Shown: positions 1 to 64,000 of the stretch, one piece after another
How the letters are laid out: each line of letters starts with the position of its first letter
Numbering within the stretch: the first letter of the stretch is position 1
Source of the DNA: Nitrospira sp. CR1.3
GTDB taxonomy: Bacteria; Nitrospirota; Nitrospiria; Nitrospirales; Nitrospiraceae
Reading direction: 5' to 3'
Length of the DNA: 64,000 nt
Assembly (NCBI GenBank): GCA_014055525.1
Contig: WIAH01000017.1
Location: forward strand, 1 to 64,000
Notes under the pieces: generated by a model
Told to the model about the DNA's origin: nothing
What the model saw: only the letters and a program-made list of their open reading frames with translations
Databases searched by the model: none
Translations under genes and position numbers: made by a program

Positions 1-51
1 CGTCTCGCGCGAAGAAGGTACTGGGGTCGTCAGCGTTTCTGCTAGCTCCAT
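1..51 (-). CDS. Start of a leftward ORF inside the IS end (partial, likely transposase)
   Basis: An ATG at 51 opens a frame of 17 codons that runs off the left edge, reading MELAETLTTPVPSSRET. An AGGAGAGG ribosome binding site lies about eight bases upstream. It sits where the first transposition gene of an IS21-like element would be. The visible residues are too few to recognise a family; assigning it as a transposase rests on position. Confidence 0.4.
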   Translation of the reverse strand, partial: MELAETLTTPVPSSRET

Positions 52-127
52 GTGTGTCCTCTCCTGGTTGTGGGAGAGGGGTCAATTTCACATGATGACA
101 GGGGTCAATTTGGCATGATTACTGACA
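1..127 (-). mobile_element. IS21-like element, terminal end (partial)
   Basis: Read on the minus strand, the element starts at 127 with TGTCAGTAATCATG and holds two near-identical direct repeats of the form TGTCA-(N)-CATG-(N)-AAATTGACCCC, at about 101-127 and 78-100. A TG terminus followed by tandem internal repeats and then a leftward ORF is the usual layout of IS21-family ends. A truncated crp/fnr reading frame abuts it at 128. The rest of the element lies outside the window, so the family is inferred from the end structure only. Confidence 0.55.
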
Positions 128-354
128 GGTCCGAACATGTCCCCCACCGCGAGCAATCCAATCGTCAGCTCGTTCCCCTCCCGATTCACTTGAGCGAGCT
201 TGATCTGTCCGTCACAAATTCCGAAGACCGAACCGCAACGATCCCCTTGCGCATACACCTCTGCCCGATGACGCATCGTCTTTACGGCAGCCGAAGGACA
301 GAGCCGCCCGAGTTCCTTAGCCGATAACTCTCTCCATATTGGCTGATCACTCAT
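128..354 (-). pseudogene. Crp/Fnr-family regulator, 5' fragment cut by an IS
   Basis: The frame starts with MSDQPIWREL and shows the first half of a cyclic-nucleotide-binding-like effector domain: a Cys (residue 19) in the N-terminal region, a GSVFGICDGQIKL strand pair and GLLAVGDMFGP. Host sequence stops at about residue 75, right after GDMFG. The frame then enters the IS terminus and ends at a TGA near 88. The rest of the beta-roll, the dimerisation helix and the DNA-binding helix-turn-helix are missing, so the product cannot bind DNA as a normal Crp/Fnr protein. The 3' part may survive beyond the element, outside this window. Confidence 0.75.
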
Positions 355-402
355 GACCCCAACCTCTCAAGACTTGCAGAGGGAACCTCAGAATGGTCCG
401 CA

Positions 403-1068
403 TCATGTTTTCATCTCCACGTCTAGCCCCGCAGCCTTCCATTCAGGAAAACCGTCTTCCAGGCGTCGAACTCGATATCCCTTCGCTCGGAGAGTCGCGA
501 CAGCTTCAAACGACCAAACACAGTAAGGGCCGCGGCAATATGCGACGATTTCGCGGCGCTTTGGAAGGTCGGAAAGCTGTCGCTTTAGTTCCGCGATCGG
601 GATGTTGATGGCCCCTGGGAGGTGTCCGAGTGAGAATTCTACTTCTGGACGGACATCGAGGACCGTTACTGTTCCGTCCTTGAGGCGGGTTGCCAGTTCT
701 TTCCGCGAGATGGCCTCAAGGCTGTCGCGATGGCTAAAGAAATCACGCATGACAGTTTGAATTTCCGCAATATTGCGTTCCCCAACCGCACCCAATGCTT
801 TGAGCAAGCTCACCACTTCCCCATCCCCTGCCAAGCGGTAGAAGATTCGCTTTCCCCGACGCTCGGCCTCAACCAAGCGCGCGCGTCGCAACAATTGCAG
901 GTGCCTCGAAGTATTGGCGATCGTAAGATCCGTCGCATTGGCTAACTCTTCGACGCTTCGTGGCCCTTGAGCCATCCGCTCGAGTAACTCGAGACGGTGT
1001 GCGTGGCCAAGGGCCTGAGCGACTTCGGCGAGGTTCTGGAAGATGACTTGTTTGGGGCCGCTTGACAT
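403..1068 (-). CDS. ArsR-family regulator fused to a rhodanese domain
   Basis: This 221-residue protein has an ArsR/SmtB winged helix at residues 1-95 (helix-turn-helix around 38-65) and a rhodanese domain at about 120-215 with the loop CRGPYC, the predicted catalytic Cys being 178. The CxC metal site of classical ArsR helix 3 is absent, so metal sensing of that type is unlikely. Rhodanese-ArsR fusions are known as regulators linked to sulfur or redox chemistry. It diverges from the hydroxylase at 1212 and probably controls that gene or itself; the ligand is unknown. Confidence 0.88.
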   Translation of the reverse strand: MSSGPKQVIFQNLAEVAQALGHAHRLELLERMAQGPRSVEELANATDLTIANTSRHLQLLRRARLVEAERRGKRIFYRLAGDGEVVSLLKALGAVGERNIAEIQTVMRDFFSHRDSLEAISRKELATRLKDGTVTVLDVRPEVEFSLGHLPGAINIPIAELKRQLSDLPKRREIVAYCRGPYCVWSFEAVATLRAKGYRVRRLEDGFPEWKAAGLDVEMKT

Positions 1069-1211
1069 CGTACCCGTTACAATCTAACATTCACGATAGT
1101 GATTGAATGATAGCAGAACCGATGGGAGGCGTGCAAGCCATAGTTCTTAGCCAGACAGAGCCGTCGGCCTTCGGAAACACATAACCATCCACTCACAGAC
1201 GAGAAGTTAGC

Positions 1212-2048
1212 ATGAAGACAGATGTGTTGATTCGCCTGACAGCTTTTCTCTTCGTGTTCAGTGTCATGGCGTTGTGGGAGTTGTTGGCTCCCCGACGCAG
1301 GCTTACGACTCCGAAAGGCAGAAGGTGGGCAGCGAATTTCACAATCGTCGTGTTGGATGCGGTGATTATCCGGCTTCTCTTTGCGGCCGGAGCGGTAGGC
1401 GCGGCGATTCTTGCAGCCGATCGTGGATGGGGGCTACTAAACCAGCTTAATTGGCCCGGATGGGTGGAAATACTCCTCGCTGTGGTAGGACTCGATCTGG
1501 TTCTCTACCTGCAGCATGTAATGTTTCACGCCGTGCCGCAGTTCTGGCGCCTACACATGGTGCACCATGTAGACTTGGATTGTGATGTGACAACGGGCCT
1601 GCGATTTCACCCCATCGAAGTCGCCCTTTCTATGGTGATTAAACTCGCTGCCGTGACAGTAATTGGCCCCCCACCCTTGGCCGTGGTCATTTTCGAAGTG
1701 CTCCTGAATGTGACGTCCATGTTCAACCATAGCAATATCCGGATGTCGCCAGCGGTTGATCGCATGCTCCGCTGGTTTATTGTCACCCCTGATATGCACC
1801 GCATTCATCATTCTGTTGTGACGCGAGAGACCAACACCAATTTTGGATTCAACCTGCCTTGGTGGGACAAGCTACTGGGCACATATCGGACTGAACCCAC
1901 TGCCGGGCAAGAAGAGATGACTCTCGGTTTGGAGCAATATCGAGATCCTGCTCGCCTCACTTTGACGAGACTGCTTGTGCTTCCTTTTGTCGGCACAACT
2001 GGAACCTATCCGCTGGGACGAGGATCAAGCTCGAAAGACATAGAGTAA
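1212..2048 (+). CDS. Sterol desaturase / fatty acid hydroxylase family protein
   Basis: The 278-residue membrane protein carries the His clusters of the di-iron fatty acid hydroxylase superfamily: QHVMFH (H102, H106), HMVHH (H115, H118, H119), FHP (H133), FNHS (H173) and MHRIHH (H196, H199, H200). Hydrophobic segments lie near residues 5-25, 45-70 and 85-105. Members use O2 and two irons to hydroxylate or desaturate lipids in the membrane; the substrate cannot be read from sequence. It is transcribed away from the ArsR-rhodanese gene, which may regulate it. Confidence 0.88.
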   Translation: MKTDVLIRLTAFLFVFSVMALWELLAPRRRLTTPKGRRWAANFTIVVLDAVIIRLLFAAGAVGAAILAADRGWGLLNQLNWPGWVEILLAVVGLDLVLYLQHVMFHAVPQFWRLHMVHHVDLDCDVTTGLRFHPIEVALSMVIKLAAVTVIGPPPLAVVIFEVLLNVTSMFNHSNIRMSPAVDRMLRWFIVTPDMHRIHHSVVTRETNTNFGFNLPWWDKLLGTYRTEPTAGQEEMTLGLEQYRDPARLTLTRLLVLPFVGTTGTYPLGRGSSSKDIE

Positions 2049-2139
2049 ATACCGTCCAGACAGGTAGTTCTGATGTCGCCGCGGTGAGGCATTCTCTTTT
2101 GTGAATGACTCCTTGTCTAGAAGCTCTTTGCATCTTTCC

Positions 2140-3243
2140 TTAAAACACCAAGCCGCAGACCCACCCGAGCACCAAAAAGAACCCAAACAACAATATCGAC
2201 AGTAACTTCGAGACTTCGCGCCACAAGAAAATGCTGGGAATAATGCTGTACGTGCCGAGTGTCATCGCGAACAGCATGACGTAGCCAGCCGGCACGCCTT
2301 GCTGCTGAAGTTGGGCGGCGAACATCACGTCGAGAGCGATGGGTACGGGTATGAATACGGAGATTAGGCTGACGAACGCAAGTCGCAATGGCGTCACTTC
2401 GGACAGTAGTGACTCCCAGGGAATTACCATGAGGAGAGTTGCGGACATGACGCTCGCGAGAAGCATGAGCGTGATGGTGGGTTTCAAGAGCATCCAGACA
2501 TGCTCGGCATAGCCCTTGGCCAGTTCACGAAACACCGTGGTGAATGGCTCTCGGCAGTCTCCAGCCGGGGGCAACTTGATGACGAAAGATCCTGCCTCAT
2601 CGCCCACGGCAAAGACCTCCAGTGGCTTCTCGCGTTCAAGCCAACGGATCAAGGAGGGCACGACGAACAGAATCACGAACAAGAGAAGGGCGTATTTGGT
2701 CAGACTCATGGCCAATGGCAGAGCCATGAACGTCATCGTGAGCACAACCGGGTTGAAGTTGGGCGAACTGAAGAGAAACCCTAGTGCGACTTCTACTCGT
2801 CCGTGGCCGCGGGTCACGCCACACGCGACAGGCACTGCACAGTTCGCACAGACGCCTCCTGGTACGCCAACCAAGGCGCCCTTGAGCGAATTCAGATAGA
2901 GATTCTTTCCGATCTTGAGTGGATAGTAGCGGAGAATCGTATGTACCAGGGCGCCGAGAAGAACACCGAACGTCATGCCGACCTTCATGCTGTCGAGCCA
3001 ATTGACGGTTGCGGCGACGATCCGGAGCCACATGGGCGCATCGGCCGCCATGGGCATCACCTGGATACTATACGCCATCGTTGGGAGGGCATACCCCTGT
3101 TGCCCTGCATAGCTGAGGAGTTGTGGATATCTGGAGGTGAACCAAAAGACGCTCAGCAGAACGACGACGGCGCTGACTAAAATGATGGGGCGCCAGTGGC
3201 ATCGAATACGCGCCATCGTGAAGGATGCTGTCGCAGTGGTCAT
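2140..3243 (-). CDS. Permease of the DUF318/YraQ (ArsP-like) type
   Basis: This 367-residue polytopic membrane protein has about eight hydrophobic segments. It carries the family motifs GVPGGVCANCAVPVACG and SSPNFNPVV in its first half and a second related half with PVPIALDVMFAAQL and GTYSIIPS. The family exports small anions or organic arsenicals in some bacteria; the substrate here is unknown. The frame could extend to 3477, but GGAGGAC immediately precedes a double ATG at 3246/3243, and a longer start would run into the zinc-ribbon gene just upstream. The paired Cys in the CANC motif fit thiol-binding transport chemistry (inference). Confidence 0.82.
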   Translation of the reverse strand: MTTATASFTMARIRCHWRPIILVSAVVVLLSVFWFTSRYPQLLSYAGQQGYALPTMAYSIQVMPMAADAPMWLRIVAATVNWLDSMKVGMTFGVLLGALVHTILRYYPLKIGKNLYLNSLKGALVGVPGGVCANCAVPVACGVTRGHGRVEVALGFLFSSPNFNPVVLTMTFMALPLAMSLTKYALLLFVILFVVPSLIRWLEREKPLEVFAVGDEAGSFVIKLPPAGDCREPFTTVFRELAKGYAEHVWMLLKPTITLMLLASVMSATLLMVIPWESLLSEVTPLRLAFVSLISVFIPVPIALDVMFAAQLQQQGVPAGYVMLFAMTLGTYSIIPSIFLWREVSKLLSILLFGFFLVLGWVCGLVF

Positions 3244-3301
3244 CATGTCCTCCGGCCGAAATGAGCGGGTGGCGTGTCTAAGTCCATTGGAACTGCCACG
3301 G

Positions 3302-3517
3302 CTATGACCGGTTGCCGCTGTTCGCCTGAAGCTGGACAGGCGGACACTTGGTGCTTCCGTAAGAGCAGAATACGCAACAGTCACCAGATTGTGGGCGTAG
3401 CACTGATTGGCATGATGGGCATTCAAACAACACGACACAGGCATCGGGCGGCATGTCGCGCTCCGTCGGCGTACCACAATTCGGGCAGGTAAGGAGCGAT
3501 CGATTCACTGTCTCCAT
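3302..3517 (-). CDS. Small Cys-rich zinc-ribbon protein
   Basis: The 71-residue protein has CPNCG near residue 11, a second CPSC pair near residue 34 and the striking run GDCCVFCSYGSTKCPP near 45-58. Two CxxC knuckles followed by a dense Cys patch indicate a structural metal (zinc) protein. The GDCCVFCSYG signature recurs in small uncharacterised bacterial proteins. It lies just upstream of, and on the same strand as, the DUF318 permease, so the two are likely co-transcribed. Function unknown; a role in metal or thiol handling with the permease is inference. Confidence 0.72.
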   Translation of the reverse strand: METVNRSLLTCPNCGTPTERDMPPDACVVLFECPSCQSVLRPQSGDCCVFCSYGSTKCPPVQLQANSGNRS

Positions 3518-3802
3518 AGCTATACGAGTCTACTCCTATTTCTGGATTCGAGTTAAGAGCGGAATTTATTCCTCCGTTCACAAGCAGGCATGAGTGACCT
3601 CGAGCCGGCGACGGATTGCTGGGCGACCTGCGGTTTGTTAGTGCGCTCCCCTTTGTAGATCTCCGCAGCTAGTAACTAATTAGACGTTTGTTGCTACCTG
3701 CCCTGCTACCAATACCAACCATGCTCGCTGAGCATCTGTCCCGATTGTAGCTTTGGTGTTGCCCGATGAGGACAAGCTTTTTGCAGACTTCGTGGTTATA
3801 TC

Positions 3803-3880
3803 TGGTGTCCCCAACGGGATTCGAACCCGTGTTGCCGGCTTGAAAGGCCGGCGTCCTAGGCCAGGCTAGACGATGGGGAC
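3803..3880 (-). tRNA. tRNA-Glu (anticodon TTC)
   Basis: On the minus strand the sequence starts GTCCCCATCGTCTAG, has the anticodon arm CCGGC-CTTTCAA-GCCGG (anticodon TTC), a T-arm with GGTTCGAATCC, and an acceptor stem that pairs GTCCCC with GGGGAC before an encoded CCA. All four arms close. The total length of 78 with CCA is normal for tRNA-Glu. Confidence 0.97.
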
Positions 3881-4039
3881 TTCAGGTGAGCCGTTGAAAC
3901 AGACTGGACACTTACCACACTCGAGGCCGGCCTGTCACTAGAGCGGCGGCCATTTCCATCGTCGTTACATGTCGCGTTTGGGCGGCCATATGGGGTAGGA
4001 TGGGGCGCCAGGAGGCCCGTTCCCGAGGGAGGATCGCAC

Positions 4040-4531
4040 ATGATAGCGCGCCCGCAGTTCATTTCATGGAACGTTGCGCTCTTGTTGTTGAGCAGCCTGT
4101 GGTTGACTCAATGCGCGCACGATACCTATCAGGAGCGGGCCGACCTCGTGAAAAACCATTCCGAGGCATTCTACAATCACCTGGTTGCAAATCGAGTCGA
4201 AGCGGCCATTCGGGAAAACGAACAGATCGAAGCGATGGCGAGCCGGATGGGTGAGACGGTGAGAAAACGCGCGGCCCAGCAAGGCACAACCCAGGCTGAG
4301 CGCGAGTTCGCCTTGATGAAGACCACCAGAGAAGCGGCTGCAGCGAATTGGCTCGCGCTCGGTCAATACTTCGCCATCAAGAAACAGTATCCCCAGGCCC
4401 GCGCAACCTACCAGCGCGTCGTCGACACCTATACCAATCCGACCGATCGGCCCTCCCGCGAACAGGCAGCTCGCGCGCTGAAAGACCTCGACATGCTCAA
4501 TCCTCCTGCTGCGGCAACTGCGAACCCGTGA
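4040..4531 (+). CDS. Lipoprotein with TPR-like helices
   Basis: The 163-residue protein has a lipoprotein signal peptide with lipobox LTQC (Cys25). The mature part is helical and charged. The segment around 115-155 (WLALGQYFAIKKQYPQARAT) resembles a tetratricopeptide helix pair. A Pro/Ala-rich tail follows. It probably sits in the outer membrane facing the periplasm. Its stop overlaps the GTG start of the next lipoprotein gene, so the two are translationally coupled. No specific function recognised. Confidence 0.8.
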   Translation: MIARPQFISWNVALLLLSSLWLTQCAHDTYQERADLVKNHSEAFYNHLVANRVEAAIRENEQIEAMASRMGETVRKRAAQQGTTQAEREFALMKTTREAAAANWLALGQYFAIKKQYPQARATYQRVVDTYTNPTDRPSREQAARALKDLDMLNPPAAATANP

Positions 4532-5085
4532 AGGATCGACCACACGCTCAGTGGATCATTTGCGTCCTTTATGGTTTCACGCTCGTCTGGAGTACTGGCT
4601 GCGTTCATAAGATTCATGTGACACCGTCTCCCCCACTGACAGCGGAAAAGCCGATTGCCGAATCGGTTCAGGTCCTGGTCCCGTTTCTCGCTCTGGAGGG
4701 CGCCGACCATATGCCAGGTATCGGTCTGCTGGAATGGCCGGCGAAGGATCTACAGGCTGCCGCTATTGATTACTTGCAGAGACGTCAGACGTTTTCATCC
4801 GTCGGCGATGGGCCGGGAAGTCTGACACTCACAATCAAAGCCTGGCTCACCATGCGGTCTCGTGGCGCTTATGTCTACAAACTCCGGTTGGAATCGGACC
4901 TTGGCCCGACGGGAAAACCCGCGATCAAATCCTATCTCGTGGAGAAGGAAGCTATCGGATCAGCCGTTCGCTGGGTAACTGCTTCAGATGAGAATCCTAT
5001 CCGACAGGCTGTGCAGGCTGCCTTGGATGACCTGGCTCAGCAAATTGAAGCCGAAGCCCTGCCGTCCCGGAAGGGAGCAAGCTAG
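4528..5085 (+). CDS. Lipoprotein, unknown function
   Basis: A longer frame exists upstream, but the GTG at 4528 overlaps the previous stop (GTGA) and begins a clean lipoprotein signal peptide ending WSTGC (Cys25), so this start is preferred. The mature part is about 160 residues with a mixed alpha/beta pattern, including a TLTIKAWLTMRSRGAYVYKL strand region, and ends in an acidic helix. It resembles the periplasmic lipoproteins that accompany envelope transport systems, but no family is certain. Confidence 0.75.
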   Translation: MKDRPHAQWIICVLYGFTLVWSTGCVHKIHVTPSPPLTAEKPIAESVQVLVPFLALEGADHMPGIGLLEWPAKDLQAAAIDYLQRRQTFSSVGDGPGSLTLTIKAWLTMRSRGAYVYKLRLESDLGPTGKPAIKSYLVEKEAIGSAVRWVTASDENPIRQAVQAALDDLAQQIEAEALPSRKGAS

Positions 5086-5099
5086 AGAGAGCGCGCGGC

Positions 5100-5345
5100 T
5101 TAGGAGGATCGGCGAGAGCGGGACAGCAACCAGGTTGCAGCGCTGCCCATCAGGAGACCCGACACCAACAACCCGCCGGCTATCCAAGGCAGCGCGGGCT
5201 TCCATGAACGACGGTCCCGACGGCGCAGTTCACGGCTCAGGTTCGGGACGTGGGATTCCGGTCCCAGCCATTCGTCCTTCGACTTGCTTCGCCATGATTG
5301 GCGGCTGCGAGGCACAGAAATCTGTTCTCTTGTTTCATCTTTCAT
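5100..5345 (-). CDS. Small single-span membrane protein
   Basis: The 81-residue protein begins MKDETREQIS, has a basic, Arg-rich N-terminal half (residues 12-48) and one transmembrane segment near 50-73 (WIAGGLLVSGLLMGSAATWLL) followed by RSRRSS. The predicted start overlaps the end of no other gene and lies 25 bases after the MarR-type gene on the same strand. The ribosome binding site is weak. Function unknown; co-transcription with the regulator is likely. Confidence 0.55.
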   Translation of the reverse strand: MKDETREQISVPRSRQSWRSKSKDEWLGPESHVPNLSRELRRRDRRSWKPALPWIAGGLLVSGLLMGSAATWLLSRSRRSS

Positions 5346-5370
5346 AGCGTTGTACAGGATTCCGGAACGA

Positions 5371-6078
5371 TCAGCTGACCCCCGCCCGATCTCCAGCGAA
5401 CACTGCCCAGGCATTCCGCGCCTGATCGGCGGTCGCGGCCTCATACTCAAGGCAATCGAGTCTGAGTGACGCGTCTCCGAAGGGGGCATTCACATAGGCA
5501 CAGTGATGCGGACGGTCCGGATCGACGTGGTGGTTTGGGTGGAAATACCGGCAGGACACGCACATGCGCGCCACCGAGATCTCTCCCTGTTCTTGGAGGG
5601 TGCGTATGACTTTGACAAGAACCTTGAGGAGTGAGGCCTGTTCCCCCTTGGCGAGAGTCTCGATCGCCCTAGCCAGATGATCAGGCTTGCCCGCAGAGGG
5701 ACCACAAGCCTGCAGCCCGCGTGCGGTCAACTCCACAGTGACGACCCGGCCGTCCCGACTCGTCCGGCGGCGCCGCACAAGTCGCTTGCGTTCAAGCGTC
5801 GCCACGGCTTCTGAAGCCGTCGGCAGCCGCACGATCAGCTCATTGGCAATCATCGAGACCTGGGCGGTCCGCCCCGGCTTGGAACGAAGCAATGTGAGAA
5901 TCTGCCGTTGCAACGGACCGAACCCCGGACGTCCTTCGCGTCTCCAAGTGCGGCTCTTCATCGCGAGGCCCAGCTTTTCGAGCCCCGAAGCCAATTGAGC
6001 GACCATCGGTTCCAGAACCTTGGCCCGGCCGTCGTTCGGCGTTCGCGTGGGTTGATCGAGAATCCGCAGTTCAGCCAC
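5371..6078 (-). CDS. MarR-like winged-helix regulator with C-terminal Cys cluster
   Basis: The 235-residue protein has a winged-helix DNA-binding region at about 50-125, with the wing LVRRRRTSRDGRVVTVELT typical of MarR proteins. A C-terminal extension (about 165-220) carries C173, C176, C193 and C209 with several His between them (CVSCRYFHPNHH, HHC). This extra module probably binds a metal or an Fe-S cluster and could make the regulator redox- or metal-responsive. It is followed by a small membrane protein on the same strand. Target genes are unknown. Confidence 0.8.
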   Translation of the reverse strand: MAELRILDQPTRTPNDGRAKVLEPMVAQLASGLEKLGLAMKSRTWRREGRPGFGPLQRQILTLLRSKPGRTAQVSMIANELIVRLPTASEAVATLERKRLVRRRRTSRDGRVVTVELTARGLQACGPSAGKPDHLARAIETLAKGEQASLLKVLVKVIRTLQEQGEISVARMCVSCRYFHPNHHVDPDRPHHCAYVNAPFGDASLRLDCLEYEAATADQARNAWAVFAGDRAGVS

Positions 6079-6192
6079 GGGGGCCTCTTTGAAAAAGCAT
6101 CATCGGGTCGCAGTCTAGTTCGGAGCCCGGGCTTTCGTCAAGTTCTGGCGTGCATTGCGGGAAACTCTTGCTCGTCGCCGGCAAACCGGCGG

Positions 6193-6561
6193 TCAGTCAC
6201 ATCCCACCCGATACCCCTCTTCGACGATGCCTTTCGCATTGGCGATGAAATGCAATTGACAATTGACGTTCCCCCCGTAGAGTGGAAGGAGATTGTACTC
6301 ATCAGCCTGCCCCGGCATGCGATCGATCGCAAAATCCCACACCATTTCAGTCCGGCCGTCCGCTCGTTCGTGGGGATGCAGGTTGGGCGGGCCCAATTCG
6401 TAATAGAGTTTATCGACATGACCGCCGATCCATCGGTTAATGACATCGTCCCACGTTTGGTAGGGACCCGCTACGTCCCGCTTGGACTTGTCGGGGACAC
6501 AACTCACGCCCGATAGGATCAGGCATCCCGACACGAGAGCAGCTACCGTCATTCGTTTCAT
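6193..6561 (-). CDS. Small lipoprotein, unknown function
   Basis: The 122-residue protein has a signal peptide ending LSGVSC (Cys21). The mature domain begins with a WDDVINRWIGG helix, then YYELGPPN and MVWDF, and ends with a Cys pair (NVNCQLHF and VGCD). The pattern of a helix followed by strands with a Gly-Pro-Pro turn resembles small SmpA/BamE-like periplasmic lipoproteins, though this is only a resemblance. It stands alone between the MarR-type gene and the Mla-type operon. Confidence 0.72.
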   Translation of the reverse strand: MKRMTVAALVSGCLILSGVSCVPDKSKRDVAGPYQTWDDVINRWIGGHVDKLYYELGPPNLHPHERADGRTEMVWDFAIDRMPGQADEYNLLPLYGGNVNCQLHFIANAKGIVEEGYRVGCD

Positions 6562-6706
6562 CGAGTTCGCTCCTCTTTGAGACGTGCTGGCTAACGTCGT
6601 TTCTCTTCGCGATCATGCTCCTCGGTGATCCAAATCCTTGCCCCCGCAACCGCCTCAAACCGTCCGGTAATGCTTCAAGTGATTCGGGGGAGAAGTAATG
6701 GGTGCA

Positions 6707-7354
6707 TTACGGTGAGGAGGAAGGCGTGGCGGACTTCACATCCACTGCGGCCAGTTCCTGCTCAAGATCCACCAGCACGAGACGTACCGCTTGCGAAAGT
6801 CCTCCAGCGAGCGCTTCGGGAGTTCGATCGGTCAGCGGTACCTCTCGGTGGTAGGTGCGCCGGAACGTGATCTTCTCTTCACTCGTCTCATCGACGAGGT
6901 GGAGTTCCATGCCCAGGACAGCTTTCGACGAACCAGCCGACCGGTAGTCTCCATAGAATTCCGACACGCTCCCTTCCAGCAGGTGCGTCGGCTCGATGTG
7001 ATTGCTTCCGGTCAGCACGAATCGGAACCGGTTCGATTTCGAGAGCCAGCCTTGGAATTGCTGGGTGACCAGCACGCTTGGGGAGACCAGCCACTCATTG
7101 TAGAAATCGTTTTCGTATTGCAACTCCCCGATCCGGTACACCATCGCGCGGCCGGCAAACATCGGCGAGACACGGATCTTGCTGATCTTCAGCACCATGG
7201 CCGCATCGGGAGCCGGCTCCCGCGGCTCGCCAGCCACATCCAATATGAACGACCGCTTCTCCGGGTAACTCTTACTCAGATTGAGACAGCCGGCGAGCGC
7301 GACCGAAACCATCGTGAGGCAGACCAGCCCGATCAACATCCCCCGAACGTTCAT
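6707..7354 (-). CDS. ABC-type transport auxiliary lipoprotein (PqiC/YmbA-like)
   Basis: The 215-residue lipoprotein has lipobox LAGC (Cys23) and the fold pattern of the auxiliary lipoproteins of MCE transport systems: an early FILDV strand, then ISKIRVSPMFAGRAMVYR, YENDFYNEWLVSP and a long helix with later strands. These proteins sit in the outer membrane and are thought to dock periplasmic MCE tunnels. Its ATG overlaps the stop of the MCE gene (ATGA). It is the last gene of the Mla-type operon. Confidence 0.88.
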   Translation of the reverse strand: MNVRGMLIGLVCLTMVSVALAGCLNLSKSYPEKRSFILDVAGEPREPAPDAAMVLKISKIRVSPMFAGRAMVYRIGELQYENDFYNEWLVSPSVLVTQQFQGWLSKSNRFRFVLTGSNHIEPTHLLEGSVSEFYGDYRSAGSSKAVLGMELHLVDETSEEKITFRRTYHREVPLTDRTPEALAGGLSQAVRLVLVDLEQELAAVDVKSATPSSSP

Positions 7355-8388
7355 CGCTTCACCGCTTGCGACCGCGGCGGCGGCTCCCCGAAGAGGACCT
7401 GCGAGGGGTATTGCTCGACGGCTTTCGTGAGATACCGCAGTTCCTCGGAGACCGACCGTAGGTTTTCCAGAACGTCTTCCACCTTTTCGCCCTGCCCGAC
7501 CAGCAATGCATCGACGCGACGAAGACTCTTGTTCAATCGAACCATCAGATCGGGCAACTGATCCGTCGCGGCGCGGACGTTCTTGGCTGTATGAGTCAGG
7601 TCGCCGGCAGTTAGCCGGATGTCTTCCATCGCCGCCGCCGAATCCTTGATGGCCTTCGCCAAATACGGGCTATCGAGTATTCGCCTCGCATCCTGGATCG
7701 TTCCGCGCAGTTCTGCCATGACTTGCTTGGCTTCCGTTCCCAAGTGTTCCGCATGGAGGTCATGGACCAACTGCGTCGCCGAGGTGATCATGGCGTCAAG
7801 ATCCTTGCTGATTTTTTCAAATTCCACCTGGTCCAGCTTTCTGGCGATGGACCGCAAATCAGTTCCCAACTCCGAAATGGCGCTCGGAGCCGAAGGAATG
7901 TACGGGGTTTTCGGAGTCCACACGATCTCCATCGGAGGATAGCGTTCGGGATCAAGAAATTCCGATTCGACGTACAGCACGCCGGTAATGCCCTGCGACG
8001 CCAGACGAAAGCGGAATCCGGCATCGACCGCCATCTTCATCACCGTTTCTTCGTTTTCTTCGGGGGAGTGAACCACCACGCTCGGACGGACGGACATCCG
8101 CACGACGACGACTCCCTTGTAGGGAAGGAGACCGACCTTCGGATTGACGGTAATTCCGTACTCCTCTCTGGCCAAATGAATGGATTCGACGCGTCCGATT
8201 GGAACGCCGCGAATCCTGACCGGCGCGCCGATTTCGAGTCCCTGGACCGATTCAACGAAATAGGTTTCCACCATGGCATGCTTCTCGAACCACTTGCCGG
8301 CTCCTAGGACGACGACCCCGATGACGGCCAGCGTCGTCGCACCGATGACGAAAAGACCGACCTTAAAGTAATGGGCTCTCTGAGTCAT
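7351..8388 (-). CDS. mlaD: MCE-domain lipid transport protein (MlaD family)
   Basis: The 345-residue protein has an N-terminal membrane anchor (residues 8-30) and an MCE domain at about 35-150 with VQGLEIGAPVRIRGVPIG. A long helical C-terminal region follows (about 175-330), absent from the short E. coli MlaD. MCE proteins form rings that pass lipids between the membranes. It lies downstream of the ATPase and overlaps the auxiliary lipoprotein by four bases. The long helical tail suggests a tunnel-forming rather than a short-ring type (inference). Confidence 0.92.
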   Translation of the reverse strand: MTQRAHYFKVGLFVIGATTLAVIGVVVLGAGKWFEKHAMVETYFVESVQGLEIGAPVRIRGVPIGRVESIHLAREEYGITVNPKVGLLPYKGVVVVRMSVRPSVVVHSPEENEETVMKMAVDAGFRFRLASQGITGVLYVESEFLDPERYPPMEIVWTPKTPYIPSAPSAISELGTDLRSIARKLDQVEFEKISKDLDAMITSATQLVHDLHAEHLGTEAKQVMAELRGTIQDARRILDSPYLAKAIKDSAAAMEDIRLTAGDLTHTAKNVRAATDQLPDLMVRLNKSLRRVDALLVGQGEKVEDVLENLRSVSEELRYLTKAVEQYPSQVLFGEPPPRSQAVKR

Positions 8389-8396
8389 GGCCTACG

Positions 8397-8483
8397 TGTA
8401 AAGTTTGAAAGTCTGAAAGTTGAAAGGTCGAATGCCGCATCCCATGCACTGTATGAAGTTCCCAACTTGTAACTGTGTTTTAC
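8397..8483 (-). repeat. Stop-anchored imperfect inverted repeat between mlaF and mlaD
   Basis: On the minus strand this begins at the TAA stop of the ATPase gene. One arm holds AAGTTGGGAACTTC; the other is a run of AACTTTCA-like units ending AAACTTTAC. The arms are roughly complementary across about 25 bases and flank about 30 unpaired bases. It lies inside the operon, so it may form a stem in the mRNA. See the similar arrays near 54589, 60990 and 62262. Confidence 0.5.
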
Positions 8484-9247
8484 GCCACGCTCGCTTCCCG
8501 GTTGAAAAACTGCCGCACCCAGGAATTCTCCGAATGGTCCCGCAGTTCCTGGGGTTTTCCTTCCGCGATGATCTTTTTCGTCTGCTTATCCAGCATGATA
8601 ACCCGGTCGGCAATCGCCTCGATGCTCGGGAGTTCGTGGGTCACCACCACGAATGTGATCTTCAGATTCGCGGCGATGCTGATAATCAGCTGGTCCAATT
8701 CAGCCGACGTGATGGGATCGAGACCCGCCGAAGGTTCGTCCAGAAACAGGATGGGGGGGTCCAGCGCCATGGCGCGGGCGATGGCGGCGCGCTTTCTCAT
8801 GCCGCCGCTGATTTCGTCCGGCAGCTTGTAGGCCGCCTGTCCCAGTCCGACCAGCTGCAGCTTCATCAGAGCGATACGATCGATGGCGTCGTCCGGCAAG
8901 TCGGTGTACTCCTCCAGAGGCAGGCGCACGTTTTCCAGCAGACTCATTGACCCGAATAAAGCCCCTTGCTGATACATCACGCCGATCCTGGTCAGGATCT
9001 TCAGCCTCTGAGGACCTTCAGCCGACACGATGTCTTCGCCTTCGATGAGGATCGATCCCTGTAGCGGTCGGTACAGACCGATCATATGTTTCAGCAGAGT
9101 GCTCTTGCCCGACCCGGACCCGCCGAGGATCACGAACACTTCGCCAGGATAGACGTCGAACGAGAGATCATCGAGCAGGATTTTTCCATCGTAGCCCGCC
9201 GTGAAATGTCTCACTCGTATGATCGGTGTCCGGACTGAAGCGTCCAT
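8480..9247 (-). CDS. mlaF: ABC transporter ATPase of Mla-type lipid system
   Basis: The 255-residue ATPase has Walker A GGSGSGKST (residues 42-50), signature EISGGMRKRAAIARA, Walker B ILFLDEPSAGLDP and the switch His in VVTHEL. The signature ISGGM and the following KR are typical of MlaF. It powers lipid movement with the permease encoded just upstream (10 bases apart) and the MCE protein downstream. Confidence 0.94.
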   Translation of the reverse strand: MDASVRTPIIRVRHFTAGYDGKILLDDLSFDVYPGEVFVILGGSGSGKSTLLKHMIGLYRPLQGSILIEGEDIVSAEGPQRLKILTRIGVMYQQGALFGSMSLLENVRLPLEEYTDLPDDAIDRIALMKLQLVGLGQAAYKLPDEISGGMRKRAAIARAMALDPPILFLDEPSAGLDPITSAELDQLIISIAANLKITFVVVTHELPSIEAIADRVIMLDKQTKKIIAEGKPQELRDHSENSWVRQFFNREASVA

Positions 9248-9257
9248 GCCGCGTCCC

Positions 9258-10394
9258 TTAAATGCCGAGATAGTAGAAGATCACCGCGAACACTCCGTCG
9301 ACGAGTGTGATGAGCACCAGGCCGCTGACGACAGCCCTGGTCGTGGAGTCTCCCACGGCGCTGGCCCCGCTTTTCGTCTGAAGACCGCGCAGACACCCGA
9401 TCGCCGCGACGACGATGCCGAAGACGAAGGATTTGCTGAGCCCGCCCACCATGTCGCCCACCGTCACCGCCGATTTCACCTGGATGATGTAGGTCACCAG
9501 CGGAAATCCGAGAGACAGCATGACCACCGCCCCGCCGATGAGGCCGAGAAACCCGGCCCAGACTGCGAGCAGCGGCGTCATAGCCACGGCGGCGATCACG
9601 CGGGGAACGACCAGAAAACCGACCGGCTCCAATCCCATGGTGGTCAGCGCATCCAGTTCCTCGCTCACCTTCATGGTTCCCAATTCTGCGGCAAAGGCCG
9701 AGCCGGACCGCCCGGCCAGAATGATGGCGGTCAGCAGCGGGCCCAGTTCGCGCAGCATGGAAAGGCCGATCAAGTTGGCGACATAGATGTCGGCGCCGAA
9801 CTGGCGCATGGGAATGGCGGATTGAAACGCCATGATGAGTCCCAGGAGAAAGCCGAGCAGCGCCACGATCGGCAGCGCATTGGCTCCCGCAAGCTCGGCC
9901 GTCACCAACGCGTCTTTCCAACGAACGAGGCCCGGGTGTCTGAGCGCCCGTCCCAATGCCATGCACAGCTCGCCCACGAATGCGATGAGGGTCACGATAT
10001 CGTTCCGCAACATCAGAGCCGCGCGCCCGATCTGCTCAACCAGCGAAGCGGCCGGCGCGGGCGGATCCGGGTTCTGGCCGTCGGTCCGCCCGTACATGTC
10101 GAGGAGCGCCTGGTAGGCGGGATCGAGAGACCGGATCTCACAGGTTGCCCGGCGGCCGCTCTGGCGGCGGCGAAGCTCCAGCAGCAAGGCGGCCCCTGCT
10201 CCGTCGCAATAGGTCAGCCGCGTCGCGTCGACGATCAACCGGCGCGGGTTCGTCTCTTCGAGAAGTCTGAGAGCGGTTCGCCAGGCTTCGCCGGCCGTGT
10301 GGGAATCCAGCGGACCGTTGATGGAAAAGACAAGGTCGTCTTCCGACGAGGGTAACGCCTGGAGAACGCTCTGTGCCGTCTCTGCGGATCTCAT
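9258..10394 (-). CDS. mlaE: MlaE-family permease with N-terminal STAS domain
   Basis: The 378-residue protein has a STAS-like domain at about 10-110 (LIVDATRLTYCDGAGAALLL) fused to an MlaE permease from about 125 on, with LGFLLGLIMAFQSA, LGPLLTAIILAGRSGSAFAAELG and TMKVSEELDAL, which are hallmark motifs. In E. coli the STAS role belongs to a separate protein, MlaB; here the two are one chain. A longer frame reaches 10586, but it overlaps the divergent channel gene, and the ATG at 10394 with an upstream GGAG fits the STAS start. Confidence 0.9.
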   Translation of the reverse strand: MRSAETAQSVLQALPSSEDDLVFSINGPLDSHTAGEAWRTALRLLEETNPRRLIVDATRLTYCDGAGAALLLELRRRQSGRRATCEIRSLDPAYQALLDMYGRTDGQNPDPPAPAASLVEQIGRAALMLRNDIVTLIAFVGELCMALGRALRHPGLVRWKDALVTAELAGANALPIVALLGFLLGLIMAFQSAIPMRQFGADIYVANLIGLSMLRELGPLLTAIILAGRSGSAFAAELGTMKVSEELDALTTMGLEPVGFLVVPRVIAAVAMTPLLAVWAGFLGLIGGAVVMLSLGFPLVTYIIQVKSAVTVGDMVGGLSKSFVFGIVVAAIGCLRGLQTKSGASAVGDSTTRAVVSGLVLITLVDGVFAVIFYYLGI

Positions 10395-10567
10395 AGGAGA
10401 GCGGATCTCCCAATTCGGCAGGGAAGGATTGTACGAGAGAGTCCGGCGGCGATTCAACCGTTCAAGCGGGCTGACAGCCCGGGGCGGCGCGGTCGGCGGA
10501 GAGCCGATGGCCTTCGGCATTCGACCTGCCGCGCAGAGGATTGACGGCGGATGAGCAGGTGGATACA

Positions 10568-13066
10568 GTGTGGCCCGCCATGCCATCGTCCGAGCGCAGC
10601 AGGCCTCTGCATCGTCGCGTCAGCTTCGCAGGGAGATTACCGATTCCCTCCCTGGCTCCTGCAAAGTTTTCCCCCTGGACCGGTATTCTGCTCGCCCTGC
10701 TCCTTGCCGGTCTGTCATCGCCGGTCAATGCGCAGCTGCCTGTTCAACTACCAGGACCTTCGAACGGCACCGGCGCGGAAACGGACAAGTCGAAAGCCTC
10801 TCCCAAGAATTCTGCGCCCCCGCAATCGGTGATCGCGGATCTCCAGGCCAAACTGGCAGCCGCTGAAAAGGAGCTTAAGGCGACGAGTTCCCCCGCCCAA
10901 CAGGGTGCGGGCACGCCCCCAGGAGTGCCGGAGAGCGAAGTGCTCGAACGGCAAGCGCTGCTCCAGCGACTCGTGCGCGCCTATGAACGGGAAATCGACC
11001 ATCACAAGCTGCTCCAGCAGGCCCGTGAGCGGCGTCAGGAGGCCGAACGGCGTATCGCCGAATGGAAGGAGTTCCCTACCCCTCCTCCCTATTCCGTCTT
11101 GATGCTGGACGAGCTTCGCGACTCCGCCCGGTCGGCCGCGCTGACGATTGAAGGGCTGCAGGCCAAACTTGCGCTGGCGGAAGGGTTCTCCGAGCGGGCG
11201 CAGCAGACGCTTGTTGCCTCGGAAAAGCAGATGCGCCAGACGTCGGAAGCATTGGAGGCGGTCCGGGAATCGCCCGAGAAAGCCCGGCTGATTTGGGCGC
11301 ATGATCTTTCGCGCCTGCGCTACCGCGTTGCCGCCGCCACCGCGACGATGACGGAGGTGTCCAGAAAACAGATCCAGGAAGAGCGGGACGAAATGCGCCA
11401 GCGGGCTCTTCTTCTCGAGCGCCAAATCCGGACGGCGGAGCGGTCAGTCCGGTTCAGCGAGCAAGACCTCGACAAAATCAAGAAACAGCTCGACGCCGAC
11501 GCGCAGGCGCTTGAAGCGGAAATTGCGCGAGCCCTCGTGGAGCACCCAGCGCGACGGCAGGCCATGGAGTCGGCGACTGCGCGGCTTCGCGCGGCCCGCT
11601 CAGCGCAGCCTCCGACCGTCTCTCAATCGAGCAAGCAGGGCGGCCGGATGGCAGAACTGACGGACCGCGCAGAACTCAGGCGGCTGCAATTCGATAATCT
11701 GAATCTGCGAATCGACATGCTCAGGCACCTGCTCGACGTCACAGAGCGGGCTCGCCGATTTTGGGAAATTCGTTTCGCCGCAGCCCAGACGGATGATCCT
11801 CAGCAATCCCGCGAGGCCTACGACAAAGTCGCGCCGCTGCTCCAGACGCTTCATGCCTCGCGGGGCTACCTGCACCAGCAGAACGACCTGCTGATGGCCC
11901 AACTCGGCGAACTGGAAGCCCAACTGGAGGAAACTGTTTCCCCCGCGCGCGCGGCTCATCTGCGGGAGATGTTCGAGGCCTACCGGCAGCGTGAAGGCCT
12001 GTACCGCCGGATGCTCCCTCGCATCGATCAATTCGCGCAACTGATCGAGCGCTGGAAAACCGAGTTCGAGCAACGACAGCGCGTCATGCCGCTTCCCGCC
12101 AGGATCCAACAGTGGACAGATGTGAGCTCCGACACGATCGGCCAAATCTGGAACTTCGAATTGTTCGCAGCGGAAGACACCATTGAAGTCGACGGCCAGC
12201 AGATCACCGGCCGTCGCAGCATCACCGTCGGCAAAGTCCTTCGGGCCCTCGCCATTCTGATCATCGGCTACTGGGTCTGTTCATTCATTGCCAGACTGGC
12301 CGAGCGTCTGGCGGTGAAACGTTTCGGCATTGACAGCAACCTCGCCAACATCCTGCGCCAGTGGATGATGGTTCTGCTGTTTGCCGTTCTGCTCGTCATC
12401 AGTCTGGTCTCCGTCAAGATTCCCCTCACGGTCTTCGCCTTCCTCGGAGGAGCGCTGGCCATCGGCGTCGGCTTCGGCACGCAGAACCTGCTCAAGAACT
12501 TCATCAGCGGAATCCTGTTGTTGATCGAGCGCCCGCTGCGGCTGGGGGACCTGATCGAGATCGACGGAGTGCGTGGACGCGTGACTCACATTGGATTTCG
12601 CTCTTCCACGATCCGCGACGGCACCGGGATGGAGATGTTCGTTCCCAACAGCAATCTTCTTGAACGAAATCTGAACAACTGGACCTTCTCGACGGCCAGG
12701 ACCCGCTTCACGCTCCGTGTGGGCGTGGCCTACGGATCATCGGCCGACCAGGTGCGCGACGTATTGCTGGAAGAGGCCGACCGCCATGAACAGGTGCTCA
12801 AGCACCCATCGCCGCAGGTCTTGTTGAACGACTTCGGCGACAACACCCTCCTGTTCGACCTGCGATTCTGGCTCGACATCGCGTCAGATGTCGATGCGGA
12901 AGTCGTGGCCAGCGACCTGCGCTTCATGATCGAGAAAAGTTTCAACGAAGCCGGCATCGCCTTCGCCTATCCGCAGCGTGACGTGCATCTGAATACGGCT
13001 CAGCCGTTGCACGTGCAGGTGGTCGAATCTCCGCGCGAAGCCGGCAACCTGGAGGGTCATCGGTAG
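10568..13066 (+). CDS. Large mechanosensitive channel (MscS superfamily, MscK-like)
   Basis: The roughly 832-residue protein has a signal peptide ending VNAQ, a long periplasmic coiled-coil region, transmembrane helices in the last third and a C-terminal MscS core with FLGGALAIGVGFGTQNLLKNFISGI, the glycine/alanine-rich pore helix, then the cytosolic beta domain (GVRGRVTHIGFRSSTIRDG, VPNSNLLE). Such channels release solutes on osmotic downshock. The frame can begin with TTG at 10541; GTG 10568, preceded by AGGTGG, is preferred, and ATG 10580 is possible. It diverges from mlaE. Confidence 0.9.
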   Translation: MWPAMPSSERSRPLHRRVSFAGRLPIPSLAPAKFSPWTGILLALLLAGLSSPVNAQLPVQLPGPSNGTGAETDKSKASPKNSAPPQSVIADLQAKLAAAEKELKATSSPAQQGAGTPPGVPESEVLERQALLQRLVRAYEREIDHHKLLQQARERRQEAERRIAEWKEFPTPPPYSVLMLDELRDSARSAALTIEGLQAKLALAEGFSERAQQTLVASEKQMRQTSEALEAVRESPEKARLIWAHDLSRLRYRVAAATATMTEVSRKQIQEERDEMRQRALLLERQIRTAERSVRFSEQDLDKIKKQLDADAQALEAEIARALVEHPARRQAMESATARLRAARSAQPPTVSQSSKQGGRMAELTDRAELRRLQFDNLNLRIDMLRHLLDVTERARRFWEIRFAAAQTDDPQQSREAYDKVAPLLQTLHASRGYLHQQNDLLMAQLGELEAQLEETVSPARAAHLREMFEAYRQREGLYRRMLPRIDQFAQLIERWKTEFEQRQRVMPLPARIQQWTDVSSDTIGQIWNFELFAAEDTIEVDGQQITGRRSITVGKVLRALAILIIGYWVCSFIARLAERLAVKRFGIDSNLANILRQWMMVLLFAVLLVISLVSVKIPLTVFAFLGGALAIGVGFGTQNLLKNFISGILLLIERPLRLGDLIEIDGVRGRVTHIGFRSSTIRDGTGMEMFVPNSNLLERNLNNWTFSTARTRFTLRVGVAYGSSADQVRDVLLEEADRHEQVLKHPSPQVLLNDFGDNTLLFDLRFWLDIASDVDAEVVASDLRFMIEKSFNEAGIAFAYPQRDVHLNTAQPLHVQVVESPREAGNLEGHR

Positions 13067-13158
13067 GACGGAACACTGCTCCAGGTCGGCGACGCGGCTG
13101 ACACCCCGCCGGCACTGGATGAGCCAGCCTCGGGAGCGCTATTGCAGGCCATTCACGT

Positions 13159-14187
13159 ATGCTCCTGCGGAAACCACCTCCGTTCCACACTGCGCTCTCG
13201 TTGCACGCGCTGGCTATCGCGTTTCTCTCTCCCGCTTTGGGATTCGACTGGGTTCCGACCGACAAGGAGATGGCCAGGTACCGGGAGAGTTGGAATCCCC
13301 CGACCCACGGCACCTCCTTCACCTCCAGTGCGGACGTGGCCCGCAAGGGCCAGTGGTATGTCAGGATGTACGTGCAAGGGCAGATCGGTTCCGGCCAGTT
13401 TGAAAACAATCCGTCTTCGAAGACGACAGCGTCCCCGTTCAGCCCGGATGCTGTGGCGCCCGCCGCCATCCTTTACTACGGACTGACGCGCCATGTGAGC
13501 GTTGGGCTCGGAATGTCATGGATCTACTGGCGCTCGGACCATCCAAATGCGGAAGGAAGAACATCCGGAGGGGGAATCGGCCCGACGAGTCTGGTCCTCA
13601 AGTACCGGCCGATCGTGCAAAATCCCGATTCCTGGCGTCCGTCGATTTCGCTCTATACGAAAGTGTCGTTACCGACCAACCGGTGGTTCGGCACACCGGA
13701 AATTCCCGGAGGATTCACCCCCCTGTCGCGCGTTCCCTCGAGCCGGTTCGAAGCGGCGGCGCTGACGGAAGGTCTGCTCTTTCGGAAAAATCTCGAACCC
13801 TTCCGAATCAGCGGCAACCTGTTCTATTCATACAATCTGCCGGGAGCGGGATCGGAGTCGGGCGTCACGGTCTACGGCGGAGACTTGATCAACACTCACC
13901 TGGCGCTCGAGCATGTCCTGAACGAGCACACCGGCCTCGGTTATCTGCTGGAACTCACTACGCTCCATCAACTTTCCACGAGACTGGACGGGCATCCCAC
14001 AAATACCACGCCGGCCAGCTTCTGGCTTCTCGGACTCCAGCCTGGCCTTGAATACACATTTTCACGTTATGAATCGGGGGCGAAGTTGGTGAGCGCAATC
14101 GGTGTCATGTTCACGATCGCAGGACAAAACGATATCCGCGCCATCTACCCAAACGTCAGCTTTAAGTATTTTTTCGACCAGAATTGA
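13159..14187 (+). CDS. Predicted outer-membrane beta-barrel (MetA/phenol-pathway-like transporter)
   Basis: The 342-residue protein has an N-terminal signal peptide (to about residue 28, PALG-FDW) and alternating strands throughout: GLTRHVSVGLGMSW, PTSLVLKYRP, NLFYSYNLPG, HTGLGYLLEL, GLEYTFSRYESGA. It ends in a strand YPNVSFKYFFDQN with aromatic residues near the terminus, as in outer-membrane barrels. No specific ligand is visible. It lies downstream of the MscS-type channel but with a 92-base gap. Confidence 0.7.
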   Translation: MLLRKPPPFHTALSLHALAIAFLSPALGFDWVPTDKEMARYRESWNPPTHGTSFTSSADVARKGQWYVRMYVQGQIGSGQFENNPSSKTTASPFSPDAVAPAAILYYGLTRHVSVGLGMSWIYWRSDHPNAEGRTSGGGIGPTSLVLKYRPIVQNPDSWRPSISLYTKVSLPTNRWFGTPEIPGGFTPLSRVPSSRFEAAALTEGLLFRKNLEPFRISGNLFYSYNLPGAGSESGVTVYGGDLINTHLALEHVLNEHTGLGYLLELTTLHQLSTRLDGHPTNTTPASFWLLGLQPGLEYTFSRYESGAKLVSAIGVMFTIAGQNDIRAIYPNVSFKYFFDQN

Positions 14188-14214
14188 AGACAGGATGCCC
14201 GGAGTCTCCGGCCC

Positions 14215-14742
14215 CTATTGACCGAGTTCGCCTTTCACCTCGTCCGGCGTGAAGGGCATGTAGTTGGCGTCCACTACGCTTTCCCACACCCCGTCGTGTG
14301 TGGAACTCAGCCCCCATCCTCGGACGTACACCATCTTCAGAATCGGTTCCTTCCCCGGCCCCACGCCCGCCACGCGACCAACGACGGTCATGTCCGCCCA
14401 ATGGCGATGCGAGGAGGGAAAGCTCTGATGATCGCCGACAACAACCCAATACCAGCCGCCTTCGGGATCATTCACGCTTGGCGGGAGTTGGGGACGGTAA
14501 TCCTGGTCGAGCGGTCTGTTCTTGACGTGCAGCCACAAGGATCCCTCCTTGGTCTGCTCCTCCAGGATGACGGCGCCCATCACCACAAGCCGGCCCCGAT
14601 AGACTTCGGGCGCCGACGTGAGCGCGGCGAGCGTGACGTTGGGCGTGGCTTCGCGCAGATATTTCCTCGGCACAGGGCTGCAGCCGAGGCTGACGCAGAG
14701 CGCCAAAAGAAGAATGAGGTCGCCCAAGAGGTTTCTCGTCAT
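14215..14742 (-). CDS. Slp-family outer membrane lipoprotein
   Basis: The 175-residue lipoprotein has lipobox SLGC (Cys21) and the Slp pattern: VPRKYLREATPNVTLAALT, then YRGRLVVMGAVILEEQTKEG and a PLDQDYRPQLPPS segment. Slp proteins are outer-membrane lipoproteins whose E. coli members are induced by starvation and acid. A GGGAGACAG site precedes the ATG. It is convergent with the barrel gene and downstream of another lipoprotein on its strand. Confidence 0.85.
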   Translation of the reverse strand: MTRNLLGDLILLLALCVSLGCSPVPRKYLREATPNVTLAALTSAPEVYRGRLVVMGAVILEEQTKEGSLWLHVKNRPLDQDYRPQLPPSVNDPEGGWYWVVVGDHQSFPSSHRHWADMTVVGRVAGVGPGKEPILKMVYVRGWGLSSTHDGVWESVVDANYMPFTPDEVKGELGQ

Positions 14743-14818
14743 CTGTCTCCCGCGGTCGATGCACAGTCCGCGCGCCGCCGGCGAGGCCTCCGACCGGCCC
14801 TGCAGCCGTTTCTCCTGC

Positions 14819-15403
14819 TCATATTGCGCCCGCCGCCTTCGCGTCCTTTATGAATTGTTCGATGCAGTCCGTGATGCCGCTCTTGATGAGCAACCCGCTT
14901 TTCATCCAGTATTTCGGCTGCTGTTGGTCCGACCGGCAGGAGGAGGTGAACGGCGGTCCTTCTTTCCGCCCGACATAGAAGGTCACTCCGATGTAAAACC
15001 GTTGATCCTGTTCGCCGACATAATCGAGAAAGAAATGCTCGATCTTTCCCGAAACGATTCTCTCGGAATTCGGTTTTAGCTCGTATCCGGCAAAGGCCAA
15101 CTCGGCCTTGACCGCATTGGTGAAGAATACACCGATTTCCGGCGAGAGATAGAGGGCCTCCACATCGCGACTGCTCGATTCTACTTCCCGTTTCTTCATC
15201 AATCCGGTCGGATGGCCGCTATACGCGAAGGTATCGACCTGAACCGGCCCGTTTCCCTTCATCACCGTGGAAGGCTGATAGTCCAGATACAGCACGCGAG
15301 GACAACCGCCTGTCAGGACTGCGACTGCCAGGAATGCGGCGCCTTGCCATCGAAGCGCTGGGCTAATGGACCAATTCAGTTTCACACCGTGATCAGAGGG
15401 CAA
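14819..15403 (-). CDS. Lipoprotein, unknown function
   Basis: The protein of up to 194 residues has a hydrophobic signal segment and lipobox LTGGC (Cys34 from the TTG at 15403). A GTG at 15385 is an equally plausible start; neither has a clear ribosome binding site. The mature domain contains IGVFFTNAVKAELAFAGYEL and a later YIGVTFYVGRKEG strand, a layout like YajG-type lipoproteins. A C-terminal Cys pair (SSCRSD, TDCIEQF) could form a disulfide in the periplasm. Confidence 0.72.
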   Translation of the reverse strand: MPSDHGVKLNWSISPALRWQGAAFLAVAVLTGGCPRVLYLDYQPSTVMKGNGPVQVDTFAYSGHPTGLMKKREVESSSRDVEALYLSPEIGVFFTNAVKAELAFAGYELKPNSERIVSGKIEHFFLDYVGEQDQRFYIGVTFYVGRKEGPPFTSSCRSDQQQPKYWMKSGLLIKSGITDCIEQFIKDAKAAGAI

Positions 15404-15535
15404 CGCAAGGGAGCAGGAATGCGCGAGAGACTACGGAGAGACGGCCCGCCTGTCAATAGCAAAGACGTCCGCGCTGGATCCATTGGAGACAGAGTCTTAA
15501 GAGAATGCGGCGGGAAAATAGTCTCTGGTGCGCGC

Positions 15536-18500
15536 CTAGGAGTGGGGAAGCGGCCTGGATTCTGCCACTCGCGTACGCATGCGTAGGAAACGCAGACGCA
15601 TTCGATCGAGGTAAAGATAGACGACGGGGGTTGTGTAGAGCGTCAGCAATTGACTGACGAGCAAGCCACCGACGATGGCGATGCCGAGAGGCCGGCGCAG
15701 CTCCGACCCCACACCCGTGCCCAGTGCCAGCGGCAGGGCTCCGAAGAGGGCAGCCATGGTGGTCATCATGATCGGCCTGAAGCGCAGCAGGCAGGCCTCA
15801 TAGATGGCCTCCTCCGGACGCTTCCGGTCCTTCCGCTCCGCGTCTAAAGCAAAATCGATCATCATGATGGCATTCTTCTTGACGATCCCGATGAGCAGAA
15901 TGATACCAATGAGGGCGATCATGCTGAGCTCCGTCTTGAAGAGCAGCAGTGCGAGCAAGGCCCCGACACCGGCCGACGGTAGCGTCGAGAGAATCGTCAG
16001 CGGATGGACATAGCTTTCGTAGAGAATTCCCAAGACGATGTAAACCGTGAGCAGCGCGGCCATAATGAGCAGAGGCTGGCTCTCGACCGAGGCCTGAAAG
16101 GCCTTGGCCGCACCCTGGAAACTGCCCCGAACGCCCGCCGGCAGCCCGATCTCGCTCATCGACTTTTCTATGGCCTGCACGGCTTGGCCCAGCGACACGC
16201 CGGGGGCCATGTTGAATGAGAGTGTCACGCCGGGTAACTGACCTTGGTGATTGACCAACAGGAGCGTGTTCGTCGGTTCATAGCGCGCCACGGCGCTCAG
16301 CGGAACCTGCGCACCAGCCGGCGACCGCACGTAGATTTCCTGCAGGGTTGAAGGGCTCTGCCAGTATTGCGGCGCGACCTCCATCACCACGTGATACTGG
16401 TTGAGCGGGGTATACAGGATGGAAACCTGGCGTTGGCCGAACGCATCGTACAGCGTGTCATCAATCAGTTGCGGACTCAGACCGAGCCGCGCGGCGGTGC
16501 TGCGATCGAAAACCACCAGCGACTGGAGCCCCTTGTCCTGCTGGTCGCTGTTCACGTCGGTGATTTCGCTGAGCGTGCGTAACTGGCGTTCTACCCGGGG
16601 CGCCCAGGTATTCAGCTCGGCCAGATCGACGCTCTGAAGCGTGTACTGGTATTGCGCGCTGCTGGCTCGGCCGCCGATGCGCAAATCCTGAATGGCCTGC
16701 AGGACCGTCGGCGCGCCCGGCACCTTGGCCAGCTTGGGACGCAGACGCGCGATCACTTGATCCACGCTGATCTGCCGCTCATGGAGGGGTTTCAATCCGA
16801 TGAACATGCGGCCGGCATTCGTATTGCCGCTGACACCGCCGCCGCTGAATCCGGTAACCGTGTCGACCGCCGGATCGTTCTTGATGATATCGACGACTTC
16901 CATGAGCTTCTGACGCATGGCCTGAAACGAAATATCCTGCGCAGCTTGAATGTTCCCGAACATGCGTCCCGTATCCTGCTGGGGGAAAAATCCCTTGGGG
17001 ATGGCGGTGTAAAGATAGCCGCTCAAGACCATGGTTGCGAGCGTGAGGACCAGTATGCTCCGCGGATGGCGCAGCACCCAGGTGAGACTTCGAGCATATC
17101 CGTCGCGCATGCCTTCGAAGAACCGCTCGGCAATGCGGTAGCACGTCCCATGAGACCGGCCTGGTTCGGGCTTCAGCACCCTCGCGCACATCATGGGGGT
17201 CGTGGTGAGTGAAACAACAAGAGAGACGAGAATGGCCACACAGAGGGTGACGGCGAATTCTCGGAACAATCGGCCCATCATGCCGCCCATGAACAGGATC
17301 GGAACGAAGACGGCAACGAGCGACAAGGTCATCGATAAGACGGTAAATGTGATCTCCTTCGCACCGCGCAGCGCGGCTTGGAACGGAGGCATACCCTGTT
17401 CGCGATAGCGGCTGATGTTCTCCAGAACCACGATCGCATCGTCCACCACGAATCCCGCTGCGATCGTTAATGCCATCAGCGAAAGATTGTCGAGGCTATA
17501 CCCGAAGAGGTACATCACCCCGAACGTGCTGATCAGCGACACCGGCACTGCAACGCAGGGAATGAGCGTGGCACGGACATCGCGGAGAAACAGGAAGACG
17601 ACCAGAACCACGAGGAGCACGGAAATAGCCAGCGTCCGTTCGACGTCATGCAGGGACGCGCGAATGACCGGGGTGCGATCGACGACGACCGAGAGCGTCA
17701 TACTGCCTGGTATGGACGCTTGCAGCTGTGGAATCATCGCCTTCACACGGTCGACAGTCTCAATGATATTCGCGCCCGGCTGCCGGTTGATGATGAGGAG
17801 GACGGCCGGCGTCCCGTTCGACAATCCTGTGGTCCGCAGATCCTCGACTGAATGTTCTACCGTCGCGACGTCCGCCAGCCGCACCGCGCGTCCATTCCGG
17901 TAGCTGACGATCAACGGCAGATAGTCCTCCACGTCATGGAGCTGATCGTTCGTCCTGATCTCCCACGTACGTGTCCCGTCGGAGAGCTGACCCTTCGGAC
18001 GATTCACGTTGGTGCTACTGAGCACCTGGCGGACCTCGCCCAGCCCGATCCCATACTTGTTCAGTGCCGTTGGATTCAGATCGACCCGCACGGCGGGAAG
18101 CGAGCCGCCTCCCACGTAGACCTGGCCCACCCCTTCAATTTGCGACAGTTTTTGCTGCAGGATGCTGGAGGCGACATCGTACATGCGGCCGCGGCTCACA
18201 AGATCAGAGGTCAGCGAAAAGATAAGAATCGGCGCATCGGCGGGATTGATTTTGCGATACGTAGGCCTGTTCGGCAGGTTGGCCGGCAGCTCGCTGCGTG
18301 CGGCCATGATCGCCGCCTGGACGTCTCGCGCCGCACCGTCGATGTCGCGGCTCAACTCAAACTGCAGCGTGATATTGGAGGAGCCGAGCATGCTCGTGGA
18401 GGTCATCTCCGTCACACCGGCGATACGCGTGAACTGGTGTTCGAGCGGAGCCGCCACCGAGGTCGCCATGGTTTCCGGGCTCCCGCCCGGCAGAGTGGCG

Positions 18501-18643
18501 GACACGTTGATCGTGGGAAACTCGACTTGCGGGAGGGCGGCGACAGGAAGAAACCGAAAGGCCACCATGCCGACCAGCGTGACGCCGAGGGTCAGCAAGG
18601 TCGTGGCAACCGGACGCTGGATACACGTCGCCGAAATGTTCAT
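15536..18643 (-). CDS. mdtC: RND multidrug efflux permease, MdtC-like
   Basis: The 1035-residue protein is full length for the HAE1 RND family with twelve transmembrane helices and two large periplasmic loops. The TM4 proton-relay pair is present ([16 protein letters not shown]). The second inner-membrane half has [20 protein letters not shown] and [14 protein letters not shown]. Its ATG overlaps the stop of the preceding RND gene. Two different RND subunits encoded side by side is the MdtBC arrangement, in which they form a mixed trimer. Confidence 0.92.
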
Positions 18644-21600
18644 ACGATGCCGGGTGTCAGCGCCTCTGCCTGGGACGCCGCAGACCGGCGGGAACGAATA
18701 CGGCGCGCCAACCGGTCGAACGCAAGATAGACGACCGGCGTGGTATACAGCGTCAAGGCTTGACTGAGAATGAGCCCGCCGATGATGGCGATGCCGAGCG
18801 GATGCCGCAGTTCCGAGCCGACTCCCGAACCGATCGCGAGGGGCAGGGCTCCGAGCAGCGCAGCCATCGTGGTCATCATGATCGGCCGGAAGCGCAGAAG
18901 GCAGGCCTCGTAGATCGCTTCAGCCGGTTGCTTGCCTTCTTTCCGTTCGGCATCGAGCGCAAAGTCGATCATCATGATCGCGTTCTTCTTCACGATCCCG
19001 ATCAAGAGAATGATGCCGATCAAAGCGATGACACTGAATTCGGTTCGGAACAGCATCAGCGCGAGCAGCGCGCCGACTCCGGCAGACGGCAGCGTCGAGA
19101 GAATCGTCAGTGGATGGACATAGCTCTCGTAGAGAATCCCGAGCACAATGTACACGGTGACGAGCGCGGCCAGAATCAGCCAGGTTTCGTTCGCGAGCGA
19201 CTTTTGAAACGCGTGAGCAGTGCCCTGAAAGCTCCCCTTCATGCTGGCCGGCAGGCCGATGGCTTGCGCTGCCTCTTCGATGGCCGCAACGGCATCGCCC
19301 AGCGATGTGCCCGGAGCGAGATTGAACGACAGCGTGACGGCGGGAAACTGCCCCTGACGAGTAATCGCGAGCGGGGTCGTCGTTTCGGAGAACTGCGTAA
19401 ACACATTCAGCGGAACCTGGCCGCCGGCTGACGACCGGATGTCGAGAAACTGGAGCGCCTGCGGCCCGCTCTGAAATTCCGGCATGACTTCGAGCACGAC
19501 CCGATACTGGTTCAGCTGCGTGAACATCGTGGACACTTGACGTTGTCCGAATGCGTCGTAGAGCGTATCGACGATCAGTTGAGGCGTGATGCCGAGCCGC
19601 GAGGCCGTGCCGCGATCGATGACCAACAGAGAAGCAAGCCCCCGATCCTGCAGGTCGCTGCTCACATCGCGCAATTCGGGCAACGCCTGCAGCATCTCGA
19701 CCAGCGCCGGGGCCCATTTGCTCAACTCCTCCGAGTCCGCATCTTCCAGCGTATATTGATACTGAGTACGGCTGACACGATCCTCGACCGTAAGATCCTG
19801 CATCGGCTGCAGAAATAATGTGATTCCTTCAACGCCGGCCACCTGCGTTTGCAACCGGTGAATGAGATCCTGCGCGCTGATCCTTCGCTCGGACATGGGC
19901 TTCAGGTTGATCTGGATGCGCCCGTTATTGAGCGTCGTGTTCGTCCCGTCCACCCCGATGAAGGACGACAGGCTGGCGACCGCCGGATCGGCAAGGATCG
20001 TTCGGGCCAGTGCCTGCTGACGCTCAACCATCGCGGCGAAGGAGACCGACTGGGCCGCTTCGGAAATGCCGAGAATCACCCCTGTGTCTTGCACTGGGAA
20101 AAACCCTTTGGGCACTACCACATACAAGAGGATGGTGAATACGAGCGTCCCGATCGCCACAGCCAGGGTGGCAGGTTGATGGTTCAGCACCCAGCGCAAT
20201 GTTCTGCCGTAGACTTCGATGGTCCGGTCGAACAACTCTTGCGACTTGCGATAGAAGGCCCCTTGCTCCGCTTTCCCCCGATGGCGTAGCAGTCTGGCGC
20301 ACATCATCGGCGTCAACGTGAGTGAGACAATGGCCGAGATGACGATCGTGATGCTCAATGTGACGGCGAACTCGCGGAACAGCCGGCCGACGACATCGCC
20401 CATGAACAGGAGCGGAATCAGCACCGCAATGAGCGAAATGGACAGCGAAAGAATGGTAAACGCGATCTGCTCCGATCCCTTCAGCGCGGCCTGGAGGGGT
20501 GATTCGCCCCGCTCGATATACCGGGAAACGTTTTCGATCATGACGATCGCATCATCCACCACAAACCCCGTCGAGATCGTGAGCGCCATCAAGGTCAGGT
20601 TGTTCAGGCTGAACCCCATCAGATACATCGCGCCGAACGTGCCGACGAGCGACAATGGAACGGCCGCCGCGGGAATGACGGTTCCTGAGAGCGTCCGGAG
20701 AAACAAGAAGATGACCAGGATCACCAGCGCGACGGCGAGCATCAACTCGAACTGCACGTCGTGCACTGAGGCTCGTATGGAGATCGTTCGATCGGTCAAC
20801 ACCGTCACTTGAATAAAGGAGGGCAATGCGCTCTGAAGTTGGGGGAGAAGCTTTTTGATGCGATCCGCCACCTCGATGACGTTCGCTCCAGGTTGGCGTT
20901 GGATGTTGAGGAGGATTGCCGGCGTCTCGTTCATCCAGGCCGCCTGCCTGACGTTTTCCACGTCGTCGACCACATCGGCGACATCCGATAGATGGACCGG
21001 CGCGCCGTTGCGATAGGCCACGATCAACGGCTGATATTCGCGACTCGACAGCAATTGATCGGTGGCGTTGATGATCGACGCCCGTCGCGGTCCGTCGAAC
21101 GCGCCCTTGGCTTGATTGACGTTGGCCGCTGCCACGGCTATGCGGAGGTCCTCCAGCGTGAGCCCATAGGCCGACAAAGCCCGGGGGTTGGCCTGGATGC
21201 GCACAGCCGGCCGCTGACCGCCGCTGATGCTGACGAGCCCCACTCCGGACAGCTGGGAAATTTTCTGCGCGAACCGCGTTTCGGCCAGGTCTTCGACCTG
21301 AGAGAGCGGGAGTGTGGCCGACGTCATGGCCAGCGTCAAAATCGGGGCATCGGCCGGATTCACCTTGCTATAAACCGGCGGATTCGGAAGATCTCGCGGA
21401 AGGAATGTGGAGGCGGAGTTGATCGCCGCCTGCACCTGTTGCTCGGCAACGTCCAGGCTCAGGTCCAGCGTGAATTGGAGGGTGACGACCGAGCTGCTGC
21501 CGGAACTCGTCGAGGTCATCTGATTCAATCCGGGCATCTGCCCGAATTGCCGCTCGAGCGGCGCAGTCACCGATGAGGCCATGACGTCGGGACTGGCGCC

Positions 21601-21756
21601 GGGATAAAACGTCAGGACTTGGATGGTCGGATAGTCGATCTGAGGGAGAGCCGAGACCGGCAACTGACGATAGGCCAGCGCTCCGGCCAGCAGAATGGCG
21701 ACCATCAACAGAGCGGTCGCCACCGGCCTCATAATAAAGAGGCGGGAGGGATTCAC
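18640..21756 (-). CDS. mdtB: RND multidrug efflux permease, MdtB-like
   Basis: The 1038-residue protein starts at a GTG overlapping the upstream stop (GTGA). It shows the RND hallmarks: [17 protein letters not shown] in TM1, the TM4 Asp pair in [17 protein letters not shown], and a repeat of the second-half motifs seen in its neighbour. It is a paralogue of the downstream permease. Together with the adaptor encoded upstream it forms the inner-membrane part of a tripartite pump. No TolC-like outer-membrane gene is visible next to it. Confidence 0.92.
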
Positions 21757-22982
21757 GATCGTCGTTCCCGTTCCGACTTTTCCGATCCGGCCGGCGGAGC
21801 GTCGGGTCCATTAACCGGCTGCTCGTTTTGGCCCCGAACCTCGACCTTGCTGCCCTCGCGGAGTTTTTCAGTGCCATCTACGACGACCAATTCGCCGGGA
21901 GCAATGCCGGAATTGATCGACGCATCCTCGCCGTGAGCCGTACCGACTGCGACGGTACGGACCGCGACGGTCCGATCGTCCTTCACCACATAAGCAAATG
22001 TTCCCTTCGCTCCTCGTTGAACCGCGACGGAGGGTACGATGGTCACGCCATGCTTCACCTCCAACAACAGACGCGCGTTCACGAACTGATTGGGGAACAA
22101 GGCTCCATCCTCGTTTGGAAACACCGCCTTGAGCCGCACCGTGCCGGTGTTCGGATCAATCTGATTGTCGACCGTGAGCAACGTGCCGGAAGCCAGGTTT
22201 TTCTTCTGCTCTCGGTCAAATGCGTCAACCGTCAGCTGTTGGCCTGCCCTGAGCCGTTCAAGAACCGGAGGCAGACTGTCCTCCGGTATGGTGAAGACGA
22301 CCGTGATCGGCATGAGTTGCGTGATGACTAAGAGACCATTGGCGTCGTTGGCGCGCACCATGTTGCCGGGATCCACGAGCCGCAATCCGACGCGCCCACT
22401 GATGGGCGCCGTGATGCGGCTGTACGCCAGTTGCAGTTTGGCATTGTCGATCTGGCTCTGATCGGCCTTCACAATGCCTTCCAACTGGCGCACCATGGCA
22501 TCCTGCGTATCCAGTTGCTGTTTCGGAATATACCCTTGCTCGAGCAATCCCTTGTATCGCTGCAAGTCCAGCCTGGCGTTCTTCAATTGCGCCTGATCGC
22601 GGGCCATCTGTCCTTCGGCCTGGCTGAGCTGTACTTCAAACGGTCGCGGATCGATCTGCGCCAGGAGATCGTCGGCGCGGACGATCTGCCCTTCCTGAAA
22701 CAGGACCTTCATCAGTTGCCCATCGACCCGGCTTTTCACATTGACCGTGTTCAGGGGCACTACGGAGCCGAGTCCGTTGAGATACACTCCGATATCACCC
22801 GTTCTTGCTGCAGCGACGACCACGGGAAACGCGCGCGCCCCTCCCGACATCTGGCCGGCGCGCGACGCCTCTTCGCCGGATTTCGCCATCAGGGCGTACC
22901 CGCCCAGCGCGAGCAGACAGGCGGCGGAGAGCCCGAGCACCCATCGTTTGACTGTGGCGGCAAAGGGAATCGGTTCTGACAT
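21753..22982 (-). CDS. mdtA: RND pump periplasmic adaptor, MdtA-like
   Basis: The 409-residue membrane fusion protein has an N-terminal anchor (residues 14-32), a lipoyl/barrel-sandwich region interrupted by a helical hairpin (about 120-180, [21 protein letters not shown]), then the beta-barrel and membrane-proximal domains with [22 protein letters not shown]. It couples the RND permeases to an outer-membrane channel. It is the first gene of the three-gene pump and lies 58 bases downstream of the CnrX-like gene. Confidence 0.92.
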
Positions 22983-23040
22983 ATCGTCTTTCAGCTTATC
23001 TGCGGCTGGTCCCTGCTCAGGTTGCTATCATTATACGCTG

Positions 23041-23460
23041 CTACTGCTGCATCGATGCCTTCTTTTTGGCCTCCAAATACTCCCGCGAGACCTGCCAACG
23101 ATGCTGCAGCCCGCGATACATCTTGTCCAAACCTGTCTGCTGCTCTGGAGAGAGCTTGGCCTTAAGCTCCGCCATCCCCTTGGCCAGGATCTGTTCGACA
23201 TCGGCCTGACGCGAAAACCGCAATTCCAGAATCGCGACTTGCGCGCGAGTCACGATCGGTCCGATCTCAGCCTGTTGTTGCGAAGTGAGCGACAGCTCCT
23301 GGGTCAGACGCTTCATGATCCGGTCGTGTTGGGCGGCCGGCCCTCGTTCCCGACTATGCATCCGCTCCGAATCATAGTAGAGGGAGGTTCCGAGGACCCC
23401 GGTCAGGACCCCCGTGACAAAGAGGACGATCAGGCCTGCCCAGAGTTTGGATCGTGACAT
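23041..23460 (-). CDS. Periplasmic heavy-metal sensor-like protein (CnrX/Spy-CpxP type)
   Basis: The 139-residue protein starts at the ATG after GGGGAGG; a longer frame to 23541 has no such support. It has one N-terminal membrane segment (residues 7-28) and a helical periplasmic part with HSRERGPAAQHDRIMKRL, LSLTSQQQAEIGPIVTRAQ and LSPEQQTGLDKMYRG, the antiparallel helical hairpin of CnrX/Spy proteins. In CnrX such a protein senses metal and controls an anti-sigma factor. It lies directly between the sigma pair and mdtABC. Confidence 0.82.
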   Translation of the reverse strand: MSRSKLWAGLIVLFVTGVLTGVLGTSLYYDSERMHSRERGPAAQHDRIMKRLTQELSLTSQQQAEIGPIVTRAQVAILELRFSRQADVEQILAKGMAELKAKLSPEQQTGLDKMYRGLQHRWQVSREYLEAKKKASMQQ

Positions 23461-23479
23461 AGTATGTCGCCTCCCCGAT

Positions 23480-23800
23480 TCAAAAGTCCCCGTAGAGTGG
23501 AGCAGACTCGAGTTCTTCCGCCAGCACACCCGCGCTTTCACCCGGCGTGGTCCGCATCACGCTGACCGTGAAAACAGTGACACACAGCACGATCGCCGCC
23601 GCGATGGTCGCCGTCCGCCAAACGAGCTGATCCAGCACGATCGACGGCATCAACCGGCTGCCTTCGCCCGCCGATTGACGGATCGCGCGCATGACGTTGT
23701 GCGTCACATCGATCGTACCGGCCGGGAAATCGGGCCGGGACCTATAGACTTCGGTGAGAGCGCGCTCGAGCTTGTGAACCTTGTCATCACGATGTTCCAT
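23480..23800 (-). CDS. Small membrane protein, probable anti-sigma factor (CnrY-like position)
   Basis: The 106-residue protein has a charged cytosolic N-terminal part (HKLERALTEVYRSRPDFPAG), one transmembrane helix near 66-88 (WRTATIAAAIVLCVTVFTVSV) and a short periplasmic tail. It overlaps the stop of the sigma gene; of two adjacent ATGs (23803, 23800) the second is better spaced from GGGGAG. No zinc-binding HxxxCxxC motif is present. Its place after an ECF sigma gene and before a CnrX-like sensor suggests an anti-sigma of the CnrY kind, which is inference. Confidence 0.7.
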   Translation of the reverse strand: MEHRDDKVHKLERALTEVYRSRPDFPAGTIDVTHNVMRAIRQSAGEGSRLMPSIVLDQLVWRTATIAAAIVLCVTVFTVSVMRTTPGESAGVLAEELESAPLYGDF

Positions 23801-24408
23801 CATGGACTCCCCGGTGAGCTCTTCTCCAGAATGTTCCGAAGGGCCTGCCTGGCCCGATGAGCGCGCACTTTGACGTTGACCACCGTCCACCTCAAGAGCT
23901 GTGCCGCCTCACGCACAGAGCGGCCTTCGAGATGAACCAACGTCAGCACGGCTCGATTCTCCGGCGACAATTGTCCGAGCGCCCATTCGAGGACCTCCGC
24001 CGCCTCCCGGCTTTGAATCTGGTCGCGGAATCGGTCATCCGACTGTCCGGCCAGCACCTGTTCGATCCACCGGTCATGTTCAGCAGTCAACGAGCTGACC
24101 GGCAGCGCATCCCGCTTCCTTGCCCGCCAGAAGTCGTAACAGGTCCGGACGGCAATACCCGCCAACCAGTGGTCGAACGAAACTGAGGACGAAAACCGCG
24201 CCAACCCGAAATACGCCCTGACAAATACATCATGAACAATCTCCTCCACGTGATCCGCCGGTACCCGCCGGCTGACGATGCGAACCACATGATTCTGGTA
24301 CCGGCTGATCAGCTCCGCATATCGGTCGGTCTCGCCTTGACCGATCCGCCGAAGGAGATCCTGGTCTTCTAAGAGGCGCGTACGAACGGTTACGGACTCA
24401 TCAGCCAT
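23800..24408 (-). CDS. ECF-family RNA polymerase sigma factor
   Basis: The 202-residue protein has region 2 (YAELISRYQNHVVRIVSRRV, then EEIVHDVFVRAYFGLARF and FDHWLAGIAVRTCYDFWR) and region 4 (LSPENRAVLTLVHLEGRSVREAAQLL with VNVKVRAHRARQALR). The frame extends to 24564, but the ATG at 24408 gives the usual ECF length. It is followed at once by a membrane protein and a CnrX-like sensor, so it is probably held inactive at the membrane and released by an envelope signal. Confidence 0.92.
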   Translation of the reverse strand: MADESVTVRTRLLEDQDLLRRIGQGETDRYAELISRYQNHVVRIVSRRVPADHVEEIVHDVFVRAYFGLARFSSSVSFDHWLAGIAVRTCYDFWRARKRDALPVSSLTAEHDRWIEQVLAGQSDDRFRDQIQSREAAEVLEWALGQLSPENRAVLTLVHLEGRSVREAAQLLRWTVVNVKVRAHRARQALRNILEKSSPGSP

Positions 24409-24511
24409 TGACAGGTGGATTCCCGGCACGGAGAGCAGAGGGGCCACAGCAAAGCTGTGACCCATAATACCACCGCAAGAGATCCTGTCGAGCAGAACCG
24501 TGGTCATCCAG

Positions 24512-25120
24512 TCAGCCGGCCGAGGGCGCGCCGTCCAAGTCGCCCGTCTCCATCCCGGAGACATCCATGGCGGATTCGACGCCCCCGGCCTGAACCGTCG
24601 TCTCCCCTGCCTCAGTCTTCATCATGGGCCGTCGATCCTGGTGACGGTACTCGTGCCAGAGAGCTTTATGTTTGGCCTGTTGCTCCGGAGTCAGAATCCC
24701 CATGAGCTCCCGTCTCGCTTTGATGCCGATGATCCGGGCCGTGGCATCGAGACCTGCCTTCTCCTTGACCTTGGCCTCGATCGCGGGCATTTGAGCCTTC
24801 TCGTCCCACATCAGCGAACGGAGTTCCCGTTCACTCACCATCACGTCAGCTTCGGCGCGAATGTGTGCCCGGTCTGCATCGAGCGCGACGGTCCGCAACT
24901 TCGTCACCTGCTCATCGGTCAAGCCGAGTTCCTGCTTGTTCTTCAAGAAGTGCTTCAACAGATGGGTGGTCATACTGCCATGCCCATGTTCCCCGTGACG
25001 GGACATCGTATGAACTTTGCCGGCGCCGTAACGGGCTCCTTCATCGGCCCGCACCATCGGCGACGTGACCAGTGCACCTGCCAACCCCAGTCCGACCATC
25101 AGAATCGCGCTCTTCCTCAT
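24512..25120 (-). CDS. Spy/CpxP-family periplasmic protein
   Basis: The 202-residue protein has a signal peptide ending VRADE, a His-rich segment (HTMSRHGEHGHGSMTTHLLKH, near 37-57) and Spy-like helices with LGLTDEQVTKLR and LTPEQQAKHKALWHEYR. An ideal AGGAGG precedes the ATG. The His/Met-rich N-terminal region suggests metal binding; the helices suggest a periplasmic chaperone or sensor. It is the first gene of the leftward block that leads into the sigma factor and the pump. Confidence 0.86.
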   Translation of the reverse strand: MRKSAILMVGLGLAGALVTSPMVRADEGARYGAGKVHTMSRHGEHGHGSMTTHLLKHFLKNKQELGLTDEQVTKLRTVALDADRAHIRAEADVMVSERELRSLMWDEKAQMPAIEAKVKEKAGLDATARIIGIKARRELMGILTPEQQAKHKALWHEYRHQDRRPMMKTEAGETTVQAGGVESAMDVSGMETGDLDGAPSAG

Positions 25121-25173
25121 GGCGTCCTCCTAGTTCAATATAAGATGAAGATTTCCATCCATCCTTCTGTACT

Positions 25174-25204
25174 CTAGTCGTGGAAACGTCCGAAAAGGTT
25201 ACAT
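25174..25204 (-). promoter_or_regulatory. Candidate ECF-type promoter for the Spy-like gene
   Basis: On the minus strand TGTAACC (25204-25198) is followed after 17 bases by CGACTAG (25180-25174). A -35 element with a central AAC and a -10 element beginning CGA is usual for ECF sigma factors. It would give a leader of about 45 bases before the ATG at 25120. Whether the neighbouring sigma factor reads it is inference. Confidence 0.4.
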
Positions 25205-25385
25205 GAGAACCACGGGGGTGAGTGAGACCATCCGAGGCATCCGACGGATCTCCATGATTTCTCATGACGATTCGACCAAGTTATTGACAGGGTTTCGTCC
25301 GGAAAGTACCCTGCCTGTCGCATGTATTTAGACTGACAACGCCGAAAACTTTCTGCACAGTCCACCCACATCAGAGTCTCCCATA

Positions 25386-26774
25386 GTGACGACGAATCAC
25401 ACCCATCAGAAAGCCGCTCTGATCCTCATTCACGGCTTCATCAGCGATCACAGCTGCTGGGACCCTCTACGCCGGCTCTTCGAGTCGGACTCCAGAATCA
25501 CCGGACGGTTCGAGGTGGAGTGTTTTGAGTATCCGACCTCTCTCTTGGGAAAAGGCCAGGAAGACGCTCACCCGACTCTCCGGCAGATCGCAATCCAGTT
25601 GATCGATTTCCTATCGCACTCCCGGTTTGCAGGTCGCCATCTCGTTTTGGTCGGACATAGCCAGGGTGGACTCGTCATCCAGGCCTATTTTATGTTGCTC
25701 CTGGAAGCGCGGCAGGCGCGGCAGCTGGCCCGCATCCGGCAGGCGATCTTCATCGCGACACCGAATTTGGGTTCCATCTTTCTCGATCGCACGCGGCGGC
25801 TGACCGATCAGATGCTGAAGTTTGTCAGCGGAACTTTTCTGCACCCCCAGGAACGTCTGTTGCGCGCGCTGCAGCCGGAAATCATGGAAATTCAAAAACT
25901 CCTGTTGGGGAACATCGTCTCGGCCGGAACCCATTCCGACCAAGCCTTTCCGATACCCCTGCAATGTTTTTACGGTTCACAGGATAAGGTCGTATTGGAT
26001 GTTTCTGCGCAGAGCTTTTTCACGCATGAGGTGTGCATCCCTCTCGTGGCGGGGCACATGGATATCATCAAACCCCGGGACATGACAGACGAACGATACG
26101 CCAAGCTGGTGGACGCGCTCCTGCAGCCGATCGGCCATGCCAACGTGGTCGAAGTCGAACGCTACGAGACTTGTCTGCGGGTCGAGCCATATGAGGGACG
26201 GGACGGCGTGGAAGTCTCGTATGGGAATCATCACCGGACCGTGTTTACCGATAATCGTGCGTTCCTGTCGCGCCGTATGGTCATCTCCAGAAAAAACCGC
26301 TGTCGAAACAGTTGCGACATCTCCTATCTAACCAATGCGGAAGGCTTCGTCCGTCCGGTTCCTGAAGAGTTGCTGGACAAGATCGAACGCAAAGAACGCA
26401 CTCGTTATGAGAACCATGGTCGGGAGTTCAATTTCGTCTTCTCCCCGCTCGCCGGCGAGACCTACGACGTCACCATTGAAATCCTGCGGGGATTCGAAGC
26501 CGGTGATCGACGGATTCATTTCCATCTGGGTGCCTGCTCCTATCATCAGATACTGACCTATACGCTCGATCTGACGGCCTATCTGCAAGCGGGATATCGC
26601 CTGACACAATTACCCCGCTTGTACTTCGAGGAGGGGGAAACGCACCGCTGCGAGCAAATCTGGCAAGGGCCATCACTTGACGCGATGCCGTCTGATCAGG
26701 AAGGGTTGTGGCGGTGGGAACTGCATGACGTGAGAGAGGGAGCGGTCGGACTCGCCTGGGATCTGGATCGGTAA
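25386..26774 (+). CDS. Alpha/beta hydrolase with unknown C-terminal domain
   Basis: The 462-residue protein starts at GTG. Residues 10-240 are an alpha/beta hydrolase: oxyanion HGF near residue 16, nucleophile elbow GHSQGG (Ser92), acid Asp200 in GSQD and His224 in AGHMD, so the triad looks complete. It resembles lipases/esterases that open with LIHGFISDHSCW. Residues about 255-462 form a second, strand-rich domain (EFNFVFSPLAGETYDVTIEIL, RRIHFHLGACSY) that I do not recognise. There is no signal peptide, so it is probably cytosolic. Confidence 0.8.
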   Translation: MTTNHTHQKAALILIHGFISDHSCWDPLRRLFESDSRITGRFEVECFEYPTSLLGKGQEDAHPTLRQIAIQLIDFLSHSRFAGRHLVLVGHSQGGLVIQAYFMLLLEARQARQLARIRQAIFIATPNLGSIFLDRTRRLTDQMLKFVSGTFLHPQERLLRALQPEIMEIQKLLLGNIVSAGTHSDQAFPIPLQCFYGSQDKVVLDVSAQSFFTHEVCIPLVAGHMDIIKPRDMTDERYAKLVDALLQPIGHANVVEVERYETCLRVEPYEGRDGVEVSYGNHHRTVFTDNRAFLSRRMVISRKNRCRNSCDISYLTNAEGFVRPVPEELLDKIERKERTRYENHGREFNFVFSPLAGETYDVTIEILRGFEAGDRRIHFHLGACSYHQILTYTLDLTAYLQAGYRLTQLPRLYFEEGETHRCEQIWQGPSLDAMPSDQEGLWRWELHDVREGAVGLAWDLDR

Positions 26775-26806
26775 GTACAACGTCCGGGCCTTTGTCGTTG
26801 AGGGAC

Positions 26807-28723
26807 ATGAACATCACCCGTCGCGATTTTCTGAATGGAGCGCTGCTCGCTCTGGGTTCAACATTGTTGCCTCCCTTCGTGTTGGGAAAGGAAATAGAAC
26901 ACCTACTCGCTGACGACTCCTATCCCCCGCGACTCAACGGCATGCGGGGCAATCATCCAGGATCATTCGAGACGGCCCATGCGATGGCTTGGACGGGAAA
27001 GCGCGACTGGGATGCGGTCAAGGAACCGGACGGAACGGAGTACGATCTCGTGGTCGTAGGAGCCGGGATCAGCGGCCTGTCTGCAGCCTGGTTCTTTCAA
27101 CAACAATACGGGAAGGACGCAAAAATATTGTTGCTTGAAAACCACGACGACTTCGGTGGCCATGCTAGAAGGAATGAGTTCGTCCTCGAGGGACAGATGC
27201 GCGTGTCCTACGGAGGTTCCCAGACGATCCAGAATCCTGGGAGGTACAGCAGGACCGCCAAGTCACTGCTCGACAGTCTGGGCGTCACGCTCGATCGTTT
27301 TGAACGTGCGTATGACCGGGACTTCTTCTCACGCCATGGTCTCAAACCTATGACCTATTTCGACAAGAAAACGTTCGGGAGAGATGTGCTGCTGCCCTAC
27401 ACGTTCACGGACTTCAGCTGGGGAGTGCCGGGAATATCTGCAGCAGGACTCGGCGCAGAAGAGGCTCTCAACCGGATGCCATTGGAGGCTCGCGCGAAGG
27501 AACAGCTTCTGCGGGTCCTGAGCAGCAGGGAAGGATCCTTGGACAGGATCGACGCCGCAAAGCGCCTGCAGTATGTCAAGACCACGCCTTACTTTGCGTT
27601 CCTGAAAGACCAGTTGAACGTCGATGATCCTCAGGTCTTGCGCCTCCTCCGTCCTCTGCCTGCAGAGTACACGGGAATGGGAGCCGATAACCTGTCGACC
27701 CTGGAGGCAATGACCTTCGGTCTGCCGGGAATCACCGAACAGGCCGTTGGCCGAGCGATCGGGGACCAAGGCGGGTCTCTTTCGCCGGAAGAATCGGAAC
27801 CCTATATCCATCACTTTCCCGACGGGAATGCGTCGATCGCGCGGTTGTTAGTGCGTCAATTGATCCCGAAGACTGCTTCCGGGAGCACGATGGATGACAT
27901 TGTCATGGCAGACTTCGACTATCACCGCTTGGATCAGCCAGATTCACCCGTCAGACTTCGATTGAACAGTACGGTGGTCCGGGTCACCCACGAGGGGCCT
28001 GCGCAGAAGGCGCACGGTGTGTCGGTGACCTATGTGACGCGCAACCAAGCCTATCGAGTCCACGCCAAGACCTGCGTCCTGGCCTGCTACCATGTGATGA
28101 TTCCTCACCTGGTTCCGGAACTGCCGCAAGAACAAAAGAACGCGCTGCGGGAACAATCCAAAGCTCCGTTGGTGTATAGCACTGTCCTCCTCAAACACTG
28201 GCGTCCGATCAAACAGCTCGGCCTTGGCGCAGCCGAATGTCCTGGGAGTCTTCACCAGTTGATGTTGTTAGATTACCCGGTGAAGCTCGGGACATATCCC
28301 GTTTCGGACGATCCCGATCAACCGATGGTAATAACCATGTCCCACGTGCCTCTCGCTGAACAGTACGGAATCCCTCCCAGGGAACTGTTTCGACAAGGCC
28401 GCTTCAGGCTGTTCAGCATGCCCTTTTCAGACTTTGAGACCGCGATCAAGGAGCATCTCGGAGGTATGTTGGGAGCCGCAGGCTTCGATCCGGATCAGGA
28501 CATCCATGCCATCACGGTCAATCGATGGTCCCACGGATATTCCTACCAGGGCAGCCGGCTCTACGACCCTGAGATGTCCCCGGAGAAGGGTCCCCATATC
28601 CTGGGGCGGCGCCCTTTTGGACGGATCACCATTGCAAACTCCGATGCCGGAGCCAGAGCCTATATGGACGCGGCCATCGACGAAGCCCGGCGCGCAGTCG
28701 ATGAACTGCCGCGACTCGCATGA
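26807..28723 (+). CDS. Tat-exported FAD oxidoreductase, spermidine dehydrogenase-like
   Basis: The 638-residue protein begins MNITRRDFLNGALLALG, a twin-arginine signal. A dinucleotide-binding site follows (DLVVVGAGISGLSAAW near 80) with LLENHDDFGGHARRNEF, the pattern of the spermidine dehydrogenase-like amine oxidase group. GAGGGAC lies just before the ATG; an upstream TTG at 26792 is less likely. It would fold with FAD in the cytosol, cross by Tat and act in the periplasm. The substrate is not proven by sequence. It overlaps the dioxygenase gene by four bases. Confidence 0.82.
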   Translation: MNITRRDFLNGALLALGSTLLPPFVLGKEIEHLLADDSYPPRLNGMRGNHPGSFETAHAMAWTGKRDWDAVKEPDGTEYDLVVVGAGISGLSAAWFFQQQYGKDAKILLLENHDDFGGHARRNEFVLEGQMRVSYGGSQTIQNPGRYSRTAKSLLDSLGVTLDRFERAYDRDFFSRHGLKPMTYFDKKTFGRDVLLPYTFTDFSWGVPGISAAGLGAEEALNRMPLEARAKEQLLRVLSSREGSLDRIDAAKRLQYVKTTPYFAFLKDQLNVDDPQVLRLLRPLPAEYTGMGADNLSTLEAMTFGLPGITEQAVGRAIGDQGGSLSPEESEPYIHHFPDGNASIARLLVRQLIPKTASGSTMDDIVMADFDYHRLDQPDSPVRLRLNSTVVRVTHEGPAQKAHGVSVTYVTRNQAYRVHAKTCVLACYHVMIPHLVPELPQEQKNALREQSKAPLVYSTVLLKHWRPIKQLGLGAAECPGSLHQLMLLDYPVKLGTYPVSDDPDQPMVITMSHVPLAEQYGIPPRELFRQGRFRLFSMPFSDFETAIKEHLGGMLGAAGFDPDQDIHAITVNRWSHGYSYQGSRLYDPEMSPEKGPHILGRRPFGRITIANSDAGARAYMDAAIDEARRAVDELPRLA

Positions 28724-29448
28724 AGCTTCCACCGCATACCGGCAGTCTGTCACGCCGCGATGTCATGCGCCTGCTACTGAGCGGCAGTGCCGCCTGCTTG
28801 ATGGCCGGCCATCTGATCCCGTGGCGGACGGTCGCTCACGCGCAAGGACCTTCCTGCGTGCTCCGGCCGGAGCAGACCGAAGGACCCTATTTCGTCGACG
28901 AGCGGTTGCATCGCTCCGACATCCGCTCAGATCCGAGTGATGGAAGCATCACGGCCGGAACGCCGCTCGCGCTGACACTCGCGATTTCGCGTGTGAACGC
29001 CGGAGTATGTCACCCATTGGCAGATGCACAGGTGGATATCTGGCACTGCGATGCACAGGGTATGTACTCGGACGTGCGGGACCGGCGCTTTAACACCGTC
29101 GGCAGGAAGTTCTGCCGCGGTTATCAGATCACCGATGCACGAGGCGAGGCCCGGTTCCTCACGATTTATCCGGGATGGTATGAAGGCCGGACCGTGCACA
29201 TCCATGTCAAGATTCGTACGGCGCCGCTGGCGGAGCGCAGGTTCGAGTTCACGTCACAGATGTATTTTCATGACGACCTGACGGACCGCGTTCATGCAGA
29301 TGCGCCTTATGCCGCGAACGGACGGCGTACCGAACGCAATCAGGATGATCGCATCTTCCGGCGCGGCGGTGATCAGCTCATGTTGGCTCCAATGGCGACA
29401 TCCGACGGCTATACCGCGACGTTTGCCATCGGCTTGCAGCTTCCATGA
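28720..29448 (+). CDS. Tat-exported intradiol ring-cleavage dioxygenase-like protein
   Basis: The 242-residue protein has a twin-arginine signal (LSRRDVMRLLL) ending near AHAQ. The intradiol dioxygenase core follows: TEGPYFVD, DIWHCDAQGMYS and YPGWYEGRTVHIHVKI. Predicted iron ligands are Tyr116, Tyr154, His160 and His162, so the site appears complete. Cytosolic relatives cleave catechols; secreted members of this subgroup are poorly known and the substrate is open. ATGA overlap with the flavoenzyme gene indicates coupled translation. Confidence 0.86.
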   Translation: MKLPPHTGSLSRRDVMRLLLSGSAACLMAGHLIPWRTVAHAQGPSCVLRPEQTEGPYFVDERLHRSDIRSDPSDGSITAGTPLALTLAISRVNAGVCHPLADAQVDIWHCDAQGMYSDVRDRRFNTVGRKFCRGYQITDARGEARFLTIYPGWYEGRTVHIHVKIRTAPLAERRFEFTSQMYFHDDLTDRVHADAPYAANGRRTERNQDDRIFRRGGDQLMLAPMATSDGYTATFAIGLQLP

Positions 29449-29542
29449 AGCGCCGTGCGGCTCCAGTCATGTGGACTCGATGACCAGCGCCTTGCCGACG
29501 ATGCGAGAAAAAGCATCGATGCGAGCGTACTGATATTGCGCA

Positions 29543-29887
29543 ATGAGCGGGATCAGCACGCATGTCTTGAATCTCGTGACAGGTCTTCCGGCCCGGAATG
29601 TATTCGCCGTGCTGGAACTGCCGGGCTCCTTACGTACCTGGCGAACTATTGGAGAAGGCCGCACAAATGATGACGGCAGGATTGACGATTGGGCTCCAAA
29701 AGGGTTCAAGATCCAGCCTGGCACCTACCGATTGACGTTCGATGTGGCGGCCTATTTCCGCTCCCAGAGCACCGTGAGCTTTTACCCGGAAATCGCGATC
29801 GCCTTCGGGGTACGGGACGCGGCTCAGCACCACCACATTCCTCTCCTGATCGGTCCATTCGGTTATACCACCTATCGCGGCAGTTGA
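29543..29887 (+). CDS. uraH: 5-Hydroxyisourate hydrolase (transthyretin-like)
   Basis: The 114-residue protein has the HIU hydrolase signature at both ends: ISTHVLNLVTGLPA (His7) and the C-terminal GPFGYTTYRGS, with GEGRTNDDGRIDDW between. These enzymes open the ring of 5-hydroxyisourate in urate degradation. An in-frame stop closely precedes the ATG, which fixes the start, but no clear ribosome binding site is seen. No signal peptide. No uricase or OHCU decarboxylase gene is next to it, so its link to the two exported enzymes upstream is open. Confidence 0.88.
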   Translation: MSGISTHVLNLVTGLPARNVFAVLELPGSLRTWRTIGEGRTNDDGRIDDWAPKGFKIQPGTYRLTFDVAAYFRSQSTVSFYPEIAIAFGVRDAAQHHHIPLLIGPFGYTTYRGS

Positions 29888-29992
29888 TGGTCTGGACCGG
29901 TCGACAACCGGCTTGAGCTGGAGCATGATGGCCAGACTTGCTCGAAAGAGCGTGAATGTATCTGCGGGATAATTCGGAAATAGGAGTCATTC

Positions 29993-30550
29993 ATGAATAT
30001 GTTTGAACGCGCAGTCATCGCTGGTCTCTCATTGGCGTTGGCGGCTTGCGCCGCCATGGAGTCGAAGGAGGCCCTCCCGACAGTCGCGTCGGTGGACCTC
30101 GCTCGCTATGCCGGCACGTGGTATGAAATCGCGCGGCTCCCCATGTGGTTTCAACGGCACTGCGTGGACTCGAAAGCGGTCTACTCCACTCGTCCGGATG
30201 GCGCCATCGGCGTACACAATGAGTGCGCGACCGAGAGCGGCGGAGTCGAGCAGGCAGAAGGCGTGGCCACCGTGGTTGATGCGAAGACCAACGCCAGACT
30301 AGCCGTGGCGTTCGGAGGCTGGTTTGCCCGGCTGCTCACTCCGTCCGGTGAAGGGAACTACTGGATTCTCGATCTGGACCCGGAGTACCGCACAGCAATG
30401 GTGGGCACGCCGAACCGTCGCTACCTCTGGATTCTGTCGCGTTCCCCCCAGATGGATGCAGCAACCTACCAGCGCCTGGTCGAACGAGGCAGGCAGCTTG
30501 GCTTTCCTGTGTCCGACCTCATTCAAGCCAAGCGCGCCGCTTCTTCATAA
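29993..30550 (+). CDS. blc: Bacterial lipocalin (Blc-like lipoprotein)
   Basis: The 185-residue protein has lipobox LAAC (Cys19) and the lipocalin GxW motif in RYAGTWYEIARLPMWFQRHC. Later strands include NYWILDLDPEYRTAMVGTPNR and YLWILSR, with a closing helix DAATYQRLVERGRQLGF, all as in Blc. It is an outer-membrane lipoprotein that binds lipids or other hydrophobic molecules. It follows the HIU hydrolase and lies just ahead of the NDH-2 gene. Confidence 0.92.
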   Translation: MNMFERAVIAGLSLALAACAAMESKEALPTVASVDLARYAGTWYEIARLPMWFQRHCVDSKAVYSTRPDGAIGVHNECATESGGVEQAEGVATVVDAKTNARLAVAFGGWFARLLTPSGEGNYWILDLDPEYRTAMVGTPNRRYLWILSRSPQMDAATYQRLVERGRQLGFPVSDLIQAKRAASS

Positions 30551-30558
30551 CCTCGCTC

Positions 30559-31812
30559 ATGCCTCGGAAGCAGATTGTCATCATCGGAGGTGGATTCGGT
30601 GGCCTGACGGCGGCCCGCCGCATTCACCATGCCGATGTCGTGCTCATCGACCGGACCAATCACCATTTGTTCCAACCACTCCTCTATCAAGTGGCCACCG
30701 CCGCGCTGTCCCCAAGCGACATCGCCTGGCCCTTGCGCACCGTCTTTCGGCCGCAGCGAAACGTGCGCGTCGTCATGGACGAGGTCCTATCGATCGATCG
30801 CGTCGCCAGGCTGATCCGATTGCGCGACAGCGCGCCGATCCCCTTTGAGATCCTCATCGTGGCTCCGGGGGCACGTCACGGCTACTTCGGTCACGACGAA
30901 TGGGAGCCGTTGGCGCCGGGCCTCAAGACCATGACGGACGCCGTGAGGCTGCGCGAGAAGATGCTGCTCGCTTTCGAAGAGGCTGAACGGCGAAGGGCCG
31001 CGACCGGGACACAGGATCCACTCACCTTCGTGATCGTCGGGGGAGGTCCCACCGGAGTGGAGTTAGCCGGCGCGCTGGCGGAAATCGGACGGAAGGCCAT
31101 GGGACCGGATTTTCCACACTTGCAACTCGACGATCTCTCCATCCTCCTCGTAGAAGGAGGCCCAAGGATTCTCCCGGGATTCAGTCCCCACCTTTCCACC
31201 AAAGCCGCAGCCGCGCTGGCGCGCATGGGCGTGACGGTGAGGCTGAACAGCCAGGTGAGCGCAGTCCTTGTTGACGGCGTGAGAATCGAAGGTGAACTGA
31301 TCCCCTCCGGAAATATCATCTGGGCGGCGGGCAACAGGGCTTCACCTCTGTTGGACACACTGTCCGTTCCTCAGGATGCATCGGGCCGGATCAAAGTCCA
31401 ACCGGATCTGACCGTACCAGGAGATCCCTGGATTTTCGCCATCGGCGATGCCGCACACTGTATCGGAAAGGACGGGAATCCCCTGCCGGGCTTGGCTCCC
31501 GTCGCCATGCAGCAGGGTCGCTATGTCGGCGATCTGATTGTCAACCAAAGGCCCCCGGACCAGCGAAGGCCTTTTGTCTACCGGGACCGCGGCATGCTGG
31601 CCACGATCGGCCGTGCAAAGGCAGTGGCGCAGCTAGGCCCGATCCGCGCCTCAGGGCTTCTCGCCTGGCTACTCTGGTGCATCGTACACATTTTCTTCTT
31701 GATCGGATTCCGGAATCGGGTACGCGTGATGTCCGAATGGGTGTGGTATTACATCACCTTCAAGCCCGGGGCGCGACTGCTCTATGAGCAGCCGCAGCCA
31801 CCCCGCGAGTGA
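30559..31812 (+). CDS. Type II NADH dehydrogenase (NDH-2 family)
   Basis: The 417-residue flavoprotein has two dinucleotide sites: IVIIGGGFGGLTAARRI near residue 5 for FAD and FVIVGGGPTGVELAGALAEIG near 157 for NADH. It also shows LLYQVATAALSPSDIAWPLR, IWAAGNRAS and IFAIGDAAHC. A hydrophobic C-terminal stretch (LLAWLLWCIVHIFFLIGF, near 372) fits membrane attachment. It passes electrons from NADH to quinone without pumping protons. It starts 8 bases after the lipocalin stop. Confidence 0.92.
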   Translation: MPRKQIVIIGGGFGGLTAARRIHHADVVLIDRTNHHLFQPLLYQVATAALSPSDIAWPLRTVFRPQRNVRVVMDEVLSIDRVARLIRLRDSAPIPFEILIVAPGARHGYFGHDEWEPLAPGLKTMTDAVRLREKMLLAFEEAERRRAATGTQDPLTFVIVGGGPTGVELAGALAEIGRKAMGPDFPHLQLDDLSILLVEGGPRILPGFSPHLSTKAAAALARMGVTVRLNSQVSAVLVDGVRIEGELIPSGNIIWAAGNRASPLLDTLSVPQDASGRIKVQPDLTVPGDPWIFAIGDAAHCIGKDGNPLPGLAPVAMQQGRYVGDLIVNQRPPDQRRPFVYRDRGMLATIGRAKAVAQLGPIRASGLLAWLLWCIVHIFFLIGFRNRVRVMSEWVWYYITFKPGARLLYEQPQPPRE

Positions 31813-32117
31813 GCGGTGGTTCGAACCCTTGCGAACGATGACCTCTCGACGATGGTCAAGAAGTGAGCGTCTTCGCACGAGACGCACTGTGCATTACTGA
31901 AACAAACTTTCGGAAGCCAGGTCACTCTACTTCGTTCTTGCAGCCGATGTCGTTTGAATCCTCTTGATTTCTCCCAGCTTCTCTCACCACATCTGATGCC
32001 CCCTCGCATCCGTAACCGGGAACAACACTTGCTCCTCCCTTAGCTCTTTGTAAGGGCGCGCGGCGATGCCTTTATCCGCTGAGGATTGAAGGCTTCCATC
32101 CATGGAGAGGAGGACCC
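31813..32117 (+). other. Intergenic region, no gene seen
   Basis: No frame here has a ribosome binding site or a protein-like composition. The last 20 bases hold GGAGAGGAGGACCC, the ribosome binding site of the following small gene. A short dyad CCCTTA-N8-TAAGGG lies near 32037-32056. Nothing else supported. Confidence 0.5.
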
Positions 32118-32339
32118 ATGCTGCGACAGCAGACTGCTACGGATCAGATTCTCGAAGCCGTGAACGAAAACCCCGACTGCACCCTGGATGAGCTCGTGCA
32201 ACGCTTGCCGGACTTTCATTGGTCGCATATCTTCCTCGAAGTGGACCAGTTGAGTCGAACCGGCCGGCTTCGGCTCACCAGAAGCGGCTCCGGATTCATC
32301 ACGACACTCCGCCTGTCGAGAGCAGAGCCTGCCGAGTGA
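32118..32339 (+). CDS. Small winged-helix-like protein
   Basis: The 73-residue protein is preceded by a strong GGAGAGGAGG site. Its sequence, ILEAVNENPDCTLDELVQRL then WSHIFLEVDQLSRTGRLRL, follows the three-helix plus wing pattern of a winged helix-turn-helix. There is no other domain. It may bind DNA or act as a protein-protein module. No partner is evident from neighbours. Confidence 0.65.
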   Translation: MLRQQTATDQILEAVNENPDCTLDELVQRLPDFHWSHIFLEVDQLSRTGRLRLTRSGSGFITTLRLSRAEPAE

Positions 32340-32629
32340 CGTGGGAGATCCTCGGAGAGCTACCGTCGCGATCGCGAGGTCTCGGAATGGTGCGCGATCA
32401 CTGATTGCGCCGCCAGAGCCCATCCTGACCGGATTCGCGCCTGCTTGACTCGTCGCTCGATCGGGAGCCATGCTGAAGGATCACCCGGAGGTTTCATATG
32501 AAGCCGGGGTAGTCGTTCTCGCTGTTCATGCTTCTGGGTCGACTTGCCTGATCCGCTTCCTGCGCCCTCGACGGCTCCATGCCTATGGGGCGCGGTCGTT
32601 CTTCCCACCCTCATCAAGGAGGTTCCACC

Positions 32630-32995
32630 ATGAAGACCTCGCTCGTGCTTTTTTCCGCCTGCGTATTCGTTCTGATGATATTCACTTTGGTTTTCGCCAA
32701 TCCGGATATGCTTCCGAAACATCCCGGCTACCCGATGGGCAAAGCCGTCGATCCCGTCAAGGGACAGCCCCTGGCCAACGATCCAGGCCAGAGCAACGCG
32801 ACCGGCGAGGGGTCACTGACCAAGGCCGCCGCCTTCGACGACACCCATTCGAAGCAAAAACTCTCGATCAATGAGGACAATCAGCGACTCATAGAGAAGC
32901 CCGGCGCGGGAGTCCTGCCCAAAGTCCAGGGCCCGAATATCAAGATCGAGCCGCCGGTGAAGGAAGCCACGAAGGTAAACGCGGCGCCGCAGTGA
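32630..32995 (+). CDS. Small secreted protein, unknown function
   Basis: The start is the ATG after CAAGGAGGTTCCACC; the longer frame from 32579 lacks such a site. The 121-residue product has a signal peptide (MKTSLVLFSACVFVLMIFT, cleavage near VFA-NP). The mature part is polar and Pro/Asn/Lys-rich with little predicted order (PKHPGYPMGKAVDPVKGQ). It is probably a periplasmic low-complexity protein. No family recognised. Confidence 0.7.
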   Translation: MKTSLVLFSACVFVLMIFTLVFANPDMLPKHPGYPMGKAVDPVKGQPLANDPGQSNATGEGSLTKAAAFDDTHSKQKLSINEDNQRLIEKPGAGVLPKVQGPNIKIEPPVKEATKVNAAPQ

Positions 32996-33024
32996 ATCAC
33001 TCCGAATGAAGCGATGAACAGCCT

Positions 33025-33060
33025 GTCGGGTCCTGAAAGCCAGGCCTTTCGGGACCCGGC
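33025..33060 (+). terminator. Strong hairpin after the small secreted gene
   Basis: GTCGGGTCCTGAAAG pairs with CTTTCGGGACCCGGC around a six-base loop, with only G-U exceptions. It lies 30 bases after a stop codon. No T run follows, so it may be a weak terminator or an mRNA 3'-end protector. Confidence 0.4.
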
Positions 33061-33267
33061 GACAATCGATCCGAACAATTGGATCCAAGGCTTCACCGCT
33101 TCTCGAGGTCGCACTCCAGGTCTCCACTTCCTCGTATCATGGCCCTTCTTCCTTCCAACCAGCATGAGCGTCCGCATCGGGAGCGGGATTGAGCTTCTAG
33201 TCCGTCCGGAGTAGGATTACGGGCGGCCGGATTTATTCACTCTAATTTTGCAGGGAGGAAGAGGGTA

Positions 33268-33717
33268 ATGCGCATTCGAAAAGACAGAACGGTGGTGGTC
33301 GTTGCCCTGCTGGGCATGCTGATCGGCGGTTGTGCGAGTGAGGGGACGACGAGTTCCGGCGGAGGGGCTGCTTCCGGTTCCGGTGCAAGCGCCGGGGCAA
33401 CATCCGGTTCCGCCTCGAGTTCAGGGTCAGCCGGCGGAGCGGCGGCGCAACCAGATTCGTTGCAGGCCTGTTTGGCGAAGATTCCACCCTCCGCTACCGC
33501 GGGAACCAGGCAAGTGGCCGAAGAGAGTTGCAAGCGGGATGAAGCGGTGCGGGCTGGAATTGTCGGGGCTGCTTCCACCAAGAGCAACGACCGGGCTGCG
33601 TCTGGAACTCAGGGCGATACGCTGGAGGCCTGCATGGCCCGCATTCCCAAAGATGCCAGCGCGGGACAGAAGATGTTGGCGGAACAAAGCTGCCGTCGTG
33701 ACCAGGCGAACCGCTGA
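33268..33717 (+). CDS. Lipoprotein with a duplicated Cys-pair motif
   Basis: The 149-residue lipoprotein has lipobox IGGC (Cys22), then a Gly/Ser/Ala-rich linker (about 25-60). Two copies of one unit follow: DSLQACLAKIPPSATAGTRQ (from 63) and DTLEACMARIPKDASAGQK (from 116), each continuing to (V/L)AE(E/Q)SC(K/R)RD. Each unit holds two Cys about 22-23 residues apart, likely a disulfide. GGAGGAAGAGGG precedes the ATG. It is an envelope protein of unknown role, convergent with the glycosyltransferase gene. Confidence 0.78.
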   Translation: MRIRKDRTVVVVALLGMLIGGCASEGTTSSGGGAASGSGASAGATSGSASSSGSAGGAAAQPDSLQACLAKIPPSATAGTRQVAEESCKRDEAVRAGIVGAASTKSNDRAASGTQGDTLEACMARIPKDASAGQKMLAEQSCRRDQANR

Positions 33718-33730
33718 GCGCTGATTTGCC

Positions 33731-35980
33731 TTACGCGAAAATTGTCGCGATCATGTCGAAGCCGGTCGAGACGGTCCAGAATACCTGTCGAGGGACTGAT
33801 CTTGTCCGGAGTAGAGGCTGGACGGAGAGGGAGATCCAGGTCATCGATGCGGTGAGCGCGGAATGCATGCGGTCATAGGCAAGCCGGAGGGACGAATCCC
33901 GATCCTGCGAGTGCCGACTAACTGTCTCCTTCACACTCAACAGCATGTCCTGCTTCATCTCAGCAAAACCGATGAAGTGTTTCAAACCGTAATAGAGCAG
34001 CGCCGCGTTGCCGACCGCGAGCGCAGCGGCGATCCAACGCCCCCCCGCTCCGTGATAGAGCGCGAGTCCCACGCTCAACAGCAGCATCGCGAGCTGGAAA
34101 GCCAGGTCCAGTCCGGATGTTCTCGTTCGTCCGGAAATCTTCGGCGTCCGCCGGAAGGGGATCTTAGTCCCCACCAACATTTGCCGCAGCGACGTCACGG
34201 CTCCCGTCAGATGGACGGGAAGGAGAAGCAGATTGAGCGCGTAGGCGCGAAGCAGGTCCCTCAGCGGGCGATAGCCCGCAAACGCGAGATCGCGGGCGTA
34301 CAGCACGAAGAAGGGGAATGCTGCCAGCGGCATGGCCAACGTCATCAGGTCGGGCGAAAAGGGCACGATCAAGAGCAGCAGCACGCTCAAGGGGGTCAGG
34401 GCGAGCGACGTCAAATAGTGGAATTGCAACAGACCCTGGCATGCCTTGCCGAATCCGTTCGGACCGCAACGCAGAAACTCGAGCAATTTCGGAAGGATGA
34501 TCAAGCCCCCGTTGGCCCACCGCGCCCGTTGAATGACCAGAGAGCCGAAGTCCGGAGGAGTCGCACTATAGGCGAGTCGCTCCGGGTGATTGTAAAGCGT
34601 CCATCCCTTGCTCAACAGATCGACGGTGGATTCCGTATCTTCAATGACCGTGCGATCCTGAATGTACCGCTTGATGGTGATCCCGCCCATTCGCTCAATC
34701 TGACAGATCTCTTCTAACGCCGATTTTCTCAACAGGGCATTGGCCCCGACCCAGAACGTGGCGCCGAACCGGGTAAATCCTTGATGCACGAAATATTGAA
34801 TGTCGGTGGTGGCCCCGGCGGTTCGTTCCAGTGCGCCAGGCGCATTGGGGAAGGCGCTGTAGGGCGTTTGAGCCACGGCGGTTCGCGTATGGTCAGGCTG
34901 TTCCATAAGGCGGACCAAGGTCGCGGCATACTGAGGCTTGAGCAGGCTGTCGGCATCGAGCGTAATGACGTAGGGCGAGTCCGGAATCAAGCGGCTGCCC
35001 GTCAACGCTTCGGTTTCTTCGAGGTGAACCCCATTTGCCCGCAACACCGGTTTCACCCGTTTTCCCATCATGTCCAGATAGCTGTTCAGATTCATCGCCT
35101 TGTTGGGTTCATGGGAGAGATTGCAGTACTGCTTGCGCTCGAACACGTCGAATTCGACCCGGAAGCGACCGGCGAGGCCCTCATAGGCCGCTTCGATCCT
35201 GTCAACGAGGCAAGCGCCGTCAATCTGCCGCACTTGGCTTCGTCGACCAAACCACTCACTCGCCTGTGCCCGGAAGAATTCTGCCGGTCTGGTCAGGATT
35301 TCTTCGACAAACCAGACATCGGTGTGCGATTCAACAGGGAAGTCTTTGGCCTGAATCTCGAACCACTCTGCAACAGACCGGCAGCAATCCGAAAGCCGGA
35401 CACACTCTGCTTCCAACGTCGCGCAGTCATCGGAGCGGCGATCACGAAAGGCCTCTTGCACTTGGGCAATAAGCGCCGCAGGCTCAGCCAGCAACGTCCG
35501 CAGATCGAACGGCACGGTTCTCGAGGCCCAGAGCGACTTCCGGTCCTGGTGGGATCTTGGTGCCGGTGGATCATCCAACAACAAGACGACCCGCTTGTTC
35601 GGATAATCCTGCAAGGCCGCAGAGAGCAGCGTTTGCCGAATGATCGGAATTTCTTCTTTGTAGGAAGGAACGAGGATGGTCAGAGAGGGAGCGGAATCAC
35701 GTGCGACGGGCGCGGTCGAGCCTGGATGACCCATCCCGCCAGATTCGTTCCTCGTCAGCCGGCCAAATCTCGCCAGTTCGTAACACAGGTTTCCATACAC
35801 TAAATATCCCGCCAGCAAGGCAAAGAGGGTCGCTTCGAGCAACCGGACAGTCTGATGTTCCTCGATCGCTGCCCAGGCAACGGTTCCGGTCGACCAGGCA
35901 AGCATGGCCGCCGCAAGGGACGTCACGGCCAGGGAAAGCCAGGTGAGTCGCAGTTCGCAGTCTTGTTGCTTTGGTGACAT
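33731..35980 (-). CDS. Family 2 glycosyltransferase, cellulose-synthase-like membrane protein
   Basis: The 749-residue protein has two N-terminal membrane helices, a GT2 catalytic domain and several C-terminal membrane helices. Key motifs are SLTILVPSYKEE at the domain start, VITLDADSLLKP (the DxD-type site), VIEDTESTVDLL and QRARWANGG (QxxRW), the hallmark of processive synthases. A roughly 150-residue insert lies between the first Asp region and DxD. It may make an exopolysaccharide; no accessory bcs-type genes are adjacent. The frame reaches a TTG at 36013; the ATG at 35980 is preferred. Confidence 0.85.
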   Translation of the reverse strand: MSPKQQDCELRLTWLSLAVTSLAAAMLAWSTGTVAWAAIEEHQTVRLLEATLFALLAGYLVYGNLCYELARFGRLTRNESGGMGHPGSTAPVARDSAPSLTILVPSYKEEIPIIRQTLLSAALQDYPNKRVVLLLDDPPAPRSHQDRKSLWASRTVPFDLRTLLAEPAALIAQVQEAFRDRRSDDCATLEAECVRLSDCCRSVAEWFEIQAKDFPVESHTDVWFVEEILTRPAEFFRAQASEWFGRRSQVRQIDGACLVDRIEAAYEGLAGRFRVEFDVFERKQYCNLSHEPNKAMNLNSYLDMMGKRVKPVLRANGVHLEETEALTGSRLIPDSPYVITLDADSLLKPQYAATLVRLMEQPDHTRTAVAQTPYSAFPNAPGALERTAGATTDIQYFVHQGFTRFGATFWVGANALLRKSALEEICQIERMGGITIKRYIQDRTVIEDTESTVDLLSKGWTLYNHPERLAYSATPPDFGSLVIQRARWANGGLIILPKLLEFLRCGPNGFGKACQGLLQFHYLTSLALTPLSVLLLLIVPFSPDLMTLAMPLAAFPFFVLYARDLAFAGYRPLRDLLRAYALNLLLLPVHLTGAVTSLRQMLVGTKIPFRRTPKISGRTRTSGLDLAFQLAMLLLSVGLALYHGAGGRWIAAALAVGNAALLYYGLKHFIGFAEMKQDMLLSVKETVSRHSQDRDSSLRLAYDRMHSALTASMTWISLSVQPLLRTRSVPRQVFWTVSTGFDMIATIFA

Positions 35981-36318
35981 CGGACGATGCAGAACCCCCG
36001 CCCGCCAAAGCAATCATGATGCCATTCGAGTTGTGAACTGGTTCGCCTCAGAACCTCAATCTTTCTCTATCATTCCGCTTCGTCTCTGTGCAGGTTCGAA
36101 GGGAATGCCGACCATATCGCCTCAGGATGAGGCTCAATTGCTGATTAGGGTTTGATTAAGTTGACCGGCCTGTGGATACCGTGGATAGGGTGACTGGCTT
36201 TTGTCATGAGCGGGTTTTACAATCGCGCGGGCTTGAGGAATGCCTTTCCAATTCAGTTATGCATGGAGAAGTTGCCGCAAAAAACGACTCTCCTGAATTC
36301 GAAGAGCGGCCCACCGGC
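35981..36318 (+). other. Divergent intergenic region, no gene supported
   Basis: This gap separates the glycosyltransferase and the secreted protein genes. An in-frame GTG at 36172 extends the following frame, but the extension is not protein-like and would place the signal peptide internally. A promoter for each side is expected here but no confident site is seen. Confidence 0.45.
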
Positions 36319-37281
36319 ATGACAGCATTTCTTTGTTTCAGAGCGATGATGGTTATCTTGCCGCTCGTCGCCGCGAGCGCTTCTGCCTTCGTGCCGATTG
36401 CGCAAGCAGCTCCACCCCCTGAAGCTGCGACTGCTTCCGGTGGGACTGTCCCACAATCGGGGAACTGTCCTGCCGGACGCGAACAGGACGAGCATTGCCT
36501 GCCGGGAGGCCTGGGAAGTCCTGCAAGGCCGGGCGGTCCGATCCGCCCGCCGGTCATGCCGCCAGGAATCCCGCCGGCGAGCCAGCCAGCAGACTCCGAG
36601 GCCCCCGAGAAGATCGTCGGTTGGGCAGAGGCCACGTTGCACATTCATGACGACGATCAGGACGTCACCTATACCTCAGGCCGTGTGCAGCTCACCTTCC
36701 TTCGGAGAAATGTGCAGGACATGCCGGGGAATACTCAGTACGTCGTGGTCCCCGATGTGGGGGCAGAGGGCATGACCTGGAACGCGAGCGGAAGAGTGTT
36801 CGGCTGCATCGTGGAAGGGAAGGCGATCATCCCGTTCCCGTTCGTACTCACTGACTCACCTCATGGCGTTGTTGCCCTTTTCCCAGGCATCCACCTGCCG
36901 ATGGACCCGAGTGGTCCTGCCTTCGGCTACCTGAACCTGGTCGGGCCGGACGGGGGCGACTTTCATAGCGTCATGATCAGAATGTTTGATCCTGACGCGA
37001 GGCTCATCAAGACCTGCCCGGGTGATCCACCGTTGGTCACGAAGGAAAAGTTCGATGCCGGCTATCTCCTCCACATTTTGTGGCAGAAGAACACATACAC
37101 CAATGGCAGCGTCTCCTTCGAGGGGCTGCAGACGTACGACCAGGGCAACCCGCTCGACTTTCTCAACCTGCTCCCGCCCGGCGCGGGCATTCCGGAAAGT
37201 GCACGTCAGCAACTGCAGGCGTCCGGCTCCGGTACCAGCCGTCGCTACACCTGGATATGGGAGTTGGGTCCATTTCGTTAG
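36319..37281 (+). CDS. Secreted protein with Pro-rich linker, unknown function
   Basis: From the ATG at 36319 the product has 320 residues with a signal peptide (MTAFLCFRAMMVILPLVAAS, cleavage near AQA-APP). A low-complexity Gly/Pro region (about 40-95, PGGPIRPPVMPPGIPP) leads to a strand-rich domain with VQLTFLRRNVQDMPGNTQYV, FGCIVEGKAIIPF and YTWIWELGPFR at the end. I do not recognise the domain. It is exported and stands alone. Confidence 0.68.
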   Translation: MTAFLCFRAMMVILPLVAASASAFVPIAQAAPPPEAATASGGTVPQSGNCPAGREQDEHCLPGGLGSPARPGGPIRPPVMPPGIPPASQPADSEAPEKIVGWAEATLHIHDDDQDVTYTSGRVQLTFLRRNVQDMPGNTQYVVVPDVGAEGMTWNASGRVFGCIVEGKAIIPFPFVLTDSPHGVVALFPGIHLPMDPSGPAFGYLNLVGPDGGDFHSVMIRMFDPDARLIKTCPGDPPLVTKEKFDAGYLLHILWQKNTYTNGSVSFEGLQTYDQGNPLDFLNLLPPGAGIPESARQQLQASGSGTSRRYTWIWELGPFR

Positions 37282-37497
37282 GCACACTGATGTTGATCTG
37301 AATGATTTCCGCGTCACCCATAGCCGTGCGTTGTCGCTTGCGCGGGCGGCGACTACCAGGTGAATGTGTCTGTGATGGGAACAGGAACCGGAGACACTTG
37401 CAAGGAGGCACTGCTCACTTTCCCGCCCAGGTGCTCCCATCTGCTGCCGGCCTTGGGATCCGAGCTCAACGCGCTCAGCGCGCATTGGTAGCAGATT
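37282..37497 (+). other. Gap with a possible gene remnant
   Basis: A plus-strand frame from a TAG near 37321 to a TAG at 37489-37491 reads with protein-like composition (VVACAGGDYQVNVSV, then TCKEALLTFPPRCSHLLPAL). It has no start codon with a ribosome binding site. It could be the 3' end of a decayed gene. Otherwise nothing supported. Confidence 0.3.
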
Positions 37498-37674
37498 TCA
37501 CGGTTCAGACTGAGGGTTGATGGACAGATAAAGGTGCCGACCCTGCCTATCTGAGACTGAAAGGCTATCGCGCTTGTGGCCTTCGTCCGCCACGAGCAAA
37601 AGCTGTTGCGCAAGCGCAGGGCTCGAAACGAGAAGAAGACATGTCGATGCGCACACCCGAATCACATGTTGCAT
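37498..37674 (-). CDS. Possible small secreted peptide
   Basis: From the ATG at 37674 the 58-residue frame has a convincing signal peptide (VIRVCASTCLLLVSSPALAQ) and a short polar mature part ending LYLSINPQSEP. It lies 35 bases after the stop of a secreted protein on the same strand. The ribosome binding site is weak and the mature part short, so it may be real or a fragment of a longer gene. Confidence 0.35.
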   Translation of the reverse strand: MQHVIRVCASTCLLLVSSPALAQQLLLVADEGHKRDSLSVSDRQGRHLYLSINPQSEP

Positions 37675-37709
37675 CGGCGGCATCATCTTCCACCTCATTG
37701 CCGACGCGA

Positions 37710-38198
37710 TCATCTGTTGCTATTGTCGCAATCCGCCTGCTTGGTCAGCTCGCCCAGTTTCGTCAGTTCGGCTTCATGCGCGCGATAGAAATTGACGTTC
37801 GCCATCTTCACACCAGGCGGCAGCTTGCCTCCCGGCTGGGCAAGCGCCCAGGAAGCCAAGCCGTTCTGGAAGAGCGAAAAGGAGAACAGCAGGTACTCGC
37901 GCGACGTCATCCCGGCTGCCTTGAGTGCCGACTTCACCGCCGGAACTCCATCCAGGCGCGCCGCGAGGTCATTGAGCGACTTCCCTCCCTCTTCGCCATC
38001 GCAATTCTGCGGCATCTGTTCCGCCAGCGGCTCCAGCTTGCGGATGGCCTGTTTATACTTGGCCAATCCCGCGTCGGTCAGCACGTAGTCGGCGACTTCC
38101 TTCGTGTCGCGATCAGTCAGGCTCTCGGCCACCGCCGGCGCCAACAGCGGAAGCGCGACCGTTACGAGGAACGCGGCCTTGAATACCTTGTTCATCAT
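37710..38198 (-). CDS. Secreted helical protein, unknown function
   Basis: The 162-residue protein has a signal peptide ending LLAPAVAES. The mature part is helical: DRDTKEVADYVLTDAGLAKY, then a region with QNCDG, and TSREYLLFSFSLFQNGLASWAL, ending NVNFYRAHEAELTKLGEL. Two Cys remain in the mature part (near 66 and 157). GGAGGAGAGGC precedes a double ATG. It follows the HEAT-repeat gene at 26 bases and is probably co-transcribed. Function unknown. Confidence 0.8.
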   Translation of the reverse strand: MMNKVFKAAFLVTVALPLLAPAVAESLTDRDTKEVADYVLTDAGLAKYKQAIRKLEPLAEQMPQNCDGEEGGKSLNDLAARLDGVPAVKSALKAAGMTSREYLLFSFSLFQNGLASWALAQPGGKLPPGVKMANVNFYRAHEAELTKLGELTKQADCDNSNR

Positions 38199-38224
38199 GC
38201 CTCTCCTCCGAGGATCGAGTCGGC

Positions 38225-39472
38225 TCAGAATCCGAGCGCCTTCTCCAGATCCTCTTGGCCTTTCTTGAACTGCTTCTTCTCCGCCGCGTCTTTCTTCTTG
38301 GTCAGGGCTTCCAGTTCCGCTTCCCGCTTTTTGGCAGCCTCCTCTTCCTTTCTCGCAACGGCCTGTTGTGCCTCTTCCTCCCGCTGCTCCTGGAGCGAGG
38401 CCACTTGGGCTGCCTTAAGTGCATCGTCCGGAACCGTAGTCCACGCCAAGCGATAGCCCGGCCGTTTGAAGGCCAGCTCCTGATAGAGCACGACGTAACG
38501 GGTGGGATAGCTGCGCTGGCCGATCTGGCGTTCTTCGAGGACGTATACGGTCGACGAGCTGAAGAGCTTCGGTTCGTATGAATCCAGATACATTCTGGTG
38601 CCTTGCTGTGCCCCCATGGATTGAATCTTCTGCATGAACTCCGTATAGGCCTGCACATCCCTGGGATCGGGCGGCTTCGTATTTTCTATTTCCTTCCCCG
38701 CCGCCTGTTGCGCCTGATCGTGGGCTTCTCGTTCGTCTTGGATCTGGAAGCGGTACTTCTCTTGGAACTCTTCAAGTTTAAAAGGGCCTTTCTTGGCCTT
38801 CGCCTTAAAGAATGAAGCGGGGTCGCTCTTTCCTTTGATGACGTACGACAATCGACCGACCGACGCGTCACTGGAACCAAACAGATACAAACTATCCGGC
38901 GCGACCGGCATCGAGAATTTCGCCACGTCCGGTGGAGTCTGCGGCGTCCGTCCTGCGTGCATCGTTACGGCCCGTTGTTTCAGCAAGCTGATGGCGTTGC
39001 CCTTGCCATGGTAGAGCATGCTGGACACTGCATGCCTCACATCCGGAACGGGATCATTAGTTAGAGGGATCAGTATACTCGCGTCCTGATCCTGCGGCCC
39101 GATCATCCCGATCGCATCCGCCGCGGCGATCCGCAATTCGACCTCAGGCCTCCTGCGAAACATGCGCACAATATCAGGGATGTACTGGCGTTTCGCCGTC
39201 GCACCCAACGTCAATAAATCCTCTTTCAGGATCGCGACAAAATTGTCTCTCAGTCTGTCGCAATTCGACTCCTTCGCTGCTTTACCACTACATTCGCGGT
39301 GATACTTCACCACTATCGGATCGACCAGATCTTCAGTACGTGCTGGAGCGACCACTGCCGATTTCTGGCTTCCCGCTGCGGGGGTGGCTGCCCAAAGAAG
39401 ATCAGAAATTGAAAGTGACAGGAGCATGACCAAGGCTGTGATGATGGTCGAACGAGCGTCACCTGGCTGCAT
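38225..39472 (-). CDS. Secreted HEAT-repeat protein with C-terminal coiled coil
   Basis: The 415-residue protein has a signal peptide (to about residue 28), HEAT-like helices at about 85-175 (VRMFRRRPEVELRIAAADAIGMIG, then PDVRHAVSSML), a middle domain with SYVIKGKSDPASFFKAKAKKGPF, and a Lys/Glu-rich coiled coil at the end (about 360-415). GAGGAGG precedes the start. Such proteins act as scaffolds; no partner is known. Confidence 0.75.
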   Translation of the reverse strand: MQPGDARSTIITALVMLLSLSISDLLWAATPAAGSQKSAVVAPARTEDLVDPIVVKYHRECSGKAAKESNCDRLRDNFVAILKEDLLTLGATAKRQYIPDIVRMFRRRPEVELRIAAADAIGMIGPQDQDASILIPLTNDPVPDVRHAVSSMLYHGKGNAISLLKQRAVTMHAGRTPQTPPDVAKFSMPVAPDSLYLFGSSDASVGRLSYVIKGKSDPASFFKAKAKKGPFKLEEFQEKYRFQIQDEREAHDQAQQAAGKEIENTKPPDPRDVQAYTEFMQKIQSMGAQQGTRMYLDSYEPKLFSSSTVYVLEERQIGQRSYPTRYVVLYQELAFKRPGYRLAWTTVPDDALKAAQVASLQEQREEEAQQAVARKEEEAAKKREAELEALTKKKDAAEKKQFKKGQEDLEKALGF

Positions 39473-39518
39473 ACATATCCTCCTCAGAAGGAGTCCACTA
39501 TTCCGGTTAAGGGGTTCA

Positions 39519-39911
39519 CTACGGTATGATAACTAGGTCTTCCAAGTCTTCATCTTGACCAGCGCCGCTGGGCTGATACCGGATGTCAGCGTGCGCTTTC
39601 TTTTCTCTCATGTGTTCCGCGACCAGGCGGGTGAAATATTTGGAGTTTTCGAGATCTCTCACACTATCGGCTTCCTTCGTCCCACACTTCTTCTTGAACG
39701 CCGGGACGTACTTCTCGACGAGCTCGCGATCGTAGTTGCCAGGTCCGTTTTTGGATTCTTCTAACCTGAGCTTATAGGAAGCCCTGATGCTAGAGTAAAT
39801 CTGTTTCATCTCTTCCGTGCACGGATCGTCGCCCGCCAGGCTTGGTGAAGGCCATAGCAGCACGACGATGCAGAGCGACAATCCACAGATAGAGATGCGT
39901 CCGATTGCCAT
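39519..39911 (-). CDS. Small secreted protein, unknown function
   Basis: The real start is the ATG at 39911 after AGGAGGG; the longer frame to 40319 is a shadow of the membrane gene on the other strand. The 130-residue product has a signal peptide ending SPSLAGDD, then CTEEMKQIYSSIRASYKLR and a second Cys in FKKKCGTK, suggesting one disulfide. It is helical and highly charged. It diverges from the TMTC-like gene. Confidence 0.72.
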   Translation of the reverse strand: MAIGRISICGLSLCIVVLLWPSPSLAGDDPCTEEMKQIYSSIRASYKLRLEESKNGPGNYDRELVEKYVPAFKKKCGTKEADSVRDLENSKYFTRLVAEHMREKKAHADIRYQPSGAGQDEDLEDLVIIP

Positions 39912-39950
39912 AATCCCTCCTATACCCGATGAACGCGATGCAGTATAACG

Positions 39951-41360
39951 TTGTCCGTGGTCATAAGGCTCCGCACAGTTTTGCCGCTCAGCACGCTCTG
40001 CGCTGTCACCGTGTTCGTGTATGTCATAGCGTTCTCCGGCGACTTTCACTACGACGATTCGCGCACAGTGCTCGAAAATCCGCACCTGGAAAGCTTGCGG
40101 ACCTTCGTCGGCCATCTCGATCACATGGTCCGGCCGGTCCTCTACGCTACGTTCCTGCTCGATCGCTGGCTCTATGGATCCGACCCTTCCGGTTACCACG
40201 TCCTCAACCTGCTGCTCCACCTGGGTTCTGGTCTCCTCGTCTATCGCATCCTCACCGGCGCTGTAGCAGATGAACGCTCTTCTGTCCCGTTCTGGACCGC
40301 GCTGGTCTTTCTTATTCATCCGATCGCAACCGAAGCGGTGACCTATATATCAGGACGGGCATCAAGCTTGATGGCATTCTTTTACCTCGCCGCTCTGTTC
40401 CTGTATATCAAGGCTTCAGAGGATCCACAACCCGTGAGACTTTGCCGACTGTACCTGTCAGGGGCGGTCACATCTTTCCTGTTCTCAGTCGGCTCCAAGG
40501 AAACGGCGGTCACCTTTCCGCTTATCCTCCTACTCTGGGATACCTTGATACAACGCTTGAAGGGTCCAACCCTCCGCACTGTCATGCTCTCCCGTCACCT
40601 GCCCTTCTGGATCGTGCTACTCCTGGCGGCCGCTTGGGCCCTGAGCCACCCGCGCTACACAGCTCTTGCGGATTTCAGCCTCACAATTCGTCCCTTCTGG
40701 GACAATCTGCTGAGCGAGTTGCATGCCACTGCCTATGCGCTGACTCTTTTCTTCACACCTTGGAACCAAAACTTCGATCACGATCTTCCGGTATTCCACT
40801 CACTGACTCAATGGCCCCTTCCGCTGGATATCCTGTTACTCTCAGTAACGGTAGCGGCTGTGCTGCTGTCGTGGCGTCGCTTTCCCCTACTCGCCTTTGG
40901 CGTGGGTTGGTTTTTCATTCAGCTCCTACCGACCAGCCTCATTCCGCGAAACGACCTGTTGAGCGAACGGAACCTGTACCTTCCATCTATAGGACTGTTC
41001 TTGGCGATCGTCGCGCTTGGCTCGCGTTTCACCCAATGGGTCACGACACTCTTCGCGCGTCCCGGATTTGTCCGCTCCACCTTCACCGGCATTGCGGCCT
41101 TGTTAGTTATCGTACTGGGCACTTTCACATATCAGCGAAACCTGCTCTACCAGGACCGAATCCTGCTCTGGTCCGACACAGCCCGCAAATCTCCGAATAA
41201 AGCGAGACCGCACAACAATCTCGGCCACGCCTACGCCTTACATGGCGACTGGGACCGCGCCATCGACGAATTTCGCACGGCAGCGCGATTGGATCCCGAT
41301 TTCATCCTCGCCCGGCAGAATCTGCGCGACGCCTACCTTCATCGCGTCGGGCGCCAATAG
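39951..41360 (+). CDS. TMTC-like membrane protein with C-terminal TPR
   Basis: The 469-residue protein has a dozen hydrophobic segments. Its first loop, FSGDFHYDDSRTVLENPHL, is the motif of the TMTC/GT-C type membrane proteins that carry an acidic DD pair. Other motifs are GYHVLNLLLHLGSGLLVYRIL and SERNLYLPSIG. A tetratricopeptide unit ends the chain (ARPHNNLGHAYALHGDWDRA). Eukaryotic TMTCs are O-mannosyltransferases; bacterial members are uncharacterised. The TTG at 39951 is the track start, and GTG 39957 is possible. Confidence 0.72.
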   Translation: MSVVIRLRTVLPLSTLCAVTVFVYVIAFSGDFHYDDSRTVLENPHLESLRTFVGHLDHMVRPVLYATFLLDRWLYGSDPSGYHVLNLLLHLGSGLLVYRILTGAVADERSSVPFWTALVFLIHPIATEAVTYISGRASSLMAFFYLAALFLYIKASEDPQPVRLCRLYLSGAVTSFLFSVGSKETAVTFPLILLLWDTLIQRLKGPTLRTVMLSRHLPFWIVLLLAAAWALSHPRYTALADFSLTIRPFWDNLLSELHATAYALTLFFTPWNQNFDHDLPVFHSLTQWPLPLDILLLSVTVAAVLLSWRRFPLLAFGVGWFFIQLLPTSLIPRNDLLSERNLYLPSIGLFLAIVALGSRFTQWVTTLFARPGFVRSTFTGIAALLVIVLGTFTYQRNLLYQDRILLWSDTARKSPNKARPHNNLGHAYALHGDWDRAIDEFRTAARLDPDFILARQNLRDAYLHRVGRQ

Positions 41361-41535
41361 GAACTGGCTCCGCCGCTAGGGACTGGCTCCGCCGTCTGCG
41401 GCGGTGCCTGTCCCTCTCTCGAACGGGTGTTCCTCTTCCGGAACGCGGGGACAGCCTCCAAACGGAAGGGAGGCAGTCCCCGCGTTTCCTCTGACAGGGA
41501 CAGTCGCCGGTCGGAAAGGCGACCGTCCCCTTCCT
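41361..41535. repeat. Cluster of REP-like palindromes between convergent genes
   Basis: Three hairpins follow one another: 41379-41414 (16-base arms GGGACTGGCTCCGCCG), 41442-41486 (about 20-base arms around ACGCGGGGAC) and 41497-41529 (arms GGGACAGTCGCC). All have GGGAC at the outer end or core, and the left arm of the first is also present as a solitary copy at 41361-41376. The cluster touches both neighbouring stop codons. This is the architecture of REP/BIME elements; no REP-transposase gene is in the window. Confidence 0.7.
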
Positions 41536-42381
41536 TCAACCGTTCGCTCTCTGTAAAACTGCGTGGCCATAGCGCAGCAGTCGCGTGGCCTGTTCCCACT
41601 GATCCATGAGATTCAACCCGACGAGCAACAGGCGGTGCCCATCTTTGAACATGCTCGCAATGAGACACCGGCCTGCCTTGCTCGTATAGCCGGTCTTTAC
41701 GCCGTTCACGTCCGGATCAATCAGCAGTTCGTTCGTGCTACGCAGCGACATCGTCCTTGCTCCATCCACCGTCGAGATGTCGCGCATCAGAGTCCGGACC
41801 ATCATGGAGAAAAACGGCTGTTGCAACGCCTGCTCGGTGAGTTTCGCCAGATCTGCTGCGGTTGAATAATGACCCGGGGCATCGAATCCGCAGGGGTTGA
41901 CGAAATGCGTATTCTTGAGTCCCAGCTTGCCGACCCGTTCGTTCATCATCACGACGAACCGCCTGTCATCGCCTCCGATATGCCAGGCGATTGCCTCACA
42001 GGCGTCGTTGGCGCTGGCCACCAGCATGGCTGTCACCAGATCACGCAGGAGAAAGGTTTCACCGGCTTGGAAGTTGTACGCGGAATGATGAACGATCGCA
42101 CGGCGATCGATCTTTACCTCCTCTTGAAGCGGCGCAGATTCCAGAGCAATCAGCGCGGTCATGATTTTTGTGAGGCTGGCGGGAGGAAGCCGCCGGCTCG
42201 GATTCTTCTCGAGCAGAACCCGACCGGATTGCAGCTCGACCATGTACAAGGCGGATGCTTTGATGGCAGGACGTTGCGGTAAGCCGGAAGGTACGTCCTC
42301 AAGGGCGGCGCAAGGCCACGCCGCACCAGCAGTCATCATCAGAGCCACCGACAGTGACCTGACAAGGAGCCGCATTTTCAT
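41536..42381 (-). CDS. D-alanyl-D-alanine carboxypeptidase (peptidase S11)
   Basis: The 281-residue protein has a signal peptide ending PCAALEDV and the three motifs of the S11 penicillin-binding fold: SLTKIM (SxxK near 69), SANDACEAI (SxN near 127) and GVKTGYTSKAG (KTG near 235). It trims the terminal D-Ala of peptidoglycan stem peptides in the periplasm. It is shorter than E. coli DacA because the C-terminal beta domain and membrane anchor are missing. It follows the DUF4412 gene at 12 bases. Confidence 0.92.
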   Translation of the reverse strand: MKMRLLVRSLSVALMMTAGAAWPCAALEDVPSGLPQRPAIKASALYMVELQSGRVLLEKNPSRRLPPASLTKIMTALIALESAPLQEEVKIDRRAIVHHSAYNFQAGETFLLRDLVTAMLVASANDACEAIAWHIGGDDRRFVVMMNERVGKLGLKNTHFVNPCGFDAPGHYSTAADLAKLTEQALQQPFFSMMVRTLMRDISTVDGARTMSLRSTNELLIDPDVNGVKTGYTSKAGRCLIASMFKDGHRLLLVGLNLMDQWEQATRLLRYGHAVLQRANG

Positions 42382-42393
42382 GGCGTCAGACGA

Positions 42394-43194
42394 CTATCGA
42401 CCGAACAGGCCCTTCATGAAGTTGCCGGCCTTGTCCGCGGCCGACTCCTCGGCAGGCGCTTCCGGTTCGGGAGCCGGCTGAGTCTCCTGCGGCGTCACGA
42501 CCTCGGGCCTGCTGTCCGGTCTTCGAGTACTCGGGGGAGGCGTCCCGGTCATGTCCGGACGGCCCATCGGCTGTCCCATGCCGGCACGCCCCATACCCAT
42601 CATGCCGCCCATATCGAGTTTCGTAAATCCTTCTGGAATCTCGAAGAGCCTCGGGTCCTGCCTGCCGATCTGGACGTTCGTGAGCTCGGTCAGCATCCGC
42701 TTCGTTTCCTTCCCTTCCTTGTAGAGGAGATCCTGTTTGATGGAAATTCCCTCGCTCGTCCGCCAGGAAAAACCCCCGTACTTTTTGCCGTCCGTGCTCG
42801 TCGCGATGGTCTTATATTTCGTGACATTCATGCCGTTCAGCGTCTCATCGCCCATTCTTGTGTCTTCGTAGGTCCACTGCGACGGATCGTTGCCCCTTCC
42901 CTGGCCTCCCCCCATCGCTTGTTCCATGTACATTTTCTCCGACGGCATGACCGTCCACATGACCCTGGTGTCATACCGGAAAATCTGGATTGCCCCTTCG
43001 CCGGCACCGGTCAACATTTCCTTACGTTCTTTGGTCGGTGTGGCATAGACACGCTGCTTCATCGTGCCTTCTTCGTTTTGGACCATCGAATCAGCGGAAT
43101 ATTCTGCTTGAGGCCGGTTCGGCGGAGTCGCATGGGCGGGCCACAGAACCGCCAGGTTCGCCAACGCGAGCACCAGTGCCATGACGTATGACAT
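42394..43194 (-). CDS. DUF4412-like secreted protein
   Basis: The 266-residue protein has a signal peptide (cleavage near AHA-TPP) and a beta-rich domain of about 30-190 with MKQRVYATPTKERKEML, MWTVMPSEKMYMEQ and FRYDTR, as in DUF4412/outer-membrane lipoprotein-sorting folds. The C-terminal 75 residues are Gly/Met- then Pro/Glu-rich and disordered, ending AGNFMKGLFGR. GGGAGGG precedes the ATG. It is co-directional and close to the carboxypeptidase gene. Confidence 0.72.
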   Translation of the reverse strand: MSYVMALVLALANLAVLWPAHATPPNRPQAEYSADSMVQNEEGTMKQRVYATPTKERKEMLTGAGEGAIQIFRYDTRVMWTVMPSEKMYMEQAMGGGQGRGNDPSQWTYEDTRMGDETLNGMNVTKYKTIATSTDGKKYGGFSWRTSEGISIKQDLLYKEGKETKRMLTELTNVQIGRQDPRLFEIPEGFTKLDMGGMMGMGRAGMGQPMGRPDMTGTPPPSTRRPDSRPEVVTPQETQPAPEPEAPAEESAADKAGNFMKGLFGR

Positions 43195-43481
43195 GTTGAG
43201 TCCCTCCCGAGGTTAGTCGCGCTTCCGACCGGCCTGATTTCTTGGGCAGTCACCGCCTGCAGGCGGTACAAGATGGAATCGGGGCGAAGGGTAGCGCGTG
43301 GGAGAGGGGAAGTAAAGGGAATACCCGTCTCGCGTTGAGAGTATGCACGAACTATGCACGGCTGAGGCACTCGGGGGGAGTCACCGGCAGGCCGGTCCCT
43401 ACGTGATAGACCCGCAGGACAGTTCCGGAGGCGATCGCCACCTGATCCACCTCTTGACTTTCTTCTGTGGAGGGGCGTTGG

Positions 43482-45827
43482 ATGGTGGGAGGCACGCGTG
43501 CCTTTGCCCTGATTCTCGCCCTCTTGTGCCTTATGAGGAAGCGAGTCAGCCTGCAGCGCCTCGTCACCCTCTCGGTCCTCTCCATCGGTCTGTTCACCGC
43601 GGCCTTCGGACTGGCCTACGCCTATTGGCAGGCCAAGCATTCGCTGCGCGATAGTATCGGCCTCACCTTTCAGGAACTGGCGCGCCAGAGCGCGAATCAG
43701 TTGGGTCTGATTCTCGACAAAGAGGTGGAATGGGTCGAACGCCTGGCTTCCATGCCGGAGGTGGTGGAAGCCGTCAGGTCCGGCACGGGGCTGATGTTCG
43801 ACCAACCGGCATTTCAGCGATGGCGCGAGAGCCAACTTCGGTACTTCCGGTCGATGGTGATTCTGGATCGCCATGGACGTTCTGTTGGTGGCGTGACCAG
43901 CGACGTCACCAGGCTTCACTACAATCAGCAACCTTGGTGGCCGGTGTTGTTCGAGCAGAAGCAAAGCTGGACCGGCGAACTCCATTCGGACGAAGCGGGG
44001 TCCGGCAATTGGGAAGTGGCCGTCCCCATCTTGGATCGTGGCGAGGTCATCGGCGCCATCAAAGTCGTGATCGAGCAGGACCAGTTGTTTGCCTCTGTCT
44101 TGCGGAATCGCATCGGAACAAGCGGCCATGTCATGCTCGTGAGCGACCACGGCGTGATCCTCGCCTGCCCGACACTCTCACCCACCCAGCATGGGTTGGT
44201 GTACGTCGAGGGAGGATACCTGTTCGATGCGGCACATCCCGTCACGGAGGCGCGATGGGTCGAAGTGCAGCAGGACAGTCATGGGAAAACGGACGGCATC
44301 GTGGGCGTCGCGCCGGTGGTCCTCCGACCGAATATCGTCCGGGCGGACAAGTGGTCCATCCTCGTCCGCCAAGACCCGAACGAAACCTATGCGCCGCTGG
44401 CCGGCTTGATGCGACGCCTGGCCGCCTTCGGAATCCTGGCGATCGGGATCGTCGTGTTCCTCCGCTGGCGACTGGCGCGACGCATCGTGCAGCCGATCAA
44501 TCAGCTGGTCCAACGCATGAAGCAATTCGGGCAGGCCACTTCTCCCGCCTGTCCGGCTCCGGTGCAGCCGGTCGGCATCGTGGAACTCGACGCTTTGGCA
44601 GCGAGCTTCGACGATCTGGCCAGACGGCTGACCAACGCCGCAGACGAGCGTGAACGATATGTGGTCGAACTCGAGAGGGCCAATCGCGAACTTGCCACCT
44701 CGGAAGAACACTACCGCATGCTGTGGAATCATTCACTCCACATTAGACTGCTTGTCGGTCTCGACGGCCGGATTCACGATCTCAACAGTCGCGGGGAGAT
44801 CAAACTCGGGCAGCCTGCTGCCGAGGTGATCGGCACATCCGTACTCTCGCTGTTCACCGAGCCTGATCGCTCACGACTGCGGGGCCTGCTCGACGAAGCC
44901 TTCACCACCTGCAGGGAACTCGCGGTTGGCGAGCTGCCGGTGCCCGCGCCGACCGGCGAGCCCTATATTATGGAAGTGGATTTGGTTCCGCTTGAAAAGG
45001 ACGGGAGCGTCGAAGCGGTGATGGTCCAATTGACCGATCTGACGGAAAAAAAACACCTGCAGGACCAGTTGCTCCGATCGGAACGTTTGGCTTCCTTGAG
45101 CCAGTTCGCATCGATGTTCGCCCATGACATTCGCAATCCTCTGGTCGGCATCAAGAAAACGCTGGAGCTCCTTTCGAACCGAGAGGACTTGGGCGCCGAC
45201 ACCCTCGAGCGCTGGGGCGCCGACATGCGATTCACGACCGACATGCTGCTGGGGATGATCAACGACATGCTCGATGTCTATCAGGAGAGTTATTCGGGGC
45301 TTCCGCTTCTCACATCGACGGTTTCGCTCAAGACGCTCTCCGACGAGGTGATTCACCTCTTTCGGACGGAAGCGGAATCGAGACGCATCACCTTCCGGAT
45401 CGAGCTGCCGAGTGGCGACGTGAGGATCAGAGCAGACGGCCGGCGCCTCCTGCGCGTCCTCATCAATCTTGTAGACAATGCCATGAAGTTCTCGCCGCCT
45501 GGAGGAGCGATCACCGTTGCGATCCTTGAGGAGCACCAGACCGCCTTACCGCAGGCGGATTTCCGCGCGGTCACCATCCAAGTGATGGACGAGGGTCCGG
45601 GCATTCCATCGGGGGATCTCGCCCATGTCTTTGAGGTGTTTTTCAGAAAGAAGGAGGCGGGAGATATCAGGGCCGGGCGCGGGTTGGGCCTGCATTTCTG
45701 CCGCCTGGTCATGGAAGCCCACGGAGGCAGCATCAGCGCACAGAATCGACCGTCCGGAGGCGCCGTGTTTTCCCTGGTGCTGCCCATAGGACAGGAGGTC
45801 TATGCCGGTCAATCTGCTGATTGCTGA
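43482..45827 (+). CDS. Cache-HAMP-PAS sensor histidine kinase
   Basis: The 781-residue kinase starts at the ATG 8 bases after GGAGG. Order: TM1 (about 25-48), a large periplasmic Cache-type sensor (about 60-300), TM2, HAMP (about 330-375), PAS (about 410-520), HisKA with phospho-His in FAHDIRNPLVG, and an HATPase with LVDNAMKFS, DEGPGIP and GRGLGLHF. It senses an extracytoplasmic ligand and phosphorylates the response regulator encoded next, with which it overlaps by 26 bases. Confidence 0.92.
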   Translation: MVGGTRAFALILALLCLMRKRVSLQRLVTLSVLSIGLFTAAFGLAYAYWQAKHSLRDSIGLTFQELARQSANQLGLILDKEVEWVERLASMPEVVEAVRSGTGLMFDQPAFQRWRESQLRYFRSMVILDRHGRSVGGVTSDVTRLHYNQQPWWPVLFEQKQSWTGELHSDEAGSGNWEVAVPILDRGEVIGAIKVVIEQDQLFASVLRNRIGTSGHVMLVSDHGVILACPTLSPTQHGLVYVEGGYLFDAAHPVTEARWVEVQQDSHGKTDGIVGVAPVVLRPNIVRADKWSILVRQDPNETYAPLAGLMRRLAAFGILAIGIVVFLRWRLARRIVQPINQLVQRMKQFGQATSPACPAPVQPVGIVELDALAASFDDLARRLTNAADERERYVVELERANRELATSEEHYRMLWNHSLHIRLLVGLDGRIHDLNSRGEIKLGQPAAEVIGTSVLSLFTEPDRSRLRGLLDEAFTTCRELAVGELPVPAPTGEPYIMEVDLVPLEKDGSVEAVMVQLTDLTEKKHLQDQLLRSERLASLSQFASMFAHDIRNPLVGIKKTLELLSNREDLGADTLERWGADMRFTTDMLLGMINDMLDVYQESYSGLPLLTSTVSLKTLSDEVIHLFRTEAESRRITFRIELPSGDVRIRADGRRLLRVLINLVDNAMKFSPPGGAITVAILEEHQTALPQADFRAVTIQVMDEGPGIPSGDLAHVFEVFFRKKEAGDIRAGRGLGLHFCRLVMEAHGGSISAQNRPSGGAVFSLVLPIGQEVYAGQSADC

Positions 45828-46458
45828 GGACCAGCGACTCTTCAGACAGAGTCTCCGCCTCCTGCTCGAACGGGAACGTGACCTTCGGGTGGTGGGAGAG
45901 GCGACCGACGGACGGGAGGCGTTCGAACAGGCGATGAAACTCAAACCTGATATGGTCCTGATGGACGTGGACATGCCGAAGTTGGACGGCGTAACCGCGA
46001 CCAAGTTGATCCGTGGCTGTCTCCCCGAAGTGAAAGTCCTGATGCTGTCGGTTCATGACGAAGACGCGAGAATCGTGGCCGCGGTGCAGTCCGGCGCCAG
46101 CGGTTACATCTTGAAGGATGCGGACCATGCCGAGTTCCTGCGAATCATTCGCATGACGCACCAGGGCAAGCAAGTGCTCTCGCCCTTTATGCCGGATCGA
46201 TTCGCCCACGGAGCAGTGGCGGCAATGGACCAGGCCCGTGAGCCGGATCACCAGCCGTTGGCGCACCTCACGGAGCGGGAACGGGAAATCTTGTCCTGCG
46301 CGGCAGCCGGACAGGGTAACAAGGAGATTGCCGACCGCCTCTGTGTCTCGCTCGACACGGTCAAAACACACCTCCATCATATCTACCAGAAACTCCACGT
46401 CAGCGGCCGCATTGAAGCAATCCTGACCTTCCTGGGCTCGAACAAACCGGCCCGTTAG
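45802..46458 (+). CDS. NarL/FixJ-type response regulator
   Basis: The 218-residue protein has a receiver domain (residues 1-120) with acidic pocket LIAEDQ, phospho-Asp in LMDVDMPKLDG and conserved Lys in YILKDA. A LuxR-type helix-turn-helix follows (LTEREREILSCAAAGQGNKEIADRLCVSLDTVKTHLHHIY). It starts inside the end of the kinase gene. Its targets may include the small secreted genes just downstream (inference). Confidence 0.95.
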   Translation: MPVNLLIAEDQRLFRQSLRLLLERERDLRVVGEATDGREAFEQAMKLKPDMVLMDVDMPKLDGVTATKLIRGCLPEVKVLMLSVHDEDARIVAAVQSGASGYILKDADHAEFLRIIRMTHQGKQVLSPFMPDRFAHGAVAAMDQAREPDHQPLAHLTEREREILSCAAAGQGNKEIADRLCVSLDTVKTHLHHIYQKLHVSGRIEAILTFLGSNKPAR

Positions 46459-46577
46459 CGATCCCCTATCACCCGAAGGATGGAGACAGAATCCTCCGGC
46501 CGGGCGATGGCTATCCAATCCGTCGCGCGCATAGGATGCCGAATGGCCAAGGTTTACACGACCAAGGAGGTGCCGTG

Positions 46578-46898
46578 ATGAGACTGCTGTGGTTCATCGG
46601 TACAGCGCTGATGGTGCTGGGCCTTGCGACGTTCACACCCGCCTACGCCGCCAGTTCCGAAGGTGGAACAGCCATCGGTCCGACTTCTGACTTCACATCC
46701 GATCCCGGGGAGGCCCCTGCCTCGACAATGAGCGGCGACATCGCTGTTGGGGACCTGGGAAAAGGAACTGAGCAGCCGATGCGCGCTCCGGACGTGGAGG
46801 AAGGCGGGGGACTCGACATGAGACACCTGATCGTCCCGAACCAGTCGGATTATGACGCCGCACGGGAATCCGACATCAAGTCGATGTTGTCGTTCTGA
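46578..46898 (+). CDS. Small secreted protein, unknown function
   Basis: The ATG at 46578 follows AAGGAGGTGCCGTG; the longer frame from 46536 is not supported. The 106-residue product has a signal peptide (RLLWFIGTALMVLGLATFTP, cleavage AYA-ASS) and an acidic, low-complexity mature part with PSDYD-like and SDIKSMLSF at the end. It is the first of three secreted genes in a row. No family recognised. Confidence 0.68.
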   Translation: MRLLWFIGTALMVLGLATFTPAYAASSEGGTAIGPTSDFTSDPGEAPASTMSGDIAVGDLGKGTEQPMRAPDVEEGGGLDMRHLIVPNQSDYDAARESDIKSMLSF

Positions 46899-46946
46899 GG
46901 CCCGCGAATTTGGCTCCGTGGCTTGAGTCGAGAGGAGGGATGCACC

Positions 46947-47330
46947 ATGAAAGGATGGAGACTGTGGTTGATGTTTTGGATTGTCGTAGGCGTGTGCCTC
47001 ATTCCTATAGGCACCGCAACAAACGGATGGGCAGAGACGCAGACCTGGGTCGATGAGCTCTCCAACTCGGTGAGCTTTTATGCCGTTAGCTATCCAGGGT
47101 CTAACTGGCAACCCTATCAGGATCGACTGACGATTGTGCGGGACGCCGTAGGCCGCGGCGACCAACGGCTCGTGAAGACGGAGATGACCAAATGGTTCAA
47201 GATGTTGCGGCAGCGTGAACACGGAATCAGCGACGTGGCCGCGGACGAACTGTTCAATTTCGGACTGATGGTCACTCCGATTCAGGAATACAACATCGCG
47301 GTCCCAACAGTTGGAGGAAGCGGATTCTAG
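46947..47330 (+). CDS. Small secreted protein, unknown function
   Basis: The ATG at 46947 follows GAGAGGAGGGATGCACC. The 127-residue product has a signal peptide ending NGWAET. The mature part is helical with WVDELSNSVSFYAVSYPGSN, DRLTIVRDAVGRGDQRLVK and MTKWFKMLRQREHGISDVAA. It lies 48 bases after the previous secreted gene and is probably in the same transcript. Function unknown. Confidence 0.72.
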   Translation: MKGWRLWLMFWIVVGVCLIPIGTATNGWAETQTWVDELSNSVSFYAVSYPGSNWQPYQDRLTIVRDAVGRGDQRLVKTEMTKWFKMLRQREHGISDVAADELFNFGLMVTPIQEYNIAVPTVGGSGF

Positions 47331-47450
47331 GTAGTATCGGGACCACTATCTCGGCTGGACGGGCCGCCGATTTCAGAATTCTCAGGAGGCTGCGCGCGAA
47401 CTTCTGTCCAGCCGGGACTCTTTCGCTTCTGTCGTACAGGAGGTGACGCC

Positions 47451-47957
47451 ATGTCGCGGAAACGACAGTCGTCATTGAGGTTTTTGTTTTCCGTTCTACT
47501 CGTGTTGACGGGTGGGCTGGCGTGGGCTGAGGAGGGCACCATCGGCGTCCATCATGGCCTGAGCGGAGTGATCATCAAGATCCAGTCCGGTGTTCTTTTC
47601 GTCAAAACGCCTCACAGCTTGCAGTCCCGCTCCATCAGCCCCAACAAAGCGGATCGCGTCGGACTTCACCAGGCCAAGACGGGTGAAGCCGTCTTGATGC
47701 TGGTTGACTCCGGTAACGTCCTGTTGGACGTGGCCAGGGTCGATCGTCCCATGACGGATCATCGCGTGGTTGCGGGGACGCTCCACTACACCGATCCCTA
47801 CTGGTCCGAGATTCTGATTTCCACGCCCGAAGGGTATGAGCGCTTCGACGTTGATGCCCTTGCGGGAAGTAAGCTGTCGGTTTTTCAAGACGGCACGCCG
47901 GTGATGGTCGAATTGGACGCAGATAACATGATGATCGACATCCACCGGGCCCGCTGA
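47451..47957 (+). CDS. Small secreted beta-rich protein, unknown function
   Basis: The 168-residue protein has a signal peptide ending AWAEEG and an ideal ACAGGAGGTGACGCC site. The mature part is strand-rich: LSGVIIKIQSGVLFVKTPHS, EAVLMLVDSGNVLLDVARV, and FQDGTPVMVELDADNMMIDI. This looks like one or two small beta-barrel modules. It is third in the row of secreted genes downstream of the two-component system. Confidence 0.74.
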   Translation: MSRKRQSSLRFLFSVLLVLTGGLAWAEEGTIGVHHGLSGVIIKIQSGVLFVKTPHSLQSRSISPNKADRVGLHQAKTGEAVLMLVDSGNVLLDVARVDRPMTDHRVVAGTLHYTDPYWSEILISTPEGYERFDVDALAGSKLSVFQDGTPVMVELDADNMMIDIHRAR

Positions 47958-48012
47958 ATCCGGTCGGGCCTCATCTTGACTTGAACCGACGTGCCTCGTA
48001 CGATTCATCCCT

Positions 48013-48052
48013 AAAAAAGGAGCGCCCGTCTTTGATCAGGGGCGGGCGCCCT
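48013..48052 (-). terminator. Hairpin with T6 on the minus strand
   Basis: GGAGCGCCCGTC (48019-48030) pairs with GGCGGGCGCCCT (48041-48052), with one mismatch. On the minus strand the stem is followed by TTTTTT (48018-48013). This is a rho-independent terminator shape, but the nearby genes run the other way. Confidence 0.5.
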
Positions 48053-48098
48053 CTTACCCATCGCCAACGTCAAGCGCGAACACAGCACGGTCGACACG

Positions 48099-48884
48099 AT
48101 GACCCGTCGCCTTGGCTGGATTCTCACGTTCGTCCTTGTCTCCACAGAGCTTGAGTGGGGCGGGTATGATGCGGTCTGGCCGAAGGATCGTCTCGCGCAA
48201 TCGAGCGCCGAGCTGCAGCAAATCGTCGATCTGGAAAATACCGCCAGGCTGCTGGCCATCCTCCTCGACTCGGGACGCTCGGTGATTAACGAAAACCTGC
48301 CGCCGCCGGAAAGTCTCGGTCAGACTCTGATTGTGCCGCCCGACCTCTTTGAACGGCAACTGATTGAAATGTTCCTCAGCCGATCAGGAACGGATCTTCA
48401 CGACCTGGATCATGCCAAGCTCCCCGCACGCGGCAAGCGGCTATTACGGGAACTTATCGCCGTCAGCAAGGAAGTTGTCGTCGAGGCGCAACCAAGCAGG
48501 TCGCGGGCACCCGTCGACGACAAAGAACTGATTCCTGCTGTCTTCGGCGCGAGAGCGGCGGCCCGCTTCAGCAATCGAACCGGAGTGCGATTGAAGCAGA
48601 CCGCCCTCGCGCCGCGCAACCCGGCGAACGCGCCGGATTCTTCGGAAAGGCTTGCGCTTGAAGCGTTTGCGGATTCAAACTATCCGAGAGAAAAGGTCAT
48701 TAGCGAAGTTACGGTGAAGAGCGACTCGTTGCGACTAATGTACCCTCTCTATACGACCAGACACTGCCTTGATTGCCATGGAGATCCGAAGGGTGAACGG
48801 GACAGGTTGGGCTATCCTCGCGAAGGGCTCAAACTGGGCCAGAACGCCGGCGCCATCAGCGTTATGATTCCGCTCAAGCCATGA
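48099..48884 (+). CDS. DUF3365 protein with a c-type heme site
   Basis: The 261-residue protein has a hydrophobic N-terminus and a DUF3365 (Tll0287-like) domain at about 110-260. The heme c motif CLDCH is at 223-227, within YTTRHCLDCHGDPKG, followed by LGYPREGLKLGQNAGAISVMIP. Such domains are PAS-like heme sensors or electron carriers outside the cytosol. The stop overlaps the start of the protease/SUMF1 gene (ATGA), so the two products are made together. Confidence 0.85.
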   Translation: MTRRLGWILTFVLVSTELEWGGYDAVWPKDRLAQSSAELQQIVDLENTARLLAILLDSGRSVINENLPPPESLGQTLIVPPDLFERQLIEMFLSRSGTDLHDLDHAKLPARGKRLLRELIAVSKEVVVEAQPSRSRAPVDDKELIPAVFGARAAARFSNRTGVRLKQTALAPRNPANAPDSSERLALEAFADSNYPREKVISEVTVKSDSLRLMYPLYTTRHCLDCHGDPKGERDRLGYPREGLKLGQNAGAISVMIPLKP

Positions 48885-50458
48885 GACACCTCACCGTCCT
48901 CCTCTCGCTGCTGTGTACCGCCGTCGCGGTCCCGCTCCAGGGTGCGGAACGGATCGCCGCCCCCGCAGAAAAGCCCGCTGGCAGCGGGGTCATCGTCCAC
49001 AGCGACGGATACATCCTGACCGCCCATCACGTGGTGGCCAATGCCAAACGCATCGTGGTGGTGACGGCAGGCGAGTTCCGAGCGCCGGCCATCCTGGTGA
49101 GCGCGGACGCGGAACATGATCTCGCTCTGCTCAAGATCGAGACCGTCGGATTGACTGAAGCGCCGATCGGCTATGCCGGATCCGTCCGACTCGACCAGGA
49201 AATCGTGACCGTCGGCTTCCCTTTTGGATTGAAAGACGTTTCGGTGACCCGCGGCCGAATTGCCGCCGTCCGAACCAAAGGCGTCCAACGGGTCTTCCAA
49301 GTGGACGCCGCCATAAATCCGGGTAATAGCGGAGGCGCGCTGTTCACCAGGCGCGGCGAGGTCATCGGCGTGCTCACCACAAAGTTTACACACCCGTCCG
49401 GCATCGTTCCGGAAGGGATGGCCTTCGCGGTCCCGATCAGCTATGCGACGCCCTTGCTCGCCAATATTCCGGATTTCGATTTCACCGCCATCGGCAGGAG
49501 CCGAAAGCATTCCAGGGCCTCCCCGAAGGAAGCCCTCGCCGAAGACTTGACCCGGACGACGGTGCGCATCGAGACGATGCGCATGGCGGACCAACCGGCA
49601 GCTCTACCGGTTACACCGCCTGCCCACCAGCTGCCGCCAACACAGATCCAGCCGGCGCCGGTTGGCCGCGCGGGACCAGCGGGTGACCCCAACGTAATCA
49701 AGGCAAACGAGCAGTTGCGGGCGGCACAGCAGGAAGAAACCGGCCGACTGTCTCAACAGGGCACCGCCATACCAGCCGGTATGCTCCTCGTTCCCGGCGG
49801 CGAATTCGTGATGGGCGCGGAAGACCTCGCGCCGGACACGCGACCGATGCACCGGGTCATGCTCGGATCGTTCTGGCTCGATCGCTACAAAGTCACCAAC
49901 GGGGAGTATCGTGGTTGCGTGGACGGAGGAGGTTGCCTGCCGCCAAAGGACCGGCGCACTTTTGACGATGCTGAGCGTGTTCAGCACCCAGTGGTCAATG
50001 TCACGTGGACGCAGGCAAGAAACTACTGTCACTGGAAGGGCAAGCGTTTACCGACCGAAGCGGAATGGGAGAAAGCCGCGCGCGGCACGGACGCTCGTCG
50101 CTATCCTTGGGGCAACACTACCGACCCGAGCTTCCATCGCCCCAAGAACGGAGAAACAAGCACCTTGACCAACGGGACCGAGCCGGTGGGCAGTCGGCCC
50201 GCCAATGTGTCTCCATACGGAATCTTCGACATGGTCGGCAGCGTTTCGGAGTGGGTCAAGGACTGGTACGCTGAAGACTTTTACCAGGTTTCCCCATCCC
50301 ACGACCCTCAAGGCCCGGTTCGCGGGTCCTTCCGGGTCCTGCGCGGCGGGGAGTTGAGCGAACGCCCGCTCGAGCATCATGTCAGCATCAGAGGGTGGGA
50401 CGAGATGACGTACTGGGGACCGACACTAGGGATTCGGTGCGCCCTCGACGCGCCCTGA
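48881..50458 (+). CDS. Trypsin-like protease fused to a SUMF1/FGE-like domain
   Basis: The 525-residue protein has a signal peptide, a trypsin-like domain at about 30-220 with His50 (TAHHVV), Asp80 (EHDLALL) and Ser150 (NPGNSGG), a Pro-rich linker (about 250-290), and a SUMF1/FGE-type domain at 300-522 (GMLLVPGGEFVMGAED, RLPTEAEWEKAARG, FDMVGSVSEWVKDWY, LGIRCALD). The protease triad is complete but there is no PDZ domain. The Cys pair of true formylglycine-generating enzymes is missing, so this domain is probably a binding fold. Confidence 0.9.
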   Translation: MRHLTVLLSLLCTAVAVPLQGAERIAAPAEKPAGSGVIVHSDGYILTAHHVVANAKRIVVVTAGEFRAPAILVSADAEHDLALLKIETVGLTEAPIGYAGSVRLDQEIVTVGFPFGLKDVSVTRGRIAAVRTKGVQRVFQVDAAINPGNSGGALFTRRGEVIGVLTTKFTHPSGIVPEGMAFAVPISYATPLLANIPDFDFTAIGRSRKHSRASPKEALAEDLTRTTVRIETMRMADQPAALPVTPPAHQLPPTQIQPAPVGRAGPAGDPNVIKANEQLRAAQQEETGRLSQQGTAIPAGMLLVPGGEFVMGAEDLAPDTRPMHRVMLGSFWLDRYKVTNGEYRGCVDGGGCLPPKDRRTFDDAERVQHPVVNVTWTQARNYCHWKGKRLPTEAEWEKAARGTDARRYPWGNTTDPSFHRPKNGETSTLTNGTEPVGSRPANVSPYGIFDMVGSVSEWVKDWYAEDFYQVSPSHDPQGPVRGSFRVLRGGELSERPLEHHVSIRGWDEMTYWGPTLGIRCALDAP

Positions 50459-50472
50459 CTTTCCGCATTCGA

Positions 50473-53154
50473 CTACTCCCCCGATTGTTGAATCAGCTTC
50501 GCAACCAGTCCCGTCCATCCCGTCTGGTGGGCGGCCCCGACGCCCGCGCCGTTGTCCCCGTGGAAGTATTCGTAGAACAAGACATTGTCGCGCCAATGCT
50601 GGTCGCGTTGGAACAGATCCATCCCACCGAACACCGGGCGTCTGCCCTCCTGATCTTTCAGGAAAATACGCGTGAGACGCCGTGAGAGCTCGCCGGCCAC
50701 CTCCCACAGCGTATGCTGGCTGCCAGATCCCGTCGGGTATTCCACCTTGAACTGATCGCCGAGATAGTAGTGAAACTTCTGCAGCGATTCGATCAGGAGA
50801 TAGTTGACGGGAAACCAGATCGGGCCCCGCCAATTGGAATTGCCTCCGAACAGCCCGTTGCTCGACTCCGCCGGCTCATAGTCCACGCGATGCTCAATGC
50901 CCATCACCGAGAGAACGTAGGGATGATCCTTGTGATACCGCGACAGGGCGCGGATGCCGTAGGGCGACAGAAACTCCTGCTCATCGAGCATGTAGCGGAG
51001 CACCGACTGCAGCCGCTTTCGATGCACGAGAGAGAGAAACCGCCGTACGCCTCCATCGTAGGTTTGCGTTTCGACATGTTGTGAAAATTCCGGACGGTTC
51101 TCGATAAACCACTGCATGCGGTGCTTGAAACGCGGCAGGCGGTCCACCAGCTCCGAGTCCAACGTTTCGACCGCGAAGAGGGGGATGAGGCCGACCATCG
51201 ACCGTACTTTCAAGTGGCGGGTTTCTCCGTTGGGCAGGTGAAGAACATCGTAGAAAAATCCGTCCTCGCGGTCCCAGAGCTCGACCTTTTCGCCGCCGAT
51301 GTTGTTCATCGCGCGGCAGATATAGACGAAGTGCTCGAAAAACTTGCTCGCGACGTCTTCATAGGCGACGTTGTCGCGGGCGAGTTCAAGCGCGATGCTC
51401 AACATGTTCAGGCAGTACATGCCCATCCAGCTCGTCGCGTCGGATTGTTCGATGTGGCCGCCGGTCGGGACCGGCGCGCTCCTGTCAAAGACACCGATGT
51501 TGTCCAGTCCCAGGAACCCGCCTTGAAAGATGTTCTTGCCCTCGGCGTCTTTGCGGTTCACCCACCAGGTAAAGTTCAGCAACAGCTTGTGGAACACCCG
51601 TTCGAGAAACCGGCGGTCACCGACGCCCTTCCGCTTCTTGTCGATCTTGTAGACGCGCCAGGTGGCCCAGGCATGTACCGGGGGATTCACGTCGCCGAAG
51701 GCCCATTCGTAGGCTGGGATTTGTCCGTTCGGATGCATGTACCATTCGCGCAGCATCAGCACGAGTTGCTCTTTCGCAAACGTCGGATCGACGAGGGCAA
51801 GCGGGATGCAGTGGAAGGCCAGATCCCAGGCCGCGTACCAGGGATATTCCCACTTGTCCGGCATGGAGATCACGTCCGCATTGTACAGATGGGTCCAGTC
51901 GGAATTCCGGGCGTGAAGGCGCTCCTTCGGGGGCTCCGGGCCCATCGGATCGCCCTTGAGCCATCGGTTCACGTCGTAGTGATAAAACTGCTTGTTCCAT
52001 AACATTCCCGCAAAGGCCTGGCGCTGTACGCGCCGCGCGTCCTCCGAGAGACCGGCGGGGGCCAGCCCGTCGTAATATTCGTTCGCCTCCCGGATACGTT
52101 GCGAAAAGACGGACTCGAAGGTCTGCTCGGAAAACTCGACCGGCCGTGTGTCGTTGGTCAATCGCAGCCGGATGGTCTCGACCGCGCCGGGACCGAGCGT
52201 CAAAATGTAATGCGCGGCGGCCTTGCTTCCGATGCGGTCGGGATTGACCGCGTCCTTTTCGCCCCGCACGACGTAATCATGGAAACTGTCTTTGACGTAG
52301 CGCGCGCACTCCTCATCTCCGAAGAGGCGACGGCTGTTGGTCTCATTTTCGGTAAAGAGGACCGCCGGCCGGCCGTCGCAAAGGAGCCTGCGAAGCCCGT
52401 AATATTCATGATGGGTTTCGACCACGCTCATCTGACCGATCCCTTCTGCCTGGGTCAGCCGCGGGCGCCGCACGTCCGATCCCCACGACCAGGTATTGCG
52501 ATACCAGAGCGTCGGCAGGACCGTCAGTTCGGCTGCCTCCGGGCCCCGATTCACCACCTGAATGCGGATGCAGAGGTCCTCCGGCGTACTCTTGGCGTAT
52601 TCCACGAAGACGTCGAAATAGCGCTGGCCGTCGAAGAGGCCGCAATCCATGAGCTCGAACTCCAGGTCTGATCGTCCGCGCCGGCGATTTTCTTCGACGA
52701 GGTGCGTATACGGAAAGGCCGCCTGAGGATATTTGTAGAGGTACTTCATGTACGAATGCGTCGGCGTGGAATCGAGATAGAAGTAATATTCCTTCACATC
52801 TTCGCCATGATTGCCCTCCGGACCGCCTAAACCGAACAATCGCTCCTTCAAGATGGCGTCCCGCCCATTCCACAGGGCGATGGCGAAGCAGATGTATTGG
52901 TGGCGGTCGCAGATGCCGGCGAGGCCGTCTTCGTTCCAACGATAGGCCCGGGACCGGGCGTGATCGTGAGGAAGGGCTTCCCAAGCCGTCCCGGAAGCGC
53001 TGTAGTCTTCGCGGACGGTGCCCCAGGCTCGTTCACTCAAGTACGGTCCCCACCGTTTCCAATGGACCAGACGCTGGGCGTCTTCATCGAGACGCTGCTG
53101 TTCGGCGAGGCGTGGGGCGGGCGACGGCGGAGCGGACTGACGGCGAGAAGCCAT
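50473..53154 (-). CDS. GH63-like glucosidase
   Basis: The 893-residue protein begins at an ATG 5 bases after GAGGGATC. It has an N-terminal beta-sandwich part ([41 protein letters not shown]) and a C-terminal alpha-barrel with [42 protein letters not shown] and [19 protein letters not shown]. These match the GH63/MGH-type glycosidases that act on glucosylglycerate or related glucosides. No signal peptide, so it is cytosolic. It is last in the long minus-strand series. Confidence 0.86.
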
Positions 53155-53284
53155 ACGATCCCTCAATGTTGTGTCCCGTTGAACAGGCGATTCAGTAGTC
53201 TTCTCCGGACAATGCTAGAGTCAGCACTCGCTGTTTGCAAGGGTTGAACCCTAGCACCGGCCTTCTCTATGCTCGCAGCAGGCG

Positions 53285-54544
53285 CTACTTTGCAATGGCG
53301 ATGGCCGGCGTCGGATACCTCGTCAAGTCCGTCACGGTCATTTGGAATAGGTTCGACAAGACGGCGAAGGCTTCCTGATTCCAACTCGGCACCATCCCCT
53401 GGCTCACCGGAAATTTCCTGATCGAGTAATGCCGGTCGTCGAACTGGACCGAGAATTCATAGCCGTTCGGCTTGGACGACGATTCCTCGATTTCAAGCGT
53501 CTTCGCAGGATTCCTGGCCACGGTTCCAGTCCTGGGATCGGGAGAGACCATTGTCTCGGGCTCCTCCTCGATGCTGCGCGCGACGAATCCGATGATCGCG
53601 TTCATGCTGCGAAGCAGGACCGAACCATGGAACGGATAGTCGCCGCCGGGGAATCCGGTCCGGATATCCACCATGACATAATCCGGAGGATATCGCTGAG
53701 CCTCTTCGTGCAGTCGCCGGCGCTCGTCATTGGACAGCCGGCTCGGATCGTAATTGGCGATGAGCAACCGCCCGACGGCTTTTCGCCTCACAGTGTGAAC
53801 TTTACCTTCGATGTCGCCTTCCCAGCGAAAGCCTTTTTCCAATGCCGTCACGACTTCATCGGGATTCGGGGGCCGACTCGTCCGAACGGTCTGGGACTCT
53901 TCAAACATCACAGGCCCGACGTGGAGTTTCCGTTGCTCGTCCAGACTCGCCAGGTGCAGCAGGCGGCGTCGGAACTCCACGTAGCCTTCTCCCTGCGACG
54001 GCTGATTGAACAAGAGCCGCGGTCCTTCATCCGCCTCGACCGCGATGCCTCTGGCCATCAGACGCAGCACCATGTTGATATCGTAGCCCTGTCTCACAAG
54101 AAACTCGAACTTGTCCTCATCGAGCGGTCTGAGCACGCGCTTTGTGAATTCTTCCCCGGTGATTGGAACGATCGTGATCGTGGGATTCTCGGCGACCGTG
54201 GCGCTGTATTGCAGATTGAGGGCCCGCTCCGCGGCCTCAGGCGCAGGACCCAAACCGCCGCTGATGCCGGCGTTCGTTCTGAAGTCGAACGTCGCCGCGA
54301 CGCTGGAGACGGCGGTAAAATGCACCGGCCGGTGATGGCGGGCGCGCGCGATGTTCAGCAGCAGCAGATCCGCTTCCACATAACTGACCGTGCGGTCGTA
54401 CTCGATCACCGCCCGATGCATGGCGATGGGAGAAAGGCAGCCGGTCAAGAGGCACAGGACGGTTGAGGTTAAGGCTGAGGCTGAGGAAATTCTCGCAAGA
54501 GAACCGGCCTTCTCATGAATGACCTTTTCATCTTGCTTCCCCAT
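53285..54544 (-). CDS. Lipoprotein, unknown function
   Basis: The 419-residue protein has lipobox LLTGC (Cys36) after a long n-region. The mature part includes VSYVEADLLLLNIARARHHRPVHF near residue 52 and TITIVPITGEEFTKRVL, then LVRQGYDINMVLRLM. It ends in a strand-rich domain with YEFSVQFDDRHYSIRKFP. Part of the signal peptide (SSASALTSTVL) is encoded by a copy of the GAGG-type repeat found just upstream. The start is preceded by GAGGAAATGCG. Function unknown. Confidence 0.72.
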   Translation of the reverse strand: MGKQDEKVIHEKAGSLARISSASALTSTVLCLLTGCLSPIAMHRAVIEYDRTVSYVEADLLLLNIARARHHRPVHFTAVSSVAATFDFRTNAGISGGLGPAPEAAERALNLQYSATVAENPTITIVPITGEEFTKRVLRPLDEDKFEFLVRQGYDINMVLRLMARGIAVEADEGPRLLFNQPSQGEGYVEFRRRLLHLASLDEQRKLHVGPVMFEESQTVRTSRPPNPDEVVTALEKGFRWEGDIEGKVHTVRRKAVGRLLIANYDPSRLSNDERRRLHEEAQRYPPDYVMVDIRTGFPGGDYPFHGSVLLRSMNAIIGFVARSIEEEPETMVSPDPRTGTVARNPAKTLEIEESSSKPNGYEFSVQFDDRHYSIRKFPVSQGMVPSWNQEAFAVLSNLFQMTVTDLTRYPTPAIAIAK

Positions 54545-54618
54545 CGCATTTCCTCGACCTCAACCTTGGCCTATCTGCGAGATTGTCTCTGCTCAACCTT
54601 AACCTCAGCCTCGACCTG
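54463..54618 (-). repeat. Stop-anchored short-period repeats around a lipoprotein start
   Basis: Forward-strand CTCAACCTTAACCTCAGCCT at 54589-54608 (in a longer arm, 54589-54614) and CCTCGACCTCAACCTTGGCC at 54552-54571 are in one orientation. GGTTGAGGTTAAGGCTGAGG at 54463-54482 is in the other. The first arm begins 6 bases after the stop of the molybdoprotein gene. The far arm lies inside the lipoprotein coding sequence. Units vary around a 6-base period. Confidence 0.55.
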
Positions 54619-54620
54619 TT

Positions 54621-55391
54621 TCAAATTCCCGCGTACCATTCATACCCCTGGTCTTCCCAATACCCGCCTTTTCCGCCTCTAATGCCGGCGAGCGACTCCA
54701 CCAACTCGATCCGCTCCACGTACTTCGCCTGCTTATAGCCCAGCTGACGTTCAAACCGCAGACGGAGCGGCGCGCCGTGAGGGATGTCGAGCGGGTCGCC
54801 GTTCAACTCATAGGCCAGAATCGTTTGAGGATGGTAGAGATCTTGAACCGCCATGCTCTCATAATAGGCGATCCCTTCGTCGTCCACATCGGCACAATGG
54901 AAGACAGCATACTTGGCGTTGGGTAACGGCTGAACTTTGTGCATGAGATCCCCAAGCGGCACGCCGGTCCACTTGCCGATGGCGCTCCATCCTTCCACAC
55001 AGTCGTGCCGGGTAATCTGTGTTCGCGCCGGCATCTCTTTTAGCGCTGCAAGGGAGAAGCTGATCGGCGTTCGGACCAGACCGTCGATCTTCACTTCCCA
55101 GGCCTCAAAATTTTGTCCCGCCCTTTCGACGTAGGTTTGAGTGCTTGGATCGGTATTCCCGTTCGCGGGAAATATCGAAGAGATGTCCGCCTCACTGTAT
55201 TCCTTTGCCAGAGCGGTGGTCGGCGTGATCGCTCGCTGTACCAAATCGGTCAGTTTCTCTGCCTTGTTCAGAATCCCGGGGAACCAGCTGCTCTGCGTAA
55301 GGTTGTCGCAGCCGGCGAGTGCAACAAGACTTGCGGCGCCCAGGGTACCCTTGAGGAATTGTCGGCGTTTCATCGCTCGTTCATGCTTCAT
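54621..55391 (-). CDS. Molybdopterin-dependent oxidoreductase (sulfite oxidase/MsrP fold), Tat-exported
   Basis: The 256-residue protein has a twin-arginine-like signal MKRRQFLKGTLG with AGC, and a sulfite oxidase fold. The predicted Mo-ligand Cys is in RHDCVEGWSAIGKWTGVPL, with LEMPA-type and HGAPLRLRFERQLGYKQAKYV motifs. A short N-terminal extension precedes the domain. It should act in the periplasm with the cytochrome b encoded immediately upstream, with which it overlaps by four bases. Substrate unknown. Confidence 0.88.
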   Translation of the reverse strand: MKHERAMKRRQFLKGTLGAASLVALAGCDNLTQSSWFPGILNKAEKLTDLVQRAITPTTALAKEYSEADISSIFPANGNTDPSTQTYVERAGQNFEAWEVKIDGLVRTPISFSLAALKEMPARTQITRHDCVEGWSAIGKWTGVPLGDLMHKVQPLPNAKYAVFHCADVDDEGIAYYESMAVQDLYHPQTILAYELNGDPLDIPHGAPLRLRFERQLGYKQAKYVERIELVESLAGIRGGKGGYWEDQGYEWYAGI

Positions 55392-56302
55392 GATTGCACT
55401 CCTTCATGCTCATGCTTGACGATAAACCACCCCGTGACCATCGATCGCATGTTGTTGAAGAACCCTGTCAGGATGACTTGAGACAGGTGGATGACTATGA
55501 AACCGACGAAAGAAAAGCAGGCAATGAAGTGAATTGTCCGCGCCGCCTGCCTACCGCCGAAGATGGTCAGGAGCCAGGGGAAGGCCGTGTCGATCGTTGG
55601 CGACATGGTCAGGCCGGTCAGCACGATCAGCGGCGCCAGTCCGAAGATCACGCCCAGATACGCGATCTTTTGCAACACATTGTAACGCTTCGCCTCCTCG
55701 CCTTTCGGGTGATGCAGCGCAATGTGATCCTTCACGGCCTGACCGATCTGCCGCAGATCCCGCCCAGTCGGCAACAAGTCTCGTTTGACGTGGCGACTGA
55801 TGACGGCATAGGCCGCGAAGAGCAGGCCGTTGATCACGAAGACCCAGGCGAAAAAAAGATGCCACTGTCGCCCCATTGCGAGCCACCTGGTGCTCGGCAC
55901 CGTGGCCCAGGCGGGAAACGCCCGACCGCTGTTGTTCGAATAGCCGAGGACTCCAGTGGTGTCGAATTGATGGCCCAGGATCGTGGTGATGCCTTTGACC
56001 TCTCCGCTTTCAGTCCTCATCGGACGGATCGACAGCAGGGGCTTGTCGCGGTCCGAACGGTCGCCCCAATAGAGCGCCGGGTGCGCGTTGAATATCTGCA
56101 GCCCGCTCATGATGAGGATGAAGAGACAAGGGACATTGAGCCAATGGCTGATCCGTACCGGTAACCGGTGGCGGTAGATGCGTTCGACCCTGACAGCGGA
56201 GGGGATTGCCGGCGACGCTTCTTGCCTCATGGAAACTGGAGCAGCCATTGACCCGATCTTGCCTTCTGTCACGTGGTCTGGAGCTTCGAGTTGTTGGAGC
56301 AT
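55388..56302 (-). CDS. Cytochrome b561-type membrane protein
   Basis: The 304-residue protein has four or more membrane helices with His in likely heme positions: LPVRISHWLNVPCLFILIMSG, GRQWHLFFAWVFVINGLLF, and ARTIHFIACFSFVGFIVIHLSQV. This is the Ni-Fe hydrogenase/formate dehydrogenase type cytochrome b fold. AAGGAG precedes the ATG. It probably moves electrons between the quinone pool and the molybdenum protein encoded next. It is not a YedZ-type ferric reductase fold. Confidence 0.88.
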   Translation of the reverse strand: MLQQLEAPDHVTEGKIGSMAAPVSMRQEASPAIPSAVRVERIYRHRLPVRISHWLNVPCLFILIMSGLQIFNAHPALYWGDRSDRDKPLLSIRPMRTESGEVKGITTILGHQFDTTGVLGYSNNSGRAFPAWATVPSTRWLAMGRQWHLFFAWVFVINGLLFAAYAVISRHVKRDLLPTGRDLRQIGQAVKDHIALHHPKGEEAKRYNVLQKIAYLGVIFGLAPLIVLTGLTMSPTIDTAFPWLLTIFGGRQAARTIHFIACFSFVGFIVIHLSQVILTGFFNNMRSMVTGWFIVKHEHEGVQS

Positions 56303-56402
56303 GGCGGTTCTCCTTCTGTCGAATGGCCTGGATCAACGCCCTCTACGTTCAATGAGAATCAGTCGGCTCTTGACGCGGTTTCTTACGAACGAAGAAGGAG
56401 GC

Positions 56403-56864
56403 CTAGTGGGTGACGTGATTGGTCTTGCCGACCTCAGGCCAATTTTGGTCGGCCTTCTTGATGTAGCCTTGGATATCCAGGAGCCAGAGGGCGCGGACGG
56501 TGCCATTGTAATTGAGGTACAGCTTATCCCCCACTACGGTAAAGGCTGCGGGATCGATGGCAGCTTTGTACCCCTTCGCCATGCCGAAGGCGCAGAACCC
56601 GCGGTACTGAGGGGAGAATTTCTCAGGGGCGGCAAGGAACTTTTCACGATTCGCGGCTGATGAGAACAGAAATACCGAGCCGAGGTGATCGGCTCGGTAT
56701 TGATTCGATCCCCGCACCGGTTTCATCTCCGTGAAATAGGCGACTGGATCATAGCCGTCGATTGCAATGCCGTTCCTCTCAAAGTACGCACCGGCAAAAG
56801 ATGCTGTGCCGGAACACATGGCCCACAGCACCATGCCGCACAGGATCAGCTGAACTGTTTTCAT
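56403..56864 (-). CDS. YHS-domain secreted protein
   Basis: The 153-residue protein has a signal peptide ending TASFAGA and a YHS-type domain: IAIDGYDPVAYFTEMKPVRG, then FLFSSAANREKFLAAPEKFSPQYRGFCAFGMAKG. These small domains bind metals in some proteins. The ATG at 56864 follows the stop of the dehydrogenase gene at once, so they are co-transcribed. Its role next to the molybdenum protein is unknown. Confidence 0.88.
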   Translation of the reverse strand: MKTVQLILCGMVLWAMCSGTASFAGAYFERNGIAIDGYDPVAYFTEMKPVRGSNQYRADHLGSVFLFSSAANREKFLAAPEKFSPQYRGFCAFGMAKGYKAAIDPAAFTVVGDKLYLNYNGTVRALWLLDIQGYIKKADQNWPEVGKTNHVTH

Positions 56865-56865
56865 C

Positions 56866-57981
56866 TCAGCTATTTTCTCTATCGTACGCGACATTCACAT
56901 ACACCTTGATCGCGCTCTTGTCTGTCGTCAGCGTCGACATCATCGATTGATAATTTTCCAGCCCCGTGACCGGATGGGTGAGCAGTTTGGAGAGCCAGCC
57001 GGGAAACTCCAGTTCAGCCCGCGCGAAGTCATACACCCCGGCCTCGAAGTACTCGCGGTTGGCGTTGACCGTCCCGACGACGAGCTTGTTCCCCAACACG
57101 AAATCCAGATTGATCTTGTCGGCGGGCACGGCATGCTGCCGGTTCCCGCCGGTCACGCTGGCCAGAATCAACACACCGTTCTTGCCTAGGCTTTCCATCG
57201 CTTCGAACGCCACAGGAGAATATCCGGTCGCTTCGAACATGAGGTCGAAGGGACCATAGCGTTTCGCAGCCTCACGGATGGTCAGATCGTCCGTCGAGAT
57301 GTAGCGAACACCCAGTTGCTCCAAGAGATCGAGGTTGCGCGACGACCCGGTCTGCTTGCCGAAGCTCGTGACCTCCAGTCCTCTCATCTTCAGCGACAGG
57401 GCGGCCAGGAGGCCGACTGTGCCGGCTCCGAGCACTGCGGCTTTCTTCGGACGCCAGATCTTGAATCGCCGCTGAGCTTCGTACGCTTGAATGATGCCTT
57501 TCTCAATGATAGAGGTCGGTTCGAGAAGGATTGCCACATGCTTCAGACCTCGGGGAATCTTCACCAGGTATTCCGGATCCTCCGTAAACAACTCGGTCAA
57601 ATAGCCGTGGCGAAGATTGATGCCACGCTCGTAGTAGGTGTCTTCCAACGTCATGTCGTACTGGCCGACCTGGTCGTAGAAGCTCCCACCGGGACGCCGC
57701 ACCGTCGGTACGACGTAGTCGCCGGGCCTCAATTCCGTCACGTTCGACCCGACTTCGAGCACTTGGCCGAAACATTCATGGCCGATCACGAGATAGTCGT
57801 ACCCCGGAGGCGCCTGCCCGTACTCCGCGGCGTTAATCTCCTTGTCCGTGCCGTCGAGGCCCACACGCAGGACCCGAACGAGCACCCCGCGGCCGTTCGG
57901 GATTTCGTAGACGGAGGGTTTCGGCAAATCGGCGAGATGGATGGAATTGGGCTTCCCCGGAAGTACGGCCACCGCTTTCAT
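56866..57981 (-). CDS. Glucose 1-dehydrogenase-like MDR oxidoreductase
   Basis: The 371-residue protein has a GroES-like N-terminal domain with GHECFGQVLEVGSNV and DYVVPTVRRPGG, and a Rossmann domain with AVLGAGTVGLLAALSLK and LEVTSFGKQTGSSRNLDLL. Length and motifs match the glucose 1-dehydrogenase group of zinc-containing medium-chain dehydrogenases. AAGGAGG precedes the ATG. It is cytosolic and would reduce NAD(P)+ with a sugar; the substrate is inferred from the family. Confidence 0.86.
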   Translation of the reverse strand: MKAVAVLPGKPNSIHLADLPKPSVYEIPNGRGVLVRVLRVGLDGTDKEINAAEYGQAPPGYDYLVIGHECFGQVLEVGSNVTELRPGDYVVPTVRRPGGSFYDQVGQYDMTLEDTYYERGINLRHGYLTELFTEDPEYLVKIPRGLKHVAILLEPTSIIEKGIIQAYEAQRRFKIWRPKKAAVLGAGTVGLLAALSLKMRGLEVTSFGKQTGSSRNLDLLEQLGVRYISTDDLTIREAAKRYGPFDLMFEATGYSPVAFEAMESLGKNGVLILASVTGGNRQHAVPADKINLDFVLGNKLVVGTVNANREYFEAGVYDFARAELEFPGWLSKLLTHPVTGLENYQSMMSTLTTDKSAIKVYVNVAYDRENS

Positions 57982-58083
57982 CGTCGCCCTCCTTCACGTT
58001 CGTCATCTCCGACCTACGTCTGCGGAGACATCTGGTCGTAGGTCGAGGAAGGAGGACAAATCTTACGGAGGGGAGGCCGCTAA

Positions 58084-59121
58084 TCAGTTCGCGTCGAGTC
58101 GGACTTTGCCTCGGAAGGCACGATGCGCGCAAATCTGATAGGCCAACAGGAGAAAAAAGCCGACAACGAACCAGGCAAGGCCCGCCGCCAGCCCGTAGGA
58201 ATCGGTCGCGGCGTTGAAGGCGGTGAGGCTGAGTGCGGGATTGGTCGATGACATCAGAAGATGCGGATACATGCCGCAGGCGACGCTGGCGAGCATTGTC
58301 AGAATGAACAGACTGGAAGCAAGAAACGCCGCCATGTCCCGTTGCCTGCTGCGGAAATACAGAGTGGCGCCGAGCATCAACGAACCGGTCAGCGGCAGGA
58401 GATATTCGAGCGGGTGACCGGCGAAATTGAGACGAAGACTCGGCTGGACGACCGGCACTGCGAGGAGAGCCAGGATCGTCAAGCCAGCCGCGGACCATCC
58501 CGCGAAACGGCCCGCGAGATCCACCCGCCGGTATAGGTCCCCCTCCGTTTTCATCGCCAGGTAGTTCGCACCATGCAGCGCAAGGATCGACGCGCTGGTC
58601 AGTCCCATCAGGACGGTGAACCAATCCAGAATGCCAGGTTCAGGGCCCGGCTGAAAATCTGTCCACAAGGCCACGAAAAAATACCCATCATGATTTAGCG
58701 GCACGCCGCGAATCAGATTGCCTAGAGCGGCGCCGAAAACCACGGCCAGAAGGAAACTGGCGCCGGAGAATGCGCCGTCCCACCAGCGGGTCCAGATCGG
58801 GTGGTCGAGATGCGAGCGCAGTTCGAGCGCCAGGCCGCGAAAGATCAGCAGCCACAGCACGAGGATCAGCGCCAGATAGAAGCCGCTGAAGCCCGCCGCA
58901 TAGACCTTTGGAAAGGCGAAGAAAAGCAGCCCGCCGCCCGCGATCAGCCAGACTTCGTTCCCGTTCCAGACCGGTCCGATGGACATAAGCGCCATTCGCC
59001 GGTCGGTCTCGCTTCGTGTCACAAAGGGATAGACGATGCCGACCCCGAAGTCGAAGCCGTCGAGGGCAACAAAGATCGCCAGCATTAAGGTAACGATCGC
59101 GTACCAGATGGTTTCCATCAT
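58084..59121 (-). CDS. cydB: Cytochrome bd quinol oxidase subunit II
   Basis: The 345-residue subunit has eight or nine membrane helices and the family motifs LDGFDFGVGIVYPFV, IGPVWNGNEVWLIAGGG and FSGFYLALILVLWLLIFRG. It forms the structural partner of CydA in the quinol oxidase, a high-affinity O2-reducing enzyme. Its ATG overlaps the cydA stop. No CydX-like small gene is visible downstream. Confidence 0.94.
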   Translation of the reverse strand: MMETIWYAIVTLMLAIFVALDGFDFGVGIVYPFVTRSETDRRMALMSIGPVWNGNEVWLIAGGGLLFFAFPKVYAAGFSGFYLALILVLWLLIFRGLALELRSHLDHPIWTRWWDGAFSGASFLLAVVFGAALGNLIRGVPLNHDGYFFVALWTDFQPGPEPGILDWFTVLMGLTSASILALHGANYLAMKTEGDLYRRVDLAGRFAGWSAAGLTILALLAVPVVQPSLRLNFAGHPLEYLLPLTGSLMLGATLYFRSRQRDMAAFLASSLFILTMLASVACGMYPHLLMSSTNPALSLTAFNAATDSYGLAAGLAWFVVGFFLLLAYQICAHRAFRGKVRLDAN

Positions 59122-60497
59122 GCGTTCCTGCCGGCCCAGGCCTGTTCTCTGGCCGGTTCAGCGTCGTGCTGATGTCCGTTCTCCTCTGGTCCATGCCGGA
59201 TCGTTTCCGCGATCATGAACAGAAACAGGATTCCCAGGAACAGGTAGAGCCCCAGAAAGCCGAGCAAGGTGAACAGTGCGTTCCCTGAATGGACCAGCGG
59301 CGATGTCCCCTCGGAGGTGCGCAAGAGTCCGTACACGAGCCAGGGCTGGCGACCGAGCTCGGCGGTCATCCACCCGGCCGTCGTGGCAATGTAGGGAAAC
59401 GGCGCGCTGAGCATCAGCAGCCAGAGCAGCCACTGTGTCGTGAAGAGGCGCCCGCGCCACAGCCAGAGCAACGCCAGTCCCATAACCGCGGACAGGATGG
59501 TCCCGAGCCCGGCCATCACGTGATAGGAATAATAGAGCAACGGCAGATTGTCGGGCCAATCTTCAGGCGGAAAGGCATCGAGTCCCTTCACCTGAGCGTA
59601 GAGCTCGTCGTAGACGAGGAAGCTCAGCGCCCTGGGAATTTCGATCGGGTTGTCGACCGTCATCGTCTCGAGGTTGGGTTGGCCGACCAAATACAGTCCG
59701 GCGCCGTGCTCGGTCTTAAAGAGCCCTTCAAACGCGGCCCCCTTTACCGGCTGATGTTCGAAGACCTGCCTGGCATTCCCGTGTCCTGTTGGAAAAATCA
59801 TCAGCGCGGTGGAGAGCGCGCCGGCCACAATCCCGGTTCGCAGGTACGTCTTCGCTTGGGCCGTATGCCGGCCGGAAAGAAGATAGAACGACCCGAGCGC
59901 CGCCATCACGAATGATCCGGTGACGACTGCAGCCGTCATGTTGTGCGCGTACTGCCAGAACAGCCAGGGATTGGTGAGCAAGGCCCAGAGACTGTCGACG
60001 AAGAGCCGCCCGTCGGGTGAGACGCGGTAGGCCACCGGATGCTGCATCCATGCGTTGGTGGCTAGAATGAAAAAGCCTGAAAGCCAGGAGCCGAGGAAGA
60101 GCATCAACGAGGCAAACCACTGGATCTTTCGGCTGAACCGCTGGTCCCCGAAAAGCAGCATGCCGAGGAAGGACGATTCCATGAAAAACGCGAACGTCCC
60201 TTCCATCGCCAGGGTTTGACCGATGACGCCCCCGGCAAAGTCGGAGAATTTCGCCCAATTGGTGCCGAATTGAAATTCCAGCGGAATGCCGGTGACAACG
60301 CCGAACGCGAAACTCAAAGCAAAAATCTTCGTCCAAAATCGCGCCGCTTCGTGCGCAGCCTCGTCGCCGGCCGCAAGCGCCCTGCTGCGTAGATACAACA
60401 ACAGCAGGGCCAATCCCATCGTCAGTTGCGGAAAAAGATAGTGGAACGTGGCGGTGAAGGCGAATTGCAAACGATCGTAGAGCAGGGCGCTGGTCAT
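59118..60497 (-). CDS. cydA: Cytochrome bd quinol oxidase subunit I
   Basis: The 459-residue subunit starts at the ATG 4 bases after GGGGG; a TTG three bases earlier is less likely. With this start the conserved heme ligand is His19 as in E. coli. Other motifs are QYAHNMTAAVVTG (second heme His), YSYHVMAGLG (Met ligand) and GRQPW. The Q-loop is of the short type. It oxidises quinol and reduces O2. It follows the anti-sigma gene on the same strand. Confidence 0.95.
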   Translation of the reverse strand: MTSALLYDRLQFAFTATFHYLFPQLTMGLALLLLYLRSRALAAGDEAAHEAARFWTKIFALSFAFGVVTGIPLEFQFGTNWAKFSDFAGGVIGQTLAMEGTFAFFMESSFLGMLLFGDQRFSRKIQWFASLMLFLGSWLSGFFILATNAWMQHPVAYRVSPDGRLFVDSLWALLTNPWLFWQYAHNMTAAVVTGSFVMAALGSFYLLSGRHTAQAKTYLRTGIVAGALSTALMIFPTGHGNARQVFEHQPVKGAAFEGLFKTEHGAGLYLVGQPNLETMTVDNPIEIPRALSFLVYDELYAQVKGLDAFPPEDWPDNLPLLYYSYHVMAGLGTILSAVMGLALLWLWRGRLFTTQWLLWLLMLSAPFPYIATTAGWMTAELGRQPWLVYGLLRTSEGTSPLVHSGNALFTLLGFLGLYLFLGILFLFMIAETIRHGPEENGHQHDAEPAREQAWAGRNA

Positions 60498-60600
60498 CAA
60501 TCCCCCGAGCCGACGGATCGGTTCAGAACGGAGCGCCGAACCCCGTCACGTTACGTCAGATGGGAACGGTAGGCCTTGCGGCGTGCCCGAGCGGTGTCGT

Positions 60601-60873
60601 TCACTTGGACGGAGCATAACAGCGGGCAAAGTGGCGGCGCAAGCGAAGACGATTGAAAGGCGAGGGCACAGGTCTCCGCGAGCGCGCAACAGTGTCTCGA
60701 ATCAGGATGATCTGGTTCACATAGGCGCGGCAATGGGCGCAGGAGGCCAAGTGCAATCCGACGCGAAACTTGATCGGGAGGGACGGAGCGTCGTCGAGAT
60801 ACTCGGAGGTCAGTCCCGCGACTTCGCGGCAGGTGAGTCCGCTCGCAATCCATTGTGACGGATGATCCTTCAT
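60601..60873 (-). CDS. Zinc-finger anti-sigma factor
   Basis: The 90-residue protein starts at the ATG after GGAGGCTCCACC. It has LTCREVAGLTSEYLDD (Cys15) and HLASCAHCRAYV with His41, Cys45 and Cys48, the HxxxCxxC motif of zinc-binding anti-sigma domains. There is no transmembrane segment, so it is a soluble type that may respond to redox or zinc state. It lies downstream of the ECF sigma gene and just ahead of cydA. Confidence 0.85.
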   Translation of the reverse strand: MKDHPSQWIASGLTCREVAGLTSEYLDDAPSLPIKFRVGLHLASCAHCRAYVNQIILIRDTVARSRRPVPSPFNRLRLRRHFARCYAPSK

Positions 60874-60941
60874 AGGTGGAGCCTCCGGTGCCAGCGCTTC
60901 CACCCTCTGAGTCTCCCAGTTCTGCAAATTCTTACAAAGGG

Positions 60942-61012
60942 AAGGCTGAGGCTAAGGTCGAAGGGAGGTCTCTGATCTTCGATGGCGAAACCTCAGCCTC
61001 AACCTTAGCCTA
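60942..61012 (-). repeat. Stop-anchored inverted repeat between sigma and anti-sigma genes
   Basis: Forward AAGGCTGAGGCTAAGGTCG (60942-60960) and CCTCAGCCTCAACCTTAGCC (60990-61009) are inverted copies of one 6-base-period unit. The right arm includes the sigma stop codon. The mRNA would carry a stem between the two genes. The same unit family appears near 54589. Confidence 0.6.
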
Positions 61013-61715
61013 GCGCGGTCTCGATCGCCGCGCGCACCTGCTCCCGCGCCCGATGGAGACGGACGTAGAGGTTGGTCTCCGTAATCTTCAAGATTTCGCA
61101 GACTTCCTTGGCATCTACTCCCTCCACATCGCGAAGGATCAGCACCCCCTTGAGGGTGGCCGGCAGCGCCTCGATCGCCTCGTTCATCGCGTTGACGGCC
61201 TGCTGCGATGCCAAGAGCCTTTCCGGAGTCCGATCGTCCCAGGGCTGGGGCGGGAACGCCCAGTGACCGGCCCACTCGCCGGACCGATGGAAACGAGCCG
61301 GGTCGACCGCTTCCTCGCTGTCGTCGTCGAAGGATTCAAAGGCCGAGAAGGTTGTGTGGCGTTTCTCACGCACGCCCCGGTCCTTCGCCTTATGAATCAG
61401 AATCCCGAAGATCCAGGTTCGGAGCGAGGAACGGCCCTCGAAGCGGTGCAGGCTTTCGATCACGGCCATCCAGGTATCCTGGACGACCTCCTCCGCAACC
61501 TCCCGATCAGCCACATATCCCATTGCCATTCGAATGAGCCCGCCATGGTGTCTGTCCACTAGCTCGTCGAAGGCACGTTCGTCACCCTGGCGGAGGCGCG
61601 CAAGCAGCTGCCGCTCGCCTTTCGTCAAGGCTTGACCCGTGACCGACGAGGCTGCGGGTCCCAAAGGTGGGTGTTGTTCGATCGACTGTGTTTGGGTGAG
61701 CGCCACTGAGTTCAT
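61005..61715 (-). CDS. ECF-family RNA polymerase sigma factor
   Basis: The 236-residue protein has region 2 (FDELVDRHHGGLIRMAMGYV, EEVVQDTWMAVIESLHRFEG, SLRTWIFGILIHKAKDRG) and region 4 (LPATLKGVLILRDVEGVDAKEV with ETNLYVRLHRAREQVR). An Asp/Glu-rich insert of about 50 residues separates them. GGAGGTCGATC precedes the ATG, which overlaps the STAS stop (ATGA). The longer frame to 61907 overlaps the STAS gene and is rejected. Confidence 0.93.
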   Translation of the reverse strand: MNSVALTQTQSIEQHPPLGPAASSVTGQALTKGERQLLARLRQGDERAFDELVDRHHGGLIRMAMGYVADREVAEEVVQDTWMAVIESLHRFEGRSSLRTWIFGILIHKAKDRGVREKRHTTFSAFESFDDDSEEAVDPARFHRSGEWAGHWAFPPQPWDDRTPERLLASQQAVNAMNEAIEALPATLKGVLILRDVEGVDAKEVCEILKITETNLYVRLHRAREQVRAAIETALG

Positions 61716-61981
61716 GATCGACCTCCGATGTCCATCAGATCCGTCATGTAGCCGGGAGCTTTGAGAATGGTGACTCGTTTGCGGGATAGCTGCTTCAAGA
61801 CCTCGACCCCTTGCCCATCGACGAAATCCACGCCGGCGCAGTTCAATTCGATCGATTTCAGATTTCGCAGTTCGGCGCGGCACTCCGCATCCAGAAGGTC
61901 TGCCCATTGACCGGTGATTTTCCCTTCTAGCGTGAAGACCACTCGGCTTCTGTCCATGTCTGTCTTTGTGATTTTCAGCAT
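61712..61981 (-). CDS. STAS-domain protein
   Basis: The 89-residue protein is a single STAS domain: FTLEGKITGQWADLLDAECRA and IELNCAGVDFVDGQGVEVLKQL. The Ser phosphorylated in anti-anti-sigma factors is Gly here (DFVDGQG), so switching by phosphorylation at that site is unlikely. The ATG at 61981 is chosen because a sigma54 promoter lies just before it and GGGAGACGGAGG precedes it; an upstream ATG at 62017 would fall inside the promoter. First gene of the operon. Confidence 0.88.
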   Translation of the reverse strand: MLKITKTDMDRSRVVFTLEGKITGQWADLLDAECRAELRNLKSIELNCAGVDFVDGQGVEVLKQLSRKRVTILKAPGYMTDLMDIGGRS

Positions 61982-62001
61982 CGCCTCCGTCTCCCTCGTT
62001 G

Positions 62002-62029
62002 CCCGGCTATTCAGCAACGCCTGTGCCGG
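62002..62029 (-). promoter_or_regulatory. Sigma54 (-24/-12) promoter of the STAS operon
   Basis: On the minus strand the sequence is CGGCACAGGCGTTGCTGA. The invariant GG (62027-62026) and GC (62015-62014) are 10 bases apart, as required for sigma54, and the flanks match GGCAC-N5-TTGC. The start site is predicted near 62002, about 20 bases before the ATG at 61981, leaving room for the ribosome binding site. Confidence 0.72.
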
Positions 62030-62140
62030 AACGCGAATGGAGGCGACGATCCTTCGCTAACCTGTTAAAAAATCGACGAGGTTTCGTGCTGCGGGCCTGA
62101 GATATCGGCGTGAGAGGGGCGAGAAATTTACGAGGTAATT

Positions 62141-62173
62141 CCCAAAATATTGGGGCTGTCCCAATTAGTTGGG
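62141..62173 (-). promoter_or_regulatory. Two tandem CCCAA-N4-TTGGG dyads, likely activator sites
   Basis: CCCAA-AATA-TTGGG (62141-62154) and CCCAA-TTAG-TTGGG (62160-62173) have identical half-sites and centres 19 bases apart. They lie about 145-165 bases upstream of the predicted sigma54 start site, the usual place for enhancer-type activator binding. Confidence 0.6.
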
Positions 62174-62193
62174 AAAGCAGCACAGGATTCGCG

Positions 62194-62288
62194 ACTCGTC
62201 ATGCGTCATCGGTCATTCGTCGGACGAGCATGGAGTATCGTGAGCGATCGCTTCTCTACGCTTGACCAATGACGATTGACGGTTGACG
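62194..62288 (-). repeat. Stop-anchored inverted repeat downstream of the sigma54 activator
   Basis: Forward ACTCGTCATGCGTCATCGGT (from 62194) and TTGACCAATGACGATTGACG (from 62262) are inverted copies of GTCAT/ATGAC-type units about 6-8 bases long. The array starts about 5 bases after the activator stop on the minus strand. It could form a long stem and may end the activator transcript. Confidence 0.55.
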
Positions 62289-62292
62289 GGCT

Positions 62293-64000
62293 TTAGGAGG
62301 GGCGTTCGATTCCGAGTTTCTTCATGCGCGCTTCGAGCGTGGTGGCATTGAGTCCCAGAATCCTGGCCGCACCCTTCTCGCCGCTGACCCGCCAATTGGT
62401 CTGGGTGAGGACGGCAAGGATATGGACCCGCTCCACTTCCTCCAACGTGGTGGCGGCTCCATTGACCGCCTGGGCCGCGCTCTTCGGCATCCAATCGGTG
62501 AGATCGAGCTCCGATCCCTGGCTCAAGATGACCGCGCGCTCGATGACGTGCTCGAGTTCGCGAATGTTCCCGGGCCAGAGATAGCCCTTCAGCATCTCCA
62601 TGGCCTTGGCCGAAACCGACTCGACCTTCTTGCCCATGGCAACGGAGTACTTCTTGACGAAGTACGAGACCAGCAGGGGGATATCCTGTTGCCGTTCGCG
62701 CAGGGCCGGCAGCGCAATCGGAAACACCTTGAGGCGGTAGTAGAGGTCGGATCGGAACCGTCCCTCACGGACCTCTTTGTCGAGATCCCGGTTCGTGGCG
62801 GCCACCACGCGGGCATTGACTTTGATCGTCCTCGTGCTGCCGAGCCGTTCGAACTCGCCTTCTTGCAGCACCCGCAGCAGCTTCGTCTGCAGCTCCAGCG
62901 GAATTTCGCCGACCTCGTCGAGAAAGATCGTCGCCCTGTCCGCCAGCTCAAACCGGCCGATCTTGCGCGCCAGCGCACCGGTGAAGGCGCCCTTCTCATG
63001 CCCGAACAACTCGCTTTCGATCAAGCCGGCGGGAATCGCCGCGCAATTGACCTTGACCAGCACCCCGTCCTTGCGGCTGCTCAAATGGTGGATCGCGCGG
63101 GCGATCAATTCCTTGCCGGTTCCCGTTTCGCCGGTCACCAGCACCGTCGCATCGGTCGCCGCGACTTTCTCGATCGATTGGAGCACCTTCTTGATCGCCG
63201 TCGAGACGCCGATGATTTCCTCGAAGTTGTGCGCCGTCTTGATCTCTTCGCGGAGATAGACATTGGCCGCCTCCAGCCGGGCCTTCTCCTGCTCCATCAG
63301 CACTTTATCGGTGATGTCGAGAAACATCGTGCGCGTGTAGGTCCCGCTCGGATCCGGTCTCGACCACCATTGAATCCAGAGCGGCTTGCCGTTGTCTTTG
63401 CGCCGCAGTTCCAGCACCACCCCGCTCGCGTCGATCCCCTTGCCGATCGAATCAAACGCCTCCTTCAGGCGTCGTTGCGCATCCGGCGTGTCGGGAATGA
63501 ACGAGAATCCATAGGTGCCTGGCACCTGGTCCGGCGTGATGCCCAACGTCTTCAAGGCCGTCCGATTGGCGCGGATGAACTTCGAATCGAGTCCTTCGTT
63601 CACGTAGGCGATCGGCGCTTCGTCGAATAGATCACGCAACCGCTCCTCATTGTCCTTCAACATCGCTTCCATTTGCGTCCGCTCAAGCTCCGCGCCGGCG
63701 CGCGCACCGAAGATCTTGAAGACGGAGAGATCCAGCTGTTCGAGTTCCATCCGCTTGGTATCCATCACCGCCAAGTGTCCCAACACCTGCCCGCCGGCGC
63801 TCGTCACCGGAATGGCCAGATAGCTCTTCACCCCCAGCCCTTCCAGATCATCTTTGTGCAGGGGGAATTGCTCCGCCACCTTGTCCGCGCAGTGGTACAG
63901 CTCGCCGGCCAATACCTTCTCGCAGGGCGTATGCGCGATCGCGTACTCAAAATTGGCTTTGAAATGATCTCCCGCCCAGAAGGCCAAGGTGTGCACTTTG
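62293..64000 (-). CDS. Sigma54-dependent activator, GAF-PAS-AAA-HTH (partial, N-terminus off window)
   Basis: The visible 568 residues run from a GAF domain ([33 protein letters not shown]) through PAS ([20 protein letters not shown]), a linker, and the sigma54 AAA+ domain with Walker [25 protein letters not shown] and RSDLYYRL, to a Fis-type helix-turn-helix ([21 protein letters not shown]). There is no receiver domain in the visible part, so it probably senses a ligand or redox signal. The frame continues past the right edge with no start seen. Confidence 0.93.

What the first reader, a model, noticed from the sequence alone, without database searches (positions are those of the whole stretch)
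58084..64000. Sigma54 activator to STAS-ECF sigma-anti-sigma to cytochrome bd cascade
A GAF-PAS activator without a receiver domain, then a sigma54-controlled operon of a STAS protein (Ser site replaced by Gly), an ECF sigma and a soluble zinc anti-sigma, then cydAB, all on one strand. Placing an ECF sigma under sigma54 control with a STAS partner that cannot be phosphorylated at the usual site is unusual, and cyd genes are the natural output.
Basis: partly seen in the sequence, partly recalled or inferred. Interest (0 to 1): 0.7.

Follow-up and report, generated by a model that had tools for sequence, protein, structure and literature searches.

The report
Sigma54-switched ECF methionine-repair regulon in Nitrospira
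Nitrospira bacteria seem to carry a two-step genetic switch in which one specialised transcription factor turns on a second, which then turns on genes that repair oxidised methionine and, in this genome, probably an extra terminal oxidase.

Summary
In a Nitrospira genome (all genes on the minus strand) a GAF-GAF-PAS activator (EBP) precedes a -24/-12 promoter seen before STAS in 36 of 36 loci that have STAS; twin palindromes above it fit a pattern found at three places in the genome, two of them here. STAS and ECF overlap by 4 nt. I found a likely ECF promoter, TGTAAG-N16-(C/A)GACNNA: 65 exact copies on the operon strand of 41 loci, 0 on the other. It precedes the anti-sigma gene (29 of 32), a b561/MsrP-like pair (19 of 28), msrB (6 of 10 genomes) and msrA (2 of 10). 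So the conserved output is probably methionine-sulfoxide repair / oxidant defence. cydAB is variable cargo behind the anti-sigma gene (3 of 33 loci with that gene). STAS has no Ser at the usual site in 34 of 36, but in distant loci it goes with the EBP even where ECF or anti-sigma is absent, so a STAS/anti-sigma pair is not supported. It works like SigF/NrsF-MrpX-YedYZ plus a HrpL-style sigma54 layer: a new variant of known kinds. Everything is inferred from sequence.

The parts
62293..63999 (-). EBP: GAF-GAF-PAS-AAA+-Fis-HTH activator; continues beyond the window to C10:64737
62160..62173 (-). Upstream palindrome CCCAACTAATTGGG, candidate EBP site 1
   Evidence: the pattern occurs at 3 places in the 3.46-Mb genome, 2 of them here
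62141..62154 (-). Upstream palindrome CCCAATATTTTGGG, candidate EBP site 2 (19 bp from site 1)
62013..62028 (-). sigma54 -24/-12 promoter CGGCACAGGCGTTGCT
   Evidence: read; conserved
61712..61981 (-). STAS protein, 89 aa, D-G-Q-G in place of the Ser site
61005..61715 (-). ECF sigma factor, 236 aa, overlaps STAS by 4 nt (ATGA)
60908..60936 (-). ECF-type promoter TGTAAGAATTTGCAGAACTGGGAGACTCA before the anti-sigma gene
   Evidence: (score 25.9, best of the 64-kb window)
60601..60873 (-). Soluble zf-HC2 (HxxxCxxC) anti-sigma factor, 90 aa
59118..60497 (-). cydA, cytochrome bd subunit I
58084..59121 (-). cydB, cytochrome bd subunit II
58039..58067 (-). Weak ECF-type promoter before the dehydrogenase gene
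   Evidence: (14.1)
56866..57981 (-). Glucose-dehydrogenase-like medium-chain dehydrogenase (ADH)
56403..56894 (-). YHS-domain protein
56359..56387 (-). ECF-type promoter before cytochrome b561 (one mismatch to the strict pattern)
   Evidence: (19.2)
55388..56302 (-). Cytochrome b561-like membrane protein
54621..55391 (-). MsrP/YedY-like molybdopterin oxidoreductase
   Evidence: best PDB hit 1xdq

Best explanation
A two-stage sigma cascade. The dedicated GAF-GAF-PAS activator, when its sensor domains are switched (signal unknown), binds the twin palindromes and fires one sigma54 promoter, making STAS and ECF together from translationally coupled genes. The ECF then fires TGTAAG-N16-(C/A)GACNNA promoters for its own zinc anti-sigma (delayed negative feedback) with cydAB behind it in this genome, a dehydrogenase, a cytochrome b561/MsrP-like pair, MsrA, MsrB and further envelope genes. 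The purpose is repair of oxidised methionine and oxidant defence, plausibly against chlorite/hypochlorite, which a nitrite oxidiser can make for itself; cydAB adds a quinol oxidase. STAS is more likely a regulator of the activator (or a co-product of its promoter) than an anti-anti-sigma. Shown by sequence: gene order, both promoter motifs, their conservation and placement. Inferred: that EBP binds the palindromes, that this ECF reads the motif, the signal, read-through into cydAB, the STAS partner.
For: sigma54 site before STAS in 36 of 36 loci; palindrome pattern at 3 places genome-wide, 2 here, at least one copy upstream of STAS in 34 of 36. ECF motif: 65 on the operon strand, 0 on the other in 41 loci, four altered patterns 0-1; among genes whose start could be placed it precedes ASF in 29 of 32, b561 in 19 of 28, ADH 3 of 17, STAS 0 of 36, ECF 0 of 30. 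Weight matrix built without the window genome: the three best hits in 64 kb are the ASF, b561 and ADH promoters. Sites stand before msrB in 6 of 10 genomes, msrA in 2, a ~160-aa exported protein in 7 (families from one representative each). A Met-rich exported peptide gene stands just before b561 in 23 of 41 loci. Literature analogues: passages of PMC8315932 and PMC4623255.
Against: No transcript or binding data. In the window's own genome the motif is not enriched in number: 11 against 45 for the reversed control, 41 against 110 with one mismatch allowed; only its placement is telling. The Met-rich peptide has no site of score 14 or more directly in front in any of its 23 loci (other genes lie between), and it was not found in the window genome (one search had no positive control). 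The MoCo protein is below the NCBIfam MsrP cut-off and its partner is not called MsrQ. No ECF site of score 14 or more near the three chlorite-dismutase-family genes. cydA has no ECF site of its own in the window. The ADH site is weak.
Confidence: 0.65

Rival explanations
1. One reading: STAS frees the ECF by binding the zinc anti-sigma, and cydAB is the purpose of the system.
For: Gene order in the window; cydA also follows ASF in L147; an ECF-type site stands before cydA in L024 and L013; another quinol oxidase, AOX, stands after ASF in N. moscoviensis. STAS-ASF distance correlation 0.24 (Mantel p 0.006), 0.32 without four divergent loci.
Against: cydA next after ASF in 3 of 33 loci with ASF. 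EBP-STAS without an ECF match in 7 of 19 further loci; no zf-HC2 gene found in 7 of the 12 with ECF. ASF has a separate ECF-type promoter in 29 of 32 loci.
Confidence: 0.13
2. STAS is an anti-activator that binds the EBP and closes a negative loop on the sigma54 promoter, as HrpV does on HrpS (analogy recalled).
For: An EBP stands upstream of STAS in 17 of 19 further loci, 7 of them without an ECF match. Distance correlation STAS-EBP 0.61, AAA+/HTH part 0.82, with ECF and ASF held constant, 26 loci.
Against: The EBP sensor part shows no correlation (0.00), and without four divergent loci STAS-EBP falls to 0.14 (AAA+/HTH part 0.43), below STAS-ECF 0.44 and STAS-ASF 0.32. STAS and ECF are translationally coupled. 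One paper search listed no STAS-EBP pair among the 12 of 92 papers shown.
Confidence: 0.38
3. STAS binds the ECF itself, as an anti-sigma or stabiliser; ASF was added later.
For: 4-nt overlap of STAS and ECF; ECF loci without zf-HC2 still have STAS; STAS-ECF correlation 0.31 to 0.44.
Against: STAS also stands without an ECF match in 7 of 19 loci.
Confidence: 0.27
4. cydAB is transcribed by its own housekeeping promoter and is only a neighbour.
For: cydAB absent from most loci; no ECF site directly before cydA in the window.
Against: No sigma70-like promoter in 58000-62400 (0 found, 1.0 expected, a weak negative) and no terminator-like site in the ASF-cydA gap; same order in L147.
Confidence: 0.3

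Closest known systems
SigF/NrsF-MrpX-YedYZ of Azospira-type perchlorate islands and BcrS/AbcS-BcrXQP of Brucella (ECF16)
   Same: ECF/anti-sigma pair with a Met-rich peptide, a YedY/MsrP-type enzyme and membrane partner and, in some islands, msrA and msrB (passages of PMC4623255; abstract and passages of PMC8315932). -35 there TGTAAC in printed sites, here TGTAAG.
   Different: Here the anti-sigma is a soluble zinc protein, not the six-helix NrsF type; the ECF gene has a sigma54 promoter and no copy of the ECF motif; STAS present; -10 CGAC instead of CGAA; Met-rich peptide not found in the window genome.
HrpL of Pseudomonas syringae (ECF under sigma54)
   Same: An ECF sigma gene whose transcription depends on sigma54 (start of the abstract of PMC5263251, listing).
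   Different: HrpL serves type III secretion; STAS and zinc anti-sigma partners are not part of it (recalled).
SpoIIAA/RsbV-type STAS anti-anti-sigma
   Same: STAS family; the only anti-sigma antagonist among solved chains matched was TM1442, E 0.033.
   Different: No Ser at the usual site in 34 of 36; no GHKL kinase among the ten window proteins scanned.
Sigma SsdA/SipA of Actinoplanes
   Same: A STAS domain tied to a sigma factor, with an apparent role in oxidative stress responses (abstract and passages of PMC10733313).
   Different: There STAS is fused to a SigB/F/G-type sigma and meets an RsbW-like kinase domain.

Membership tests
sigma54-dependent promoter with bacterial enhancer-binding protein | GG-N10-GC -24/-12 element | tested here: met
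   36 of 36 loci with STAS
sigma54-dependent promoter with bacterial enhancer-binding protein | Upstream activator sites | tested here: inconclusive
   Palindromes present and conserved; binding by this EBP not testable
ECF sigma factor with ASD/zf-HC2 anti-sigma | Regions 2 and 4, plus neighbouring HxxxCxxC protein | tested here: met
   the zinc protein was not found in 7 of 12 distant ECF loci; inhibition not testable
SpoIIAA/RsbV anti-anti-sigma | Conserved phosphorylatable Ser/Thr | tested here: not met
   Ser in 2 of 36; by eye Thr in 1 of 19 further loci, L186
SpoIIAA/RsbV anti-anti-sigma | Partner GHKL kinase anti-sigma | tested here: inconclusive
   None among the 10 window proteins scanned; genome not searched
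ECF16 SigF/NrsF oxidant system | NrsF-type six-helix membrane anti-sigma | tested here: not met
   zf-HC2 instead; max KD-19 1.51 over 32
ECF16 SigF/NrsF oxidant system | Met-rich exported peptide in the regulon | tested here: inconclusive
   Gene in 23 of 41 loci, no ECF site directly before it; not found in the window genome (no positive control)
ECF16 SigF/NrsF oxidant system | MsrP/YedY with membrane partner | tested here: inconclusive
   1xdq best in PDB (E 3e-13; that 1xdq is YedY is recalled) but below the NCBIfam cut-off; partner is b561-like
ECF16 SigF/NrsF oxidant system | Induction by hypochlorite/chlorite | not testable with these tools
   Needs an experiment

The most novel reading that the evidence does not exclude
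A class of STAS proteins in the order of Nitrospira is a dedicated partner of GAF/PAS enhancer-binding proteins rather than of anti-sigma factors. This EBP-STAS module has captured an ECF sigma and then a zinc anti-sigma, giving a sigma54-to-ECF cascade whose ECF also drives the operon that leads into its own activator gene (GMC oxidoreductase...EBP), so a positive loop through the EBP is set against a delayed negative loop through the anti-sigma, controlling self-made chlorine-oxidant damage in nitrite oxidisers.
Probability: 0.28. Interest if true: 0.8.

Novelty: new variant of a known kind. Interest (0 to 1): 0.6.

Why it matters
It gives Nitrospira, widespread nitrite oxidisers, a predicted oxidant-defence regulon with a precise promoter motif that can be tested in any strain that carries it. 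It adds a second kind of sigma54-to-ECF cascade beside HrpL and would explain how these bacteria cope with methionine oxidation, including from chlorite that nitrite oxidoreductase forms from chlorate (passages of PMC10504367). If STAS acts on the EBP, it would be a partner type for enhancer-binding proteins that the listings of my searches did not show.

Tried and rejected
Rejected: cydAB as the conserved output (next gene after ASF in 3 of 33 loci with ASF). Rejected: ECF autoregulation through this motif (0 of 36 STAS and 0 of 30 ECF upstream regions). Not supported: chlorite dismutase in the regulon (no site of score 14 or more in the three stretches taken). Inconclusive: co-evolution of STAS. 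Inconclusive: redox cysteines in the EBP sensors; the TPCE cysteines are kept in 27 of 27 and 30 of 30 rows, but that motif is common in GAF domains (recalled). Led nowhere: AlphaFold of STAS (queue full, so no fold search); paper searches for a STAS-ECF pair or for Nitrospira ECF factors listed none on this system, in an open-licence library and in part from capped lists. Left out of the proposed regulon: window-genome sites at C30:6708 (no convincing gene) and C34:64239 (near the start of a peroxiredoxin-like gene, named by eye). Not followed: the N. moscoviensis site before another EBP. Rows dropped: L001-L009 from the synteny tables; only the 26 loci having all four proteins; only genes whose start could be placed.
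Full report
Setting. The window is contig C10 of a 3.46-Mb genome, 92.65% complete. Of 40 loci returned by an ECF search of named genomes, 38 titles name Nitrospira or Nitrospiraceae and two name uncultured Nitrosospira isolates, so this is a Nitrospira. That scan finds close relatives only. With the window locus (L050) this gives the 41 loci used below.

Genes. On the minus strand: activator, STAS, ECF, zf-HC2 anti-sigma (ASF), cydA, cydB, a glucose-dehydrogenase-like protein (ADH), a YHS protein, a b561-like cytochrome and a molybdopterin enzyme. The activator runs past the window edge; in full it is 814 aa. STAS and ECF overlap by 4 nt. ASF begins 131 nt after ECF, cydA 103 nt after ASF.

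sigma54 step. A -24/-12 element stands before STAS in all 35 other loci with STAS (9 to 11 of 11 consensus positions, starting 47 to 63 bp upstream) and in the window. Two palindromes CCCAA-N4-TTGGG, 19 bp apart, lie 113-145 bp above it in the window. The strict scan (spacer 3-9) found at least one in 34 of 36 STAS loci; none in L037, and none in L048, where the locus holds only 123 bp upstream of STAS; L041 has a shorter spacer. In the whole genome the N4 pattern occurs at three places, two of them here, so the activator looks dedicated to this promoter.

ECF step. A count of two-part words upstream of the neighbouring genes gave GTAAG-N16-CGAC. The 57 sites then collected share a further A three bases after the GAC in 54, which was not asked for. 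Exact TGTAAG-N16-MGAC-NNA: 65 on the operon strand and 0 on the other over 41 loci, four altered patterns 0 to 1. Among genes whose start could be placed, within 220 bp: ASF 29 of 32 (at -55 to -66), b561 19 of 28, ADH 3 of 17, YHS 2 of 12, cydA 1 of 4, cydB 0 of 4, MoCo 0 of 24, STAS 0 of 36, ECF 0 of 30. A weight matrix made without the window genome picks as its three best hits in 64 kb the ASF, b561 and ADH promoters (Markov expectation 0.6 hits of score 13 or more). Over the 41 loci scores of 15 or more number 88 on the operon strand and 3 on the other. In the whole own genome the exact pattern has 8 places, four of them on the same strand within C10:60.9-76.1 kb. Against this, the pattern is not enriched in number in that genome (11 against 45 for the reversed looser form; 41 against 110 with one mismatch). 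In nine other genomes, all chosen because they carry the locus, the counts were 54 against 17 for the reversed control (rows summed).

Regulon. Of 51 sites with a recorded downstream reading frame in these ten genomes, mostly outside the ECF block, 27 stand before six recurrent families: msrB in 6 genomes, msrA in 2 (the window genome has both, C26:34107 and C35:15008), an exported ~160-aa protein without Pfam family in 7, a TVP38-like membrane protein (named by eye) in 5, a lipoprotein-like protein in 4, a methyltransferase-like protein (by eye) in 3. The other 24 stand before ASF or b561 copies, other genes or no convincing gene, and a few sites lie inside longer frames. Pfam confirmed MsrB and MsrA from one representative each, and an alternative oxidase after ASF in N. 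moscoviensis. A Lys/Met-rich exported peptide gene stands just before b561 in 23 of 41 loci, not in the window locus. No site of score 14 or more lies directly before it; the nearest are 179 to 6354 nt upstream with another gene between, so its control by the ECF would have to be by read-through. The molybdopterin enzyme is nearest to 1xdq in the PDB (labelled bacterial sulfite oxidase, E. coli YedY/MsrP by recall), though below the NCBIfam MsrP cut-off. The set resembles the hypochlorite regulons of Azospira-type islands and Brucella. That the oxidant here is chlorite/hypochlorite is inference: nitrite oxidoreductase forms chlorite from chlorate, chlorite dismutase is frequent in Nitrospirae, and this genome has three family members, none with an ECF site in the stretches taken.

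cydAB. cydA is the next gene after ASF in 3 of 33 loci with ASF (window, L013, L041) and lies 5 kb away in L024; it also follows ASF in L147, a same-genus genome, with a site of score 28.9 before ASF. L024 and L013 have an ECF-type site before cydA (77 and 243 nt). In the window no site precedes cydA, but no terminator-like or sigma70-like element was found in the gap, so read-through from the ECF-type ASF promoter is the simplest reading. In N. moscoviensis both cydAB copies are weakly expressed on nitrite (passages of PMC6606698).

STAS. The Ser58 position is not Ser in 34 of 36. A profile search found the protein in 32 of 295 genomes of the phylum (E 1e-12) and 65 of 234 of the order (E 1e-8). 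In 19 further loci, an EBP match stands upstream in 17 (L185 has none, L187 is cut by its contig end); 12 have an ECF match after STAS and 7 have none in the stretch. Of the 12, five have a zf-HC2 gene and seven show none within 1.5 kb, one of these (L179) with only about 400 bp left on its contig. In three of the five (L183, L184, L187) the zinc gene follows ECF closely with no ECF site found. This suggests a stepwise build: EBP-STAS, then ECF, then ASF, then a separate ECF promoter for ASF. Hence STAS most likely serves the EBP or its promoter. The distance-correlation test is ambiguous: STAS-EBP 0.61 (AAA+/HTH part 0.82, sensor part 0.00), STAS-ECF 0.31, STAS-ASF 0.24, ASF-ECF 0.52 in 26 loci; without four divergent loci STAS-EBP is 0.14, STAS-ECF 0.44, STAS-ASF 0.32.

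Feedback. In the window genome an ECF-type site (C10:69578, score 20.8) lies at the start of the GMC oxidoreductase gene, followed on the same strand by an NDH-2-like, a VOC-like and a TVP38-like gene (named by eye) and then the EBP. If co-transcribed, ECF raises its own activator. This is inference.

Verdict. Observation confirmed; interpretation partly supported; a new variant of known kinds, built from a HrpL-like sigma54-to-ECF step and a SigF-like oxidant regulon with a different anti-sigma and an odd STAS.

Noticed in passing
window 60946-61010: Imperfect inverted repeat of GGCTAAGGTTGAGGCTGAGG type (seen by eye) between ECF and the anti-sigma gene; a 22-bp piece of the 83-bp stretch recurs at C27:136739.
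   Followed up: partly
L092 (C10:69700-87714): Oxidative-looking island upstream: LysR-family regulator and a di-haem cytochrome c peroxidase on opposite strands, lipoprotein-like, aquaporin-like, GlcG/HbpS-like and SMP-30-like genes, with three ECF-type sites; names without Pfam are by eye.
   Followed up: partly
L109 (G001, N. moscoviensis): An alternative oxidase gene stands where the window has cydAB, after the anti-sigma gene.
   Followed up: partly
G001:C1:1558527-1558555: An exact ECF-type site lies 208 nt before another EBP-like gene in N. moscoviensis, hinting at a further cascade.
   Followed up: no
G000:C35:94158-95354: A second ECF homologue (35% identity) next to a weak STAS-like match (E 5e-4) on the other strand, with a one-mismatch copy of the ECF motif at C35:94755-94783 just upstream of that ECF.
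   Followed up: no
L181, L182, L175: EBP-STAS pairs stand before RND-efflux-like and pyruvate-dehydrogenase-like genes (by eye), so the EBP-STAS module may serve other outputs.
   Followed up: partly
L039, L040, L046: ECF homologues without EBP or STAS match; in L039/L040 after a Met-rich lipoprotein-like gene, in L039/L046 near a two-component pair.
   Followed up: no
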